Notes under the pieces: generated by a model | What the model was told of the DNA's origin: nothing | Databases searched by the model: none | What the model saw: the letters and a program-made list of their open reading frames with translations, nothing else | Source: Mugil cephalus | Lineage: Eukaryota > Chordata > Actinopteri > Mugiliformes > Mugilidae | Assembly: GCF_022458985.1 (NCBI RefSeq) | Contig: NC_061781.1 | Location: 24,036,001-24,100,000, forward strand | Direction: 5' to 3' | DNA: 64,000 nucleotides | Shown: piece by piece, positions 1 to 64,000 of the stretch | How positions within the stretch are numbered: the first letter of the stretch is position 1 | How the letters are laid out: each line of letters opens with the position of its first letter | Made by a program: the position numbers and the translations under genes

Positions 1-200
1 AATTCCTGTCAATAGTCTTGCTGCAGCACTTTGAATGAAGTTTTAAAGAGCTATTTGGGCAACCACACAGTAATGAGTTACAATAATCCAGCCTGGAAGA
101 CACAAATGCATGAATTAATTTTTTAGCATCACCCCGAGACATTAGAGCTCAAGTTCAAGAACTTAAATGTTCTTCTTGCAAAAAGCTTTAAACCTTTGCC
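1..200. repeat. Interspersed repeat remnant, common teleost type
   Basis: The text around 14-150 (a glutamine-rich looking 'tgctgcagcactttgaatga' stretch, then 'acaataatccagcctggaag' and 'aaatgcatgaatta') resembles a repeat that is frequent in fish genomes, recalled from memory. The same family may be present around 50270-50770. The left end is cut by the window. No open reading frame of interest. Family name not assigned. Confidence 0.4.
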
Positions 201-278
201 TTTGTCTTCCATATTGTAAACCACCACACCCCTAATTCAGATCTTGAACGTCTGACGTTGTTGACGGGAGAGACGGGG

Positions 279-320
279 GTTTAAGGTGATCTACTGAGGG
301 CGAAGGTGGCTCATAAAAAC
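279..320 (+). promoter_or_regulatory. OR promoter module of gene 1
   Basis: A degenerate homeodomain-like stretch (tttaaggtga) and an O/E-like stretch (gatctactgaggg) precede the TATA-like box cataaaaac at 312-320, followed by tccacag. The order and spacing match the modules of the other OR genes, but this is the most diverged copy. It lies about 90 bp before the start codon. Function is inferred. Confidence 0.55.
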
Positions 321-407
321 AGTCCACAGAGTTGAGCACCTCACTTTATAGTTGGGTTTTTGCGTTTGCTACTACAAACTCAGTTCACTTCGATTTCAGG
401 TAACTTA

Positions 408-1334
408 ATGGAAAATAAACAAAATGTATCTTATTTGATTCTTGAAGGGTATGTGGATATGAACAAGTACAGATATCTCTATTTTGTGATCATGTTTACA
501 GCGTATGTTCTGATACTCTGCAGTAATTCTACTATTGTGTGGCTCATCGTGGTTCACAGAAGCCTCCATGAACCTATGTACATGTTCATTGCTGGTTTGT
601 TAACAAACTCTGTTCTTTTCAGCACTCTTATCTATCCAAAGATTCTGATTGACATTTTATCTGAAAAACCAACCATGTTGTATTCAGTGTGTCTCTTTCA
701 GTGGTTTGCATATTACTCTCTGGCTGGTGCCGAATTCTTCCTGTTGGCAGCGATGGCTTACGACAGATATGTGTCTATATGTAAACCTCTGCAATATGCA
801 ACTATCATGAGGAAGAAAAATGTCAATATTTTGCTGGTTTTAGCTTGGCTTCTGCCGACTTGTCAGGTTGGAGTACCAATCTCAATGAATGCTAACAAAA
901 AACTCTGTAAATTTACTTTCAAAGGTATCTTATGTAACAGCACGGTTTACAAGCTTCACTGTGTGAGTTCAACATTTCTGAACATTTATGGTCTGATTGC
1001 TTTTGTGAACATTATCCTTCTCCCTCTGCTCTTCATACTTTTTACTTACATCAGGATATTTATAATAACCTACAGAAGCTGTAGAGAAGTGAGGAGAAAA
1101 GCTGCACAGACCTGCTTGCCTCACTTGATTGTTCTATTGAACTTTTCCTGTTTGAGTGCCTATGACGTCCTTCTTCTTCGGCTGGAAGTTGATTTCCCAA
1201 CAATTGTTCGGTTTATAATGACATTACAAATTATTTTGTATCATCCTTTGTTTAATCCAGTTATATATGGATTAAAGATGAAGGCGATTTATCAACATCT
1301 CAGGAAGTTGTTCTTTCCAGGCACAATGGTGTAA
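408..1334 (+). CDS. Odorant receptor, teleost type (OR 1)
   Basis: A 308-residue G-protein-coupled odorant receptor that should sit in the cilia of olfactory neurons. Sequon NVS lies at residues 6-8. TM1 is about 24-48, LHEPMY 53-58, TM2 about 57-80, Cys95 at the start of TM3, DRYVSICKP 119-127, and TM4 about 139-160. The second extracellular loop has Cys167, 176 and 185 and a second sequon NST at 177-179. TM5 is about 195-220, KAAQTCLPHL 231-240 opens TM6, and NPVIYG 283-288 lies in TM7. The reading frame is open from 360, but that upstream 'start' is TTG; the ATG at 408 gives the length shared by the family. The next gene downstream is its closest relative, nearly identical from TM1 to the C-terminus. 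Exact OR subfamily not resolved. Confidence 0.96.
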   Translation: MENKQNVSYLILEGYVDMNKYRYLYFVIMFTAYVLILCSNSTIVWLIVVHRSLHEPMYMFIAGLLTNSVLFSTLIYPKILIDILSEKPTMLYSVCLFQWFAYYSLAGAEFFLLAAMAYDRYVSICKPLQYATIMRKKNVNILLVLAWLLPTCQVGVPISMNANKKLCKFTFKGILCNSTVYKLHCVSSTFLNIYGLIAFVNIILLPLLFILFTYIRIFIITYRSCREVRRKAAQTCLPHLIVLLNFSCLSAYDVLLLRLEVDFPTIVRFIMTLQIILYHPLFNPVIYGLKMKAIYQHLRKLFFPGTMV

Positions 1335-2390
1335 TGTATGTGTCGTAATAAAATGCCTCTGAGAGGTTTGTTTCTCAGAGTAAAACACCTTACTGAGATG
1401 TTTGCTGTAGTTTTTGTGTTGCAGGAGTGGACATGTATTGTCCGGTTGTCTTTATCTGGGTTTGTCTTGTCTCTGTCTCAAGCTCAGTGCCTTGTTAGCC
1501 AAAGTGCTAGTAGAGTCCCAGACTAACGTATGCTTAAATTCGTTAATGTGCTATTTTAAGGCAGGAAGTGCTTTGGTTAAAAGAAAACTCCTACTTGCAG
1601 AGTATGCATAATAACATATGTCTGTCGACTGTTTTGTCTTTTTTTCAACTCAAATTTCCAATGGAGAAACCAACATGTTGTTTCCATCTTTAGGGGTTGG
1701 TTCCACTACTTGTCACTATCAGATCAACTGCATAATTTGTGCATGCGAGACGTTAACTGTACTCGGACAAACTGCCTCAAATGCATGTATAGAGACATTC
1801 ATGTTATATTTGTGCTGAAGGATGAGGTCTGGATATTCTGCAGATCCATGGTTTATTGTCGAACCACACATTTAACATATTTTTCACTCTCCTATTCTTT
1901 AACTATCAACCTGCATAACCCTGGTGCATAAAGAACGTATTGCCACCTTGGAGTCATTGCGTGCAACAACAACAGCTGATGATCACAATTCAGTCATTCT
2001 GCATTGCAGATGAGTTAAATGCGTTCAATTTTTTAAAATCAGATTAATCATGACAACGGATTCATCCATGTTAACGCGATATTTTTGGTAGCCCTAAAAT
2101 AAATTCGTATGAAACTGAACCGGCCTTTTGAACGTCTCTTTGAAAGGAATGGATCCACAAGATCCGGCTCCCTTCAAAAGGCCATAAATCCCTTCAGTCC
2201 AATCTCACTGAGTATTAATGAGGCATCAAAGCTTTAGAAATTGCACATAACTTTGTGTTTTACAACTTCAGTTCCTAGTTTATTACTCCTGGTTTCTCCT
2301 AACTCTAACACTTAGGAGTTAATTTGTACGTTTTCTTGATTTAATAACCTGAAGCTTTGTGTTCGTCACATGAAACGAACTGTTGGTTGA
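1335..2390. other. Intergenic; duplicated 3' flank and small repeat relic
   Basis: The first about 90 bp, including an AATAAA-like signal near 1346 and a 'gtttgtttctcagagtaaaac' block, match the 3' flank of the next OR gene, so it was copied with the gene. Around 2010-2098 short runs such as 'ttaaatgcgttcaatttttt' and 'gttaacgcgat...gtagccctaa' resemble the end of a common fish MITE with TTAACGCG-type ends. Nothing else recognised. Confidence 0.4.
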
Positions 2391-2392
2391 CG

Positions 2393-2435
2393 TTTTAATT
2401 AGATCCACCGAGGGTGGAATCGGACTGATAAAAAC
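2393..2435 (+). promoter_or_regulatory. OR promoter module of gene 2
   Basis: Homeodomain-like ttttaattag (2393-2402) touches the O/E-like gatccaccgaggg (2402-2414). It is followed by the TATA-like ctgataaaaacc (2425-2436) and atccacag. The module sits about 110 bp before the ATG. Confidence 0.65.
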
Positions 2436-2545
2436 CATCCACAGAGCTGAACTCTCCAGTGTAGAGTTGGATTTGTCTGGATCAGTGGACCTAGTTCTCT
2501 TCAGGGTCAAGTAACGTTGAATACCAGTGCACCCAGTACAAGCTA

Positions 2546-3469
2546 ATGGACAAACTCAATGACACATATTTGATTCTTGAAGGGTATGTGGACGTGAACA
2601 AGTACAGATATCTTTATTTTGTGATCATGTTTACAGCGTATGTTCTGATACTCTGCAGTAATTCTACTATTGTGTGGCTCATTGTGGTTCACAGAAACCT
2701 CCATGAACCTATGTACATGTTCATTGCAGGTTTGTTAACAAACTCTGTTCTTTTCAGCACTCTTATCTATCCAAAGATTCTGATTGACCTTTTGTCTGAA
2801 CAACCAACCATGTTGTATTCAGTGTGTCTCTTTCAGTGGTTTGCATATTACTCTCTGGCTGGTGCCGAATTCTTCCTGTTGGCAGCGATGGCTTACGACA
2901 GATATGTGTCTATATGTAAACCTCTGCAATATGCAACTATCATGAGGAAGAAAAATGTCAATATTTTGCTGGTTTTAGCTTGGCTTCTGCCGACTTGTCA
3001 GATTGGAGCACCAATCTCAATGAATGTTAACAAAAAACTCTGTAAATTCACTTTCAAAGGTATCTTATGTAACAGCACGGTTTACAAGCTTCACTGTGTG
3101 AGTTCAACATTTCTGAACATTTATGGTTTAGTTGGTTTTGTGAACATTGTATTCGTCCCTTTGCTCTTCATACTTTTTACTTACATCAGGATATTTATAA
3201 TAACCTACAGAAGCTGTAGAGAAGTGAGGAGAAAAGCTGCACAGACCTGCTTGCCTCACTTGATCGTTCTATTGAACTTTTCCTGTTTGACTGCCTATGA
3301 CGTCCTTCTTCTTCGGCTGGACGTTGAATTCCCAACAATTGTTCGGTTTATAATGACACTACAAATGATTTTGTATCATCCTTTGTTTAATCCAGTTATA
3401 TACGGATTAAAGATTAAGGCAATTTATAAGCATCTCAGGAAGTTGTTCTTTCCAGGCACAATGGTGTAA
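2546..3469 (+). CDS. Odorant receptor, teleost type (OR 2)
   Basis: A 307-residue seven-transmembrane odorant receptor, one residue shorter than its sister at 408 because of its N-terminus (sequon NDT at residues 5-7). The DRYVSICKP, three-cysteine loop 2, KAAQTCLPHL and NPVIYG landmarks are all present. It differs from the upstream copy mainly in the N-terminus, in TM5 (LVGFVNIVFVPLLF versus LIAFVNIILLPLLF) and in a few residues of TM6 and TM7, so this is a recent tandem pair. The start is the first ATG in frame and fits the family length. An AATAAA signal follows at about 3637. This is the last + strand gene before the array turns to the - strand. Confidence 0.97.
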   Translation: MDKLNDTYLILEGYVDVNKYRYLYFVIMFTAYVLILCSNSTIVWLIVVHRNLHEPMYMFIAGLLTNSVLFSTLIYPKILIDLLSEQPTMLYSVCLFQWFAYYSLAGAEFFLLAAMAYDRYVSICKPLQYATIMRKKNVNILLVLAWLLPTCQIGAPISMNVNKKLCKFTFKGILCNSTVYKLHCVSSTFLNIYGLVGFVNIVFVPLLFILFTYIRIFIITYRSCREVRRKAAQTCLPHLIVLLNFSCLTAYDVLLLRLDVEFPTIVRFIMTLQMILYHPLFNPVIYGLKIKAIYKHLRKLFFPGTMV

Positions 3470-5530
3470 TTTATGTGTCGTAATAAGAATAGACTGGGTG
3501 TGAGGGGTTTGTTTCTCAGAGTAAAACATTAACAGCTTGATCTGAGGACCACTTACTGAGATGTTTGCTGTAGTTTTTGTGTGTATTTCTATTCTAACCT
3601 GACCTATTCCTTTTCAAATCACTTTTTAATTCTCTGAAATAAAGTACACTATGTGCAATGGTCATTTCTCTATTTGTATTATTAAAGTGCATACCTGTAG
3701 GGCAAATCACTGTTGTGTGTATTAATCAAGTACAATACAGACACTTGATTTTAAGGAGTATTTAATGATTCATTCTTATGTAGTTTCTACTCTATATTTA
3801 TGAGACAGCTGTAGGTATGTTACAGTAGATAAAATGTTGTGGTATAGGGTATAGTGGTGAGCATTGCAGTGGACCTGGTTTCAAGGCCACAAGGAAGTCA
3901 GAAAACAAGATGGCCACCTCCACCAAAGCACTTGCCTTGTCTGAATATAACTTGGTGTGTTCAATATTTACATTGTAGAGTGCAAAGTGAAAGTAAAGTT
4001 GTTGTTTTTTTTATTTTATTTCTATTTCGTCTCTTGATATTAACTTGTATTATAACTATGATGTTAAACTAAATTTAGGTTCCAAAAATTTTAAATCGTA
4101 CAGATAACTTGAACTAACTTATGAGGTTTTTACTATAATTATTTGCACTGTATCTACAAGACCACACGAGGCAGAAGTTCATAAAAATATTCAAAAGTTT
4201 AATTAGAAATACACTATTAATAACAGTTTGCCACGAAAGTGTTTTTTCACACTGTTTTGGTTTTACCAGGCTATTGTTATTAGCTGTTGACCTGGGCTTG
4301 TAGTTTCCATATAATACTAAAAACCTTCAGTTACACTGTAAAAGCATTTCAACATATGTATGTGAAAAAATACTGTCTGTACGACAAAAACTTATCAGAA
4401 GTGCTACTGAACAGAATATTACAGGAGCTTACTGTTTACACACGTGGCGGCCATCTTGGAAACTCAACTCAGGTCTCGGGTTCTACTTGGAACTCAGAAA
4501 ATCCAACTTCTGGAATGCACCATGTGATCTACATCTATCAACCTCATCTTGCAAGGCAGCTTGTTACTTGTGAAATCCGTAGGGTCACTTGACAATCCTT
4601 CATGTTCTCTTGGCTGAGCAACTAGCTTCCTGGGGCCATGTTTGACAAGGTGCTTGAAGATGGAGTAAAGACAAAAAAAAATAAAGGCAGAGAGGATGAA
4701 TGAATGTAAGGAGGAATTGGGTAAGGGTAGTGAAGAGGGATGAATGGTGAAGGAGTTGGGTGAAGAGAACACGTAACCAGGTAGAAATCAAGCTTGATGG
4801 TGTTTAGAGGGGTGTTTGAGCTGAGGCGTGGCCCTGATACAGAACCTTTAGTGCGGTTTATACCTCTGCCTTAACCTACGCACATAGTCTACACCTGGTG
4901 TGAGCCACTTACACTTGTGCACCTGTGAGTCTGGCTCGCTCTGTAATAACTCCTCCCAAACACTAGTCGGTGCTGTGCCATTTTTGCCAGTTGGGCTAAT
5001 TTTTGTTTCTACTTCCTGCAAGTCCTAGTGTCACAGTCCCCCCTTTAAGCATGGAAATGTAGAAGCACATTCTTGATTACACTCCTGCTCAGTGAGTAAT
5101 AAAGATATGTGGATATAAAGGGAGATATAACTGTGGTGCCGTGTCAGTGACATTGTTGCTGAATGTCTGCATATATGACTCAGGGATGGGCGAAGCAAAT
5201 GGGTATGATTGGTCATTGAGCCAGAGGAATGCCAAAAAAGTTGAAGCCAGCTCAGCTTTTGTGTTGCACATCTTGTCTGACATTTAATGCTTCATATCGC
5301 AGATTTCCATTGAAATCTTGTGTAGTTTGTAGCTGTCTCACTGCTGGTGTGAATCCATCATTAGTAAACTAGTTAACCTACATGGATTGCTGAACATTTC
5401 AAGTTTAGCTTTTAAAGCTCTTTGGTCCACTGGCACTTTCCTACTTTGACAAATGGTTTGTTGATCTGCTGTCTGTAATGGCCCATGCTTCAACCAATCG
5501 CCAGTAATCACAAGTTATTTTTGACTTCGA
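3470..5530. other. Intergenic, tail-to-tail between blocks A and B
   Basis: After the duplicated 3' flank to about 3560 I recognise only the tRNA-like relic at 3848-3902. The small open frames at 4494-4791 and 5031-5283 have biased composition and no recognisable domain. No gene supported. The flank copied with the next OR gene begins about 5530. Confidence 0.5.
3848..3902 (+). repeat. tRNA-Gly-like relic lacking the anticodon arm (SINE head or tRNA pseudogene)
   Basis: GGTATAGTGGTGAGCAT (here at 3848-3864) is the D-arm and A-box text of tRNA-Gly(UCC). It continues directly with gcagtggacctggtttcaagg, which resembles the variable and T arm with a B-box. The anticodon arm between them is missing. 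It cannot fold as a tRNA, so it is a relic of a tRNA gene or of a tRNA-headed SINE. The family match is from memory. Confidence 0.4.
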
Positions 5531-5711
5531 TATAACACTCCTTGATGGGATTTAGGAAGAAAGAAAACTAATTTATTGTGTTGACATTTTCATTTGAAAT
5601 TTCAGACACAGACCATATTCATTTCAATAACAATGTTCATCTCGTAACATCTTCTGGACAGGTTAGACTCATTTTTTGAAGTTAAGACACAGTGACATTA
5701 GCGAAAAAAAA

Positions 5712-5986
5712 AGAAGTTTGCAAACAGAGAACTGAGGCACTCGTGATGATGCTACTTAAAATGCCTTCGTCAGGGCAAGGATGAATGTTTGTCAGACAGG
5801 TCAGTTCATTGTTAAATTGGTAATTACAGACAGCTGCTCAGTATGAGCAGGTAGGCGGTCACATGACCTGATCAGCAGGACCTGCCTGTGACAAAACAAA
5901 GGGTGAGAGATTCTGTACAACAGAAGAAGAATCAGCATTACACAATTAAGCATTACACAGTTAATTCAACAAATAATCAAAAAGTA

Positions 5987-6017
<31 letters not shown>

Positions 6018-6845
6018 TGTTGAGCTTAACAAGAGACTGAGGAACCATTATCACAGATCAGTTTTAAAAAGACAACAAAACATACCGGTAGTACTGGAGT
6101 ACATTCACAAAAAGGGAGAAAGATCAAGTTCTCCATTCAACAATGGGTAGCCTTTAATGTATGTATCCAGAATGACTCTCTCTTGATTGAGTTTTAAATA
6201 CGTTCTGTGCCTGATATCTTTAAAGAGTCACAACTACCATGACTTACATCTTTATAATGGACAGCCATGGGGTACTGTGGGTTACCAGTTCTAATTGTAT
6301 GCTTATGCTCTGCCAATCTTGCCTTCAATTTTTGCTTTGTTCTCCCAACGTAGAAACGTACACATGAGCATTCAAGTCTGTAAACAAGATAAGGGGTATT
6401 GCAATAAATAAATGTATTTATGTCAAACTTACGACCAGATGTCACATCAATAACGTAGATGGCATTTACCATATCACTGCAGTGATTGTAATGTCCACAT
6501 CTGTGATTACCTTTTATGGTGGAAAGCCAGGTTTTCTGTGATACAGGAAGGAGATAACTCCAAACAAGTTTGTCTTTCAAGGTAGGAGCTCTTCTCAAGC
6601 TAATGGTTGGAAAATCTGGAAGAGCTTCTCTAAGAGCAATATCACTTTCCAAAATGTCCCAATTCCTATGACAATTTGTTTAATTGCATTTGCATGGTCG
6701 CTATATTGTGTCGCAAATTATACCTGATCAGAAAATTTGTAGTTCTTTCTGTTTAGGGGCCAGCAGTTGTTCTCTAGGGAGACATTTTGCTTTGTTGTAA
6801 GCTCTGAATATAGTTTTATGTTGATATCCTCTTACCCTAAAGAGT
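5712..6845 (-). mobile_element. Penelope-like retroelement, 5'-truncated and decayed
   Basis: The - strand frame at 6194-6652 encodes the C-terminal GIY-YIG endonuclease typical of Penelope-like elements: YLVYRLECSC...FYVGRTKQKLKARLAEH followed by a QYPMAVHY stretch. Flanking text on the same strand continues the family (RGYQHKTIFRAYNKA before it; RESFWIHTL after it) in broken frames, so it is inactive. The reverse transcriptase portion is absent. Ends were placed by comparison with the paralogous flank of the pseudogene at 10920-10960, which lacks the insert. It is thus a post-duplication insertion. An (AT)n run lies inside it. Confidence 0.75.
5987..6014. repeat. (AT)n microsatellite
   Basis: About 14 uninterrupted AT units inside the 3' part of the Penelope-like insert. 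Confidence 0.9.
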
Positions 6846-7085
6846 TTGATGAATAAGCTCAAAGTCAACAACACTAAGACGAAGAAAAACCTTTTTAAGA
6901 GTTAAAAACACATTCTGCAACTTAGGAACACGTGTCACACAACACTACAATGCCAGTGAAGTTTGTATTTAATGTGTTTTACTCATAGAAACAAATCCTT
7001 ACATTAAATATCTGCCAAGGACCACACATCAGCTCCTCACATCTCTTTAATATTATAATGAAAGAAAGGATTGTCAGTGACAAAA

Positions 7086-8012
7086 TTAGTTCACTTTTCG
7101 CCGACAAAACAACTTTCTGAGGTGTTTAGAGATTTCCTTCATTTTCAGTCCGTATACAATTGGGTTGCAGAGAGAATTTAAAGTCACGATTTGCAGTGTC
7201 ATTATAAAACGTGCAGTTTTTGGAAAATCTGATTCCAGTCTAATTATAACCATATCAAAAGTAAACAAACAGGAGTGGTTGATTAGAACCAGCAGGTGAG
7301 GTAAACAGGTCTGTGCAGCCTTCTTCCTGACTTCTCTACAACTCTGATGAGCTATAACAAGTATTCTTGTGTATGTGAAAATGATAAAGAGCAGAGGAAA
7401 GAGTGCAACATTAAACATAACAATTAATCCATATATAGATAGCGCTCTGGAACTCACACAGTGAAGAAAGTTCACTAAATTGTTACAAAAAATACCGTTC
7501 AAACTAAATTTACAGAGCTTTGTGTTTGCATTACCTATAACTGGCACCGAAACCTGACAAGCAGGTAGAAGCCAGGCAAAAAACAGAAATGTTGTTACTG
7601 TTGTCTTTTTCATGATCATTGAATATTGCAGAGGTTTACATATAGACACATATCTGTCATAGGACATGGCTGCCAACAGTAAGAATTCAGAACTACTAAA
7701 AGCGTAAAATAAAAAGACCTGAAAGAGACAAGCTTGATAAGTTATGACCTGTTTCTTAGATAGGAAGTCAATCAGGAGCTTTGGGTAGATCGCAGTGCTG
7801 AGAAAAACAGAGTTCATCAACAGAGCAGCAATGAAAACGTACATCGGCTCATGGAGGTTTTTGTGAATCACGATGAGAGACACAATAGTGACATTGGTGC
7901 AGAGTATCACAGCGTATGCTGCAGACATGATCACAAAATAAAGATATCTGTATTTGTCCACTTCTACATGACCAGCAAGAGTTATATATGTCACATTCCT
8001 GTCAGGATTCAT
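7086..8012 (-). CDS. Odorant receptor, teleost type (OR 3)
   Basis: A 308-residue odorant receptor on the - strand. Sequon NVT at residues 6-8, LHEPMY 53-58, MSYDRYVSICKP at the TM3 end, three cysteines in loop 2, KAAQTCLPHL at TM6. It ends in a basic tail (KLFCRRKVN). TM7 is unusual: the usual YHPLFNPIIYG reads TLNSLCNPIVYG, losing the proline two residues before the NP pair while keeping NPxxY. Its nearest relative is the pseudogene at 11149-12068; both differ from the rest at this position. The 3' flank carries a Penelope-like insert. The ATG chosen matches the family length. Confidence 0.97.
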   Translation of the reverse strand: MNPDRNVTYITLAGHVEVDKYRYLYFVIMSAAYAVILCTNVTIVSLIVIHKNLHEPMYVFIAALLMNSVFLSTAIYPKLLIDFLSKKQVITYQACLFQVFLFYAFSSSEFLLLAAMSYDRYVSICKPLQYSMIMKKTTVTTFLFFAWLLPACQVSVPVIGNANTKLCKFSLNGIFCNNLVNFLHCVSSRALSIYGLIVMFNVALFPLLFIIFTYTRILVIAHQSCREVRKKAAQTCLPHLLVLINHSCLFTFDMVIIRLESDFPKTARFIMTLQIVTLNSLCNPIVYGLKMKEISKHLRKLFCRRKVN

Positions 8013-8171
8013 GGAGACAATAAAATATTAGACATTGATTAATAAAACAGCAGAATGGAACAAGCAGCACTCGGACATAAGCTGAAGAAAGAAGTCTTAC
8101 TATGGACCTTTACTGACACATGCAGTTGGTGTGTGTTCGTCTCAAAGTAAGTGAACTGTTTGAGCTGAACC

Positions 8172-8213
8172 AAGTATTTAATGACACTTGTCCTCCCTCC
8201 ATGGATCTCATTA
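8172..8213 (-). promoter_or_regulatory. OR promoter module of gene 3
   Basis: Read on the - strand: TTAATGAG, then ATCCATGGAGG (8196-8206 on +), then a TATA-like ttaaata about 20 bp on (near 8175-8183). The homeodomain-like and O/E-like parts match the module of the other genes; the TATA-like part is weak here. About 170-200 bp before the ATG. Confidence 0.65.
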
Positions 8214-8315
8214 AGTCCTCCACGAAGTGTTATTGTCATGTTTACAACTTTTCCAATCTCTAGTAGACCTCATCACTCTTGGCAGGGGTGTTACCTGAGA
8301 GACCCTCTGGTAGCT

Positions 8316-8470
8316 AAGCCTGGTCTGGTCTAGGTGGGCACTACATGTCTAAGTAAAATCCACATGAATGAATTTCAGATTCAAAAGTTTGCCAGCCGAA
8401 CATTGATTTGTCCCAAGGTGGTCAGTGTTATGTGCTTCATTATGATTTAATGTTGCGGCTGATCAGTGTA
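8316..8470. mobile_element. Tc1-like transposon remnant, internally deleted
   Basis: Fragments such as 'aatccacatgaatg', 'gccagccgaacattg' and the end 'aatgttgcggctgatcagtgta' recall one very common fish Tc1-like family whose end reads like ATGTTATGGCTGATCGGTGTA. The coding part is almost wholly lost. Other pieces of the same family are at 19537-19880, 32465-32580, 43571-43626 and 47820-47876. Confidence 0.5.
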
Positions 8471-8744
8471 TGATTTTATAACCAGTCATATGTCATCATA
8501 ACCACATGAATCGTTTCTTAATCCACATCTTTATCAACATACTGATTTCCACATTCCAGTGGTCGTTCCTGTGGCACTGCTGTTTGCTTGCAGACTGTTT
8601 TAGTTTAAAATCACAAAAACCTTGTTGTATAAGCGGTGAACTCTTGTTTTTTTAGTCTACCCAACCACTGCTCGTCTTGTCACGTGTTTAGTTACTCCTC
8701 TGCCTCCTTTAGTGGTAATGGTACTTGTAATAAACATAGTTAAT

Positions 8745-9812
8745 TTATAGTTTTTGAGGCGAGGCTTTCTGAATTGGAAGCATGGCTACACACCACGGAA
8801 AAACCAGTAGCTTGGCAGGTCCTGTTGCTGGCGTGGGCCGACCAAGTGCAGTTCCTGTTAACGTAGCTCCTGCTAGCTGCCCCCCTGCAGCTCCCGAGCA
8901 GCTGGGAAACCAGGGCGGCTGGGTGACAATACGAAGGAAGAATAGTCTTACCCGGCCCACGGAGCAGCACCAACCCCTTCACATTTCAAACCAATTTTCC
9001 CCACTCAGCAACACACACCATCCAACCTTTGTTGCTGGGTGTTGGTGCATCCACTGTCTCCTGGATCATTGACTACCTGACAGACAGGCCACAGTTTGAG
9101 CGTCCTGTCTGATGTGGTGGTGAATGGTGTGGGAGTGGGGTTTCAGCATAACTCTGAGTCATGTCACATACAGAAATTTTCTGATGACTCTGCAGTTGTG
9201 GGGTGTATAAGAGGTGGACGAGATGAGGAGGAGTATCAAGGACTGGTGGACAGATTTTGGGGGTGGGCTAGAAGGAATCACCTGTTGTTTAACATGGACA
9301 AGATCAAAGAGATGGTGATTGACTCCAGGAGGAAGGCAGATCCTCAGCCACTCAGCATCCTTGGTAGGGATGTGGAGGTGGTGGAGGAGTACAAATACCT
9401 GGGAGTGACCATCGACAACAGACTGAACTGGAGGACCAAAAGTACAGCTGTGTACAAGAAGGCCTGCAGCAGACTCTACTTTCTGAGGAGGCTGAGGTCC
9501 TTCAATGGCTCTGTGGCGCAATGGTTGCGTGTTCAAATCATGTCAGGGTCAATGCTTTGCTTTCTTTTAAATTTCCCCAATGGCGATCAATAAAGTACTA
9601 TCTTATATTATCGTATCTTATGTGTGTAGTAAGATACTGGAGATCTTATACCAGGCTGTTGTGGCCAGCACACTTTTCTCTGCTGTGGTCTGCTGGGAGA
9701 ACAGCATTGCAGCCAGTGACACCAACAGACTGAATAAACTGATCAGGAAGGCTGGCTCTGTCATTGACTGCACACTGGTGAACATTGATCCTTCGATACC
9801 AAAGCAAGCTAT
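8745..9812 (+). mobile_element. Rex1/L2-like LINE remnant (ORF1 piece and reverse transcriptase 3' part)
   Basis: At 8780-9030 a frame with GGWVTIRRKNSLTRP and SNQFSPLSNTHHP looks like the ORF1 region of fish L2/CR1-group LINEs. From about 9040 the reverse transcriptase follows: STVSWIIDYLTDRPQ, then the catalytic-region text KFSDDSAVVGCI, then NHLLFNMDKIKEMVIDSRR and the YKYLGVTIDNRLNW...KKACSRLYFLRRLRSFN motif. It resumes after a nested 115-bp insert with VCSKILEILYQAVVAS and NRLNKLIRKAGSV. Frames are broken and large parts are missing. Inactive. Confidence 0.8.
9507..9621 (+). mobile_element. tRNA-Arg-headed SINE-like insert nested in the LINE
   Basis: GGCTCTGTGGCGCAATGG (9507-9524) equals the first 18 nt of tRNA-Arg(UCU) as I know it and contains an A-box. 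It runs straight into ttgcgtgttcaaatcatgtcagggtc, a T-arm with a B-box (gttcaaatc), so the anticodon arm is missing. The tail reads aatttccccaatggcgatc then aataaagtactatcttat, like LINE 3' tails. The host LINE frame stops at 9506 (LRRLRSFN) and resumes at 9622 (VCSKILE), which fixes both ends. No long target duplication is visible. Confidence 0.6.
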
Positions 9813-9814
9813 GG

Positions 9815-10715
9815 AGTTCCTCAGGGTTCTGTGCTAGGACCAGTATAATTCACATTATACTTGCTTCCCTTAGGCAATATTATTAGAAAGCACGGAATAA
9901 ACTTCCATTGCTATGCAGATGATACCCAACTTTATTTATCCATGAAACCAGATGAAACTAATCAGCTGGTTAAACACCAAGCATGGCTTGAAGGCATAAA
10001 TACTTGAATGACCTGTGATTTTCTACTTTTAAAGTCAGACAGAAGACAATGTATTTGGCTCTAAACATGGCAGAGATCCATTATCTAATCACCTGATTTC
10101 TTTGGAAAGCATTACTAAGGCCTCCAGTACTGCTGTGAAAAACCTTGGTGTTATATTTGTTATTTGTGTTATATATTGCTGGGGTTGTGGGGCTGTCATC
10201 GGGCACCTTGAACAGGTCACCAGGAACACAGAGACAAACAACCATTCACACTCACACCTAGACCTAGGGTCAATTTAGGGTCACCCCTAATTGGTCACCA
10301 GTTGGCCTAACAAGCATGTCTTTGGAGGTGTGAGGAAATCGTAGTACCTGGAGAAATCCCACACAGAAAAACTCCACCCAGAAAGTCCAAGCTAAATGGG
10401 TTTGGGTTTAGGAGGTTGAATCCAAACTCTCCATGTTTAGACTAAAGAAATTCTTTTTTAACAAAGCTTATAGTTAGGGCTGAACTTAACCATGCCTTAG
10501 TTATGCTGCTTTAGGCCTAGGCTGCTGGGGGACAATTCATTAGGGGCATGTCCTCTACTTTCTCTTCTCTGGCACCAAGCTCCTGTCCTCTAATCTCTTA
10601 GAATTTATTTTCTATTACTAACCACTGTGTCTCCCTCTTGGAAAACCAAGGTTCTTTCTCTTGAGACGATTTATATTGTTATTGATGCTATATAAACTAA
10701 ATTAAATGTGTTACA
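9815..10715 (+). mobile_element. L2 (Maui-like) LINE remnant
   Basis: Starts at the reverse transcriptase motif VPQGSVLGP and continues [21 protein letters not shown]. The 3' part after a nested repeat encodes the familiar RLKKFFFNKAYS region and a long untranslated tail. Frames carry stops; inactive. A second copy at 51366-52300 starts at the same motif, and a short third piece lies at 12875-13012. Confidence 0.75.
10178..10435 (-). repeat. tRNA-headed-type interspersed repeat, reverse orientation, nested in L2
   Basis: Text such as 'gctgtcatcgggcaccttga', 'accattcacactcacacct' and 'gcatgtctttggaggtgtga' belongs to a repeat widespread in teleosts. The other copies in this window are 22411-22696 (forward), 36124-36446 and 41186-41509 (both reverse). 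It interrupts the L2 remnant. Confidence 0.65.
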
Positions 10716-10719
10716 CAAG

Positions 10720-11148
10720 ACTCCTTGGTGTGATTTAGGGCAAATGAAAACATGGCAGATGGTGCAGAAAACTAATTTATTGTGTTGACATATTCATTTG
10801 CAAGTTCAGACATATAGATGCTCACCACTAGTTCATTATTCATTTCAATAACAATGTTCATTTAATAACTTGTGGAGACTAGATCCAGTTTTTGAAACCC
10901 AAAGTTCAGACACTGTGACATTAGCAAAGAAAGGAGACAAAGCTCTGTGACTGATGAATAAACTCAGCACTAGGAGAAAGAAAAAAAACTGCTGCAACTT
11001 ATGAACATGTGTCACTACACTACAAAGTCAGTGAAGTTTCCCTTTAATGTATATTACTCATAGAAATTAATCTCTATATTAAATATCTGCCAAGGACCAC
11101 ACATCTACTCCTCACATTTCTTCACTATTGTAATGGAAGAAGAAAAAA
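10720..11148. other. 3' flank copied with the OR pair
   Basis: From about 10720 to the pseudogene this sequence parallels 5530-5711 plus 6846-7085, the 3' flank of the intact OR at 7086, without the Penelope-like insert. No gene. Confidence 0.7.
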
Positions 11149-12068
11149 TTAGTTCACTTTTCGCCGACAAAACAACCTTCTGAGGTGTTTAGAGATTTCC
11201 TTCATTTTCAGTCCATATACGATTGGGTTGCAGAGAGAATTTAAAGTCACGATTTGCAGTGTCATTATAAAACGTGCAGTTTTTGGAAAATCTGATTCCA
11301 GTCTAATTATAATCATATCAAAACTTATCAAACAGGAGTGGTTGATTAGAACCAGCAGGTGAGGTAAACAGGTCTGTGCAGCCTTCTTCCTGACTTCTCT
11401 ACAACTCTGATGAGCTATAACAAGTATTCTTGTGTATGTAAAAATGATAAAGAGCAGAGGAAAGAGTGCAACATTAAACATAACAATTAATCCATATATA
11501 GATAGCGCTCTGGAGCTTGTACAGTGAAGATAGTTCACTAAATTGTTACAAAAAATACCTTTCAAACTAAATCTACAGAGCTTTGTGTTTGCAATACCTA
11601 TAACTGGCACCGAAACCTGACAAGCAGGTAGAAGCCAGGCAAAAACCAGAAGTACTGTTACTGTTGTTTTTCTCATAATAGCTGAATATTGCAGAGGTTT
11701 ACATATAGACACATATCTGTCATAGGACATGGCTGCCAACAGTAAGAATTCAGAACTACTAAAAGCGTAAAATAAAAAGACCTGAAAGAGACAAGCTTGA
11801 TAAGTTATGACCTGTTTCTTAGATAGGAAGTCAATCAGGAGCTTTGGGTAGTGCTGAGAAAAACAGAGTTCATCAACAGAGCAGCAATGAAAACGTACAT
11901 CGGCTCATGGAGGTTTTTGTGAATCACGATGAGAGACACAATAGTGACATTGGTGCAGAGTATCACAGCGTATGCTGCAGACATGATCACAAAATAAAGA
12001 TATCTGTATTTGTCCACTTCTACATGACCAGCAAGAGTTATATGTGTCACATTCCTGTCAGGATTCAT
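11149..12068 (-). pseudogene. Odorant receptor pseudogene, sister of OR 3
   Basis: A full-length OR locus about 95 percent like the gene at 7086-8012 by eye. It has the same MNPDRNVT start, the same NPIVYG TM7 variant and the same basic C-terminus. A single 7-bp deletion at about 11850 (where the sister reads gtagatcgcagtgctg, this copy reads gtagtgctg) shifts the frame after 'NSVFLST' in TM2. The frame 11835-12068 therefore ends early and 11149-11739 holds TM3 to the C-terminus. I see no other disabling change, so inactivation is young. Its promoter module is still recognisable. Confidence 0.93.
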
Positions 12069-12257
12069 GGAGACAATAAAATATTAGACATTGATTAATA
12101 AAACACCAGAATGGAACAAGCAGCACATGAACATAAGCTGAAGGAAGAAGTCTTACTATAGACTGCTCTGTGGCTGTCTCAGTTTTTTACAGACACATGC
12201 ACTTGGGGCATATTTGTTGCACCAAGAAAGAAATTGAACTTTTTATAGTTGAACCAA

Positions 12258-12298
12258 ATACTTAGTCTGACTTGTGCTCCCTCCATGGATCTCATTAA
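12258..12298 (-). promoter_or_regulatory. OR promoter module of the pseudogene
   Basis: On the - strand GTTAATGAG and ATCCATGGAGGGAG (12280-12298) are intact and match the sister gene. The TATA-like position is degenerate (actaagtattt). Confidence 0.55.
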
Positions 12299-12494
12299 CT
12301 CCTCCATGTAGAGCTGTTATCATGTTTACGACTTTTCGAAGCTCTGGAGGCCTCTGGTAAACCTCATTTACACAGGTGTACATTCTAAACTTCATCAATC
12401 AAGGTTGACAGCACCATTTTCTAAAAAAAATAAATAAATAAACAATTTGAAATGCTGAAGGGTTTAATATATTACACATTGCCGTGGTGTTGAT

Positions 12495-12618
12495 AACAGA
12501 AGTAATCCAAAAGGCGTTGAATAAGGCAATGGACTTTTTATGACAGTTGCCTTATTCAACACCTTTTGGATTACCATTAGCTGGATGACTGAGAACCTTC
12601 ACAGACAACAGAAGTAAT
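12495..12618. repeat. Near-perfect hairpin flanked by 12-bp direct repeats
   Basis: Arms 12502-12529 and 12547-12574 are 28 bp each and complementary with one mismatch, around a 17-nt loop. The 12-mer aacagaagtaat occurs at both sides (about 12495 and 12607), like a target-site duplication. Probably a small MITE or a retro-inserted relic; a structured RNA is possible but not shown. Confidence 0.75.
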
Positions 12619-12874
12619 GCTGAAAACGTCAATAGGTGTTGTGTGCTTCATGAAATGTGTGCACTGGTCTCCCCTCTCCATATCTGCTCTGAGCACTTAT
12701 TTTGGGAGACAAATGCAAATGCATTAAAACATTTACAACATTTGCAAATGTTCACACAGAGATTCCAGAAGATCAGAAAAGGTCTGTTAACTGACTGACT
12801 GCGGTATTCTTGACTTTCTGTCATGATTTCTGAGTTTCGCTGTTGAATTTTTCCGTTTCAACTCTGAAGATGTC

Positions 12875-13012
12875 TTTGAACACAGTTTGGGTTTGGGAGG
12901 CAGACACCTTCTCTACTTTTAAGGTTAGGCTTAAGACTTTCCTTTCTGATAACGGTTATACTTAGAGCTGGACTGAACCATCCCTCAGTTATGCTGCAGT
13001 AACCAGCTCATC
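12875..13012 (+). mobile_element. L2 (Maui-like) LINE fragment
   Basis: Encodes VWVREADTFSTFKVRLKTFLSDN followed by WTEPSLSYAA in one frame, the C-terminal region of the L2 elements also seen at 10440-10520 and 52080-52180. Confidence 0.6.
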
Positions 13013-13014
13013 AT

Positions 13015-13430
13015 GAAATGGCTCAGTGGTCCACCTACACCTAAAGGACAAAGGACACTCCTTTGAAGACAACAATGTCAAAACTCTTAGCCAGAGAAGA
13101 CAGATGGTTGGGAGCCATCTATGTCAGATTGGGAAAAAACGTCTCTTAATGGAGAAGATAAACCGAGATATAATCTGCCATCAAATTAAAATACAGTCTT
13201 TACGTCTGTCCTCAAGAAGATTCTACCCCATTTACACACACACACAAATACAGGTAAGTATCCAGTCATTAATGGGATGTTGCACCAGTTTCTGGTTCTT
13301 ACAGAAACAAGTCAAGCAAATTTTGAGTTTCCTATTTAGACCTCAACTTCCCATCAGTCTCTTAGAACTGAAAAAGGTACTTGGATTAGTGGTGAGATGT
13401 CCTCTCAAAACTCTACAAGGACCCATGAGC
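13015..13430 (+). mobile_element. Penelope-like element C-terminal relic
   Basis: The start of the frame at 13026 reads VHLHLKDKGHSFEDNNVKTL and then, in another frame, REDRWLGAIYVRL, which is the end of the GIY-YIG region in one branch of fish Penelope-like elements. The following text with 'gtggtgagatgtcctctc' and 'aaaactctacaagg' looks like their 3' region. The open frame to 13523 as a whole is not a gene. Confidence 0.5.
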
Positions 13431-14632
13431 TCAAGGTTCTTTCCTGTTCTTCCTTACCGACTGAGGCCGAATGTGGAGCAAAGTGAATCATTTACATGGA
13501 GCCATTCCTCAGATTCGCCTTGAATCTGTCTCTAAAAGTATCTAGTGTAAACCCAACATAATGAATCTTTAGCTTTGTAAGATGTGCTTATGCACCTTTT
13601 TTTTAATCTCAGTTAAGAGTCAGAGAAACAAAGTCAGAATGGGTTTTAATCTACAAATGTTACGTTTAGAACACAAAATCAAAAGTAATAACTTTACTTA
13701 GCAACCAGCGAGCCTTGACCAAGCCTAGTAGCCTAACCCGCTATGCATGCACAACCAAAATGATCCATTTACCCCATTCATTTTATTTAAAGTTGTTTAT
13801 TTAAGTTACAGTTTGCACATTTGATATTCAAAGAATAACTAAAAGGGATCTCTTTTTTTTTGGCCACGACATACCTGTGGTGGTGTGGGGGTGAGGGGGT
13901 TGAGAGTTAAGGGGGGCACGGCCCTCGAATGGCTCATCGTAGTCCGGCACTGTTCACTAACATGCTTTCTTTTTTCTTGAAGAACATTTATCACTTAACT
14001 TTGACTAAAAGTTTATTTTCATGAGATGGTTAAGTTACAACATAAATGAGTAATGACACTAGAGAAACAAATGAAGGTGAAGAAAACACTGGAGTGATGC
14101 AGGCAATTTACATTTGAGATCTGAGTCACTCATCTCCCTGTCTTCCACTGATGCTGCCTTCGGCTTCACTCAGCCTGCCAGCCACGTCAACCTCATCAGT
14201 CAACTCGGCTCACATCCGCCAAACTCTCTAAAGCTGCCTTTCCCTCCTGGTTCCTGTTTGACTGATCACTGTTTTCCTACCTGTGGGTTTTGTCTGCCTG
14301 GATAAACAGCTGTTGTCATAAAAGTCACTCCTGTCACTCATGGCAGACAATAAAGTTAATCTATCGATCTGTAAGTCATGAAATGGATATGAGAAGCTCC
14401 TTAAACAGTTTAAAGAGACAAAAATGTATCTAACGTAATCTAATCTCCTAGGAGACTTCGATATAGTCACAAATATTGGTACTTATAAGTGAGTCATTCA
14501 TTAATAATCACAGTGAAATGTAATCATACATTCAGACTGAAATGCATTATTTGCAGGACAGAGACACATAATCTTTACTCTAAACACTGAATGTTTCTAA
14601 CAGAACACAGCTTTTGTCATTGTAGAGAAATA
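13431..14632. other. Intergenic, nothing recognised
   Basis: AT-rich sequence with one G-rich patch around 13880-13920. Short open frames at 14114-14470 overlap on both strands and have no recognisable domain. From about 14340 it is the 3' flank of the next - strand OR gene. Confidence 0.5.
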
Positions 14633-15559
14633 TTAGTTCACTTTATCTTGACTAAACAGTCTCTTAAGATGTTTAGATATTTCTGTCATTTTTAGTCCAT
14701 AGATGATTGGATTGATGAGCGGATGATATAAAATCAGCTGTAAAGTCAGGATGAAATGCACGTTTTTTGGGATTTCTGATTCCACTCTGACTATAATTAC
14801 ATTAAATGTTGTAAAAATGGAATAGTTCATTAGAACCAACAGGTGAGGTAAACAGGTCCGAGCTGCCTTTGTCCTCACTTCTCTACTGCTTCGATTTGTT
14901 ATTATGAATATTTTAGCATATGTAAAAAGTATAAAGACAGTAGGCACAACTACAACTGTTACAAAAATGCATAAACCATAAATAGTTATGGAATCCGACC
15001 ACACGCAGAAAAGTTTGTAAACTGAATTATTACAAAAAATGACATTCAAAGTAAAAGTGCAGAGCTTTTCATTTGCGCTCATTGTTGTGGTTGCAAGAAG
15101 CTGACAGGCAGGTAGAAGCCAAGCTACAGCCAACAAGAGTCTGACAGTCCTCTTTCTCATAATAGCTGGATATTGCAGAGGTTTACATATGGACACATAT
15201 CGGTCATAGGCCATGGCTGCAAGCAGTAAGAACTCTGAACCGTTTAAAGCGTAAAACATAAAATACTGAATAAGACAGCCTTCATAAGATATAATCTGTT
15301 GTTCAGATAAAAAGTCGATGAGAAGTTTCGGATAGATCACTGTGCTGAATATAACAGAGTTCAGTAACAAAGCTGCGATGAAAATGTACATAGGCTCATG
15401 GAGGTTTTGATGAATCCAGATCAAGTACACAATAGTACAATTACTCCAGATTATTAGAATATAAACAATTAAAACAACCATAAAACAAAGGTATCTGTAC
15501 TTCTGAACTTCCACATGCCCTTCAAGAGTGATATACGTTAAATTGAATTCCCCGTCCAT
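14633..15559 (-). CDS. Odorant receptor, teleost type (OR 4)
   Basis: A 308-residue receptor. Sequon NLT 6-8, LHEPMY 53-58, MAYDRYVSICKP after TM3, loop 2 cysteines in KLCTFTLNVIFC...LFC, and NPIIYG in TM7. The intracellular loop 3 region reads SSREVRTKAARTCLPHLL, slightly different from the KKAAET/KKAAQT of the others. Most similar to the genes at 17203 and 20226, with which it shares YLIWIHQNLHEPMYIFIAALLLNSV-type text. Upstream on the - strand a donor-like GTCAG/GTAAC (about 15694-15685) suggests a 5' UTR intron, with the acceptor unclear. The start matches the family length. Confidence 0.97.
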   Translation of the reverse strand: MDGEFNLTYITLEGHVEVQKYRYLCFMVVLIVYILIIWSNCTIVYLIWIHQNLHEPMYIFIAALLLNSVIFSTVIYPKLLIDFLSEQQIISYEGCLIQYFMFYALNGSEFLLLAAMAYDRYVSICKPLQYPAIMRKRTVRLLLAVAWLLPACQLLATTTMSANEKLCTFTLNVIFCNNSVYKLFCVWSDSITIYGLCIFVTVVVVPTVFILFTYAKIFIITNRSSREVRTKAARTCLPHLLVLMNYSIFTTFNVIIVRVESEIPKNVHFILTLQLILYHPLINPIIYGLKMTEISKHLKRLFSQDKVN

Positions 15560-15751
15560 TCAAAAAGCCCACTATTAGATAATGACTATAAAAGCAGGCA
15601 GATGTACATTATAACAGGGATATATGGAAAAACTTTGAACACTACAATAACATTCTTCCTGTATTCCATTCTTTTATGAATTCAGTTACCTGACCTTGAG
15701 ACATGCTCATGATCTCCAAAACCCAGATGGAGCCCTGTCTGAACCTGTGAA

Positions 15752-15796
15752 ATGTTTTTATCAGGATGCTTCACCCTCCACGGAGCTCATTAAACT
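15752..15796 (-). promoter_or_regulatory. OR promoter module of gene 4
   Basis: Read on the - strand: TTTAATGAG, GCTCCGTGGAGGG, then GATAAAAAC (15754-15762 on +) and TTTCACAGG. All four parts are in the standard order, about 200-230 bp before the ATG. Confidence 0.7.
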
Positions 15797-15799
15797 TTC

Positions 15800-16370
15800 C
15801 ACCAACAGCAATCAACATGGAAACAACTATTTTTTTTTTTAATTTTTTTACCTCATCAAATCCATTATACCTTTCCATTTTCTAGGTAGTTTGCTTTGCA
15901 GCGGTTTCCTTTGGTTTCTCACAACTTAAGTTCTCTATGTTGGAGACCCAGAGGTCACAAGATTCATTTCACGACATCTTGATATTAGAAAAAAATTTGC
16001 AGTCCAGCATACTTGTCTACACCTCCATGATAAAGCACACAAATACATATAGTTGGACATCAAGTCTAACTTGATGTGCATGCATGATGCCTTGCAATTT
16101 TTGAGTTGACAATCTCAGTGTGATGTACTGTTGTGACTGAACCAAACGAAGGCGGCCTGATACGGCACTGTACCATTCAAAGGCTCAGCATCAGTCTTGG
16201 TGACAAGCACACAAATACTGGACTGTTGTGCCGCTAGTTCTTCAGTACCAGGTTCCTTGGACTTCTGGACGAGATGTTACGATCCCTTGTGCCATGATCT
16301 GAGGCAAAACTCCTTTAGAAACCCAGTCCAACTGGAGAACTGACTAGCAGACCAGTGGTCAGCTATTAAC
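15800..16370. other. Intergenic, nothing recognised
   Basis: A T-run at 15829-15850 and otherwise unremarkable sequence. No open frame or known repeat that I can identify. Confidence 0.4.
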
Positions 16371-16610
16371 TAGCCTAGCTACCAGCAGTAGGTAAGAAAT
16401 GATGGAAATGTGACCACACTCCAACCAAACATTTCTCCCTTCTGCCTGTATCAGAAATAAGATACAACCAGACACTAGCTACATAGCCTAGTCAAAGCAG
16501 GAGGTAATGAGAGGTGGTGGGACATGTGACTACCCTTCAACCAACACTGCTCCCTTCTGCTAGGATCGGAAATAAAACACTATCAGACACCAGCTAATAA
16601 GCCTAGCCAT
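16371..16610. repeat. Two-copy 113-bp tandem repeat
   Basis: Units starting at 16371 (tagcctagctaccagcag) and about 16484 (tagcctagtcaaagcag) share blocks such as 'atgtga', 'tccaacca', 'ctcccttctgc' and 'cagacac(c)agcta' in the same order. A third unit begins at about 16599 and fades. The second unit has diverged visibly. Confidence 0.75.
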
Positions 16611-16678
16611 GGAAGTAAATCATTAGAGAACACCAGCTAAATTGTCTTTGGTGAAAGTGAAGCATATAGGTCTTGTCT

Positions 16679-16710
16679 TAGGGTTAGGGTTAGGCTTAGG
16701 GTTAGGGTTA
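16679..16710. repeat. Interstitial telomere-like repeat
   Basis: Five units of TTAGGG with one TTAGGC variant. Single gggttagggtt runs also occur near 32182 and a short one near 47262. Confidence 0.9.
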
Positions 16711-16828
16711 AAGAGTTCATCATCTAAAATGACAGAAGTTATCATTAGTAATGAAGTAAGCAATCTTTATTAAAGATGACACATCATCCAACATTTAAAG
16801 TTTTCTAAGGTTCAGTGACATCACAACA

Positions 16829-16858
16829 TTAGTTCACTTTATCCTGACTAAACAGTCT
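16829..16858 (-). pseudogene. OR C-terminal remnant (10 codons)
   Basis: Read on the - strand it encodes RLFSQDKVN and stop, the exact last codons of the gene at 14633-15559 with one silent change. The rest of the receptor is not present beside it, so this is the scar of a deleted OR copy between genes 4 and 5. Confidence 0.7.
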
Positions 16859-17202
16859 AAAACATGTAACACTTTGACTTGCTCATTGTAAAAGTAGCTC
16901 GCAGGCCTTAAAGTGTAGTCACACGCACTGCTAGTTCAGTAAAATTGTAGATGCTAGATCATGAAGTACTTAATAAGCCTAACTTACGAAATTAGGTATA
17001 TGTAACTAAGCAAAATGCAACCTTGAGCATAAAACATTTATTTGCAGAAAAATTTTGAAACGAGTGAAAGATATCAGTCATCTTAACATAGTTGAAGCTG
17101 ACAGTGATCTTTACTGTGTGTTGGCTATCACAACATATCATCAACATCAACATTAAGTCAAGTTTAGTCACATGACATGTTATTTGTTGCTACAGGAAAA
17201 TA

Positions 17203-18129
17203 TTAGTTCATGTTATCTTGACACAACAGCTTCTTAAGGTGTTTAGAGATTTCCTTCATTTTTAGTCCATATATGATCGGATTAACGAGAGGGTGATACA
17301 ACACCATTTGTAAAACCATTATTAAACGTGCAGTCTTTGTGATATTCGATTCTACCCTGACTATGATAACATCGAATGTACTGTAAAAGGAAAGGTTGAT
17401 CAAAACCAGAAGGTGAGGTAAACAGGTCTCTGCAGCTTTTTTCCTGACTTCCCTGGAACATTGATAGGTAATCAAGAAAATTTTACTGTATGTGAAAAGT
17501 ATGAAAAGTATGGGCATCACTATAACATTTAGAAAAACATACAGCCCATATATAGTTATTACTCTTGACCACACACAGTGAAGTTTGTAAATTGAATTAT
17601 TGCAAAAAACAACGTTCAGGGTAAAGCTGCAGAGCTGCGTACTTGCACTTATTGCTGCTAGTGGCACGAGCTGAAAGGCAGGTAGAAGCCAAGCTGAAGC
17701 CAGCAAGATATTAACAGTGCTTTTTCTCATAATAGCTGGATATTGGAGAGGTTTACATATTGACACATATCGGTCATAGGACATGGCTGCTAACAGTAAG
17801 AATTCGGAACCATTAAAAGTGTAAAACATAAAATACTGAATAAGACAGCCTTCATAAGATGTGATCTGTTGTTCAGACAGAAGGTCAGTCAGAAGCTTTG
17901 GGTAGATGTTAGTGCTGAAAAGAATAGAGTTAAGTAGCAAAGCTGCGATGAAAATGTACATAGGCTCATGGAGATTTTGGTGCTTCCAGATTAAGTACAC
18001 AATAGTAGAATTACTACAGATTATTAGAATATAAACAATAAAAACAATCATAAAATACAGGTACCTATATTTCTGAACTTCCACATGTCCATCAAGAGTT
18101 ATATATGTTGAATAGTTCTCTTTATCCAT
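17203..18129 (-). CDS. Odorant receptor, teleost type (OR 5)
   Basis: A 308-residue receptor. The sequon is NYS at residues 5-7. The TM3-loop 2 motif MSYDRYVSICKPLQYP, the three loop-2 cysteines, KAAETCLPHLLVL and NPIIYG are all present. TM4 to loop 2 (LPAFQLVPLAAISASTQLC) is distinctive, a region expected to help shape the odorant pocket. It ends KLLCQDNMN. A donor-like GTCAG/GTAAC lies upstream at about 18280. OR fragments lie on both sides (16829 and 18455), so this spot has lost receptor copies. Confidence 0.97.
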   Translation of the reverse strand: MDKENYSTYITLDGHVEVQKYRYLYFMIVFIVYILIICSNSTIVYLIWKHQNLHEPMYIFIAALLLNSILFSTNIYPKLLTDLLSEQQITSYEGCLIQYFMFYTFNGSEFLLLAAMSYDRYVSICKPLQYPAIMRKSTVNILLASAWLLPAFQLVPLAAISASTQLCSFTLNVVFCNNSIYKLHCVWSRVITIYGLYVFLNVIVMPILFILFTYSKIFLITYQCSREVRKKAAETCLPHLLVLINLSFYSTFDVIIVRVESNITKTARLIMVLQMVLYHPLVNPIIYGLKMKEISKHLKKLLCQDNMN

Positions 18130-18345
18130 TTAAAAAGTCAAATAGTAAATGTTGATAGTTACAACTCTGAAGTAATATTACAGATATATCCAAATAAAAA
18201 CCGAGAGGAGAGATTTTACTTTGAACAGAGCAATAACCTCTCTTGTATTCAGTTAAGTCACTTATTTATTAACAGTTACCTGACCTTGGAAGTTGGTATG
18301 CACTCATCTCTGAAACCCAGAAAGATAACAGTCTGAGCCAGTGGA

Positions 18346-18384
18346 ATGTTTTTATGCTTCATCCTCCATGGATCTCATTAAATC
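18346..18384 (-). promoter_or_regulatory. OR promoter module of gene 5
   Basis: On the - strand: ATTTAATGAG, ATCCATGGAGG, then GCATAAAAAC (about 18349-18357 on +) and ATTCCACTGG. Complete module, about 220-250 bp before the ATG. Confidence 0.7.
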
Positions 18385-18454
18385 TTCCACCAACAGTCAC
18401 TAACATGGGACCAACTGTTGACTACTGATGGAACAATTAATGATAAAGTGCGTC

Positions 18455-18562
18455 CATGTCAAATGAGTATGAAGCGCATGGGCAGGATTACAACATTTAG
18501 AAAAATGCACACAGTGTATATGTTCTTGTGCTCTCGACCATGCACAGCCATGTTCGTAGATT
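18455..18562 (-). pseudogene. Diverged OR fragment (TM5 region)
   Basis: Aligns by eye with 17495-17600 of the neighbouring OR gene, sharing 'catgggca', 'aacatttagaaaaa' and 'ctc(t)tgaccacacacag'-like blocks. It covers loop 2 to TM5 only and is much diverged. Lies immediately upstream of the promoter of gene 5. Confidence 0.6.
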
Positions 18563-18795
18563 CCAGTGCAGGACCACTCGCATGGCGAACAGTTTCTATC
18601 CGTCTCCTGAACAAGAACAATGCCGGGGGCCCCCTATGAACACACTAACCCCAACACCACTGTAGATGTTCCATTGTTGTTACGCTGAACATATTCCTTT
18701 ATATTTGAATGTGTATATATTTACGAGTTTATTTTCAAGGCAAATTCCTTGTATGTGCAAACATACCTGGCAATAAAGTCTATTCTGGTTCTGAT
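18562..18795 (+). mobile_element. LINE 3' end (L2/Rex1-like)
   Basis: Encodes WRTVSIRLLNKN, which resembles the conserved end of reverse transcriptase ORFs (..FFPSAIRLLN). It is followed by a 3' tail with 'aattccttgtatgtgcaaac' and 'ggcaataaagtctattctgg', typical of fish LINE tails. Severely 5'-truncated. Confidence 0.7.
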
Positions 18796-19536
18796 TTTAC
18801 ATGGCCTGCCACTTCGCAACCAAAGTTTCCAATCGTGTCCACTTTGTTATAAAACCACTGTGGCAACCTAGGTGTTTGATTTTATACAGCTGTTCCCATG
18901 GAAGTGAATGGAACAGCTGAATTCAGTTATTCAGTTATTTGGCTGTAGTGTATGTTGAATTGTCATCCATTTACAAGGTCTAGTATTAGATATTATAAGT
19001 GTACACAGTATATCGGATTAAAAAGGACACTTTGGACATTACAATAACGTGTCTATTCTTTCTTGGTTTTAGAGATGAGCATGTACCAAGGCGAGTAAAG
19101 TGAATATGAAAGAGAACTCTCTGAGCCTGTGAAACGCCACAGAGCTTATTTTGGGAGGAAGCTGGTAAATATATATATGATATCATCAGTACAGTGAGTT
19201 AGAAAATCTATGGGATCAATGTTATCAGAACATGGGTGTAGCAGAAGGGAGTGTGTACAATTGGAAATCATCTGCATAATTATGATACTTTTTACAAGTG
19301 TTATTAGAATGACATCACCTTTTATTTTGCCACAGTGGGGAAATTTGCCACAATAGCAGTCAGAAGTGGTATTTGAACCCCCACCAGCAGCCTGATACAG
19401 TTTGTACCATTTAAAACCATTTTAAAATCCCCTGACGTAATTAAACAGGCATAGTGACAGGGTGCAGTGGACAATATGTTAAAAATGAATAAAACCTTTA
19501 TTTAGATTTTAGTCGCTGTAATTAATACATTATATT
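18796..19536. other. Intergenic, nothing recognised
   Basis: A few blocks resemble upstream regions of neighbouring OR genes ('acattacaataacgtgtc', 'cttggttttagagatgagc'), so part may be a decayed OR 5' flank on the - strand. No gene. Confidence 0.4.
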
Positions 19537-19880
19537 ATGACCCACTTAATATTGTGTAGGTCTCCCATTGTGTCCAAAACAACTGTGCCTCATCAGAGAA
19601 TGGACATGGGTCTTCTGAGGGGAGGGTCCTCAGTGGATCATCCCACAGATCTAGTGAATTTGGAGGCCAGGTCAACACCTTGCGCTGTTCTTTGTGTTTT
19701 TTTTTTGTTTTGTTTTTTGTTTGTTTGTGTGTGTTGTTTCTAAATCACTTTTGTGTGTGTGTCAGGCTACATCCTGCTGGGAACGACTGCTGCCATCGAG
19801 GAGTGTTATTGCTATGGGGTGGGGGTGTCTGGTCTGGTCTGGTACAAAAGTTTCCCAGCAGAACATTACATTGGGGTACA
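19537..19880 (-). mobile_element. Tc1-like transposon remnant
   Basis: Text 'taatattgtgtaggtctccc', 'cccacagatctagtgaattt' with 'ggaggccaggtcaacacctt', and 'gtttcccagcagaacatta' match a common fish Tc1-like family read antisense to its transposase. A T/G-rich low-complexity stretch (19690-19765) sits in the middle and much of the transposase is missing. Confidence 0.65.
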
Positions 19881-20225
19881 GAAGGGTATTCACAGTATGA
19901 ACATTTCCAAAGGCTTTTTCTTTTCAGCTTTAAAAATCAGGAAAAACTGCAGTACCAGTCAGAAAAAAAAATTCTTTTTCTACCAAGCCAAGAGGGAGAA
20001 TGATAACTTCTGTCAATCAATCTCAAATCTTATCAGAAATATGACCCCTACACTAAAAAATAATCAGTCATCAATATGATTACGCATGTGGGCAGTTGAT
20101 TTAAAGCAACATGAAACATTCAGAATAATAATTAAAAAAAAAATGGCGATGCAAAACATAACTAATTAATTCAAGATTAAATACTTTCTAAGTCAGTTAA
20201 ATCACATCTGTTATAAGAGTAGAAA

Positions 20226-21152
20226 TTAGTTCAGTTTACCTTGACAAATCAACCTCTTAAGGTGTTTAGAAATTTCTTTCATTTTTAATCCATATATGAT
20301 TGGATTGAAGAGGGGGTTATAGAAAACCAGCTGTAATGTCATAACTAAACGTGCAGTCTTTGTAATATCAGTTTCCACTCTGACTAGAATGACATCAAAT
20401 GTAATCAAAAATGTAAAACTGATTAAAACCAGCAGGTGAGGTAAACAGGTCTGCGTTGCCTTTTTCCTCACTTCACTACAGCTTCGAAAGGTTATTGCGA
20501 ATATTTTTGCATATGTAAAAATTATGTAGAGCATAGGGAGAAGTCCAAGGTTTACCAAAATGATCACACCGTATATGGTGATGGCTCTTGAACTCACACA
20601 GTGAAGTTTGTAAAGTGAGTTATTACAAAAAAACATATTCATAGAAAAACTGCAGAGCTTTTTGTTTGCGCTCATTGTTGTTGTTCCCACGAGCTGACAG
20701 GCAGGTAAAAGCCAAGCTAAAGCCAACAAGGTATTGACAGTCCTCTTTCTCATGATAGCTGGATATTGCAGAGGTTTACATATGGACACATACCGGTCAT
20801 AAGCCATGGCTGCTAACAGTAAAAATTCAGAACCGCATGAACAGTAAAATATGAAATACTGAAAAAGACAGGCCTGATAAGATATCAAAGGCTCTTCAGA
20901 CAGAAGGTCAGTCAGAAGCTTTGGGTAGATGTTAGTGCTGAATATAACAGAGTTCAGTAGCAAAGCTGCGATGAAAATGTACATAGGCTCATGGAGGTTT
21001 TGGTGAATCCAGATTAAGTACACAATAACTGAGTTGCTGCATAGTATTAGAATATAAGCAATAAAAACAATCATAAAATAAAGGTACCTGTATTTGTGAA
21101 CTTCCACAAGCCCATCAAGAGTTATATACGTTAAATTGGATTCTCCATCCAT
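20226..21152 (-). CDS. Odorant receptor, teleost type (OR 6)
   Basis: A 308-residue receptor. Sequon NLT 6-8, LHEPMY 53-58, MAYDRYVSICKPLQYP, KKLCSFSMNMFFC in loop 2, KATQTCLPHLLVL at TM6 (threonine where the others have alanine) and PLFNPIIYG. TM3 carries two extra cysteines (FYCSCGSEF). Related to genes 4 and 5. It is the last - strand receptor and is head-to-head with the + strand gene at 23694, with 2.5 kb between start codons. A donor-like GTCAG/GTAAC lies at about 21284. Confidence 0.97.
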   Translation of the reverse strand: MDGESNLTYITLDGLVEVHKYRYLYFMIVFIAYILILCSNSVIVYLIWIHQNLHEPMYIFIAALLLNSVIFSTNIYPKLLTDLLSEEPLISYQACLFQYFIFYCSCGSEFLLLAAMAYDRYVSICKPLQYPAIMRKRTVNTLLALAWLLPACQLVGTTTMSANKKLCSFSMNMFFCNNSLYKLHCVSSRAITIYGVIILVNLGLLPMLYIIFTYAKIFAITFRSCSEVRKKATQTCLPHLLVLISFTFLITFDVILVRVETDITKTARLVMTLQLVFYNPLFNPIIYGLKMKEISKHLKRLICQGKLN

Positions 21153-21354
21153 TTGGAAAGTTCAGTTACAAACAGTATTAGAGCTATCAGACAATATAAC
21201 AGGTATTAGATCTGAATAAAACGGTTTGGACTGACGCAATAATACGTGTCCTATATGCAGTTCCCTTATTAATTCACAGTTACCTGACCTTTAAAGAAAC
21301 TTACTGTGTGCTCATCTCTAAAACAAAGAAAGACGACAGATTCGACCTGTGAAA

Positions 21355-21398
21355 TGGTTTTTATGTGGCTGGTTCATCCTCTGTGGATCTCATTAAAC
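21355..21398 (-). promoter_or_regulatory. OR promoter module of gene 6
   Basis: On the - strand: GTTTAATGAG, ATCCACAGAGGATG, then CATAAAAACC (about 21357-21365 on +) and ATTTCACAGG. The O/E-like palindrome is altered (CCACAGAGG) but in place. Confidence 0.65.
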
Positions 21399-21499
21399 TT
21401 TCCACCAAGTGTCACTAATATGGAAAGTACTTTTTCCTTTTCTGCATCAACGGTGTTCGGGTTACACAGGTCAACACAGGTCATTTTCGTGGGCCAATA

Positions 21500-21715
21500 A
21501 ATTTTGGTGCAGATTCATAAAAGACAAAATAAAACAAAAGGTTAACGCAACAAAGAAAAAAATCTTATGCTATTTTTATTATTTTATTTAACTAGATTTT
21601 ACTTCTATTTCATTTTGTTTCATTTTAATCTCATTTTATTTTTATCTTTCTTTTTACTTGTGGTTCTTACTATGACCAAGAACTTTCCCTTGTGGATCAT
21701 TAAAGTCTAAATCTA
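21500..21715 (+). repeat. LINE-tail-like T-rich repeat
   Basis: A long T/A-rich stretch ending 'aactttcccttgtggatc' then 'attaaagtctaaatctatc' resembles a non-LTR retrotransposon 3' end. No coding sequence. Confidence 0.4.
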
Positions 21716-21719
21716 TCTT

Positions 21720-22410
21720 GTCAGCTGATACCATTGCCAATATCAACACTGTGTGTCAGTTATAAGATAATCATGCGTATAAGCTTTTCAAATCAAAATT
21801 TTTATTCCTTGTGTCTGGGATCTTAGTGAGCTGGGGACTGAATAGACTCTGTCAATCACTGAGAAACTAGCCAGGTTTAAATGGAGATTTTTTTCTCATT
21901 CTGATTGAAGGTTTCAGGTCAACTGTTGACATGTGAGGAGATCTATTCCAATCTGATGTTTCCATGTACCTCTACTTTTAATCTGAATGGCCTTCTGCTG
22001 ATGTGATGTTTAGACTCATAGTAGCCAGTCCTCTTGACCTTTTTAAACAGTTGAATATTTCCATTTTTTTCTGTTCTTTCCAGTTCTTTCCGTAGCTGTA
22101 GACCAGTTGAAGAAACATCTCTTGAACATCACTGCACATTTACGTCAAGGCAGAGCATGCTCAGAGCCTGACTTTGTTCTGATTCTCTGTTTACATGGGT
22201 TTAGATTGGCTTGGGAACAGGAATGTGGTTTCACAGGTGATAGAGGCGAGTCCTCGTCCTCTTTGTGTGCAGGAGAATTGGAGGGACGAGTCCAGGAGTG
22301 AACCTGTGGCCAGCCTGACAGAGGTCCTGTGTGTCACTGAATGTGAGCTTTTCTGACTGTAGTATGAGATCTGCCTCCATTTACCCATTCACTGCAATAT
22401 GTTGGATTAA
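21720..22410. other. Intergenic, divergent OR spacer
   Basis: No gene and no recognised repeat. Forms part of the head-to-head spacer between genes 6 and 7. Confidence 0.4.
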
Positions 22411-22696
22411 GGTGGCACAGTGGTGTGGCCTCACAGCAAGAAGGTCTGCGTTTGAATCCAACTGGGGTCTTTCTGGGCGACATGTTCTTCCTGTGTCTGT
22501 GTGGGTTTTCTGTGGCTACTCCAGCTTCCTCTCACCCTCCAAATGCATGCTCTTTAGGTTCATCAGTGGTTCTAAACTGGCTGTTAGTGTGAGTGTGAGT
22601 GATTGTCTGTCTCTCTGCATGAGCCCTGAGATAGACTGTAAATCTGTCCAGGGTGTACCCCGCCTCTCGCCCACTGACAGCTGGGATAGGCTCCAG
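22411..22696 (+). repeat. tRNA-headed-type interspersed repeat, forward copy
   Basis: Begins ggtggcacagtggtgtggcc (A-box-like at 22413-22423) and has gcgtttgaatcc (B-box-like, 22448-22459). It then runs through 'cctgtgtctgtgtgggtttt' and 'gtccagggtgtaccccgcct' to 'ctgggataggctccag'. The same family in reverse is at 10178, 36124 and 41186. Confidence 0.7.
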
Positions 22697-23062
22697 ATAA
22701 ACTATGAAAACCAACTTTCACAAATCACTGTAGTGCCAAGTTCATCAGGACATATGGACATATGGACCTGTGGCATTCAGTTACATGTGTCTGTTTAGTG
22801 CAAGTGGAGACAAGTATTAAATAGTCGAGGTAAGAATGAACCTTTAGGTAATCTGCACATACCTGTTTAGTTTTGAATCATTGCAAAACTATTTCTCAGA
22901 CCTTTCTAATTTAGTATCCAGCCAAGAGTGTTGGACAGGACACTGGGAACCAGTGGCACCAGAACTGAAAGTACATTAGAATCGATTTTTTATCCATAGG
23001 CCAATCACAAAATCACAAATTTGGGGGAAGTGTTGCTTTTTTGCTCTGGTGGGATCACAGTC

Positions 23063-23165
23063 CATACATCCATCCATCCATCCATCCATCCATCCATGCA
23101 TGTATGCATCCATCCATCCATCAATCCATCAATCCATCCATACATCCATATATCCATACATGCAT
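23063..23165. repeat. (CATC)n-rich microsatellite
   Basis: Tetranucleotide CATC/ATCC units, with interruptions to ATCA, CATA and TGCA. Confidence 0.9.
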
Positions 23166-23470
23166 TGTTTAAAATCCAGATATTATATAATAATTATATA
23201 TAATCTGACAATTCATTCTAAACAATGGTGTGGTGGAAAAATCCACACTTTATACAAAAATCTCAGCGAAACAAAAACCAAACACTGAGCCAGTTGATGG
23301 GGTCACTATAAGGTCAAAACAAAAACACTGATCAAAACATTTGATGTAGTAGGGAGAGAAAAGTATTGTATTAATAACATAAAGATGAAGTAATGTTGAA
23401 TGAGGAAGTTACACCCCCAAGTAATAAAAGAAAAACGCTGTTAGTTTAGGTTTGATGAAGTTACAACAGA

Positions 23471-23511
23471 CTTTAATGAGTTCCATGGAGAACAGGCCAT
23501 CTAATAAAAAA
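23471..23511 (+). promoter_or_regulatory. OR promoter module of gene 7
   Basis: ctttaatgag (23471-23480), ttccatggaga (23481-23491), taataaaaa (23502-23510), then actttccgcg in place of ttccacag. About 190-220 bp before the ATG. A candidate 5' UTR intron runs 23613-23684 (AA/GTACTA ... TTTTAG/G). Confidence 0.75.
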
Positions 23512-23693
23512 CTTTCCGCGAACTCAATCCGTTCACTTTGTGAACTTTGGACATCGGCATATACCAGGTGCATCTGAAGGTCAGCTATCTGTTACTCTCT
23601 CCACCAATTCAAGTACTATGTTTGTCATGAAAAAGTCTTTATCCGTGTTGCAGTTCTTTTTTTACAACTGAGCATTTCTTTTAGGAAACATTA

Positions 23694-24620
23694 ATGGGTG
23701 GTGAAGTTAACATAACATATATAACTTTAGATGGGCTTGTGGAATTGGAAACTTACAGGTACCTGTATTTTATGATCATTTTTTGCAGTTATATTTTTAT
23801 AATATGCTCTAATTTCACCATTGTGTATCTTATTTGGACGCGTGAAAACCTACATGAGCCCATGTACGTTTTCATCGCAGCCTTACTTGTAAACTCTGTT
23901 ATCTTAAGCACTAATATCTATCCAAAATTTTTAAGTGATATATTATCTGAAACGCAGGTCATATCGTACCCAGCCTGCCTCTTACAATTTTTTATAGTTT
24001 ATTGTTTTGCTTGTTCTGAATTCTTACTTTTAGCGGCCATGTCCTATGACAGATATGTGTCTATATGTAAACCTTTCCAATATCCAACTATTATGACAAA
24101 AGAAAGAGTGAGTATTTTCCTGGTTTTTGCTTGGGCTGTGCCTGCTTGTGTGATTGCAGTTCCAGCAATAATGAGTGCTGACATGAAAATCTGTAATTTC
24201 ACTCTGAATGGAATATTCTGTAACAATTCAATTTACAATCTGCACTGTGCGAGCTCAGTAGCACGTTCTGTATTTGGTGCTGTTGCTCTGATAGTCACTG
24301 CACTTTTCCCTCTGCTTTTCATCCTTTTCACATACACCAGAATACTTATAATAACCTCTCGATGTTCTAAAGAAGTCAGGAAAAAGGCTGCAGAGACCTG
24401 TCTACCACATCTGCTGGTTCTAGTCAGCTACACCTTTTTGTGTAGCTATGATGTCATTATTGCTCGATTGGGAAATGATTTTCCTAAAATTGTCCGTTTC
24501 ATAATGACTTTGCAGGTGGTTTTGTATCATCCTCTGTTCAATCCATTAATTTATGGGTTAAAGATGAAAGAAATATCTAAGCATTTAAAGAGATTGCTCT
24601 GTCAAACCAAACTGAACTGA
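23694..24620 (+). CDS. Odorant receptor, teleost type (OR 7)
   Basis: A 308-residue receptor with sequon NIT 6-8. Its TM3 segment FFIVYCFACSEFLLLAAMSYDRY recurs in the gene at 39658 and nowhere else here. Loop 2 is KICNFTLNGIFCNNSIYNLHC with sequon NNS. KAAETCLPHLLVLV opens TM6, and PLFNPLIYG lies in TM7. Its closest relative overall is the gene at 29946, and flanks on both sides are shared with that copy. First gene of the + strand block C. The start ATG lies 10 nt after a strong splice acceptor (ttcttttag). Confidence 0.97.
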   Translation: MGGEVNITYITLDGLVELETYRYLYFMIIFCSYIFIICSNFTIVYLIWTRENLHEPMYVFIAALLVNSVILSTNIYPKFLSDILSETQVISYPACLLQFFIVYCFACSEFLLLAAMSYDRYVSICKPFQYPTIMTKERVSIFLVFAWAVPACVIAVPAIMSADMKICNFTLNGIFCNNSIYNLHCASSVARSVFGAVALIVTALFPLLFILFTYTRILIITSRCSKEVRKKAAETCLPHLLVLVSYTFLCSYDVIIARLGNDFPKIVRFIMTLQVVLYHPLFNPLIYGLKMKEISKHLKRLLCQTKLN

Positions 24621-25640
24621 TGTATTGAAAGTAACGTTATTATCGGTGTTAGTGAAAAGTAATGTACAGATCTTTCCTATGTAACAATATTAATGCAGAG
24701 ACATGAATGCACTCTTGAGATGTTCCATATAGGGAGACATTTTTATGCCATCCATGATTTAAAGATTTAAAGGTATTTTTATTTTACTATTTCTGCTGCA
24801 ACACAGTAAATTTTTCTGAAGCTGTGTCCAAACAATGGTTGTTAGCATCATTCTTTGACTTTTTGCTTCCTTGTTAATTTGGACACACAAAGCCCATCGA
24901 GAACATTTACATGACACTGGAAATTATGACATGATTTTCAGGCTGTGAAACCTCACGGGAAACTAAGCGTGTCAGGATAAGCCACTATTATTGTCACCCA
25001 CTTGGACATCTCCTTGTCTGAGGGAGGGAGCTTATTGGCTTATTGTGTACTGTAACGGTAATCAACGAAAGTTTAAACCGTTGTTTTTTGCTCAATTTTG
25101 TGTTTTCAATACACATGGTAATTACTGTGCAAAGCTCCCATTTAATAAGCTACTTTATTATGCACAGCACATGTACCGTCCACAAACCTGACACTTTTAC
25201 AGGCTTGCACATTTGCGGGTGATGAAACTGTGGAAAGGTAAAGCAATAATAAATAAATACAAACTTTCCACAGAATTAATTATTCTGAATTCTGAAGATG
25301 AATGCACAACAAGTATGTTTTGAAGTCAATTATCTGAATTACTATAGCAACACTGCAGTCTATTGCTGAATGATGAAGTAATGCTGTGAAGGTGGTTGTA
25401 CACTTTTATTCAAATATGACATGCACTCTGCCATTTTTATTACTGAAAACATATTCTAGGCATCTAGGATAATCCATAACTGACATAAAACATGCAACTT
25501 ATTGCAAATGGAATGCATACAAATATGTTTGATTTGCGATCATGGTTAAAGTGCATATTTTAATATTCTACGATGATTTTACCATTGCTCCGTTTAGTAC
25601 CGTTTGGATACACAACGACCTCCATCTCATTGTAGCTCTA
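24621..25640. other. Intergenic, OR 3' flank
   Basis: Blocks such as 'aaacctcacgggaaactaa' and 'cacccacttggacatctcct' at 24948-25030 recur at 31216-31300 after the sister gene. This is duplicated flank, with no reading frame. Confidence 0.6.
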
Positions 25641-26465
25641 CCTCTAAAGAGTTATTTTCTGCACTAATATGTGCACAAAGTTGTGAATTATAAATATTAT
25701 ATTATTCCCTCATACTACCAAACATTACTTTCTGTGTGGAGGTTTGGGGAAAACATGCACAACAATCACTAATCCAATTTATCTGCTTCAGAAAAGAGCA
25801 ATCAGAATTATCAGTAAAGTTGATTGTCGGGAACCCCAAAACAAATTGTTCATAACTTGTCAGATGCTGAAATTCAATGATCTTGTAGATTTCAAAATAT
25901 CACTGTTGATGTACAAGGTATATAATAATCTACTGCTACAAGGTATCCAGAAGTTGTTTTATAAGAGTGTGTATGAACTCAGAGGAAACTGCGTGCTTTC
26001 AAAGGCAGAGAGCAGAACAAATGTCAGGTATATTTCAGTTTATGAGTTTGGTCTGTAGAATGTTTTGGAAATGGATATAAAAGAATCCAATACAAACCAA
26101 ATGTTGAAAAAAAGTATTGAGGAATAGGATACTCATTAGGTATGGATATGAGTGAGTGTATATGTCAGTGCCCAAGTCGGATTACACAATGGGTACATGT
26201 ATGTTTTCTAATGATTTCTCTTCTTTACTGCTCTGTATATAGCATGTAGGAGCTGAGATTGATAGATGTAAAAAGCTTAGCTTCAGCCTATACATTTTTG
26301 GTCTCTGGTTATGGATACATTTCGTTTTTTGAGTAATGCAATATGGGCATAATTTTTATGTTGTTCTGTTGTTGCTTTTATTTTTTTTCTCTTTCATTTT
26401 CTGTATCTGAATTCATATTCTGAATATGACTGAAATAAATTACACTAAAACAAACAAACAAAAAA
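25640..26465 (+). mobile_element. LINE fragment, reverse transcriptase C-terminus and 3' tail
   Basis: The frame at 25744-26058 encodes LLQKRAIRIISKVDCREPQ, LKFNDLVDFKISLLMYKVYNN and an ELRGNCVLSK segment, the C-terminal region of a jockey-group LINE common in vertebrates. The tail ends 'tgactgaaataaattacact' followed by acaaa repeats. Heavily 5'-truncated. Confidence 0.7.
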
Positions 26466-26573
26466 ATATGTCATTTTATCAGACTATTACCCACACATTG
26501 TATGTGTTTAAGCTAAGAATGCTTTAAAAAAAACGGAAGTGTTAATGGGTTATTTTCGTCAATAATAAAAAGT

Positions 26574-27514
26574 GTCAATATTTGGTGTGACCACTCTTTC
26601 CCTTCTAGACAGCATCAGTTCTTCTAGATCCACTTGCATACAGTTTTTGAAAGCTTTTAAGGTACTAAGCCGTAAGGTTGTTCCAAACACCTTGGAGAAC
26701 TAACCCCATGTAGACTTCTTCAGATCCTTCTGTCTCTTCATATAATCCCAGACACACTCCATGATGTTGAGATCAGGGCTCTGTGGGGTTCATGCCATCA
26801 CTTCCAGGACTTCTTGTTCTTCTTTCCTCTGAAGATAGTTCTTAATGACCTTGGCTGTATCTTCAGGCTCTTTGTCCTGCTGCAGAATAAATTTGGGGCC
26901 TATTGGTACTGATGATGGATAAGTATCTTCCCATATTTCTCGTCATTGAGGACCATTAGTCCTGATCAAATCTTAAACTCCATTTGCAGAAATGCAGCCC
27001 CAAACCTTCCAGGAGCCTCCACTATGCTTCACTGTTGCCTGCAGACACTCATTATTGTACCGATCCCCAGCCCTTCAGTGAACAAACCGCCTTCTGCTAC
27101 AGTCAAATATTATAAATTTTGACTCATCAGTCACCTGCAGCTGCTACCATTTTCTGTCCTCCAGTTCCTATGTTTTGGTGCATAGTTGAGTCTCTTGGCC
27201 TTGTTTCCATGTCAGTCTTATGGATTTTTGGCTCTAACTCTTCCATGAAGACCACTTCTGCCAGACTTCTCCAGACAGTAGATGGATGTACCTGGGTGCC
27301 AGTGGTTTCTGCAACTTCTGAGCTTATGGTCCTGCTGGATATCTTCAGATTTCAAAGGGAGATAGGGTTGATGTGTTTTTCATCTGTTACAAGTTTCCTT
27401 GGCCGACAACTGCATGTACAATCCTACAAAGTCCCTGACTTTGTGCAAGTGTACCTATAAGGATTGATGCTGGTTTGAAGGCAAAGGGTAGTAACACCAC
27501 ATATAGATGTGACT
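26574..27514 (-). mobile_element. Tc1-like DNA transposon, both ends present, internally deleted
   Basis: The left end 'gtcaatatttggtgtgaccact' (26574) and right end 'gtaacaccacatatagatgtgac' form imperfect terminal inverted repeats. The body read antisense carries the C-terminal two thirds of the transposase ('tgatgttgagatcagggctc', 'ctgctgcagaataaatttgg', 'ggccttgtttccatgtcag'). At about 27418 the text jumps from 'cttggccgacaactgcatg' directly to 'cctacaaagtccctgacttt', so the transposase N-terminus is deleted. Non-autonomous. Confidence 0.75.
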
Positions 27515-27764
27515 TAAACCTTTCTTTTGTTTTCTCACTTTGTTTATTTTTATCAATTTCAAAAATATAAATAATGATAGCATTTTGTATAGTATTCCTA
27601 GTTTCCAGCATTTTTCCCACACCCGCCTTCCATTGCGGATTCATGTTAAAGTGTATTTCAGATAAACTATGAAAACCAATCAACCAAATTTCAAAAATCC
27701 CTGTAGTGTCAAGTTCATTAGGACATATGCACCACTAGAATGTAAGCTAGCAATTCACACTAAA

Positions 27765-29488
27765 AACGTCTCCTCTCTGGTGGGAAAGGAGCTGGTGCTT
27801 GTTGAAGAGGTTGAGCGCTGCTGACTAGATATAAGTCCCTGAGGGGAGTTGGACCCTCAACTTTTTTGGAGTTGCTCCGGTGAGAGTGGTGACCTGGTTG
27901 GGCTTTGCATGCCCCCAGAATCTCTGCCTGTTGGGGTTCTTCCGGGTGGATGAAAGGGTTGCTTCCCAGTGCCTTTGGGTCGGGGAACAGGTCCTGACTG
28001 TTGTTTGTGCTTATGCACCAAACAGCAGTCCAGAGTACCCACCATTTTTGGAGGACCCAGGATGGACGCTGGACTGCACCTCGACTGGAGACTCCATTGC
28101 TCTGCTGGTGGACTTCAACGCTCATGTGGGCAATGACAGCATGACCTGGAGGGGGGCAATTGGGAGGAACGGCCTGTCTGATCTGAACCGTAGCTGTGTT
28201 CAGTTATTGGACTTGAACATAAGGTTGTTCATCAGTACTCTTGGCACCATGACGGCCTAGGCTGTAGGTTGCTCTAACCTGCGACTGTATGTTTTTGACA
28301 CTCGGGTGAAGGGAAGAGCAGAGATGATCAACACCTGGTGGTGAGTTGGATCAGATGGCAGGGAAGGACACCATGCAGACCTGGTAGGCCCAAATGAATA
28401 GTGAGGGTCTGCTGGAAACGCATGGTGGTAGAAACCGTCAAGGTGGTCTTTAACTCCAACCTCCAGCAGAGCTCCAAAGTCATCCCAAGGGAGGTGGCAG
28501 ACATAAGCTCACTGGTGCTGAAATCCCTGAACTTGACATCTATCAGGCTGAAAAGGGAGGCCTGGAAGGCATGGTTGGTCTGTGGGTCTCCAGAAGTAGC
28601 TGACTAGTATTGTAGGGCACTCACTGAGGCAACAACTCGGGTGTGGGAGGAGTTTGGTAGGACTATGGAAGAAGACTATCGGTTGGCTCCAAAAAAGGTT
28701 CCGGCAAAACCATCCGACTTGCCCACACTCTTTGTATGTGGATGGCCCCTTGCTAAGGACCATTCAGTCCCTGTGCCAAAGAAGCGCAAGTTTGGTCCAT
28801 GTAACTGGCTGTAAGTTGGACTTGTTCCCAGTCAGGTTTGGACTCTGCCAGGGCTGACCTTTATCACCAGTTCTGTTCATAACTTTTATGAGCAGAATTT
28901 TGTAGCTAGGTGGTGGAGCGTGTTGAGTTCAGTGATTGGAGGATCTTGTCTCTGCTTTTTGCGGATGATGTGGTCCTCTTAGAGTGTGAAGTGGCTGGGA
29001 TGAAGATAAACACCTCCAAGTCTGAGATCATAGTCCTCAGACAGGGTGGATTAGCCAGTCCAGGTAGGGGAGGAGGTCCTGCCTCAAGTGGAGGAGTTCA
29101 AATATCTTGTGATCTTGTTCATGCGTGAGGGTAGAATGAAGCATGAGATCAATAGATGCACCAGAGCGGCATCTGCAGTGATGTGGGCGCTCAACCAGTC
29201 TGTCATGGTGAAGAGAGAGCTAAACTAAAAGCTGTAGCTGGGTAATGACCGAAAGTGGCCCAAATGAGCAGGGTGGCCAGGCTCAGCCTTAGAGATAGGG
29301 TTAGGAGCTCGGACACACGGGAGGAACTCAGAGTAGAATCGCTGCTCTTCCACATTGAGAGGAGTTGAGTTTAGGTGGTTCGGGCGTCTGGTAAGGTTTG
29401 CAAGAATTGCATGTACCACCGGTAGGAGGCCTTGGGGTCGGCCCAGGACACAATGGAGGGACAGAACAACGGAACAGAACAGAACACT
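27765..29488 (+). mobile_element. Non-LTR retrotransposon remnant with endonuclease and reverse transcriptase pieces
   Basis: Contains an endonuclease segment (DFNAHVGNDSMTWRGAIGRNG at 28111-28170), then VFNSNLQQSSKVIPREVADI, then reverse transcriptase text (LLFADDVVLL at 28960-28990, INTSKSEIIVL) and a C-terminal TGRRPWGRPRTQWRD. Multiple internal deletions and frame breaks. It lies between a duplicated OR flank (27655-27735) and its continuation (from 29490), so it inserted after that duplication. Confidence 0.8.
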
Positions 29489-29748
29489 TAACAATGGTGT
29501 GGAGGAAAAATCCACACTTTATACAAAAATCTCAGTGAAACAAAACCAAACACTGAGTCAGCTGATGGGGTCACTAAGGTCAAAACAGAAACACTGATCA
29601 AACATTTGATGTAGTAGGGAGAGAGAAGTCGGCGCTCTAAGTATTGTATTACTAACATAAAGATGAAGTAATGTTGAATGAGGAAGTTACACCCCCAAGT
29701 GAAAAAAAGCAAACACTGTTAGTTTAGGGTTGATGAAGTTACAACAGA

Positions 29749-29790
29749 CTTTAATGAGTTCCATGGAGAACAGGCCATCTAATAAAAAAC
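29749..29790 (+). promoter_or_regulatory. OR promoter module of gene 8
   Basis: ctttaatgag, ttccatggaga, taataaaaaa, then tttccacgg. Candidate 5' UTR intron 29867-29936 (70 nt; CAA/GTACTA ... TTTTAG/G). Confidence 0.75.
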
Positions 29791-29945
29791 TTTCCACGGA
29801 CATCAGCATATACCAGGTGCATCTGAAGGTCAGCTATCTGCAAAGAAACTCTCTCCACCAATGCAAGTACTATTTTTGTCATGTAAAAGTCTTTATCCAT
29901 GTTATGCAATCTTTTACAACTGAACGTTTCTTTTAGGAAACTTTA

Positions 29946-30872
29946 ATGGGTGGTGAAGTTAACATAACATATATAACTTTAGATGGGCATGTCGACTTGG
30001 AAACATACAGGTACCTGTATTTTGTGATCATGTTTACTACTTACATTCTAATAATATGCTGTAATTTCACCATTGTGTATCTTATTTGGATGCATGAAAA
30101 CCTGCATGAACCGATGTATGTTTTCATTGCAGCCTTACTTATAAACTCTGTTGTCTTCAGCACTAATATCTATCCAAAGTTTTTAATTGACATGTTATCT
30201 GAAAAGCAGATCATATCGTACTCAGCCTGCATTTTGCAGTTTTTCATATTTTATTGTTTAGGTTGTGCAGAATTCTTACTTTTGGCTGTCATGTCCTATG
30301 ACAGATATGTGTCTATATGTAAACCTCTGCAATATCCAGCTATCATGACAAAAGACAGAGTAAGTATTTTCCTGGCTTTAGCTTGGACTGTCCCTGCTTG
30401 TGTGATTGCTGTTCCATCAATAATGAGTGCTGACATGAAACTCTGTCATTTCACTCTGAATGGAATTTTATGCAACAATTCAATTTACAATCTGCACTGT
30501 GTGAGCTCAGTAGCACGATCTGTATTTGGTGCTGTTGCTCTGGTAGTCACTGCACTTTTCCCTCTGCTCTTCATCCTTTTCACATACACTAGAATACTTA
30601 TAATAACTTCTCGATGTTCTAGAGAAGTCAGGAAAAAGGCTGCAGAGACCTGTCTACCACATCTGCTGGTTCTAGTCAGCTACTCCTTTTTGTGTGCATT
30701 TGATGTCGCTATTGTTCGATTGGGAGCTGATTTTCCTAAAATTGTCCGTCTGATAATGACTTTGCAGGTGGTTTTGTATCATCCTCTGTTCAATCCAATA
30801 ATTTATGGGTTAAAGTTGAAAGAAATATCTAAGCATTTAAAGAGATTGCTCTGTCAAACTAAACTGACCTGA
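29946..30872 (+). CDS. Odorant receptor, teleost type (OR 8)
   Basis: A 308-residue receptor, sequon NIT 6-8. TM3 reads FFIFYCLGCAEFLLLAVMSYDRY. Loop 2 is KLCHFTLNGILCNNSIYNLHC, as in the gene at 44301. PLFNPIIYG lies in TM7. It ends RLLCQTKLT. Sister of the gene at 23694 by flanks and most of the coding region. The ATG lies 10 nt after the acceptor ttcttttag. Confidence 0.97.
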   Translation: MGGEVNITYITLDGHVDLETYRYLYFVIMFTTYILIICCNFTIVYLIWMHENLHEPMYVFIAALLINSVVFSTNIYPKFLIDMLSEKQIISYSACILQFFIFYCLGCAEFLLLAVMSYDRYVSICKPLQYPAIMTKDRVSIFLALAWTVPACVIAVPSIMSADMKLCHFTLNGILCNNSIYNLHCVSSVARSVFGAVALVVTALFPLLFILFTYTRILIITSRCSREVRKKAAETCLPHLLVLVSYSFLCAFDVAIVRLGADFPKIVRLIMTLQVVLYHPLFNPIIYGLKLKEISKHLKRLLCQTKLT

Positions 30873-32464
30873 TTGAATGCTACGTGATTATTATTAGCGT
30901 TAGTAAAAAGTAATGTACTGTCATTTCATTTGTAATAATATCAATTAATTGCACCTGAATGCACTTTTGATGGTATTCCATATAGGAATATATTTTTATG
31001 CCATGACTTACAGGTACATTTTACTATTCTGCTGGAACACGGTCAGTTTTTTTTCTAATGATTGTTAGCATCTTTCTTCTTGTTCTTCTATAAAGAGTTC
31101 ATATTGTCATGATAAAAACATTTGTTTGGAAAAATGTTGTTTAATTTAGACACACAAAGCTCATCAAGAACATTGGCATGACAGTGGAAATTAGGACACG
31201 TGTTTCAGGCTGTAAAACCTCACGGGAAACTAAAGGTGTCAGGCCAAACCACTATTATTGTCACCCACTTGGACATCTCCTTGTCTGAGGGAGGGAGCTT
31301 TTTGGCTTATTGTGTACTATAACGTCAGTCAACCAAAGCTTAAACCTTTTTTTTGTTTGCTTATTTGTTTTTTTTTTTCAATTTTGTGTTAAAAACACGC
31401 AGTACCTACTGCACAAAGCTCCCATTTAATAAGCTACTATATTATGCGCAGCATATGCACCTGGCATATATACAGGCTTGCATATTTGTGGTGATGAACT
31501 GTAGGAAGATAAAGCAATAACAAATACATAAAAACTTTACACAGATTTAAGTTTAAGTTATTTTGAATTGTGGCAATGGATGTTGAATGAACAAGTACGA
31601 CTGCACCATTTAGTACCCAACCATGAGAGAAAACCACTGTGAAGAATTTCCTGGATTGGTCTTGGATTCTGACTGCTTGCATTTCCACGAATATTGAATA
31701 CGATAAACTGATCTTGAGTGAAATTTTTTGTTACACAGCTTCAATGGTTTGTGTTGATAACATGTCTCATTCACTATTTTCATAAAAGCCTTATTTGCAT
31801 ATATGCATTTTATTTCATTACAGTTATTGTTTAACAGTTAATCAAAGCTTTAATCCTCAGGCAACCCAAGGGACATTTTTTTCCATTTGGGCATTTGGGT
31901 ATTAGTACATATGGCACATTTGTACTAAAACGCAATTATTGTTTAACATTTAATCAAAGTTTTAAATTAACAACTGAGTCACAGCAAACAAATCAAATAA
32001 ATACAGGCCAAAGTCTTAACTTCATGACACTTTAAATAACAGTCTTGGTTGGAAATCAGAAATAACAGATGCCTCCGGTGTTCTGCCAGTTCTTCACTTT
32101 TTCTGATGCCTTTGCATCTAAATCTGGTGTTCTGTCATTTTCTGCTACCCACCAGAAAATATTACTCTGTGGTTGTATTTAGGGTTAGGGTTACATGCTG
32201 GAAGAAGCAGCAGTAGCAAAATTTGACAAGGCAGCAAAATTTGTCATAAAATTGTCTGGCAATGCTGGGAAGGAAAATAATTCTTTTTATTAACCTAAAA
32301 TTTTATTTTATTGTCATTGCATGGCATGTACAATGACTTGAAAAAGTGTATTGGTACTAAAATGGATTAAAAAAAAAATCAGCTGTCATTTGCACATATT
32401 AAAACCACTGACAGTAAATAAAAAGTAAATAACACTGATCATCTTGTGACAGTTTTTGAACTTT
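30873..32464. other. Intergenic, OR 3' flank and repeat traces
   Basis: The first about 600 bp parallel the flank of gene 7. At 31855-31915 'cctcaggcaacccaagggac' and 'tttgggcatttgggtattag' match blocks at 37738 and 42797, probably ends of a DNA transposon. A short telomere-like run lies near 32182. No gene. Confidence 0.5.
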
Positions 32465-32580
32465 TTAGACATGTTGTACCCACCTAGACCAGACCAGGCA
32501 TCTCTACATAGTAATGACGCTCCGTGATAGCAGCAGCCATCCCCAGCAGGATGCACCCTGACACAGAACAACACTTTAGG
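32465..32580 (+). mobile_element. Tc1-like transposon fragment
   Basis: Reverse complement of the segment 'catcctgctgggaacgactg' to 'gtctggtctggt' seen at 19768-19850. A fragment of the same transposon family in the opposite orientation. Confidence 0.5.
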
Positions 32581-33004
32581 AACAACTCAAAAAAACACAA
32601 AGAACAACGTAATTTCCTGTTTCTACTCAGCTGTGTCTGTGCAGAAGTTTTAAATCACACTGAAAATAATGGAGGAAGATATTAATGGAGGAACATTTTA
32701 AAAGAGGCCATACATATAATTAATGGGCTCCCAAGTTTTAATTTAGCTTTATGAGGTAGTTCCTGCAGTCGGTGGCAGATTTATGGTGTTAAAAAGGAGA
32801 CTAATGTTGTGTTTTGATGTGTTGATATAAAGAAGAGATCACCAATGACAAGTCTTCTCTTGCATTTAAGAAACGTTTATTGCATGAAAGAACAATGTCA
32901 AAGACTCTTGCAGAATCTGAGAGAGCTTCTGGTGCCAATTGTAGAGTCCCCTCTTGCAAACTTTTAAATTAGAATGAATGTATTTTCATAGGATGAATGT
33001 GTTT

Positions 33005-33251
33005 TTCTCGAAAAAACACAGCTAAAACAGCTTAGGGTCAAACTGACCCCAGAGGACGACCAATCCTGCAATATGTGTTCAGCACATTGAAAAAATGTCA
33101 TCATGATAATTTTATGCTTAACCAGTTGTCCCCATCAAATTAGGAAAAAGCATGAAATATGAAGCAAGAAAGAAAAAAAAGTCAACTGTTATTTTTTGAA
33201 TGATAAACATTGAATGGGGTCAATTTGACCCCATGGATAACAGGAGGGTTA
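33005..33251. repeat. Possible TTAA-type DNA transposon remnant
   Basis: The right end 'ggggtcaatttgaccccatg' plus 'ataacaggagggttaa' resembles ends of a frequent fish MITE inserting at TTAA. A related 'gggtcaaactgacccc' lies at about 33038. The left end is not convincing. A copy is at 38205-38436. Confidence 0.35.
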
Positions 33252-33509
33252 ACCTAATCTCCCCAGACAATAAACACATTCGACGAACCCTGGAGGAGGA
33301 CCACATACTACATTAAAAACAACACAGAAGCTTATGACTCACAACAACAAACAAAACAAGACAGAATCAGAACCAGGTAAAAGGTGACAGAAAGTTAGCA
33401 CATTAAAAGTCATACAATAAAAATAGTCCATAGAGGATTATCATGGGACATGAGTACAGTATCGACTGTCTAGTAAACATCTTTTGTTGACAAGTGCATA
33501 CATTCATAC

Positions 33510-33736
33510 ATTAGTGATTATTTCACCTGGTTGACAAATACTATGTTCTGATTGGCTGATAGGTCGCTGATATTTTCTGATTGGCTAATTGGTCGCTGTT
33601 TCAAGCACAAGGGGGGCTCTCTTTTGCACTGTTTCTTACATACTTGTGGATTTTTGAACTGAAAAGGAGAAGCTCTCAATCCCATTTTATGCTTTATAAT
33701 GACAATAAAGGACATTCTATTCTATTCTATTCTATG
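33510..33736 (+). mobile_element. LINE 3' tail with ATTCT microsatellite
   Basis: 'tttgcactgtttcttacata' and 'tttataatgacaataaagga' lead into a short (ATTCT)n run at 33714-33735, the usual form of certain fish LINE tails. Matching copy at 38692-38952, where the run is about 11 units. Confidence 0.6.
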
Positions 33737-33900
33737 CATGAGTGTAGAGACAGAAGAGAAAGGGGGCTCAGCACAGAGCCCTGTGGAGCTCCACTGCTGA
33801 GTAATAGAGAAGGAAGAACAGTGGCAGCCCTGATTGACTGTGGCTGGTTTGTTAAAAAGTCCTGGATCCACAGGTTGATGTTTTGCTGGACACCTACAGT
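33737..33900 (-). mobile_element. LINE reverse transcriptase fragment upstream of OR 9
   Basis: On the - strand it encodes NLWIQDFLTNQPQ and then SSGAPQGSVLSP-like text, the reverse transcriptase motif region of Rex1/L2-type LINEs. The same fragment lies before the next three OR genes (38953, 43660, 47908). Confidence 0.7.
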
Positions 33901-34370
33901 AGCTCAGGATAACCCTGATGAAAAGTCACCAGCTGAAATCCACTGGACTAACAACTTTCCATACATCTCTCCATGCACTTTAGTTATAAGTAAAGTCTCC
34001 CCAGAGATGCAGCATTTTCTGGATCCCTTTGTCTGACATCTTAGAGACCAGTCTGCTGGGTGATGTAACCCATGACCATTAAGTAACCTCAATAAAAGAA
34101 GAAGCAATAAAACACTGCAATAAAAAAAAGCAATAAAATACTGAGCTAGTTGATAGGGCCCCTGATAAAACATAAACACAAACATTTGATTCAGAATGTA
34201 ACGTTATTCCCAAGAAAAAGGAAAGAGAGTATAATTTAAGGAAAAATAATAAGCATGCATGCAATGAAATGTGTACTTCATTATAATGTGACGTATAATG
34301 AAGTACACACCCAAGTAAAAAAAAAAAAAAAAAAAAAGGCTAATGAAACTGCATTTTATCTCAATATCGA

Positions 34371-34411
34371 CTTTAATGAGATCCATGGAGAATGACGCGT
34401 TCTAATAAAAG
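34371..34411 (+). promoter_or_regulatory. OR promoter module of gene 9
   Basis: ctttaatgag (34371-34380), atccatggaga (34381-34391), taataaaa (34403-34410), then aaatccata for ttccacag. Candidate 5' UTR intron 34521-34590 (70 nt; GCAG/GTTGTATG ... TTTTAG/G). Confidence 0.78.
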
Positions 34412-34599
34412 AAAAAATCCATATACTCAGTCCATTCACTTTCTGAACTCTGGACATCAACATATACCAGGTGCATCTGAAGGACATCGATCTGGGAAGA
34501 AACAATATCCATCATTGCAGGTTGTATGTGAGTCATGTAAAAGCCTTTATCCATATTATCCTTGCTGATCATGCATTCCATTTGTTTTAGGAAACATTA

Positions 34600-35526
34600 A
34601 TGGATGATGAAGTTAACATAACATATATAACTCTTGGTGGGCATGTGGAATTGCAAACATACGGGTATCTGTATTTTACGATCATGTTCATTGCATACAT
34701 TGTAATAGTATCTTTTAATTTCATCATTGTGTATCTCATCTGGACAGAGAAAACCCTGCATGAGCCCATGTACATTTTCATTGCAGCCTTACTTGTAAAC
34801 TCTGTTGTCTTCAGCACTAATATCTATCCAAAGTTTTTAATTGACATGTTATCTGAAAAGCAGGTCATATCGTACTCAGCCTGCCTCTTACAGTTTTTTA
34901 TATTTTATTCTTTGGCTTGTTCTGAATTCTTGCTTTTGGCTGTCATGTCCTATGACAGATATGTGTCTATATGTAAACCTCTGCAATATCCAGCTATCAT
35001 GACCAAAGAAAGAGTGAGTATTTTCCTGGTTTTTGCTTGGACTGTCCCTGCTTGTGTGATTGCAGTTCCAGCAATAATGAGTGCTGATATGAAAATCTGT
35101 AATTTCACTCTGAATGGAATATTTTGTAATAATTCAATTTACAATCTGCACTGTGTGAGCTCAGTTGCACGATCTGTATTTGGTGCTGTTGCTCTGATAG
35201 TCACTGCACTTTTCCCTCTGCTCTTCATCCTTTTCACGTACACTAGAATACTTATAATAACCTCTCGATGTTCTAAAGAAGTCAGGAAAAAGGCTGCAGA
35301 GACCTGTCTACCACATCTGCTGGTCCTAGTCAGCTACACCTTTTTGTGTGGCTATGATGTCATTATTGTTCGACTGGGCTCTGATTTTCCAAAAATTGTT
35401 AGTTTCATAATGACTTTGCAGGCAATTTTATATCATCCTTTGTTAAATCCAATAATTTATGGATTGAAAATGAAGGAAATATCAAAGCGTTTGAAGAGAT
35501 TGTTCAGTCAAACAAAAGTGATCTAA
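34600..35526 (+). CDS. Odorant receptor, teleost type (OR 9)
   Basis: A 308-residue receptor. NIT 6-8, LHEPMY 53-58, Cys95, DRYVSICKP 119-127, Cys167/176/185, KAAETCLPHL 231-240, PLLNPIIYG 280-288. It lies in the left unit of the 5.1-kb tandem duplication. Its protein equals that of 39658 except at eight positions, all within the first 115 residues; four of these (102, 104, 105, 115) fall in one short stretch of TM3. Here TM3 is FFIFYSLACSEFLLLAVM, as in the genes at 44301 and 48452. The - strand open frame at 34587-34817 is its shadow. Confidence 0.97.
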   Translation: MDDEVNITYITLGGHVELQTYGYLYFTIMFIAYIVIVSFNFIIVYLIWTEKTLHEPMYIFIAALLVNSVVFSTNIYPKFLIDMLSEKQVISYSACLLQFFIFYSLACSEFLLLAVMSYDRYVSICKPLQYPAIMTKERVSIFLVFAWTVPACVIAVPAIMSADMKICNFTLNGIFCNNSIYNLHCVSSVARSVFGAVALIVTALFPLLFILFTYTRILIITSRCSKEVRKKAAETCLPHLLVLVSYTFLCGYDVIIVRLGSDFPKIVSFIMTLQAILYHPLLNPIIYGLKMKEISKRLKRLFSQTKVI

Positions 35527-36123
35527 TACATTAAAAGTATTGTTAAATTAGAGCCATTTCCTTTGTGAGTTAATGCAGAGATGGTTAATGGAGTTAATGC
35601 AGAGATTCTAATAGTTTGAGATATTTTATGTTGAAAGTAATTTCACTGTTATAAAAGTTGATTATTTTGATAATGTTATCATTTGAAAAAGGAACATGTA
35701 ATGCAGTTTTGTTCGACATGATGAAGACACATGTCTAATCAAGGGTTTTCACCACGTTTTTTTTTTTTTAGGTTATGGAGACTTTTCACTGGTTTTCAAC
35801 TGTAGGCAGTTTAGATACATAAAGCCTGGTGGTGATCCAACCTGTAACCCGTATATGCAGCAAATAATGTAACCACAGTCTGTGGGTTTTGGGGAAATAT
35901 AATTGTGAAAAGTTGATTTGAGCATTTTTGAGTGTTCAGTCAAGTATGGCTCTCCGAGAACAGCATTAGTATTGAAAGGGATATCGCGTTGTTTGCATTT
36001 TTATTATCTGCCCTATAACCTGTCTTTTTGTAGAGGCCTTTGGAGCCAGGGCTCATATGAGAAGATAATCCCTAAGGTTTAATTGGGGTCTGGAGTTTTT
36101 TTTTCCTACCTGCTTCTTCCTGC
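35527..36123. other. Intergenic, OR 3' flank
   Basis: Shared with the flanks of the genes at 39658, 44301 and 48452 ('aagcctggtggtgatccaac', 'gtagaggcctttgg'). No gene. Confidence 0.6.
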
Positions 36124-36446
36124 AACTCATCTCATCTCATCTTCTACTACCACTTAGCCTCATTAGGATCACGGGGGTTGTTGGAGCCTATCCCAGCTGT
36201 CATCGGGTGAGAGGAGGGGTACACCCTGAACAGGTTGCCAGTGCATCGCAGGGCTAATATGTAGACAAACGATCATTCGCATTCACACTCACACCTTGGG
36301 TCACCAATCAGCCTAACGAGCATGTCTTTGGAAGTGGGAGGAAACCTGAGTACGCAGAGAAAACACACACAGAGACAGGGAGAACATGCAAACTCCACAC
36401 GGAAAGGCCCGAGCTGGACTCAAACCTGCACATTGGGAGGCTCCTG
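36124..36446 (-). repeat. tRNA-headed-type interspersed repeat, reverse copy
   Basis: Contains 'gcctatcccagctgtcatcg', 'gtacaccctgaacaggttgc', 'cattcacactcacacc' and 'gaacatgcaaactccacac', the reverse of the copy at 22411. Located in the left duplication unit. Confidence 0.7.
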
Positions 36447-37737
36447 CAAGTAAATATGCTGCAATTGTCCAGAACATTTGCAAGTAAACTGAATTTTAAT
36501 TATAAGTCACCACGACAACTATGAGACAGCGTCAATTTGTTTTGGACTGAGACCTTTCAAGTGTACTTGAGTAATTTCCAGGGAGTGGGGCTAAAAGGAT
36601 CTAGTGTGCGTGTTAAATACTGCAAACCCTTCCACACATTGTCTAAATCAAGCTAATCTTGCTCCACAATGCACATTTCCAATGGCGATTTTGCTTTTCA
36701 ATGTTGTGTTCAACACACACAGTACCTACTGTACAAAGCTTCTATTTAATAAGCTACTATATTATGCACAGCACATGCACTGTCCACAAACCTGACACAT
36801 TTACATGTTTGCACATTTGCATGTGATGAAACTGTCTGAAGGTGATGCAATAATAAATAAATAAATAAAACTTTCCACAGAATTAAGCTGTTCTGATTTC
36901 TGGAGATGAATGCACAACAAGTATGTTTTGAAGTCAGTTATCTGAAAAAGTATAGGGACACTGCAGTGTCACTATTGTGTTGATGCTAGTAATGCTAGTG
37001 AAGGCTGTGAATGTGGTTACACTTTTATTCAAGTATGATGATCAGACACTCTACCATTTTTATCACTGAAAACATATTCTAGGCATTGATAAATGTGTGA
37101 TTAACATAACACATGCAACCATTTGGACACTGAATGCACAAATACAAATCCGTCTGATTTGCAATCATGGTTAAAGGGCATTTTTTAATAAGCTATGGTA
37201 ATTTTACCATTGCACCATTTAGTACCAATGCACAACAACCTTAAAAGATCCCATTCAAAGACAATTTACATTGCTTCTTACACTTCAGTTTCCACTCTTC
37301 AGCGCCAAGAGCACACGCTGCAAATTGGGATTGTTCCTCTGTTAAATAAGACACCTTCCAGTATTCAGGCGAGTTTAGCATGCCTGCTTAGGTGTTATTT
37401 GTATTTTACACAGCAGTTTGCTCTCTCACTCCGGGGTGAACACATTCAGCCACGCTATCAGTGATTGGAGGCAATGCTTTGGCAAATCTTAGTTTAGTCC
37501 AGCAGTTTTCAAAGCTTTGGCTCTTTTGGCTTGGCTCCCTTAGAAGAGCCGACTTCCCTTGGTTACTTAATGGCTTTTCGTTTAATTTCAATAGAGCCTT
37601 CTATTTTGTCCCAGTTTGGTGATTATGAATGGTTTGTGTGTTGGTAAAAATTCACTATTCATAAAAGCCTTATTTTTATGTATTTTCCATTGTTACAGGA
37701 AAATATGGTTATTGTTTAACATTTAATCAAAGTATTA
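36447..37737. other. Intergenic, OR flank, no gene seen
   Basis: Sequence shared with 41510-42800 and, more loosely, 45890-46990. The small open frames (36604-36795, 37195-37464) are repeated in the copies but contain no domain and drift in frame between copies (compare 41664-41888). Confidence 0.5.
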
Positions 37738-38691
37738 ACCCTCAGGCAACCTTAGGGACATTTTTCTCCATTTGGGCATTTGGGTGTTAGACTGTGTGAC
37801 AAGAAATTGTTGCAAAAATTCTCTACACAAATTTTAAAATTAAAAAAAAAAAAAAAGAGAGAGAGGGAGTTCTAATAGGTCAAAAGAATGTTGTGAAGAA
37901 GATTTGCCACCCTCTTGTAACCTTAGTGGACAAAAACGTCCATGTTGCAGATTTATGGTATTAAAAAGAAAACTAATGTTGTGTTTTGATGTGTTGATAT
38001 AAAGAAGTGATCACCAATGACAAGTCTTCTCTTGCATTTAAGAAACGTTTATTGCATGAAAGAACAATGTCAAAGACTATTGCAGAATCTGAGAGAGCTT
38101 CTGGTGCCAATTGTAGAGTCCCCTCTTGCAAACCTTTAAATTAGAATGAATGTATTTTCATAAGTTTTCATACAAATCTTGTACAATTTCTCGAAAAAAC
38201 ACAGCTAAAACAGCTTAGGGTCAAACTGACCCCAGAGGACGACCAATCCTGCAATATGTGTTCAGCACATTGAAAAAATGTCATCATGATAATTTTATGC
38301 TTAACCAGTTGTCCCCATCAAATTAGGAAAAAGCATGAAATATGAAGCAAGAAAGAAAAAAAGTCAACTGTTATTTTTTGAATGATAAACATTGAATGGG
38401 GTCAATTTGACCCCATGGATAACAGGAGGGTTAACCTAATCTCCCCAGACAATAAACACATTCGACGAACCCTGGAGGAGGACCACATACTACATTAAAA
38501 ACAACACAGAAGCTTATGACTCACAACAACAAACAAAACAAGACAGAATCAGAACCAGGTAAAAGGTGACAGAAAGTTATCACATTAAAAGTCATACAAT
38601 AAAAATAGTCCATAGAGGATTATCATGGGACATGAGTACAGTATCGACTGTCTAGTAAACATCTTTTTTTGACAAGTGCATACATTCATAC

Positions 38692-38952
38692 ATTAGTGAT
38701 TATTTCACCTGGTTGACAAATACTATTTTCTGATTGGCTGATGAGTCGCTGATATTTTCTGATTGGCTAATTGGTCGCTGTTCCAAGCACAAGGAGGGCC
38801 CTCTTTTGCACTGTTTTTTACATACTTGTGGATTTTTGAACTGAAAAGGAGAAGCTCTCAATCCCATTGTATGCTTTATAATGACAATAAAGGACATTCT
38901 ATTCTATTCTATTCTATTCTATTCTATTCTATTCTATTCTATTCTATTCTAT
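38692..38952 (+). mobile_element. LINE 3' tail with expanded ATTCT microsatellite
   Basis: Same tail as at 33510-33736, but the ATTCT run has about 11 units (38896-38951) instead of about 4. Confidence 0.65.
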
Positions 38953-39118
38953 GCATGAGTGTAGAGACAGAAGAGAAAGGGGGCTCAGCACAGAGCCCTG
39001 TGGAGCTCCACTGCTGAGTAATAGAGAAGGAAGAACAGTGGCAGCCCTGATTGACTGCGGCTGGTTTGTTAAAAAGTCCTGGATCCACAGGTTGATGTTT
39101 TGCTGGACACCTACAGTA
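38953..39118 (-). mobile_element. LINE reverse transcriptase fragment upstream of OR 10
   Basis: Copy of the fragment at 33737; the - strand encodes NINLWIQDFLTNQPQSIRAA and GAPQGSVLSP. Confidence 0.7.
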
Positions 39119-39428
39119 GCTGGGTGATGTAACCCATGACCATTAAGTAACCTCAATAAAAGAAGAAGCAATAAAACACTGCAATAAAAAAAAGCAATAA
39201 AATACTGAGCTAGTTGATGGGACCCCTGATAAAACATAAACGCAAACATTTGATTTAGAATGTAACATTATTCCCAATAAAAAGGAAAGAGAGTATAATT
39301 TAAGGAAAAATAATAAGCATGCATGCAATGAAATGTGACATATAATGAAGTACACACCCAAGTTTAAAAAAATAAAAAATAAAAAATGAAAAAAAGGCTA
39401 ATGAAACTGCATTTTATCTCAATATCGA

Positions 39429-39470
39429 CTTTAATGAGATCCATGGAGAATGACGCGTTCTAATAAAAGA
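39429..39470 (+). promoter_or_regulatory. OR promoter module of gene 10
   Basis: ctttaatgag, atccatggaga, taataaaa (39461-39468), then aaatccaca. Candidate 5' UTR intron 39579-39648 (70 nt). Confidence 0.78.
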
Positions 39471-39657
39471 AAAAATCCACATACTCAGTCCATTCACTTT
39501 CTGAACTCTGGACATCAACATATACCAGGTGCATCTGAAGGACATCGATCTGGGAAGAAACAATATCCACCATTGCAGGTTGTATGTGAGTCATGTAAAA
39601 GCCTTTATCCATATTATCCTTGCTGATCATGCATTCCATTTGTTTTAGGAAACTTTA

Positions 39658-40584
39658 ATGGATGGTGAAGTTAACATAACATATATAACTCTTGGTGGGC
39701 ATGTGGAATTGGAAACATACGGGTATCTGTATTTTACGATCATGTTCATCGCATACATTGTAATAGTATCTTTTAATTTCATCATTGTGTATCTCATCTG
39801 GACAGAGAAAACCCTGCATGAGCCCATGTACATTTTCATTGCAGCCTTACTTATAAACTCTGTTGTCTTCAGCACTAATATCTATCCAAAGTTTTTAATT
39901 GACATATTATCTGAAAAGCAAGTCATATCGTACTCAGCCTGCCTCTTACAGTTTTTTATAGTTTATTGTTTTGCTTGTTCTGAATTCTTACTTTTAGCAG
40001 CCATGTCCTATGACAGATATGTGTCTATATGTAAACCTCTGCAATATCCAGCTATCATGACCAAAGAAAGAGTGAGTATTTTCCTGGTTTTTGCTTGGAC
40101 TGTCCCTGCTTGTGTGATTGCAGTTCCAGCAATAATGAGTGCTGATATGAAAATCTGTAATTTCACTCTGAATGGAATATTTTGTAACAATTCAATTTAC
40201 AATCTGCACTGTGTGAGCTCAGTTGCACGATCTGTATTTGGTGCTGTTGCTCTGATAGTCACTGCACTTTTCCCTCTGCTCTTCATCCTTTTCACGTACA
40301 CTAGAATACTTATAATAACCTCTCGATGTTCTAAAGAAGTCAGGAAAAAGGCTGCAGAGACCTGTCTACCACATCTGCTGGTCCTAGTCAGCTACACCTT
40401 TTTGTGTGGCTATGATGTCATTATTGTTCGACTGGGCTCTGATTTTCCAAAAATTGTTAGTTTCATAATGACTTTGCAGGCAATTTTATATCATCCTTTG
40501 TTAAATCCAATAATTTATGGATTGAAAATGAAGGAAATATCAAAGCGTTTGAAGAGATTGTTCAGTCAAACAAAAGTGATCTAA
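39658..40584 (+). CDS. Odorant receptor, teleost type (OR 10)
   Basis: A 308-residue receptor in the right unit of the 5.1-kb duplication. It is identical in protein to the gene at 34600 from residue 116 to the end. The TM3 block 39949-40005 instead reads FFIVYCFACSEFLLLAAM, the sequence of the gene at 23694, and matches that gene almost base for base, so this receptor looks like a conversion mosaic. TM3 contributes to ligand binding, so the patch could alter specificity. All family landmarks are intact. The ATG is 10 nt after the acceptor tgttttag. Confidence 0.97.
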   Translation: MDGEVNITYITLGGHVELETYGYLYFTIMFIAYIVIVSFNFIIVYLIWTEKTLHEPMYIFIAALLINSVVFSTNIYPKFLIDILSEKQVISYSACLLQFFIVYCFACSEFLLLAAMSYDRYVSICKPLQYPAIMTKERVSIFLVFAWTVPACVIAVPAIMSADMKICNFTLNGIFCNNSIYNLHCVSSVARSVFGAVALIVTALFPLLFILFTYTRILIITSRCSKEVRKKAAETCLPHLLVLVSYTFLCGYDVIIVRLGSDFPKIVSFIMTLQAILYHPLLNPIIYGLKMKEISKRLKRLFSQTKVI

Positions 40585-41185
40585 TACATTAAAAGTATTG
40601 TTAAATTAGAGCCATTTCCTTTGTGAGTTAATGCAGAGATGGTTAATGGAGTTAATGCAGAGATTCTAATAGTTTGAGATATTTTATGTTGAAAGTAATT
40701 TCACTGTTATAAAAGTTGATTATTTTGATAATGTTATCATTTGAAAAAGGAACATGTAATGCAGTTTTGTTCGACATGATGAAGACACATGTCTAATCAA
40801 GGGTTTTCACCACGTTTTTTTTTTTAGGTTATGGAGACTTTTCACTGGACTGGGTTTTCAACTGTAGGCAGTTTAGATACATAAAGCCTGGTGGTGATCC
40901 AACCTGTAACCTGTATATGCAGCAAATAATGTAACCACAGTCTGTGGGTTTTGGGGAAATATAATTTTAAAAAGTTGATTTGAGCATTTTTGAGTGTTCA
41001 GTCAAGTATGGCTCTCCGAGAACAGCATTAGTATTGAAAGGGATATCGCGTTGTTTGCATTTTTATTATCTACCCTATACCTGTCTTTTTGTAGAGGCCT
41101 TTGGAGCCAGGGCTCATATGAGAAGATAATCCCTAAGGTTTAATTGGGGTCTGGAGGTTTTTTTTCCTACCTGCTTCTTCCTGCA
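40585..41185. other. Intergenic, OR 3' flank (copy of 35527-36123)
   Basis: Differs from the left unit by a few substitutions and small indels, for example near 40850. No gene. Confidence 0.6.
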
Positions 41186-41509
41186 ACTCATCTCATCTCA
41201 TCTTCTACTACCACTTATGCTCACTAGGATCACGGGGGTTGTTGGAGCCTATCCCAGCTGTCATCGGGTGAGAGGAGGGGTACACCCTGAACAGGTTGCC
41301 AGTGCATCGCAGGGCTAATATGTAGACAAACAATCATTCGCATTCACACTCACACCTTGGGTCACCAATCAGCCTAACGAGCATGTCTTTGGAAGTGGGA
41401 GGAAACCTGAGTACGCAGAGAAAACACACACAGAGACAGGGAGAACATGCAAACTCCACACGGAAAGGCCCGAGCTGGACTCAAACCTGCACATTGGGAG
41501 GCTCCTGCA
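41186..41509 (-). repeat. tRNA-headed-type interspersed repeat, reverse copy
   Basis: Right-unit copy of the repeat at 36124-36446. Confidence 0.7.
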
Positions 41510-42796
41510 AGTAAATATGCTGCAATTGTCCAGAACATTTGCAAGTAAACTGAATTTTAATTATAAGTCACCACGACAACTATGAGACAGCGTCAATTTG
41601 TTTTGGACTGAGACCTTTCAAGTTTACTTGAGTAATTTCCAGGGGTGGGGCTAAAAGGATCTAGTGTGCGTGTTAAATACTGCAAACCCTTCCACACATT
41701 GTCTCAATCAAGCTAATCCTTGCTCCACAATGCACATTTCCAATGGGCGATTTTGCTTTTCAATGTTGTGTTCAACACACACAGTACCTACTGTACAAAG
41801 CTTCTATTTAATAAGCTACTATATTATGCACAGCACATGCACTGTCCACAAACCTGACACATTTACATGTTTGCACATTTGCATGTGATGAAACTGTCTG
41901 AAGGTGATGCAATAATAAATAAATAAATAAAACTTTCCACAGAATTAAGCTGTTCTGATTTCTGGAGATGAATGCACAACAAGTATGTTTTGAAGTCAGT
42001 TATCTGAAAAAGTATAGGGACACTGCAGTGTCACTATTGTGTTGATGCTAGTAATGCTAGTGAAGGCTGTGAATGTGGTTACACTTTTATTCAAATATGA
42101 TGATCAGACACTCTACCATTTTTATCACTGAAAACATATTCTAGGCATTGATAAATGTGTGATTAACATAACACATGCAACTTATTGGACACTGAATGCA
42201 CAAATACAAATCCGTCTGATTTGCAATCATGGTTAAAGGGCATTTTTTAATAAACTATGGTAATTTTACCATTGCACCATTTAGTACCAATGCACAACAA
42301 CCTTAAAAGATTCCATTCAAAGACAATTTACATTGCTTCTTACACTTCAGTTTCCACTCTTCAGCGCCAAGAGCACACGCTGCAAATTGGGATTGTTCCT
42401 CTGTTAAATAAGACACCTTCCAGTATTCAGGCGAGTTTAGCATGCCTGCTTAGGTGTTATTTGTATTTTACACAGCAGTTTGCTCTCTCACTCCGGGGTG
42501 AACACATTCAGCCACGCTATCAGTGATTGGAGGCAATGCTTTGGCAAATCTTAGTTTAGTCCAGCAGTTTTCAAAGCTTTGGCTCTTTTGGCTTGGCTCC
42601 CTTAGAAGAGCCGACTTCCCTTTGTTACTTAATGGCTTTTCGTTTAATTTCAATAGAGCCTTCTATTTTGTCCCAGTTTGGTGATTACGAATGGTTTGTG
42701 TGTTGGTAAAAATTCACTATTCATAAAAGCCTTATTTTTATGTATTTTCCATTGTTACAGGAAAATATGGTTATTGTTTAACATTTAATCAAAATA

Positions 42797-43500
42797 TTTA
42801 CCCTCAGGCAACCTTAGGGACATTTTTCTCCATTTGGGCATTTGGGTGTTAGACTGTGTGACAAGAAATTGTTGCAAAATTTCTCTACACAAATTTTAAA
42901 ATTTAAACAAAGAGGGAGAGAGAGTTCTAATAGGTCAAAAGAACATTGTGAAGAAAATTTGCCACCCTCTTGTAACCTTAGTGGACAAAAACGTCCATGT
43001 TGGAAAACTGCTATAAAAACTTAACAGATTGTTTTTTTTTTCCCGGACTTTTTCTGCATAAATCTTTTAAACCACTTCAGCACTTTACAAAACTACCAAG
43101 AATTAAATCATTTTGCGGAATTTTAGCCCCGATAAATGCCAGTTTGAAAAAAAAAAATGAGAAAAAAAAGCAACAAATTTTCCATAAAACTAATGTTGAG
43201 GGGCATTTTTCATATGAATCTTAGGTATGAATAAAAAGATTATCTAAAATATTGACTTGACTGGATTATTAGTTTTTGTGTAATATCAGGTTTAAAATGT
43301 ACTGCCGTCTTCTAACCTCAGCGGACAAAAATGTCCCATTGACTTCCATTATAACTACATTTTTTGATCTCTCTGCCATGAAATCATTCATTATGCAATA
43401 TTGGGGTTTCATTTATGAGAAATACAGTCAAATTTGTCATTTTTGTTGTTCAACACTAAAATCAGCCATTTCCTATTGTACGGCCTATGCATAAAATGTT
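42797..43500. repeat. Probable DNA transposon remnant spanning the duplication edge
   Basis: 'ccctcaggcaaccttaggga' at 42801, 'cttagtggacaaaaacgtcc' at 42976 and 'cctcagcggacaaaaatgtc' at 43315 are repeated blocks of one type around a low-complexity interior. The right edge of the tandem duplication falls inside it (43002). Family not assigned. Confidence 0.4.
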
Positions 43501-43570
43501 GTTTTTTGTGCTTGTGTTAGTGATCTTAGCAGAATATTATGAGGTGTGTGTCTAGTCAGCAGTTTTTAAG

Positions 43571-43626
43571 GCACAAGGGAGACCTACACAACACTACAGG
43601 TCATAATGTTATGGCTGACTGGTGTA
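43571..43626. mobile_element. Tc1-like transposon end
   Basis: 'gcacaagggagacctacaca' followed by 'cataatgttatggctgactg' plus gtgta is the terminal sequence of the Tc1-like family also seen at 8316. A related end is at 47820-47876. Confidence 0.6.
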
Positions 43627-43659
43627 TGTTTAGGTAGTATTCCACATATGCTGTACATC

Positions 43660-43815
43660 CATGAGTGTAGAGACAGAAGAGAAAGGGGCTCAGCACAGAG
43701 CCCTGTGGAGCTCCACTGCTGACTGATAGAAAAGGAAGAACAGTAGCAGCCCTGACTTACTGTGGCTGGTTTGTTAAAAAGTCCTAGATCCACAGGCTGA
43801 TGTTATGCTGGACAC
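43660..43815 (-). mobile_element. LINE reverse transcriptase fragment upstream of OR 11
   Basis: Diverged copy of the fragment at 33737, in the same place relative to the OR gene. Confidence 0.65.
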
Positions 43816-44050
43816 CTAGCTCAGGATATCCCTGATGCCAATAAAACAGTGAGCTAGTTGATGGGGCCACTGATAACAAAGCACAAACATCCGATTCAGG
43901 ATACAGGTTTATTCCGAAGAAAATAGTACAGAAAGTATGATTTAATTAACATAAAAATGAGCATGTGTCTAATGAACTGTGATGTTCTATAATGAAGTAC
44001 ATGCCTAAGTAAAAAATAAAAAGTGAAACTGCATTTTGTCTTGATAGCAA

Positions 44051-44091
44051 CTTTAATGAGATCCATGGAGAATGACGCGTTCTAATAAAAA
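44051..44091 (+). promoter_or_regulatory. OR promoter module of gene 11
   Basis: ctttaatgag, atccatggaga, taataaaaaa (44083 on), then aaatccaca. Candidate 5' UTR intron 44213-44291 (79 nt). Confidence 0.78.
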
Positions 44092-44300
44092 AAAAAAAAT
44101 CCACATACTCAGTCCATTCGCTTTCTGAACTCTGGACATCAACATCTGCCAGGTGCATTTGAAGGACATCGACCTGGGAAGAAACAATATCCACCATTGC
44201 AGGTTGTATGTTAGTCATGTAAAAGCATTTATCCATATTATCCTTGCTGATCGTGTAATCTCAAAGATTTCTAACTGAACATTTGTTTTAGGAAACATTA

Positions 44301-45227
44301 ATGGATGGTGAAGTTAACATAACATATATAACTCTTGATGGGCATGTGGAATTGCAAACATACAGGTATGTGTATTTTACAATCATGTTCATTGCGTACA
44401 TTGTAATAGTATCTTTTAATTTCATCATTGTGTATCTCATCTGGACCAAGAAAAATCTGCATGAGCCCATGTACACTTTCATTGCAGCCTTACTTGTAAA
44501 CTCTGTTGTCTTCAGCACTAATATCTATCCAAAGTTTTTAATTGACATATTATCTGAAAAGCAAGTAATATCGTACTCAGCCTGCCTCTTACAGTTTTTT
44601 ATATTTTATTCTTTGGCCTGTTCTGAATTCTTGCTTTTGGCAGTCATGTCCTATGACAGATATGTGTCTATATGTAAACCTCTGCAATATCCAGCTATCA
44701 TGACCAAAGAAAGAGTGAGCATTTTCCTGGTTCTGGCTTGGATTGTGCCTGCTTGTGCGACTGCATTTCCGGTAATAATGAGTGCTGATATGAAACTCTG
44801 TCATTTCACTCTGAATGGGATTTTATGTAACAATTCAATTTACAATCTGCACTGTGAGAGCTCAGTAGCACGATCTGTATTTGGTGTTGTTGCTCTGATA
44901 GTCGCTGCACTTTTCCCTCTGCTCTTCATCCTTTTCACATACACCAGAATACTTATAATAACCTCTCGATGTTCTAAAGAAGTGAGGAAAAAGGCTGCAG
45001 AGACCTGTCTACCACATCTGCTGGTTCTAGTCAGCTACACTTTTTTGTGTAGCTATGATAACATTATTGCTCGACTGGGCTCTGATTTTCCAAAAATTGT
45101 TAGTTTCATAATGACCTTGCAGGCAATTTTGTATCATCCCTTGTTAAATCCAATAATTTATGGTTTGAAGATGAAAGAAATATCAAAGCATTTGAAGAGA
45201 TTGTTCAGTCAAACCAAAGTGATCTAA
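44301..45227 (+). CDS. Odorant receptor, teleost type (OR 11)
   Basis: A 308-residue receptor. NIT 6-8; LHEPMYTF rather than LHEPMYIF; TM3 FFIFYSLACSEFLLLAVM. TM4 and loop 2 read LAWIVPACATAFPVIMSADMKLCHFTLNGILC, shared in part with the genes at 29946 and 48452. Loop 2 ends LHCESS, an acidic change. TM6 region LCSYDNIIARLG differs from its neighbours. PLLNPIIYG in TM7. The ATG is 10 nt after the acceptor tttgttttag. Confidence 0.97.
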   Translation: MDGEVNITYITLDGHVELQTYRYVYFTIMFIAYIVIVSFNFIIVYLIWTKKNLHEPMYTFIAALLVNSVVFSTNIYPKFLIDILSEKQVISYSACLLQFFIFYSLACSEFLLLAVMSYDRYVSICKPLQYPAIMTKERVSIFLVLAWIVPACATAFPVIMSADMKLCHFTLNGILCNNSIYNLHCESSVARSVFGVVALIVAALFPLLFILFTYTRILIITSRCSKEVRKKAAETCLPHLLVLVSYTFLCSYDNIIARLGSDFPKIVSFIMTLQAILYHPLLNPIIYGLKMKEISKHLKRLFSQTKVI

Positions 45228-47815
45228 TACATTAAAAGTATTGTTAAATTAGAGCCATTTCCTTTGTGAATAAATACAGAGATGTCAATTCTTCTAATAC
45301 TTTGAGGTATTTGATATTAAAACCAATTTCTCTTCATTATTTTGATGTCATAATTTAAGAAAGGAAGGAAGTTCATGTTTAATGCAGTTTTGTTAGACAA
45401 GATGAAGACACATGTCTAATCAAGGGTTTGCACCATGTCTCTGTTTTTGGTTGTGGAGAATTTTCACCGGACTGGGTTTTCAACTGTAGGTAGTTTAGAT
45501 ACATAAAGCCTGGTGGTGATCCAACCTGTAACCTGTACTGTATATGCAGCAAATAATGTCACCAGAGTCTGTGGGTTTTGGGGAAATGTCATTGTGAAAA
45601 GGTGATTTGAGAATTTTTTGAGGGCTCAATCAAGGATGGCTCTCTATCAACAGCATTAGTATAGAAAGGGATACTGCTTTAAGAGTCCGAGAAGTAACCA
45701 AAGCATACATCGTTTGCATAATTATCTACCCTATAACTTATCTTTCGTAGAGGCCTTTGGCACCAGTGCTCATATAAAAAGATAATGGTTTCATTAGGGT
45801 CTAGAGCATTTTTTCTAACTGCTTCATCAGACGGTGTCAATGTGTTTTGGACTGTGAGACCTTTCAAGTGTATTTGAGTAATTTCCAGGGGTGGGGCTAA
45901 AAGGATCTAGTGTGCATTTTAAATACTGCAAACCCTTCCACACATTGTCTAAATCAAGCTAATCCTTGCTCCACAATGCACATTTCCAATGGGCGATTTT
46001 GCTTTTCAATGTTGTGTTCAACACACACAGTACCTACTGTACAAAGCGCTCTTTTAACAAGCTACTATATTATGCACAGCACATGCACTGTCCACAAACC
46101 TGACACATTTACATGCTTGCACATTTGCAGGTGATGAAACTGTCTGAAGGTGAAGCAATAATAAATAAATAAATAAAACTTTCCACAGAATTAAGCTGTT
46201 CTGATTTCTGGAGATGAATGCACAACAAGTATGTTTTGAAGTCAATTATCCAAATAAGTTCTACAACACTGCAGTGCATTGTTGAATGCTAGTAAAGCTG
46301 TGAATGTGGTTACACTTTTATTCAAATATGATGATCAGGCACTCTACCATTTTTATCACTACAAGCATATTCTAGGCATTGATAATTTGTGATCAACATA
46401 ACACATGCAACTTATTGCACATTGAATGCACAAATACAAATCTGTTTGATTTGCGATCATGGTTAAAGGGCATATTTTAGTAATCCATGGTGATTTTACC
46501 ATTGCACCATTTAGTACCCTGTTTGGATGCACAAGATTCCATTCAAAGTCAGTTTACAGGGTTGTTACACTTTGATTTCCACTCTTCAGCTTCAAGAGCA
46601 CACTCTGCAAATTGGGATTGTTCCTCTGTTAAATAAGACACCTTTCAGCATTCAGGCGAGTTTAGCATGCCTGCTTATTTGGATTTTACACAGCAGTTTG
46701 CTCTCTCACTCCAGGGTGAAAACATTCAGCCACGTCGACAGTGACTGCAGACACTGCTTTGGCAAATCTTAGTTTAGTCCAGCTCATTTCAAAGCTTCCA
46801 CTCTTTCATTTCGGCTCCTTTAGACAAGCCAACCCTCATGGCTACGAAATGGCTTTACATTTAATTTCTCTCGAGCCTTCTATTTTGTCCCAGTTTGGTG
46901 ATTATGAATGGTTTGTGTGTTGGTCAAAATGTTTTCATTCACTATTTTCACAAAAGCCTTTTTTTGTTCATGTATTTTCCTTTATTACAGAAAAATACAG
47001 TTATTGTTCAACATTTAACCAAAGCTTTAAATCAACGACTGAATCACAGCAAACAAATCAAATGAATACAGGCCAAAGCCTTACCATTATGACACTTTAG
47101 ATAAAAGTCTTTAGGCCATGTTGGATTTCAGAAATTCTGGATGCCTCCCCTTGGATGTCCAGTTTTTGCTAAGTTCTTCACTTTTCATGATGCCTTTGCA
47201 TTTTAATCTGGTGTCATTTTCTGCTACCCATCGAAAAATACTACTCTGTGGTTGTGTTTAGTGTTAGGGTTAGTGCCTATTGGGAAAAGGCAGCGATAGC
47301 AAAAACTAAAAAGGCAGTAAATTCGCCAGAACAGTGTCTCCCTGTGTTTCTCAGTCAATCAAAAAAGCCTTTATTGTCACTAGTACAATTACCAGCAAAA
47401 TTAGCCATCAACCCTCTGTAGCTCTGTGTTTACCTGGCCTGTACCATGACACTCACTGTATTTGGAGCGTCTACCCCCTTCCTTTTCTAACACAATGGTA
47501 TGCTCCTCATCTGTCCTGCATGTGATTGGGTGCATGGGGTGCCCATCAAGATAATTCAACTGTCAACTATCTTTTTTTTTTTTTTTGATGAGGTTTGTCA
47601 GGTTCTGTCTGATCAGAAACAATAAGTGCTGTTCCTACCCTTTCCGTAATCTGAAATGTCATTGTGTTTTGTATTATATTGTTGTGTTTTCTGTTATGTT
47701 GTTGTGTTTTGACCTTAAGGGCCACCCACTAACCAACTGATAACATCCTGTAGCCAGACACCACAGGACACCCTCAGAAGGTTCATGTCCATTCACTGAT
47801 GAGTCACAACGGTTT
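45228..47815. other. Intergenic, diverged copy of the 3' flank of ORs 9 and 10
   Basis: Blocks match 35527-37640, without the reverse repeat found at 36124. At 47349-47385 'agtcaatcaaaaaagccttt' plus attgtcac looks like a LINE tail in reverse. A poly-T run lies at 47572-47586. No gene. Confidence 0.5.
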
Positions 47816-47819
47816 TGGA

Positions 47820-47876
47820 AGCACAAGGGAAACCTACACATTATTAGGTCATAATGTTATGCCTAATTGGTGCATG
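47820..47876. mobile_element. Tc1-like transposon end
   Basis: 'gcacaagggaaacctacaca' and 'ggtcataatgttatgcctaa' repeat the end seen at 43571-43626. Confidence 0.55.
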
Positions 47877-47907
47877 TTTAGGTAATATTTCATATATAGC
47901 TGTTTTG

Positions 47908-48050
47908 TTGTCTGCAAATTTGAAATTTGATGTACATCCATGAGTGTAGAGATGGAAGTGAAAGGGGCTCAGCACAGAACCTTGTGGAGCTCCAGCAATG
48001 AATGATAGAAGAGGAAGAACAGTAGCAGCCCTGATTGACTGTGGCTGACT
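47908..48050 (-). mobile_element. LINE reverse transcriptase fragment upstream of OR 12
   Basis: Diverged copy of the fragment at 33737. Here it extends a little further ('gtctgcaaatttgaaatttg'), toward the catalytic FADD region on the - strand. Confidence 0.6.
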
Positions 48051-48203
48051 GACTTATTCCTAAGAAAATAGTACAGAAAATATGATTTAATTAACATAAA
48101 AATGAGCATGTGTCTAATGAACTATGATGTTCTACAATGAAGCACATGCCTAAGTAAATAAATAAAAAAATAAATGGGAGGAAATCGCATTTTATTTTGA
48201 TGA

Positions 48204-48245
48204 CTTTAATGAGATCCATGGAGAATGAACCGTTCTAATAAAAGA
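48204..48245 (+). promoter_or_regulatory. OR promoter module of gene 12
   Basis: ctttaatgag, atccatggaga, taataaaa (48236-48243), then aaatccaca. Candidate 5' UTR intron 48354-48442 (89 nt). Confidence 0.78.
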
Positions 48246-48451
48246 AAAAATCCACATACTCAGTCCATTCGCTTTCTGAACTCTGGACATCAACATATGC
48301 CAGGTGCATTTGAAGGGCATCGATCTGTGAAGAAATAATATCCACCATTGCAGGTTGTATGTTAGTCATGTAAAAGCCTTTATCCATATCATCCTTGCTG
48401 ATTGTGTAATCTCAAAGATTTCCAACTGAACATTTGTTTTAGGAAACATTA

Positions 48452-49378
48452 ATGGATGGTGAAGTTAACATAACATATATAACTCTTGATGGGCATGTGG
48501 AATTGCAAACATACAGGTATGTGTATTTTACGATCATGTTCATGGCGTACATTATAATAATATCCTTTAATTTCATTATTGTGTATCTCATCTGGACCGA
48601 GAAAAACCTGCATGATCCCATGTACGTTTTCATTGCAGCCTTACTTGTAAACTCTGTTGTCTTCAGCACTAATATCTATCCAAAGTTTTTAATTGACATA
48701 TTATCTGAAAAGAAGGTCATAACGTACTCAGCCTGCCTCTTACAGTTCTTTATATTTTATTCTTTGGCCTGTTCTGAATTCTTGCTTTTGGCAGTCATGT
48801 CCTATGACAGATATGTGTCTATATGTAAACCTCTGCAATATCCAGCTGTCATGACAAAAGAAAGAGTGAGTATTTTCCTGGTTCTGGCTTGGATTGTGCC
48901 TGCTTGTGTTACTGCAGTTCCAGTAATAATGAGTGCTGATATGAAACTCTGTCATTTCACTCTGAATGGAATATTCTGTAATAATTCAATTTACAATCTG
49001 CACTGTTTGAGCTCAGTAGCACGATCTGTATTTGGTGTTGTTGCTCTGATAGTCGCTGCACTTTTCCCTCTGCTCTTCATCCTTTTCACGTACACTAGAA
49101 TACTTATTATAACCTCTCGATGTTCTAAAGAAGTCAGGAAAAAGGCTGCAGAGACCTGTCTACCACATCTGCTGGTCCTAGTCAGCTACACCTTTTTGTG
49201 TGGCTATGATATCATTATTGTTCGACTGGGCTCTGATTTTCCTAAAATTGTTAGTTTCATTATGACTTTACAGGCGATTTTATATCATCCTTTGTTAAAT
49301 CCAATAATTTATGGATTGAAGATGAAAGAAATATCAAAGCGTTTGAAGAGATTGTTCAGTCAAACCAAAATGATCTAA
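48452..49378 (+). CDS. Odorant receptor, teleost type (OR 12)
   Basis: A 308-residue receptor. NIT 6-8. LHDPMY replaces the otherwise invariant LHEPMY at 53-58, a conservative change unique in this array. TM3 FFIFYSLACSEFLLLAVM; loop 2 KLCHFTLNGIFC; TM6 LCGYDIIIVRLG; PLLNPIIYG. Sister of the gene at 44301. The ATG is 10 nt after the acceptor tttgttttag. Confidence 0.97.
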   Translation: MDGEVNITYITLDGHVELQTYRYVYFTIMFMAYIIIISFNFIIVYLIWTEKNLHDPMYVFIAALLVNSVVFSTNIYPKFLIDILSEKKVITYSACLLQFFIFYSLACSEFLLLAVMSYDRYVSICKPLQYPAVMTKERVSIFLVLAWIVPACVTAVPVIMSADMKLCHFTLNGIFCNNSIYNLHCLSSVARSVFGVVALIVAALFPLLFILFTYTRILIITSRCSKEVRKKAAETCLPHLLVLVSYTFLCGYDIIIVRLGSDFPKIVSFIMTLQAILYHPLLNPIIYGLKMKEISKRLKRLFSQTKMI

Positions 49379-50269
49379 TACATTAAAAGTATTGTTAAAT
49401 AAGAGCCATTTCCTTTGTGAATAAATGCAGAGATGTGATTTTTTTCTAATACTTTGAGGTATTTGAACTTATTTCTCTGTGTAAAAATTCATTATTTTGA
49501 TGGAAAAATGTTATCATTTGAGAAAGGAAGGAAGTTCATGTTTAATGCAGCTTTGTGAGACATGCCTAATCAAAGGTTTGCACCATGTTTCTGCTTTTGG
49601 TTATGGAGAATTTTCACTGGACTGTTTCAACTGTAGGTAGTTTAGATACATAAAGCCTGGTGGTGATCCAACCTGTAACCTGTGTAGGAACCAAATAATG
49701 TCACCAAAGTCTGTGAGTTTTGGGGAAATGTCATTGTGAAAAGGTGATTTGAGCATTTTTTGAGGGCTCAATCAAGGATGGCTCTCTATCAACAGTATTC
49801 ATATTAAAGGGATACCACTTTAAGGGTACGAGAAGTAACCAAAGCATAAATGTTTGCATTATTATCTACCCTATAACTTTTATTTTTCGTAGAGGCCTTT
49901 GGCACCAGTGCTCATATGAGAAGATCAGGGTTTCATTTGGGTCTAGAGCATTTAGCTTCGTCCTGCGAGTCAGTATGTTGCAATTGTTCTGAAAGTTTGC
50001 AATTAGACAGAAATTTAACTTTAAGTTACCACAACAACTATGAGACAGTTTCAATGTGTTTTGGACTGTGAGACCTTTCAAGTCTACTTGAATAATCTCC
50101 AGAAGTGGGGCTAAAAGGATCTAATGTGCATTTTAAATACTACAAACCCACATTGGCTGAATCAAGCTAATTCTTGCTGTGCAATGTACAATATAATTTC
50201 TAATGGGAGCTTTACTCATAGATTCAAGGCCTACAGACCCCCAAACCAAGTGGTAAGGAGACAATGGAA
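49379..50269. other. Intergenic, OR 3' flank
   Basis: Parallel to 45228-46000, ending about 50220. No gene. Confidence 0.55.
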
Positions 50270-50770
50270 ATCTATTTCTGAAGCAGCATAACTAAGGGAT
50301 CATTCAGGGTTATCTGAGCCAGCCCTGATTATAAACTTGATGAAAAAGGTAAATTTTAACTCTGACCTTGAATAGTAGACTGGGTAACCCAAAGTGAGAG
50401 CTGGTTGTGTAGTAGAAAACCCTGATAGTTGAAGGCTCTACCCCCAATTTTATATTTAGATCCACAAGTAAGCCTGCACATAGAGAGGGAAGCATTATAT
50501 TCGAGTAATAATGCACTATAAGGGTTTAAATTATCTTCTTGAATTCCTCATTTTAACACTGCACAGAAGACAGAAGGCAGTCCTACTCATTTGTTTAATG
50601 TTTCTATTAAACAACACTAATGGTGGTCAAAAATAGTCCCATAGTTCATCAGGACTGGAACCAAAGCTAATGTCTTCCAGATTAACTATATTATTAGATA
50701 TGAATATCTAAGGTGCTTAGGGCCAAACACAATGGCTTTAGTTTGGTCAATCAAGTCTTTGTGACTTTAA
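50270..50770. repeat. Interspersed repeat remnant, common teleost type
   Basis: 'gttatctgagccagccctga' and 'cctgatagttgaaggctcta' with 'ccacaagtaagcctgcacat' match a frequent fish repeat from memory; part resembles the L2 3' region in reverse. Possibly the same family as 1-200. Confidence 0.5.
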
Positions 50771-50774
50771 CCCT

Positions 50775-51195
50775 TAGATGCATGACCTACCAATATCTAC
50801 ACTCTTCCATGAGACGGGTGAAAAATTACCCCAGTTAGAATCAATGCATTTTATGCTGTAGAATGTGAAATCTTTCTCTAGGATCCTTACTAAGAACAAT
50901 AATAACAATAACTCTTTGGTTTTATATAATGATTTTCTAAATACACAAAGATTACTGTTTCAGTTTACCACCACCACCAGGGATAGCTTTTCTCTTTGGA
51001 CTGGATGATTGGACTAGTCACAGTCACAGCTGGCCTTCATCAGCTCACGCAGTCACACCCTAGTGCTGGTGGAAAACTACCTCATTAATCACAGCTGCCC
51101 TGGGGCAGATTGACGGAAACGTGGCTGCCAGTCCAGGACTACATCCTTTCCAACCACCAAACAGCCAACGAGTGCTCTACCCCCTGAGCTTTGTA
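50775..51195 (+). repeat. Interspersed repeat, copy 1 of 2
   Basis: 'tggttttatataatgatttt' then a gap-rich middle and 'cacagctgccctggggcaga' plus ttgacgg. The second copy is at 55585-55990. Family common in fish, name not assigned. No coding capacity. Confidence 0.65.
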
Positions 51196-51365
51196 GTGAG
51201 CTAGTGTTAGCTAACTACAAATTTGTTATTTGTAGTAATTTGATGATGATAACACAACACTATCACACAAAATTTATGGATGTGGTAAATCAGTTCATAT
51301 TTTATAACAACACTTACATTATGAGGTGACATAACAGTCACTGTAGAGTAAATGAGTTGAATAGT

Positions 51366-52300
51366 GGCATGGATTTCCTCAGAGTTCTGTGCTAGGACCA
51401 ATACTTTTGACATTATAAATGCTTCCCTTAGGCAATACTATTAGGAAACACAACAAACTTCCATTGCTATGCAGACGATACCCAGCTTTATTTATCCATG
51501 AAACCAGATGAAACTGATCAGCTGGTTAAACTCCAAGCATGCCATACAGACAAAAACTTGCATATAATTTATATTCTTTAACTTCACAAGAAAAAACAAA
51601 AGTCATTGTATTTGGTCCTAAACATCTCAGAGATCTTTGTTTCTTTTGCTTTGCCTTCAGTTGTACTGTGAAACACCTTGGTGTTATATTTGATGAGGAT
51701 ATGTCCTCATTTAATTTGCGCATAAAGCAAGTAACCAGAACTGCCTTCTTTCAGCTGCACAATATCATCAAAATTAGGAACATCCTGTTTCATAGTGAAG
51801 TTGACTAGTTCATGCATTTATGTCTTCCAGCCTGGATTACTGTAATTCATTACTGTCTAGCTGTCTTAATATCTCTACAAAAAACTCCAATTGATTCAAA
51901 ATGCTGCAGCATTTAAAATCTAGAATAAAATTTAAAATCATATGTTCATAATCTTCATAATCTTAACAGATCAATTTGATCCAAAGTGCAAGCCTACTTG
52001 TCTACTACTGGTTCCTAGAATTTCAAAAAGTAGAATGTGAGGTTGAGTCTTTAGCCATCAGGCCCCTCTCCTGTGGAACCAGCTCCAAGTTTGGGTTCAG
52101 GAGGCAGACCCCCTCTCTATTTTTAGGGTCAGGCTAAAGACTTTAGTTAGGACTGGACTTGACCATCCCTTAGTTATGCTGCAACAGGCCAAAGCTGCTG
52201 AGGGACAATGCACTGAGCACATGTCCTCTACTCTCTTCTCTCTTGCATCAAGTTCTTAACCTCTAATTTATTTTCTCTGGCCCCAAGTTGCTGTTCTCCA
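51366..52300 (+). mobile_element. L2 (Maui-like) LINE remnant
   Basis: Encodes the [20 protein letters not shown] segment, then TKVIVFGPKHLRDL and VKHLGVIFDEDMSS...IKQVTRTAFFQLHNIIKIRNIL, then the 3' noncoding tail. Starts at the same reverse transcriptase motif as the copy at 9815. Broken frames. Confidence 0.8.
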
Positions 52301-52399
52301 ATGAACATCGAACTCCAGTTCCTGCATATTCAGCCTAGACCTTCAACCTGTGAACTCTGCTCTAATACCCCTAATCTCAGAGTCTCAGAACTCCATTAT

Positions 52400-53170
52400 T
52401 GATAGTTTATCATCTGGCACATTCTCATCTAATTGATCCGCTTGGAATTGTTTCTGCCACTTCCATAATGCATATAACATATCCTTTCCGTCGTTTGAGC
52501 TCATCACCATTACGTGTTTATTTCATATGGTCGTTCTATCAGGATCAAAACCCAGACCATCAAGGTGAATCGCCGTACCATCTCATTCATGTCTAAGCTA
52601 TTAACTGGCGTTCATCCTGGCCTTCTATGGTTTTCTCAGATGTCCGGAAGTTACTGCCTCAACCCTTTGCTTTGATCCTCTTCAGCATGGCTGCCTTCCA
52701 GACCTGTCCGCCTTCTCAAACCACACCACAGTTTTCTATGTGAAACACTCAAAAACCAACCAGTTCGGCCCACCAAAACCAGTCTTCTACTTCAACATTC
52801 AATACGAATTTAACTCCATCCTAATCTCCAACAAGTACTTACATTACCGGCTATCCTTAAATACATCTAACCAGCATGCTCTATTCGTCTCCAAGTCCGG
52901 ACAGATCATTACCCCTTTTTGGTTCCACTGCCACTTGCATCAAGTTCTGTCCTTGTCGGGCATTTCTTCTTCGCATTACTCTGGTCATTCCTCAGTCTAA
53001 GGAAATTGCATCTCAGACCAATCTCAGACAGGGACTAATCTAGTCCCAAGACTACATCTGCTCCGATCTCCTGAGATACGTTCTTGGGGGTCCGTTGCAC
53101 CCAAGAGCCACGCTGGATTCATATTCATACCCATCCATATTCATTAATCAATAAATTGTTAATCTGTCTC
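52400..53170 (+). mobile_element. Fossil tyrosine-recombinase element (DIRS/Ngaro- or Crypton-like)
   Basis: Around 52620-53000 the sequence encodes part of a tyrosine recombinase: a GFLRCSE-like stretch, then HSKTNQFG and a YSGHS motif region. The element is broken and only a fragment remains; no other parts were identified. Boundaries are uncertain, and it appears old. Confidence 0.6.
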
Positions 53171-53174
53171 TCTG

Positions 53175-54060
53175 GTTGGAAGTGTGGTCCTTGCTAGTGA
53201 ATTGTGTACATTGTATGCTAGCAAAGTAACATCAAAATTGGTGGTCAAGAGTTGCTATTAGGAGGCTTGACAACCTTCAAGTGGAATGACAGGAAGAAAC
53301 AAGTCCTGTTATGTAAATGCTTTGAGTACTTTGCACCTTTAGGGGGTGTTAAAAGCTTGTTGTTGTTTTGTTTGTTTGTTTGTTTTTTTTAAACAAAAAC
53401 CATGTCAAATTTCTGTCTTTGTGTGTGGTGAGGGTGAGAAAGGTAGGAATAGGAACTGGTGACAACAAAGGTACGCACTGCATTGAAACATGGTAAGGAT
53501 GCAGAGACAACATATAAAAACAATTTTGATGTCTCATGCAAGTGCGAACGAAGAGTGGGGACGACAGTGAAAATTTTAGAAATTTGTCTAGAAATTTGTT
53601 TACACAGATTACATTAAGAGTGATTTAATACAGCACTTTTCCTTTCCCAGCATTTGTACACCACTTCATAATAATGTAAATGTACAGTGTAAATCTTGCA
53701 ATATTTTCTTCAATGGGCAATAGGTTCTTTCATCATGATAATACATTCTTGCAGGACTGTGAAGTGACTAATTAAACAACTGATTGGCAAAGGAAGTCAG
53801 ATTACTTGAAAACAACCCATACAACCAGTAAGAGAATCACAATACCATCCACCGTGAGAAAACATGGTGTAGCACATTAATACAGGATACAATGGTATTG
53901 ATAATAGCCAGCAATGAGACTTTGGCCTACCCCAAGCAAAATTACGATGACCTGCATTCTTTGTATTTGTAAAACAAGAACGTTTTCTGTTGTGGACTAC
54001 AATATAAGATACTGTGCGCTGGAAAGATAACATAATGGGCTGCACTGTAAAGTAAATGAG
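53175..54060. other. Intergenic, start of the OR 13-15 repeat unit
   Basis: From about 53580 blocks such as 'gcaataggttctttcatcat' recur at 63610 after the last gene. No gene. Confidence 0.5.
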
Positions 54061-54072
54061 TTAGAACAATGA

Positions 54073-54127
54073 TGTAATGGGCCTCCAGAGTGGAGATCCT
54101 TGGAGGGTGCAGCAATCTGATAAAAAC
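54073..54127 (+). promoter_or_regulatory. OR promoter module of gene 13
   Basis: tgtaatggg (54073-54081), then after 13 bp gatccttggaggg (54095-54107), then ctgataaaaac (54117-54127) and tttccacag. This sub-type has a wider gap between the first two sites than genes 7-12. Candidate acceptor 'tcatttag' at 54281-54288, with donors at 54193 or 54225. Confidence 0.72.
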
Positions 54128-54303
54128 TTTCCACAGTCTCAAACAATTCAAATTTTGTAGGTGAACATACACCAAGTGAATTTCAAGATCAGGTATCTGT
54201 GAATGAGTAAGATACTTAAAGCAGGTTAGTTTTATAGCAATTTGAATGATTTATGTTCACATATTGCACATTCTGTTTTATCATTTAGCTTTTGAAAAGA
54301 GTA

Positions 54304-55233
54304 ATGGATGATGTTGATTTAAATATTACCTATATTATTCTTGATGGTCATGTGGAAATTGACAAATACAGATATGTCTACTTTTTTGTCTTGATATCAG
54401 TATATATTCTAATAATCTGCAGCAATTCTACTATTGTTTACCTTATTTGGATAGATAAAAACCTCCATGAGCCTATGTACATTTTCATTGCAGCTTTGCT
54501 ACTGAACTGTATTCTTTACAGTACTACTGTTTATCCAAAGCTCCTGATCGACCTTTTATCTAAAAAACAGATCATCTCATATTCTGCCTGCCTCTTTCAG
54601 TTTTTTGTATTTTACTTTTTAGGGAGTGCAGAATTCTTTCTCTTGTCAGCTATGTCCTATGACAGATATGTGTCTATATGTAAACCTCTGCAATATCCAA
54701 ATATCATGACAACAACCACTGTGAGAATGTTCCTGGTTATGGCTTGGGTTATACCTGCTGGTCATATTGCTGTTCCTGCAATACTGAGCGCACAAGCAAA
54801 ACTGTGCAAGTTCAATTTAAAAGGAGTATTTTGTAACAATGCAGTTTATCATCTTCAGTGTGTAGAATCAAGATCCATTACTATATTTGGAGTGATTTGT
54901 TTATTGGATCTTGTAGTATTTCCTATGCTCTTCATAGTTTTTACATACACCAGGATACTTATAATAACCTACCGATGTTCTAGAGAAGTGAAAAAGAAAG
55001 CTGCAGAAACCTGTTTACCACACCTGTTGGTATTGATCAGTTTCTCTATTTTGAGTGCATATGATGTTAGCATAGCTCGTGTGGAATCTAATCTTCCAAG
55101 AGCTGCACGTTTATTAATGACTTTACAAATAGTTCTGTATCACCCTCTGTTTAATCCATTTATATATGGACTCAAAATGAAGGAAATATCTAAACACTTG
55201 AAAAGATTGTTATGTCCCGGCAAATTCATCTGA
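54304..55233 (+). CDS. Odorant receptor, teleost type (OR 13)
   Basis: A 309-residue receptor, one residue longer than block C genes 7-12 at the N-terminus (MDDVDLNITY, sequon NIT 7-9). The open frame begins 12 nt earlier (MKRV), but the second ATG aligns with the family and follows the acceptor. TM3 FFVFYFLGSAEFFLLSAMSYDRY; loop 2 KLCKFNLKGVFC; KKAAETCLPHL; TM7 PLFNPFIYG. Sister of the genes at 57773 and 61863. Confidence 0.96.
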   Translation: MDDVDLNITYIILDGHVEIDKYRYVYFFVLISVYILIICSNSTIVYLIWIDKNLHEPMYIFIAALLLNCILYSTTVYPKLLIDLLSKKQIISYSACLFQFFVFYFLGSAEFFLLSAMSYDRYVSICKPLQYPNIMTTTTVRMFLVMAWVIPAGHIAVPAILSAQAKLCKFNLKGVFCNNAVYHLQCVESRSITIFGVICLLDLVVFPMLFIVFTYTRILIITYRCSREVKKKAAETCLPHLLVLISFSILSAYDVSIARVESNLPRAARLLMTLQIVLYHPLFNPFIYGLKMKEISKHLKRLLCPGKFI

Positions 55234-55584
55234 TTTCCTCATCACTGTATGTGATAATTAAATCAATTATGTATTTTCTACTCGTTTACAGTTTGTTATT
55301 GATGCTTGATTGATTCCTTTTAGTGGAACCGTAGCAAAGAAAATCATATTTGTTGTTGTTCATAGTAAAATGTCCAATAGAAATACTACACTTCGAAACA
55401 ACTGGAGACCATTTACTTTATTAATAAATACATAATAATACATATAGCAACTCTCCACAATACAACCTTGAGTGACTTATCCAGTCATTTCTGTGTAGGG
55501 AACATGCATTTAAGAGATCAGAAATCAATAGTTTTATGTATTTATGTATTTATGATCTTTTAAATGCACTCTGTACATTAACAC
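55234..55584. other. Intergenic, OR 3' flank
   Basis: 'gaccatttactttattaata' and similar blocks recur after the next two genes. No gene. Confidence 0.55.
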
Positions 55585-55990
55585 TTAGGTGCATGACCTA
55601 ACATTACCTACACTATTCCATGAGTGGGGTCAAAAACCCTGCAATATATATGTAATGATAATAAGAATAATAGTTTGGTTTTATATAGTGCTTTTCTAAA
55701 TATCAAAAAACTACTGTGGTAGTTTATCACCACCACCAGGGCAGTTGTGACTACATCTGCTCACACAGTCACACCCTGGTGGTGGTAAACTACCTTAGTA
55801 GTCACAGCTGCCCTGGGGCAGACTGACGGCAACATGGCCTTCAATCTGTGCCAATGTTCTTTCGAACAACCACCAAACATCACTCAACTGCAATCATACA
55901 CCAGTGGGGTACACAGGGGGAGCAAGGCAGGTGAAGTGTCTTGCCAATTGCTTTACCTCCTGAGCTATGGCTGTAGTTGGTAACTTTGTA
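55585..55990 (+). repeat. Interspersed repeat, copy 2 of 2
   Basis: 'tggttttatatagtgctttt', 'caccaccaccagggcag' and 'cacagctgccctggggcaga' plus ctgacgg. Same family as 50775-51195. Absent from the paralogous flanks of the next two genes. Confidence 0.65.
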
Positions 55991-57530
55991 GTTAGCCAGT
56001 GTTAGCTAGTGTTAGCTAGCTAACTAGTTTAAAACAAACATGAAAAAATGGATGATGAGCAAATTAGCATATTGACATGACTTTTAGGCCAGAATGTGTT
56101 TTGCCTGTGTTTATGAAATTGTGTGTTTTATGTGTTCTTTTCATTCTTTTTTAATTATTTTGAAATGTGAAATATCATTAGCACTTACAAGTCAAATATA
56201 CTTTGCATGCTAGCCTCAACTTGATGGACTGCAATAGAAATTAATCATGTGACGTTATTGCATCATCCTCGTGGATTTTAGAAATATATGCACATTGTTT
56301 ATTGCATTTTCTTAAATTTATCAAATAAAATCGATCAATCAATCAACTACAATCAAAGGTTCCTAGGGTTTTCCTTCGAAATTCCATAGAAAATGCTTCG
56401 GGTGGTACTGATGCAAAAAAGTGCAATTACCTAAAAAAGGTAACTGTTAGATACAAATCCAAATGGCTTCATGTCAAAGACAACTTATTATAGGAATACA
56501 TGGAAGATTAAACAATAAGAAAAAAAAAAATACAAAAATATTGCAACAAAAATGACCGCATCAGCTGTTTTTGTCATTATTTATTACACTGTATAATTAT
56601 CATTTGAATATGGGTTGATTAGCAGTTAAATTTACACAATGTGTCTCTGTCCAAACATACAGTATTTCAGCCTAACTGTGGTTAATAATGAAAGTGCAAA
56701 TATATTGAAATATTGTAAAACTTTCATTTGCTATAGGATTTGTTGTCATTACGTTACTACCACAGCCAGCTCTAGCCATTTTGGTACCCTATGTAAAAAA
56801 TAAACACACCAGTCACAAACACACTATTAAACAGCAATATCAAATACTTAAATTGAATATCAGAAATAAAACCTCTGGTCAAATGTATTATATATCAAGA
56901 AATCACTGAGAGCACCAGTTACAGTCCATCTAGAAAACTGTTTATATAGATTAGATTAGCAGTGACTTAGTACAGCAGTTTTTCCTTAAATGTCATCAGA
57001 GTAGTATATCCTCACATTAATTTAGAGTGCATAAACAAGTGCATAAACAAGATATATATTCCGGGTAGTACCAACAACTTTGCTGCTGTTCCAGAAGACA
57101 GCAGCAACTTTACTAGTTGACCATCACATGAATACCATGGACGCCTCCAGGTGAGACAGATGAGTCACCCAGTGTGTCATTGCATCAAACTAGCAGCGTT
57201 TTTTGAAATGTTTAGAATACAACAAATGTACTACTGCATTACACACTCATCTGGAAGGGGGTGAACACTTTTTCATACCACTGCATCTGCAGTGCACAGT
57301 ATTGATAACCTCATGTGTTCTGTTGGTATCATTGTTGCTGTGGTTGTAGAGCATGTTTTTTGTCCTTGATGTCAGTAAATGCACCATGCAGAGACAGAAA
57401 TTATGTAACAGTAGCCCGGTTCAGTTGTCAATTACCTTGCAGAAAATCCTCCATAGCTTCAGCATAGGATACTGTGAGCTAGAAAAATTACGTAATGGAC
57501 CACACTGTAGAGTCAATGAGTTAGAACAAT
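55991..57530. other. Intergenic, duplicated OR flank
   Basis: Much of 56600-57250 matches 59170-59850. A short block near 57252 ('gggggtgaacactttttcat') resembles the end of a Tc1-like element. No gene. Confidence 0.5.
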
Positions 57531-57532
57531 GA

Positions 57533-57587
57533 TGTAATGGGCCTCTAGATTTGAGATCCTTGGAGGGTCCAGCAATCTGATAAAAAC
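57533..57587 (+). promoter_or_regulatory. OR promoter module of gene 14
   Basis: tgtaatggg, gatccttggaggg (57555-57567), ctgataaaaac (57577-57587), tttccacag. Same sub-type as genes 13 and 15. Confidence 0.72.
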
Positions 57588-57772
57588 TTTCCACAGCCTC
57601 ACACCATTCAAAATTTGCAGGTGAACATACACCAAGTGAATTTCAAGATCAGGTATCTGTGAATGAATGAATACTTAGAGCAGGTTGGTTTTATAGTAAT
57701 TTGAATGATTATTTATGTTCACTTGTTACACATTCTGTTTTATCATTGAACATTAAGATTTTACAAATACTA

Positions 57773-58702
57773 ATGGATGATGTTGATTTAAATGTTACTT
57801 ATATAATTCTTGATGGGTACGTAGAAATTGACAAATACAGATATTTATACTTTTTAATTATGTTTACACTATATATTCTAATAATCTGCAGCAATTCTAC
57901 TATTGTGTACCTTATCTGGATACATAAAAACCTCCATGAGCCTATGTACATTTTCATTGCAGCTTTGCTACTGAACTGTGTTCTTTACAGCACTTCTATT
58001 TATCCAAAGCTCCTGATCGACTTTTTATCTGAAAAACAGATTATCTCATATTCTGCCTGCCTCTTTCAGTTTTTTCTGTTTTACTTTTTTGGGAGTGCAG
58101 AATTCCTTCTCTTGTCAGTTATGTCCTACGATAGATATGTGTCTATATGTAAACCTCTGCAATACCCAAATATTATGACAAGAACCAATGTGAGTATGTT
58201 TCTGGTTATAGCTTGGCTTATACCTGCTGGACACATGGCTGTTCCTGCAATACTGAGCGCACAAGCAAAACTGTGTGACTTCACTTTCAAAGGCATATTT
58301 TGTAACAACGCAATTTATGATCTGCATTGTGTAAAATCAAGATCTGTTACTATGTTTGGTGCAGTCATTTTATTAGATCTTGTAGGATTTCCTTTTCTCT
58401 TCATAGTTTTTACATACACCAGGATACTTATAATAACCTACCGATGTTCTAGAGAAGTCAGGAAGAAAGCTGCAGAGACCTGTTTACCACACTTGTTTGT
58501 CTTGATTGTTTTCTCCATTTTGAGTGGATACGAGGGAATTATAGTACGGGTGGAATCTGATTTCTCAAAGACTGAACGTTTCCTAATGACGTTACAAATA
58601 ATTCTGTATCACCCTCTGTTTAATCCATTTATATATGGACTCAAAATGAAGGAAATATTTAAACACTTAAAACGATTGTTATGTCCAGCCAAATTCATCT
58701 GA
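57773..58702 (+). CDS. Odorant receptor, teleost type (OR 14)
   Basis: A 309-residue receptor (MDDVDLNVTY, sequon NVT 7-9). TM3 FFLFYFFGSAEFLLLSVMSYDRY; loop 2 KLCDFTFKGIFC; KKAAETCLPHLFVL; PLFNPFIYG. The reading frame is open from an upstream ATG at 57701, adding 24 residues. That segment lies where the sister at 54304 has a 5' intron, so the ATG at 57773 is preferred. The sister's acceptor TTTAG is TTGAA here. Shadow frames on the - strand at 58115-58327 are not genes. Confidence 0.95.
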   Translation: MDDVDLNVTYIILDGYVEIDKYRYLYFLIMFTLYILIICSNSTIVYLIWIHKNLHEPMYIFIAALLLNCVLYSTSIYPKLLIDFLSEKQIISYSACLFQFFLFYFFGSAEFLLLSVMSYDRYVSICKPLQYPNIMTRTNVSMFLVIAWLIPAGHMAVPAILSAQAKLCDFTFKGIFCNNAIYDLHCVKSRSVTMFGAVILLDLVGFPFLFIVFTYTRILIITYRCSREVRKKAAETCLPHLFVLIVFSILSGYEGIIVRVESDFSKTERFLMTLQIILYHPLFNPFIYGLKMKEIFKHLKRLLCPAKFI

Positions 58703-60027
58703 TTTCCTCATCACTGTTGGTGATGATTAAATCAATTATGTATTTGGAAGGTATGTTTTTCCTATTTATATTTAGTTTGTCTCTCTGTGCAAAACAATGC
58801 TTTAATAATTCCTTTTAGTGGAGTTGTACTGATGAAAATCAATTTAACTTGATCTCTGAAACAATAACTTGTCAAATATTTATTTGTCCTTGTGTTCACA
58901 ATACAAGTGTCCAACAGAAATACCACAGTTTTAGACAACTACAGACCATTTACTTTATTGATGAACACATGAATGAATGAAGTAACATATATCAACCTTC
59001 CACAATATAAACTTGAGTCAATTGTCCGGTCATTTCTGTGTCCCTTAAAATAAGGAAATGTGTATTTAAAGAGACTGTAAATAAATTAAATAAAACATTA
59101 AGCATTAAAGCATTAAACATTAAGCACATATTAATTTTACTGAATAACTTTCATTTGTATGAGTTTAAATAGAAGTTAAATTTGCACAATGTGCCTTTGT
59201 CCGAACATACAGTATTTGATCCTAACTGTGGTTAATAATGAAAGTGTAAATATATTGAAATATTGCAAAACTTTCATTTGCTATAAGGTTTGTTGTCAAC
59301 ACGTTACCGCCAGAGCCGACTATAGCCATGTTGGTACGCTCTGTGAAACAATAAACACACCAGTCACACCATTAAACAGCAATATCAAATACTTAAATTG
59401 AATATCAGAAATAAAACCTCTGGTCGAATGTTTTATATATCAAGAAATCGCTGAGACCACCGGTTATAGTACATCTAGAAAACTACTTATATACAGTAGA
59501 TTAGATTAGCAGTGACTTGGTACAGCAGTTTTTCGTTGAATGTCATCAGAATAGTATATCCTCACATGAATTTAGAGTGCATAACTAAACAAGATATATA
59601 GTCTGGGTAGTATCAACAACTTTGCTGCTGTTCTAGAAGACAGCAGCAACTTCACTAGTTGCCCATCACATAAATACCATGGATACCTCCAGGTGAGACA
59701 AATGAGTCGCCCAGTGTGTCATTGCATCAAACTAGCAGCGTTTTTTGAAATGTGTGGAAATCTTCAGTAAAGATAAAGATCACACTACCATGACATGAAG
59801 AATATTGTAAGTCAGTCCTGCAAAACAACAAATGTACTACTGCATTACACACTAATCTGAAAAGACATCCACTAACAGAGGAACGGACCAAATCCTATCA
59901 GCAACAGTCAATTAACAACTTCACCTGCAGGAACAGAGAGAAGGAGGCTGCAAATCAACGTAGTCTCAAGTTATTAGACCTTTAGATGTTATACACAGGT
60001 GATACACTGCATTTTATTTCCCTGGCT
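58703..60027. other. Intergenic, duplicated OR flank
   Basis: Parallel to 55234-57250 (without the repeat at 55585) and to 62793-64000. No gene. Confidence 0.55.
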
Positions 60028-61412
60028 ACATTATTTCTCTGGGTACATTTTGTCTTGTCAGTCCACAGAGTATTTTGCCAAAACTTCTTGAGGATCATCA
60101 AATTGAGACTAGCCTTTGTGTTCTTTTTGCACAGCAGTGTTTTTTGTCTTTGATCTCTGCCATGCAGGCCATTTTTGCCCAGTCTCTTTCTTACTGTGGA
60201 CTCATAAACACTGACCTTAACTGAGGCAAGTGAGGCCTGCAGTTCTTTGTATGTTGTTGTGGATGACCTCTTTGATTAGTTGTCACTGCACTCTTTGGGT
60301 ATTTTTGTTTGGCTGGCCATTCCTAGGAAGGTGCACCACTATTCCATGTTTTTATCCATACCAGTTGTGGATGATGGCTCTCACTGTGGTTCACTGGAGT
60401 CCCAAACTTTAGAAATTACTTTATAATCTGTCCCAGACTAATTATTTTCTTTCTCATTTATTCTTGAATTTCTTTGGATCTGGACATGATGTCTAGTTTA
60501 TGATTATCTCTTAGTCAACTTCACTTTGTCATGCAAGTCCTATTTAAGTGATTTCTTGATTGAGAAGAGGTGTGGCAGTAATCAGGCCTGGGTGTGGCTA
60601 GAAAAATTGAACTCACTGTTAAGTTTTGTTTCAACAGAGAGGGCAAACAGTCAGTGCATTTACATGCACGTGAAAAAAACGAAGTATTGCCTTGTTCAGA
60701 ATATGATATAAGAACTTACGTGCATGTAAACACGTTACCTGGATTAAAATTGGAGTTCTCATTATCTAATTGAGACACCCAGATAATGCGATTGGAATTG
60801 GAGTTTTCATCAGATAATGCGTGTGCGCATGCTCCACAACCACTGCGCTGGCGTGTGACCCCGGAACAAACACGTCCAAGAAAGCTAGGCGTAGAAGAAG
60901 AAGAAGAGAAACGGAGCCGCTAGAAGAACCGTCTGAGGGATAGCGTGGATCTTACCTGCACCAGAAGTAGCGGGAACATTACGTATGAGATTAAAAAATG
61001 TAGTATTATCCGTCTGGTTGCTGTTTGAAATGCTGGTCTGCTGCATGAACGACTCTTGTTTAATAGGTCAACCGGAAATCGGGCCGTATTAATGTGTGAT
61101 TATCCCGCTGAAAAGACACGTATCGCTACTGAGTGTGGAGGAGGAGAACAGTTATTAGATTTTCTTGCGTTGCATGTAAACTGGGACAAGAACTGTAGTC
61201 AGAAAGTTGAAATTTGAGCATAGCTCGATTAAGCTCTGCATGTAAACGCACTGAGTTTCTCACACAGGGTCATATAGGTTTCAATTTTGTCCCATTAATT
61301 ATAAAACCTTAATTTAAAAATAAATAATATAAATGTTTATTTGTTTTATCTTTGTGTTGTCTTTAAATTTCAATGATCTTAGGTGACACAAAAATTGAAA
61401 AAAGCTTTGCAC
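60028..61412 (-). mobile_element. Tc1-like DNA transposon, truncated, with nested MITE
   Basis: On the - strand the transposase start reads MSRSKEIQE (60490 downward), followed by an N-terminal helix-turn-helix part and the beginning of the catalytic domain. The C-terminal half is lost at about 60028. The other end, with 'cacacagggtcatataggtt' and a T-rich tail, lies at 61262-61412, separated by the nested element at 60652-61253. Stops are present. Not at this site in the other two units. Confidence 0.7.
60652..61253. mobile_element. 602-bp MITE with terminal inverted repeats and 3-bp target duplication
   Basis: Left end cagtgcatttacatgca and right end tgcatgtaaacgcactg are inverted repeats with one mismatch over 17 bp. 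AGT flanks both sides (60649-60651, 61254-61256), and removing the insert rejoins the Tc1-like element. It is richer in GC than its surroundings and has no transposase frame. The superfamily is not certain; a 3-bp duplication fits PIF/Harbinger or CACTA-type elements. Confidence 0.85.
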
Positions 61413-61622
61413 AGTATTGACAACCGTATGTGTTCTGTTAGTTCACATTGTTGCTGTGGTTGTAGAGAATGTTTCTGTCCTTGATGTGAGTAATGTAATG
61501 TAACAGTTGTTTATGTTCAGTTGTCAATTACCTTGTAGAAAATCCTCCATAGCTTCAACATAGGATACTGTGACAGGTTACGTAATGGACCACACTGTAG
61601 AGTCAATGAGTTAGAACAATGA

Positions 61623-61677
61623 TGTAATGGGCCTCCTGAGTTGAGATCCTTGGAGGGTCCAGCAATCTGATAAAAAC
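61623..61677 (+). promoter_or_regulatory. OR promoter module of gene 15
   Basis: tgtaatggg, gatccttggaggg (61645-61657), ctgataaaaac (61667-61677), tttccacag. Same sub-type as genes 13 and 14. Confidence 0.72.
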
Positions 61678-61862
61678 TTTCCACAGCCTCAAACAATTCA
61701 AAATTTGTAGGTGGACATACACCAAGTGAATTTCAAGATCAGGTATCTGTGAATGAATGAATACTTAGAGCAGGTTGGTTTTAGGGAAATTTGAATGATT
61801 ATTTATGTTCACTTGTTACACATTCTGTTTTATCATTGAACATTAAGGTTTTACAAATACTA

Positions 61863-62792
61863 ATGGATGATGATGAGTTAAATGTTACTTATATAATTCT
61901 TGATGGGTACGTAGAAATGGACAAATACAGATATTTATACTTTTTAATTATGTTTACACTATATATTCTAATAATCTGCAGCAATTCTACTATTGTGTAC
62001 CTTATCTGGATACATAAAAACCTCCATGAGCCTATGTACATTTTCATTGCAGCTTTGCTACTGAACAGTGTTCTTTACAGCACTGCTATTTATCCAAAGC
62101 TCCTGATTGACTTTTTATCTGAAAAACAGGTCATCTCATATTCTGCCTGCCTCTTTCAGTTTTTTTTGTTTTACTTTTTCGGAACAACAGAATTCTTTCT
62201 CTTGTCAGCTATGTCCTACGATAGATATGTGTCTATATGTAAACCTCTGCAATATCCAAATATCATGACAAGAACTAATGTGAGTATGTTCTTGGTTATA
62301 GCTTGGCTTATACCTGCTGGTCATATTGCTGTTCCTGCAATACTGACGGCAGAAACAAAACTGTGTGACTTAAATTTAAAAGGAATATTTTGTAACAACG
62401 CAATCTATGATCTTCATTGTGTAAAATCAAGATCTATTTCTATATTTGGTGCAGTCATTTTATTAGATCTTGTAGCATTTCCTCTGCTCTTCATAGTTTT
62501 TACATACACCAGGATACTTATAATAACCTACAGATGTTCTAGAGAAGTCAGGAAGAAAGCTGCAGAGACCTGTTTACCACACCTGTTGGTCATGATCGTT
62601 TTCTCCATTTTGTGTGCATATGAAGGAATCATAGTACGGGTGGTACCTAATTTTCCAAGAACTGAACGTTTCCTGATGACGTTACAAATAATTCTGTATC
62701 ACCCTCTGTTTAATCCATTTATATATGGACTCAAAATGAAGGAAATATTTAAACACTTAAAACGATTGTTCTGTCCAGCCAAACTCATCTGA
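61863..62792 (+). CDS. Odorant receptor, teleost type (OR 15)
   Basis: A 309-residue receptor (MDDDELNVTY, sequon NVT 7-9). TM3 FFLFYFFGTTEFFLLSAMSYDRY; loop 2 KLCDLNLKGIFC; KKAAETCLPHLLVM; TM6-TM7 loop VVPNFPRTERF; PLFNPFIYG. As in the copy at 57773, the frame is open 72 nt upstream (from 61791), with 23 of 24 extra residues identical. The internal ATG matches the family start. Closest relative is the gene at 57773. Confidence 0.95.
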   Translation: MDDDELNVTYIILDGYVEMDKYRYLYFLIMFTLYILIICSNSTIVYLIWIHKNLHEPMYIFIAALLLNSVLYSTAIYPKLLIDFLSEKQVISYSACLFQFFLFYFFGTTEFFLLSAMSYDRYVSICKPLQYPNIMTRTNVSMFLVIAWLIPAGHIAVPAILTAETKLCDLNLKGIFCNNAIYDLHCVKSRSISIFGAVILLDLVAFPLLFIVFTYTRILIITYRCSREVRKKAAETCLPHLLVMIVFSILCAYEGIIVRVVPNFPRTERFLMTLQIILYHPLFNPFIYGLKMKEIFKHLKRLFCPAKLI

Positions 62793-64000
62793 TTTCATCA
62801 TCATTTTTCGTGATGATTAAATCAATTATGTTTTTGTTGTTCATAGAAGAAATGTCCACTGGAAATGCTACACTTTGAGACACTTTGGAACTTTACTGAT
62901 GAATACATAATGAAGTAACATATGTCAACTTTGCAAACTATATTACCTTGAGTCAATTGTCCAGTCATTTCTGTGTCCCTTAAAATAAGGGAATGTGTAT
63001 TTAAAGGATTGTAAATAAATAATAAAATATAGAGTCTGTACATTAAGCAAATATTTATTATACTGTCATTTGTATATGATTTAATTAGAAGTTAAACTTA
63101 TTCAATGTAATATTGAAAGTGCAAATATATTCAAATATTGCAACACCTTCATTTGTTATAGGTTTTCCAGAGCCAGCTCTAGCTTTCTTGATACCCTAGA
63201 TGAAACAACAAATACACCAGTCATGAACACACCATTAAACCACAAAAAAAAAAAATATAATACTTAAATTGAATAACAGAAATAAACACTCTGTTCAAAT
63301 GTATTTTATTTTGAGAAATCTCTGAAAAAACTTGCTATAGTCCATCTAGAAATTTGTTCATATACATTAGATCAGTGTTTCTCAATTCCGGTCCTCGGGA
63401 CCCACTGCTCTGCATGTTTTCAATTTTTCCCTCTTCCAACACACCTGATTCAAATGAATGTCTCCTTTTTAGGCCACTGCAGAGCTTGATGATGAGGAAT
63501 TGAGAAACTGACAAACAGTGACTTGGTACAGCAACTTTTCCTTGAATGTCATCTCACCTAGATCATAATAATGTAAATATATACTCTAAATTTTCCAGTA
63601 TTTTTCTTCTGTGGGCCATAGGTTCTTTCATCATAGTAGAACATGCTCACATGAATTTAGAATACATAACTAAACAAGATATACACTTGGGGTAGTACCA
63701 GCTAGTCAACTTGTTGACTGGTAGCCCGTCATGTAACAATAACAACATTAATGCCCCCAAAAAAACAGATGAAGAGCCCAGTGTGTCATTGCAGCAAACT
63801 AGTAGTGGTTCTTGAATTGTGTGGAAATCTTCACTAAAGATAAAGGTCATACTACCATGACATGAAGAATATGTAAGTCAGTCCTGAAATACAACAAATG
63901 CACTCCTGCTTTATACACTCATCTGAAAAGGCATCCACTAACGCTAACAGAGGAACAGAACAAATCCTCATAACAATAGTCAATTAACAACTTCACCTGC
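62793..64000. other. Intergenic, beginning of a further OR repeat unit
   Basis: After the MITE at 63373 the sequence follows 59510-59940 closely to the window edge. A further OR copy is therefore expected to the right. No gene in view. Confidence 0.55.
63373..63510. mobile_element. Short MITE with inverted ends
   Basis: Begins cagtgtttctcaattccgg and ends gaggaattgagaaactg, inverted copies of each other. The interior ('ccaacacacctgattcaaat', 'ctgcagagcttgatgatgag') matches a fold-back MITE very common in fish. The two paralogous sites (about 56950 and 59500) lack it. Confidence 0.75.

Follow-up and report, generated by a model that had tools for sequence, protein, structure and literature searches.

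A homeodomain-O/E-like composite at a near-fixed distance from a TATA-like box upstream of most odorant receptor loci in a Mugil cephalus gene cluster

Do the odorant receptor (OR) genes of Mugil cephalus share one proximal module, and if so, what might read it? The evidence comes from 16 paralogous OR loci in one 64-kb stretch of DNA (the window) of one species. The ORF listing for the window contains 15 intact ATG open reading frames (307–309 aa) and one truncated frame. The loci, numbered 1–16 from left to right, lie on both strands, 11 on the plus strand and five (genes 3–7) on the minus strand. All five proteins tested (genes 1, 3, 6, 10, and 16) match Pfam 7tm_4 (PF13853, 'Olfactory receptor') above cut-off; with an intronless coding exon of about 310 codons, the loci fit an OR gene cluster. 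Protein identity separates five clades: A (1 and 2), B (3 and 4), C (5–7), D (8–13), and E (14–16). Cross-clade identity, with gene 4 left out, is 0.56–0.69 for protein and 0.47–0.74 for fourfold sites; gene 4 was assigned to clade B from its upstream and start sequence. Genes 1 and 2 (408–3469) share 0.97 of their fourfold coding sites, and their upstream flanks, at 0.53 over aligned columns, agree no better than unrelated flanks do; the coding exon may have undergone gene conversion. An interstitial TTAGGG repeat of 5.5 copies is located at 16678–16710.

The module is described here at gene 10. A composite at 34372–34391, reading TTTAATGAG-A-TCCATGGAGA, is followed by the TATA-like AATAAAAG. 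The O/E-like block begins 2 bp past TAATGA, which is 1 bp past TAATGAG. The features at gene 10 and the modules of the other loci are as follows; each module runs from the composite start, or in genes 14–16 from the displaced TAATGG, to the T of the TATA-like box or its aligned place.

34372..34406, plus strand: entire gene 10 module, composite start to TATA T
34372..34380, plus strand: gene 10 homeodomain-type block TTTAATGAG, TAATGA core at 34374–34379; clade-averaged identity 0.67
34382..34391, plus strand: gene 10 O/E-like block TCCATGGAGA, one mismatch to TCCCYNGRGA; identity of 34381–34390, 0.81
34404..34411, plus strand: gene 10 TATA-like box AATAAAAG, T at 34406, 34 bp from composite start
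34418..34423, plus strand: TCCATA, weak gene 10 counterpart of the TTCCACAG block; block identity 0.57
34434..34438, plus strand: candidate gene 10 start sites (YYCA) predicted from sequence, A at T+28 (34434) or T+32 (34438)
280..314, plus strand: gene 1 module, degenerate (TTTAAGGTGATCTACTGAGG), TATA T at 314
2394..2429, plus strand: gene 2 module, homeodomain block TTAATTAG, TATA T at 2429
8180..8215, minus strand: gene 3 module, TTAAAT in place of ATAAAA
11149..12068, minus strand: gene 4, truncated OR pseudogene, homeodomain-O/E composite retained
12264..12299, minus strand: gene 4 (truncated pseudogene) module, CTAAGT at the aligned place and its own ATAAAAA 19 bp farther down
15760..15794, minus strand: gene 5 module
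18354..18382, minus strand: gene 6 module, composite-to-TATA spacing 28 bp, 6 bp shorter
21363..21397, minus strand: gene 7 module, O/E block TCCACAGAGG
23472..23505, plus strand: gene 8 module
29750..29783, plus strand: gene 9 module
39430..39464, plus strand: gene 11 module
44052..44086, plus strand: gene 12 module
48205..48239, plus strand: gene 13 module
54075..54121, plus strand: gene 14 module, displaced TAATGG at 54075, GAGATCCTTGGAGG from 54093, TATA T at 54121
57535..57581, plus strand: gene 15 module, displaced TAATGG at 57535, TATA T at 57581
61625..61671, plus strand: gene 16 module, displaced TAATGG at 61625, TATA T at 61671

An earlier note on this DNA claimed one compact module of four blocks at every locus. 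The module is far beyond chance, yet less uniform than that. The best upstream 19-base match is oriented in sense with its gene at all 16 loci, on both strands and including the pseudogene, whose composite is kept; the composite starts 128–253 bp before the ATG. 'Every locus' is nevertheless an overstatement. The match is weak (12–14 of 19 bases) in genes 1 and 14–16. Columns G8, T10, C11, G16, A17, and G18 are constant in all 16, and G6, A7, and C12 in 15; the most constant core is GAG-N-TCC-NNN-GAG. TAATGA (TAATTA in gene 2) precedes this core in genes 2–13. TTAATGAG is exact in 11 loci (genes 3–13), appears as TTAATTAG in gene 2, is degenerate in gene 1, and is absent in place in genes 14–16; TCCATGGAG is exact in nine (genes 3, 4, 6, and 8–13). 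ATAAAA stands exactly at its aligned place in 14 of the 16, the exceptions being genes 3 and 4. The fourth block, TTCCACAG, does not hold as a general feature: it is exact only in genes 14–16, one or two bases off in genes 1, 2, 5–7, and 9, weaker in genes 8 and 10–13 (hence weak at the gene 10 locus), and was not found in genes 3 and 4 in the comparison of the 16 loci.

The spacing is more regular. From composite start to the T of the TATA-like box, the distances in genes 1, 2, 5, 6, 7, 8, and 9 are 34, 35, 34, 28, 34, 33, and 33 bp, and 34 bp in each of genes 10–16. The corresponding point of genes 3 and 4 lies at 35 bp and reads TTAAAT and CTAAGT. The fixed spacing that the earlier note saw in every copy therefore holds as 33–35 bp in 13 of the 14 loci with ATAAAA in place, and fails in genes 3 and 4, which lack ATAAAA in place, and in gene 6. 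The standard deviation of this distance is 0.6 bp without gene 6 and 1.6 bp with it, as against 34 bp for the distance from T to ATG (94–225 bp). The spacer between composite and TATA-like box measures 12–14 bp in 15 of the 16 loci, and its letters are less well kept (identity 0.51, from the 37 of 97 cross-clade pairs of equal length). In gene 6 (18354–18382, minus strand) the spacing is shorter by 6 bp, about half a helical turn, and the coding region is intact; this locus is a natural test of phasing.

The homeodomain site TAATKR is in place in 12 loci (genes 2–13), displaced upstream in three, and missing from gene 1. Its gap to TCC is a constant 2 bp in genes 2–13 and 16 bp in genes 14–16, so that the stereotyped short gap is a property of 12 of the 16 loci. 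Genes 10–13 carry an A-rich insertion that lengthens the distance from TATA to TCCA; with the 16-bp gap of genes 14–16, this bears out the earlier note's view that there are two spacing sub-types. In genes 14–16 (54075–54100, 57535–57560, and 61625–61650), TAAT is lost and GAG-A-TCC-NNN-GAG is kept exactly, with the two GAGs 10 bp apart. A second, weak composite-like TAATGGGCCTCC (gap 1) is present in clade E at 54075 and 61625.

Could shared words of this kind arise anyway among related genes? In an unanchored search of the 300 bp before the ATG, taking one gene per clade, TTAATGAGATCCATGGAGG was the best 19-base word common to the five clades in every one of the 40 combinations sampled from the possible 216 (these samples overlap and are therefore not independent). 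The mean shared-word score was 63.8 in this region, compared with 49.8 at 900–600 bp upstream (where the control for gene 1 came from gene 2), 52.4 downstream, and 51.0 in shuffled sequence. At least 16 of the 19 consensus bases are matched 12 times in the window, always in sense and upstream of genes 2–13, and 20 dinucleotide-shuffled copies of the window average 0.0 such matches; at 14 or more bases there are 15 matches, 14 at OR loci and one stray at 4501 (minus strand), as against 3.45 per shuffled window. When 1-kb upstream regions are aligned locally, the top-scoring alignment takes in part of the module on both sides in 83 of the 97 cross-clade pairs.

Conservation was compared between blocks and flanks. 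In the multiple alignment (columns with bases in at least 10 of the 16 loci), clade-averaged identity is 0.81 for the O/E block, 0.67 for the homeodomain block, 0.68 for the TATA-like box, and 0.57 for TCCACA. Elsewhere it is 0.43 (spacer between composite and TATA-like box), 0.29 (upstream flank), 0.22 (presumed intron), and 0.65 (first 60 coding bases). Pairwise cross-clade identity gives a smaller contrast in the same direction (composite, 0.75; upstream, 0.61; downstream, 0.65); plain pairwise alignments inflate unrelated flanks, and the downstream stretch takes in coding sequence of genes 1 and 2. The composite exceeds the upstream flank in 78 of the 97 cross-clade pairs and, within clades, in 15/15 (D), 3/3 (C), 1/1 (A), 1/1 (B), and 2/3 (E); it exceeds the downstream flank in 68 of 97, and in 15/15, 3/3, 0/1, 1/1, and 1/3, respectively. 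The earlier note had made its reading depend on blocks being better conserved than their flanks, and block identity does exceed that of the flanks.

These figures bear on the possibility that the block reflects nothing but recent shared ancestry, through tandem duplication or gene conversion, without selection. Genes 10 and 11 are near-identical well beyond the module, and the 0.97 of fourfold sites shared by genes 1 and 2 is also as this explanation would predict. Against it, cross-clade column identity is 0.81 in the O/E block but drops to 0.29 in the upstream flank and to 0.22 within the presumed intron, and the upstream identity of genes 1 and 2 (0.53 over aligned columns) is close to the cross-clade value of 0.61. 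We regard shared ancestry without selection as highly improbable.

What would bind the two halves of the composite? TAATGA and O/E sites are published elements of OR promoters and enhancers (PMC8213819, PMC5638857, and PMC3247239). TAATGA is the characteristic homeodomain site of mouse OR enhancers (PMC8213819) and TAATKR a printed homeodomain consensus (PMC5638857). The earlier note's proposal that the first block is a homeodomain site is supported, since TTAATGA contains TAATGA. For the second block, two printed consensus sequences were considered: TCCCYNGRGA, the O/E core of V$NOLF (PMC3247239, Table 1), and YYYCARRRR (PMC5638857). TCC/TCT-NNN-GAG fits TCCCYNGRGA with one mismatch in the first nine positions at 15 loci and with two in gene 1. 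The centred YYYCARRRR fits 13 loci within one mismatch (genes 3–6 and 8–16, exactly in 14–16) and does not fit genes 1, 2, and 7. The same three genes break the palindrome TCCATGGA, which the earlier note had placed at the centre, and keep TCC/TCT-NNN-GAG; the palindrome was dropped as the conserved feature.

The two registers were also compared by gap, with both register and gap tests picked after the sequences had been inspected. TAATKR followed after 2 bp by TCCCYNGRGA (up to two mismatches) has 12 matches in the window, all at genes 2–13; at 60 other gaps (0 to 60), the same pairing has a mean of 0.5 matches and a maximum of 5 (gap 58). TAATKR followed after 1 bp by YYYCARRRR (up to one mismatch) has 18 matches, 10 of them at modules (genes 3–6 and 8–13), with a mean of 3.9 and a maximum of 13 at other gaps. 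The TCCCYNGRGA register (gap 2) thus fits more loci than the YYYCARRRR register (gap 1) and is favoured by conservation, because GAG is constant and the palindrome is broken in genes 1, 2, and 7. Of the 16 modules, 10 match a composite search pattern printed in PMC11643329; this pattern carries little weight alone because 248 places in the window match it.

The O/E reading of the second block is supported in part. One mismatch to TCCCYNGRGA at 15 of the 16 loci speaks for it; however, where the consensus core has C as its fourth base, the loci have A (12), T (three), or G (one), and no module matches canonical TCCCNNGGGA with one mismatch or fewer, whereas six other places in the window do. 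The doubt about EBF already voiced in the earlier note stands for this last reason. The sole exact TCCCNNGGGA of the window (TCCCAAGGGA) is located at 28483–28492, between genes 8 and 9, and the surrounding stretch 28001–30000 is richer in G+C (0.474); a distal element at this site is possible. A further composite-like match, TAATGATCCACAAGGGA, lies at 21702 (minus strand), about 300 bp further upstream of the gene 7 module on the same strand.

A plain homeodomain plus O/E reading leaves genes 14–16 unexplained, because TAAT is lost there and the GAG before TCC is kept. In an alternative core-promoter reading, a protein other than EBF would recognise TCC-NNN-GAG, possibly together with the GAG in front of it; a zinc-finger protein could, for instance, take GAGATCCNNNGAG as one site, and the homeodomain site would be a separate helper. 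The missing C and the retention of GAG at positions 6–8 in 15 of the 16 loci (G8 in all), even where TAAT has gone, would both be expected of such a reader. On the other side, 15 loci depart from the printed O/E core only once over its first nine positions, and the site lies beside TAATGA at a fixed gap, the known position of O/E sites in OR enhancers. A non-EBF reader seems unlikely to us on balance, and a good deal less far-fetched than shared ancestry.

The region downstream of the TATA-like box was inspected for a start site. A loose initiator, YYCANH, with its A at T+28 to T+32, is present in 13 of the 16 loci (not in genes 6, 7, and 9), against a background of 0.077 per locus. YYCANH is also found at T+10–14 in 10 loci and at T+20–24 in nine, and windows from T+35 to T+89 have it in 0–2 loci each; because it is so frequent nearer the TATA-like box, it does not by itself fix the start. 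T+28–32 is favoured as it lies at the usual distance from TATA box to start, and the TTCCACAG block sits between the two. At T+71 to T+86, genes 1, 2, 5–7, and 14–16 have donor-like sites, CAG|GTAACT, CAA|GTAACG, and CAG|GTATCT; the donor-like sequence is CAGGTAACT in genes 1 and 5–7, CAAGTAACG in gene 2, and CAGGTATCT in genes 14–16. GT is missing at this position in genes 8–13, and in gene 1 the donor-like site is 8 bp before the ATG. These sites suggest a short 5' exon and an intron in the 5' UTR.

Our preferred reading, to which we give a probability of about 0.65, is that the module is a proximal core promoter, in which an LHX2-type homeodomain site abuts a variant EBF-type O/E site, followed by a TATA-like box with the start downstream. 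The promoter part of this reading is supported at the level of sequence: the TATA distance is fixed, an initiator-like site lies at the usual distance, and conservation is far above that of the flanks. A LIM-homeodomain factor of the LHX2 type would bind TAATGAG and, beside it, an O/E factor of the EBF type would bind the adjoining variant TCC-NNN-GAG. TBP would sit on the TATA-like box about 20 bp (two helical turns) downstream of the composite, and transcription would begin some 30 bp past that box. A short 5' exon would follow, ending in several genes at the splice-donor-like CAGGTAWCT, and expression would be predicted in olfactory neurons. The module would then act like a cooperative homeodomain-O/E platform feeding a TATA promoter. 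Alternatively, the module may be bound and functional while transcription starts at another place; its role would then be that of a local enhancer or of an element for escape from silencing. The composite is indeed an enhancer mark in mouse (PMC5608512), but the fixed distance to the TATA-like box, the well-placed initiator-like site, and the sense orientation at all 16 loci all argue for a promoter, and we think this alternative improbable.

How does the module compare with known OR enhancers and promoters? In mouse, adjacent Lhx2 and Ebf sites form the Greek Island composite, with strong copies in 35 of 63 islands and enrichment over OR promoters (Monahan 2017, PMC5608512); the letters of its Ebf half drift while the place is kept (PMC5608512). 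A preprint puts the two sites 1 bp apart and the composite as significantly depleted from OR promoters (PMC11643329). The class I J element lost all or most of its activity when its composite was mutated (PMC7804114). The modules described here resemble this composite in having a homeodomain site and then an O/E site at a stereotyped short distance, 1 bp (counting TAATGAG) or 2 bp (counting TAATGA), and in an O/E half that drifts in letters and stays in place; the earlier note overlooked these touching sites at a fixed gap. They differ in that C is always absent from the fourth base of the O/E site and in that, at most genes, they lie at a fixed distance before a TATA-like box, whereas the mouse composites lie in distal enhancers and are rarer at OR promoters. 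By position, at 128–253 bp before the ATG rather than distal, they are not Greek Islands. Position and homeodomain site would place them among OR promoters, and geometry would place 12 of the 16 among the composites, with putative occupancy.

The extended homeodomain site of the H, P, and A/J enhancers (CTTTTTAATGA; 21-mer ACATAACTTTTTAATGAGTCT; PMC8213819) contains TTTAATGAG letter for letter. TTTAATGAG recurs in 10 of the 16 modules (genes 5–13), or 11 with the TTAATGAG part in genes 3 and 4. In those enhancers the site is solitary or multimerised; here it is a promoter site that abuts an O/E-like one. Several mouse OR and TAAR enhancers, though not the J element, drive reporters in zebrafish olfactory neurons (PMC8213717 and PMC5638857), and the reading machinery is therefore at least partly shared. 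Mammalian OR proximal promoters likewise have O/E and homeodomain sites near the start, TATA boxes in part, and 5' UTR introns; unlike here, a fixed composite or a fixed TATA distance is not described in the portions of the two reports drawn on (PMC3247239 and PMC3247230). The earlier note had thought the TATA-like box itself worthy of remark; it is less odd when 39% of 314 mouse OR promoters have one called at −60 to −10 (PMC3247239), although ATAAAA is in place in 14 of the 16 loci here. The titles and abstract openings searched, mostly outside the subscription literature, describe no such fish OR promoter module. Fish OR clusters are reportedly the subject of papers by Dugas and Ngai (2001) and Sato (2007).

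The touching sites bear on how one receptor is chosen, because in mouse such pairs are a mark of distant enhancers and seldom occur where receptor genes start. In the mouse model of single-receptor choice, enhancers carry the composites, and the sites at promoters are weak and separated (PMC5608512). A tentative and rather doubtful extension is that in this lineage the cooperative homeodomain-O/E composite, reserved in mouse for distal Greek Islands, has been built into the OR core promoter in phase with TATA. Each promoter might then resist silencing and join or seed an enhancer hub alone, choice would come down to composite promoters competing on equal terms, and promoters of this kind could be the ancestors of mammalian Greek Islands, the composites having been lost from genes and kept by distal elements. 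If true, OR promoters with abutting sites at a fixed TATA distance would make the mouse division of labour between enhancer and promoter testable, and they raise the question whether the separation of sites at promoters is needed for singular choice or is a mammalian trait.
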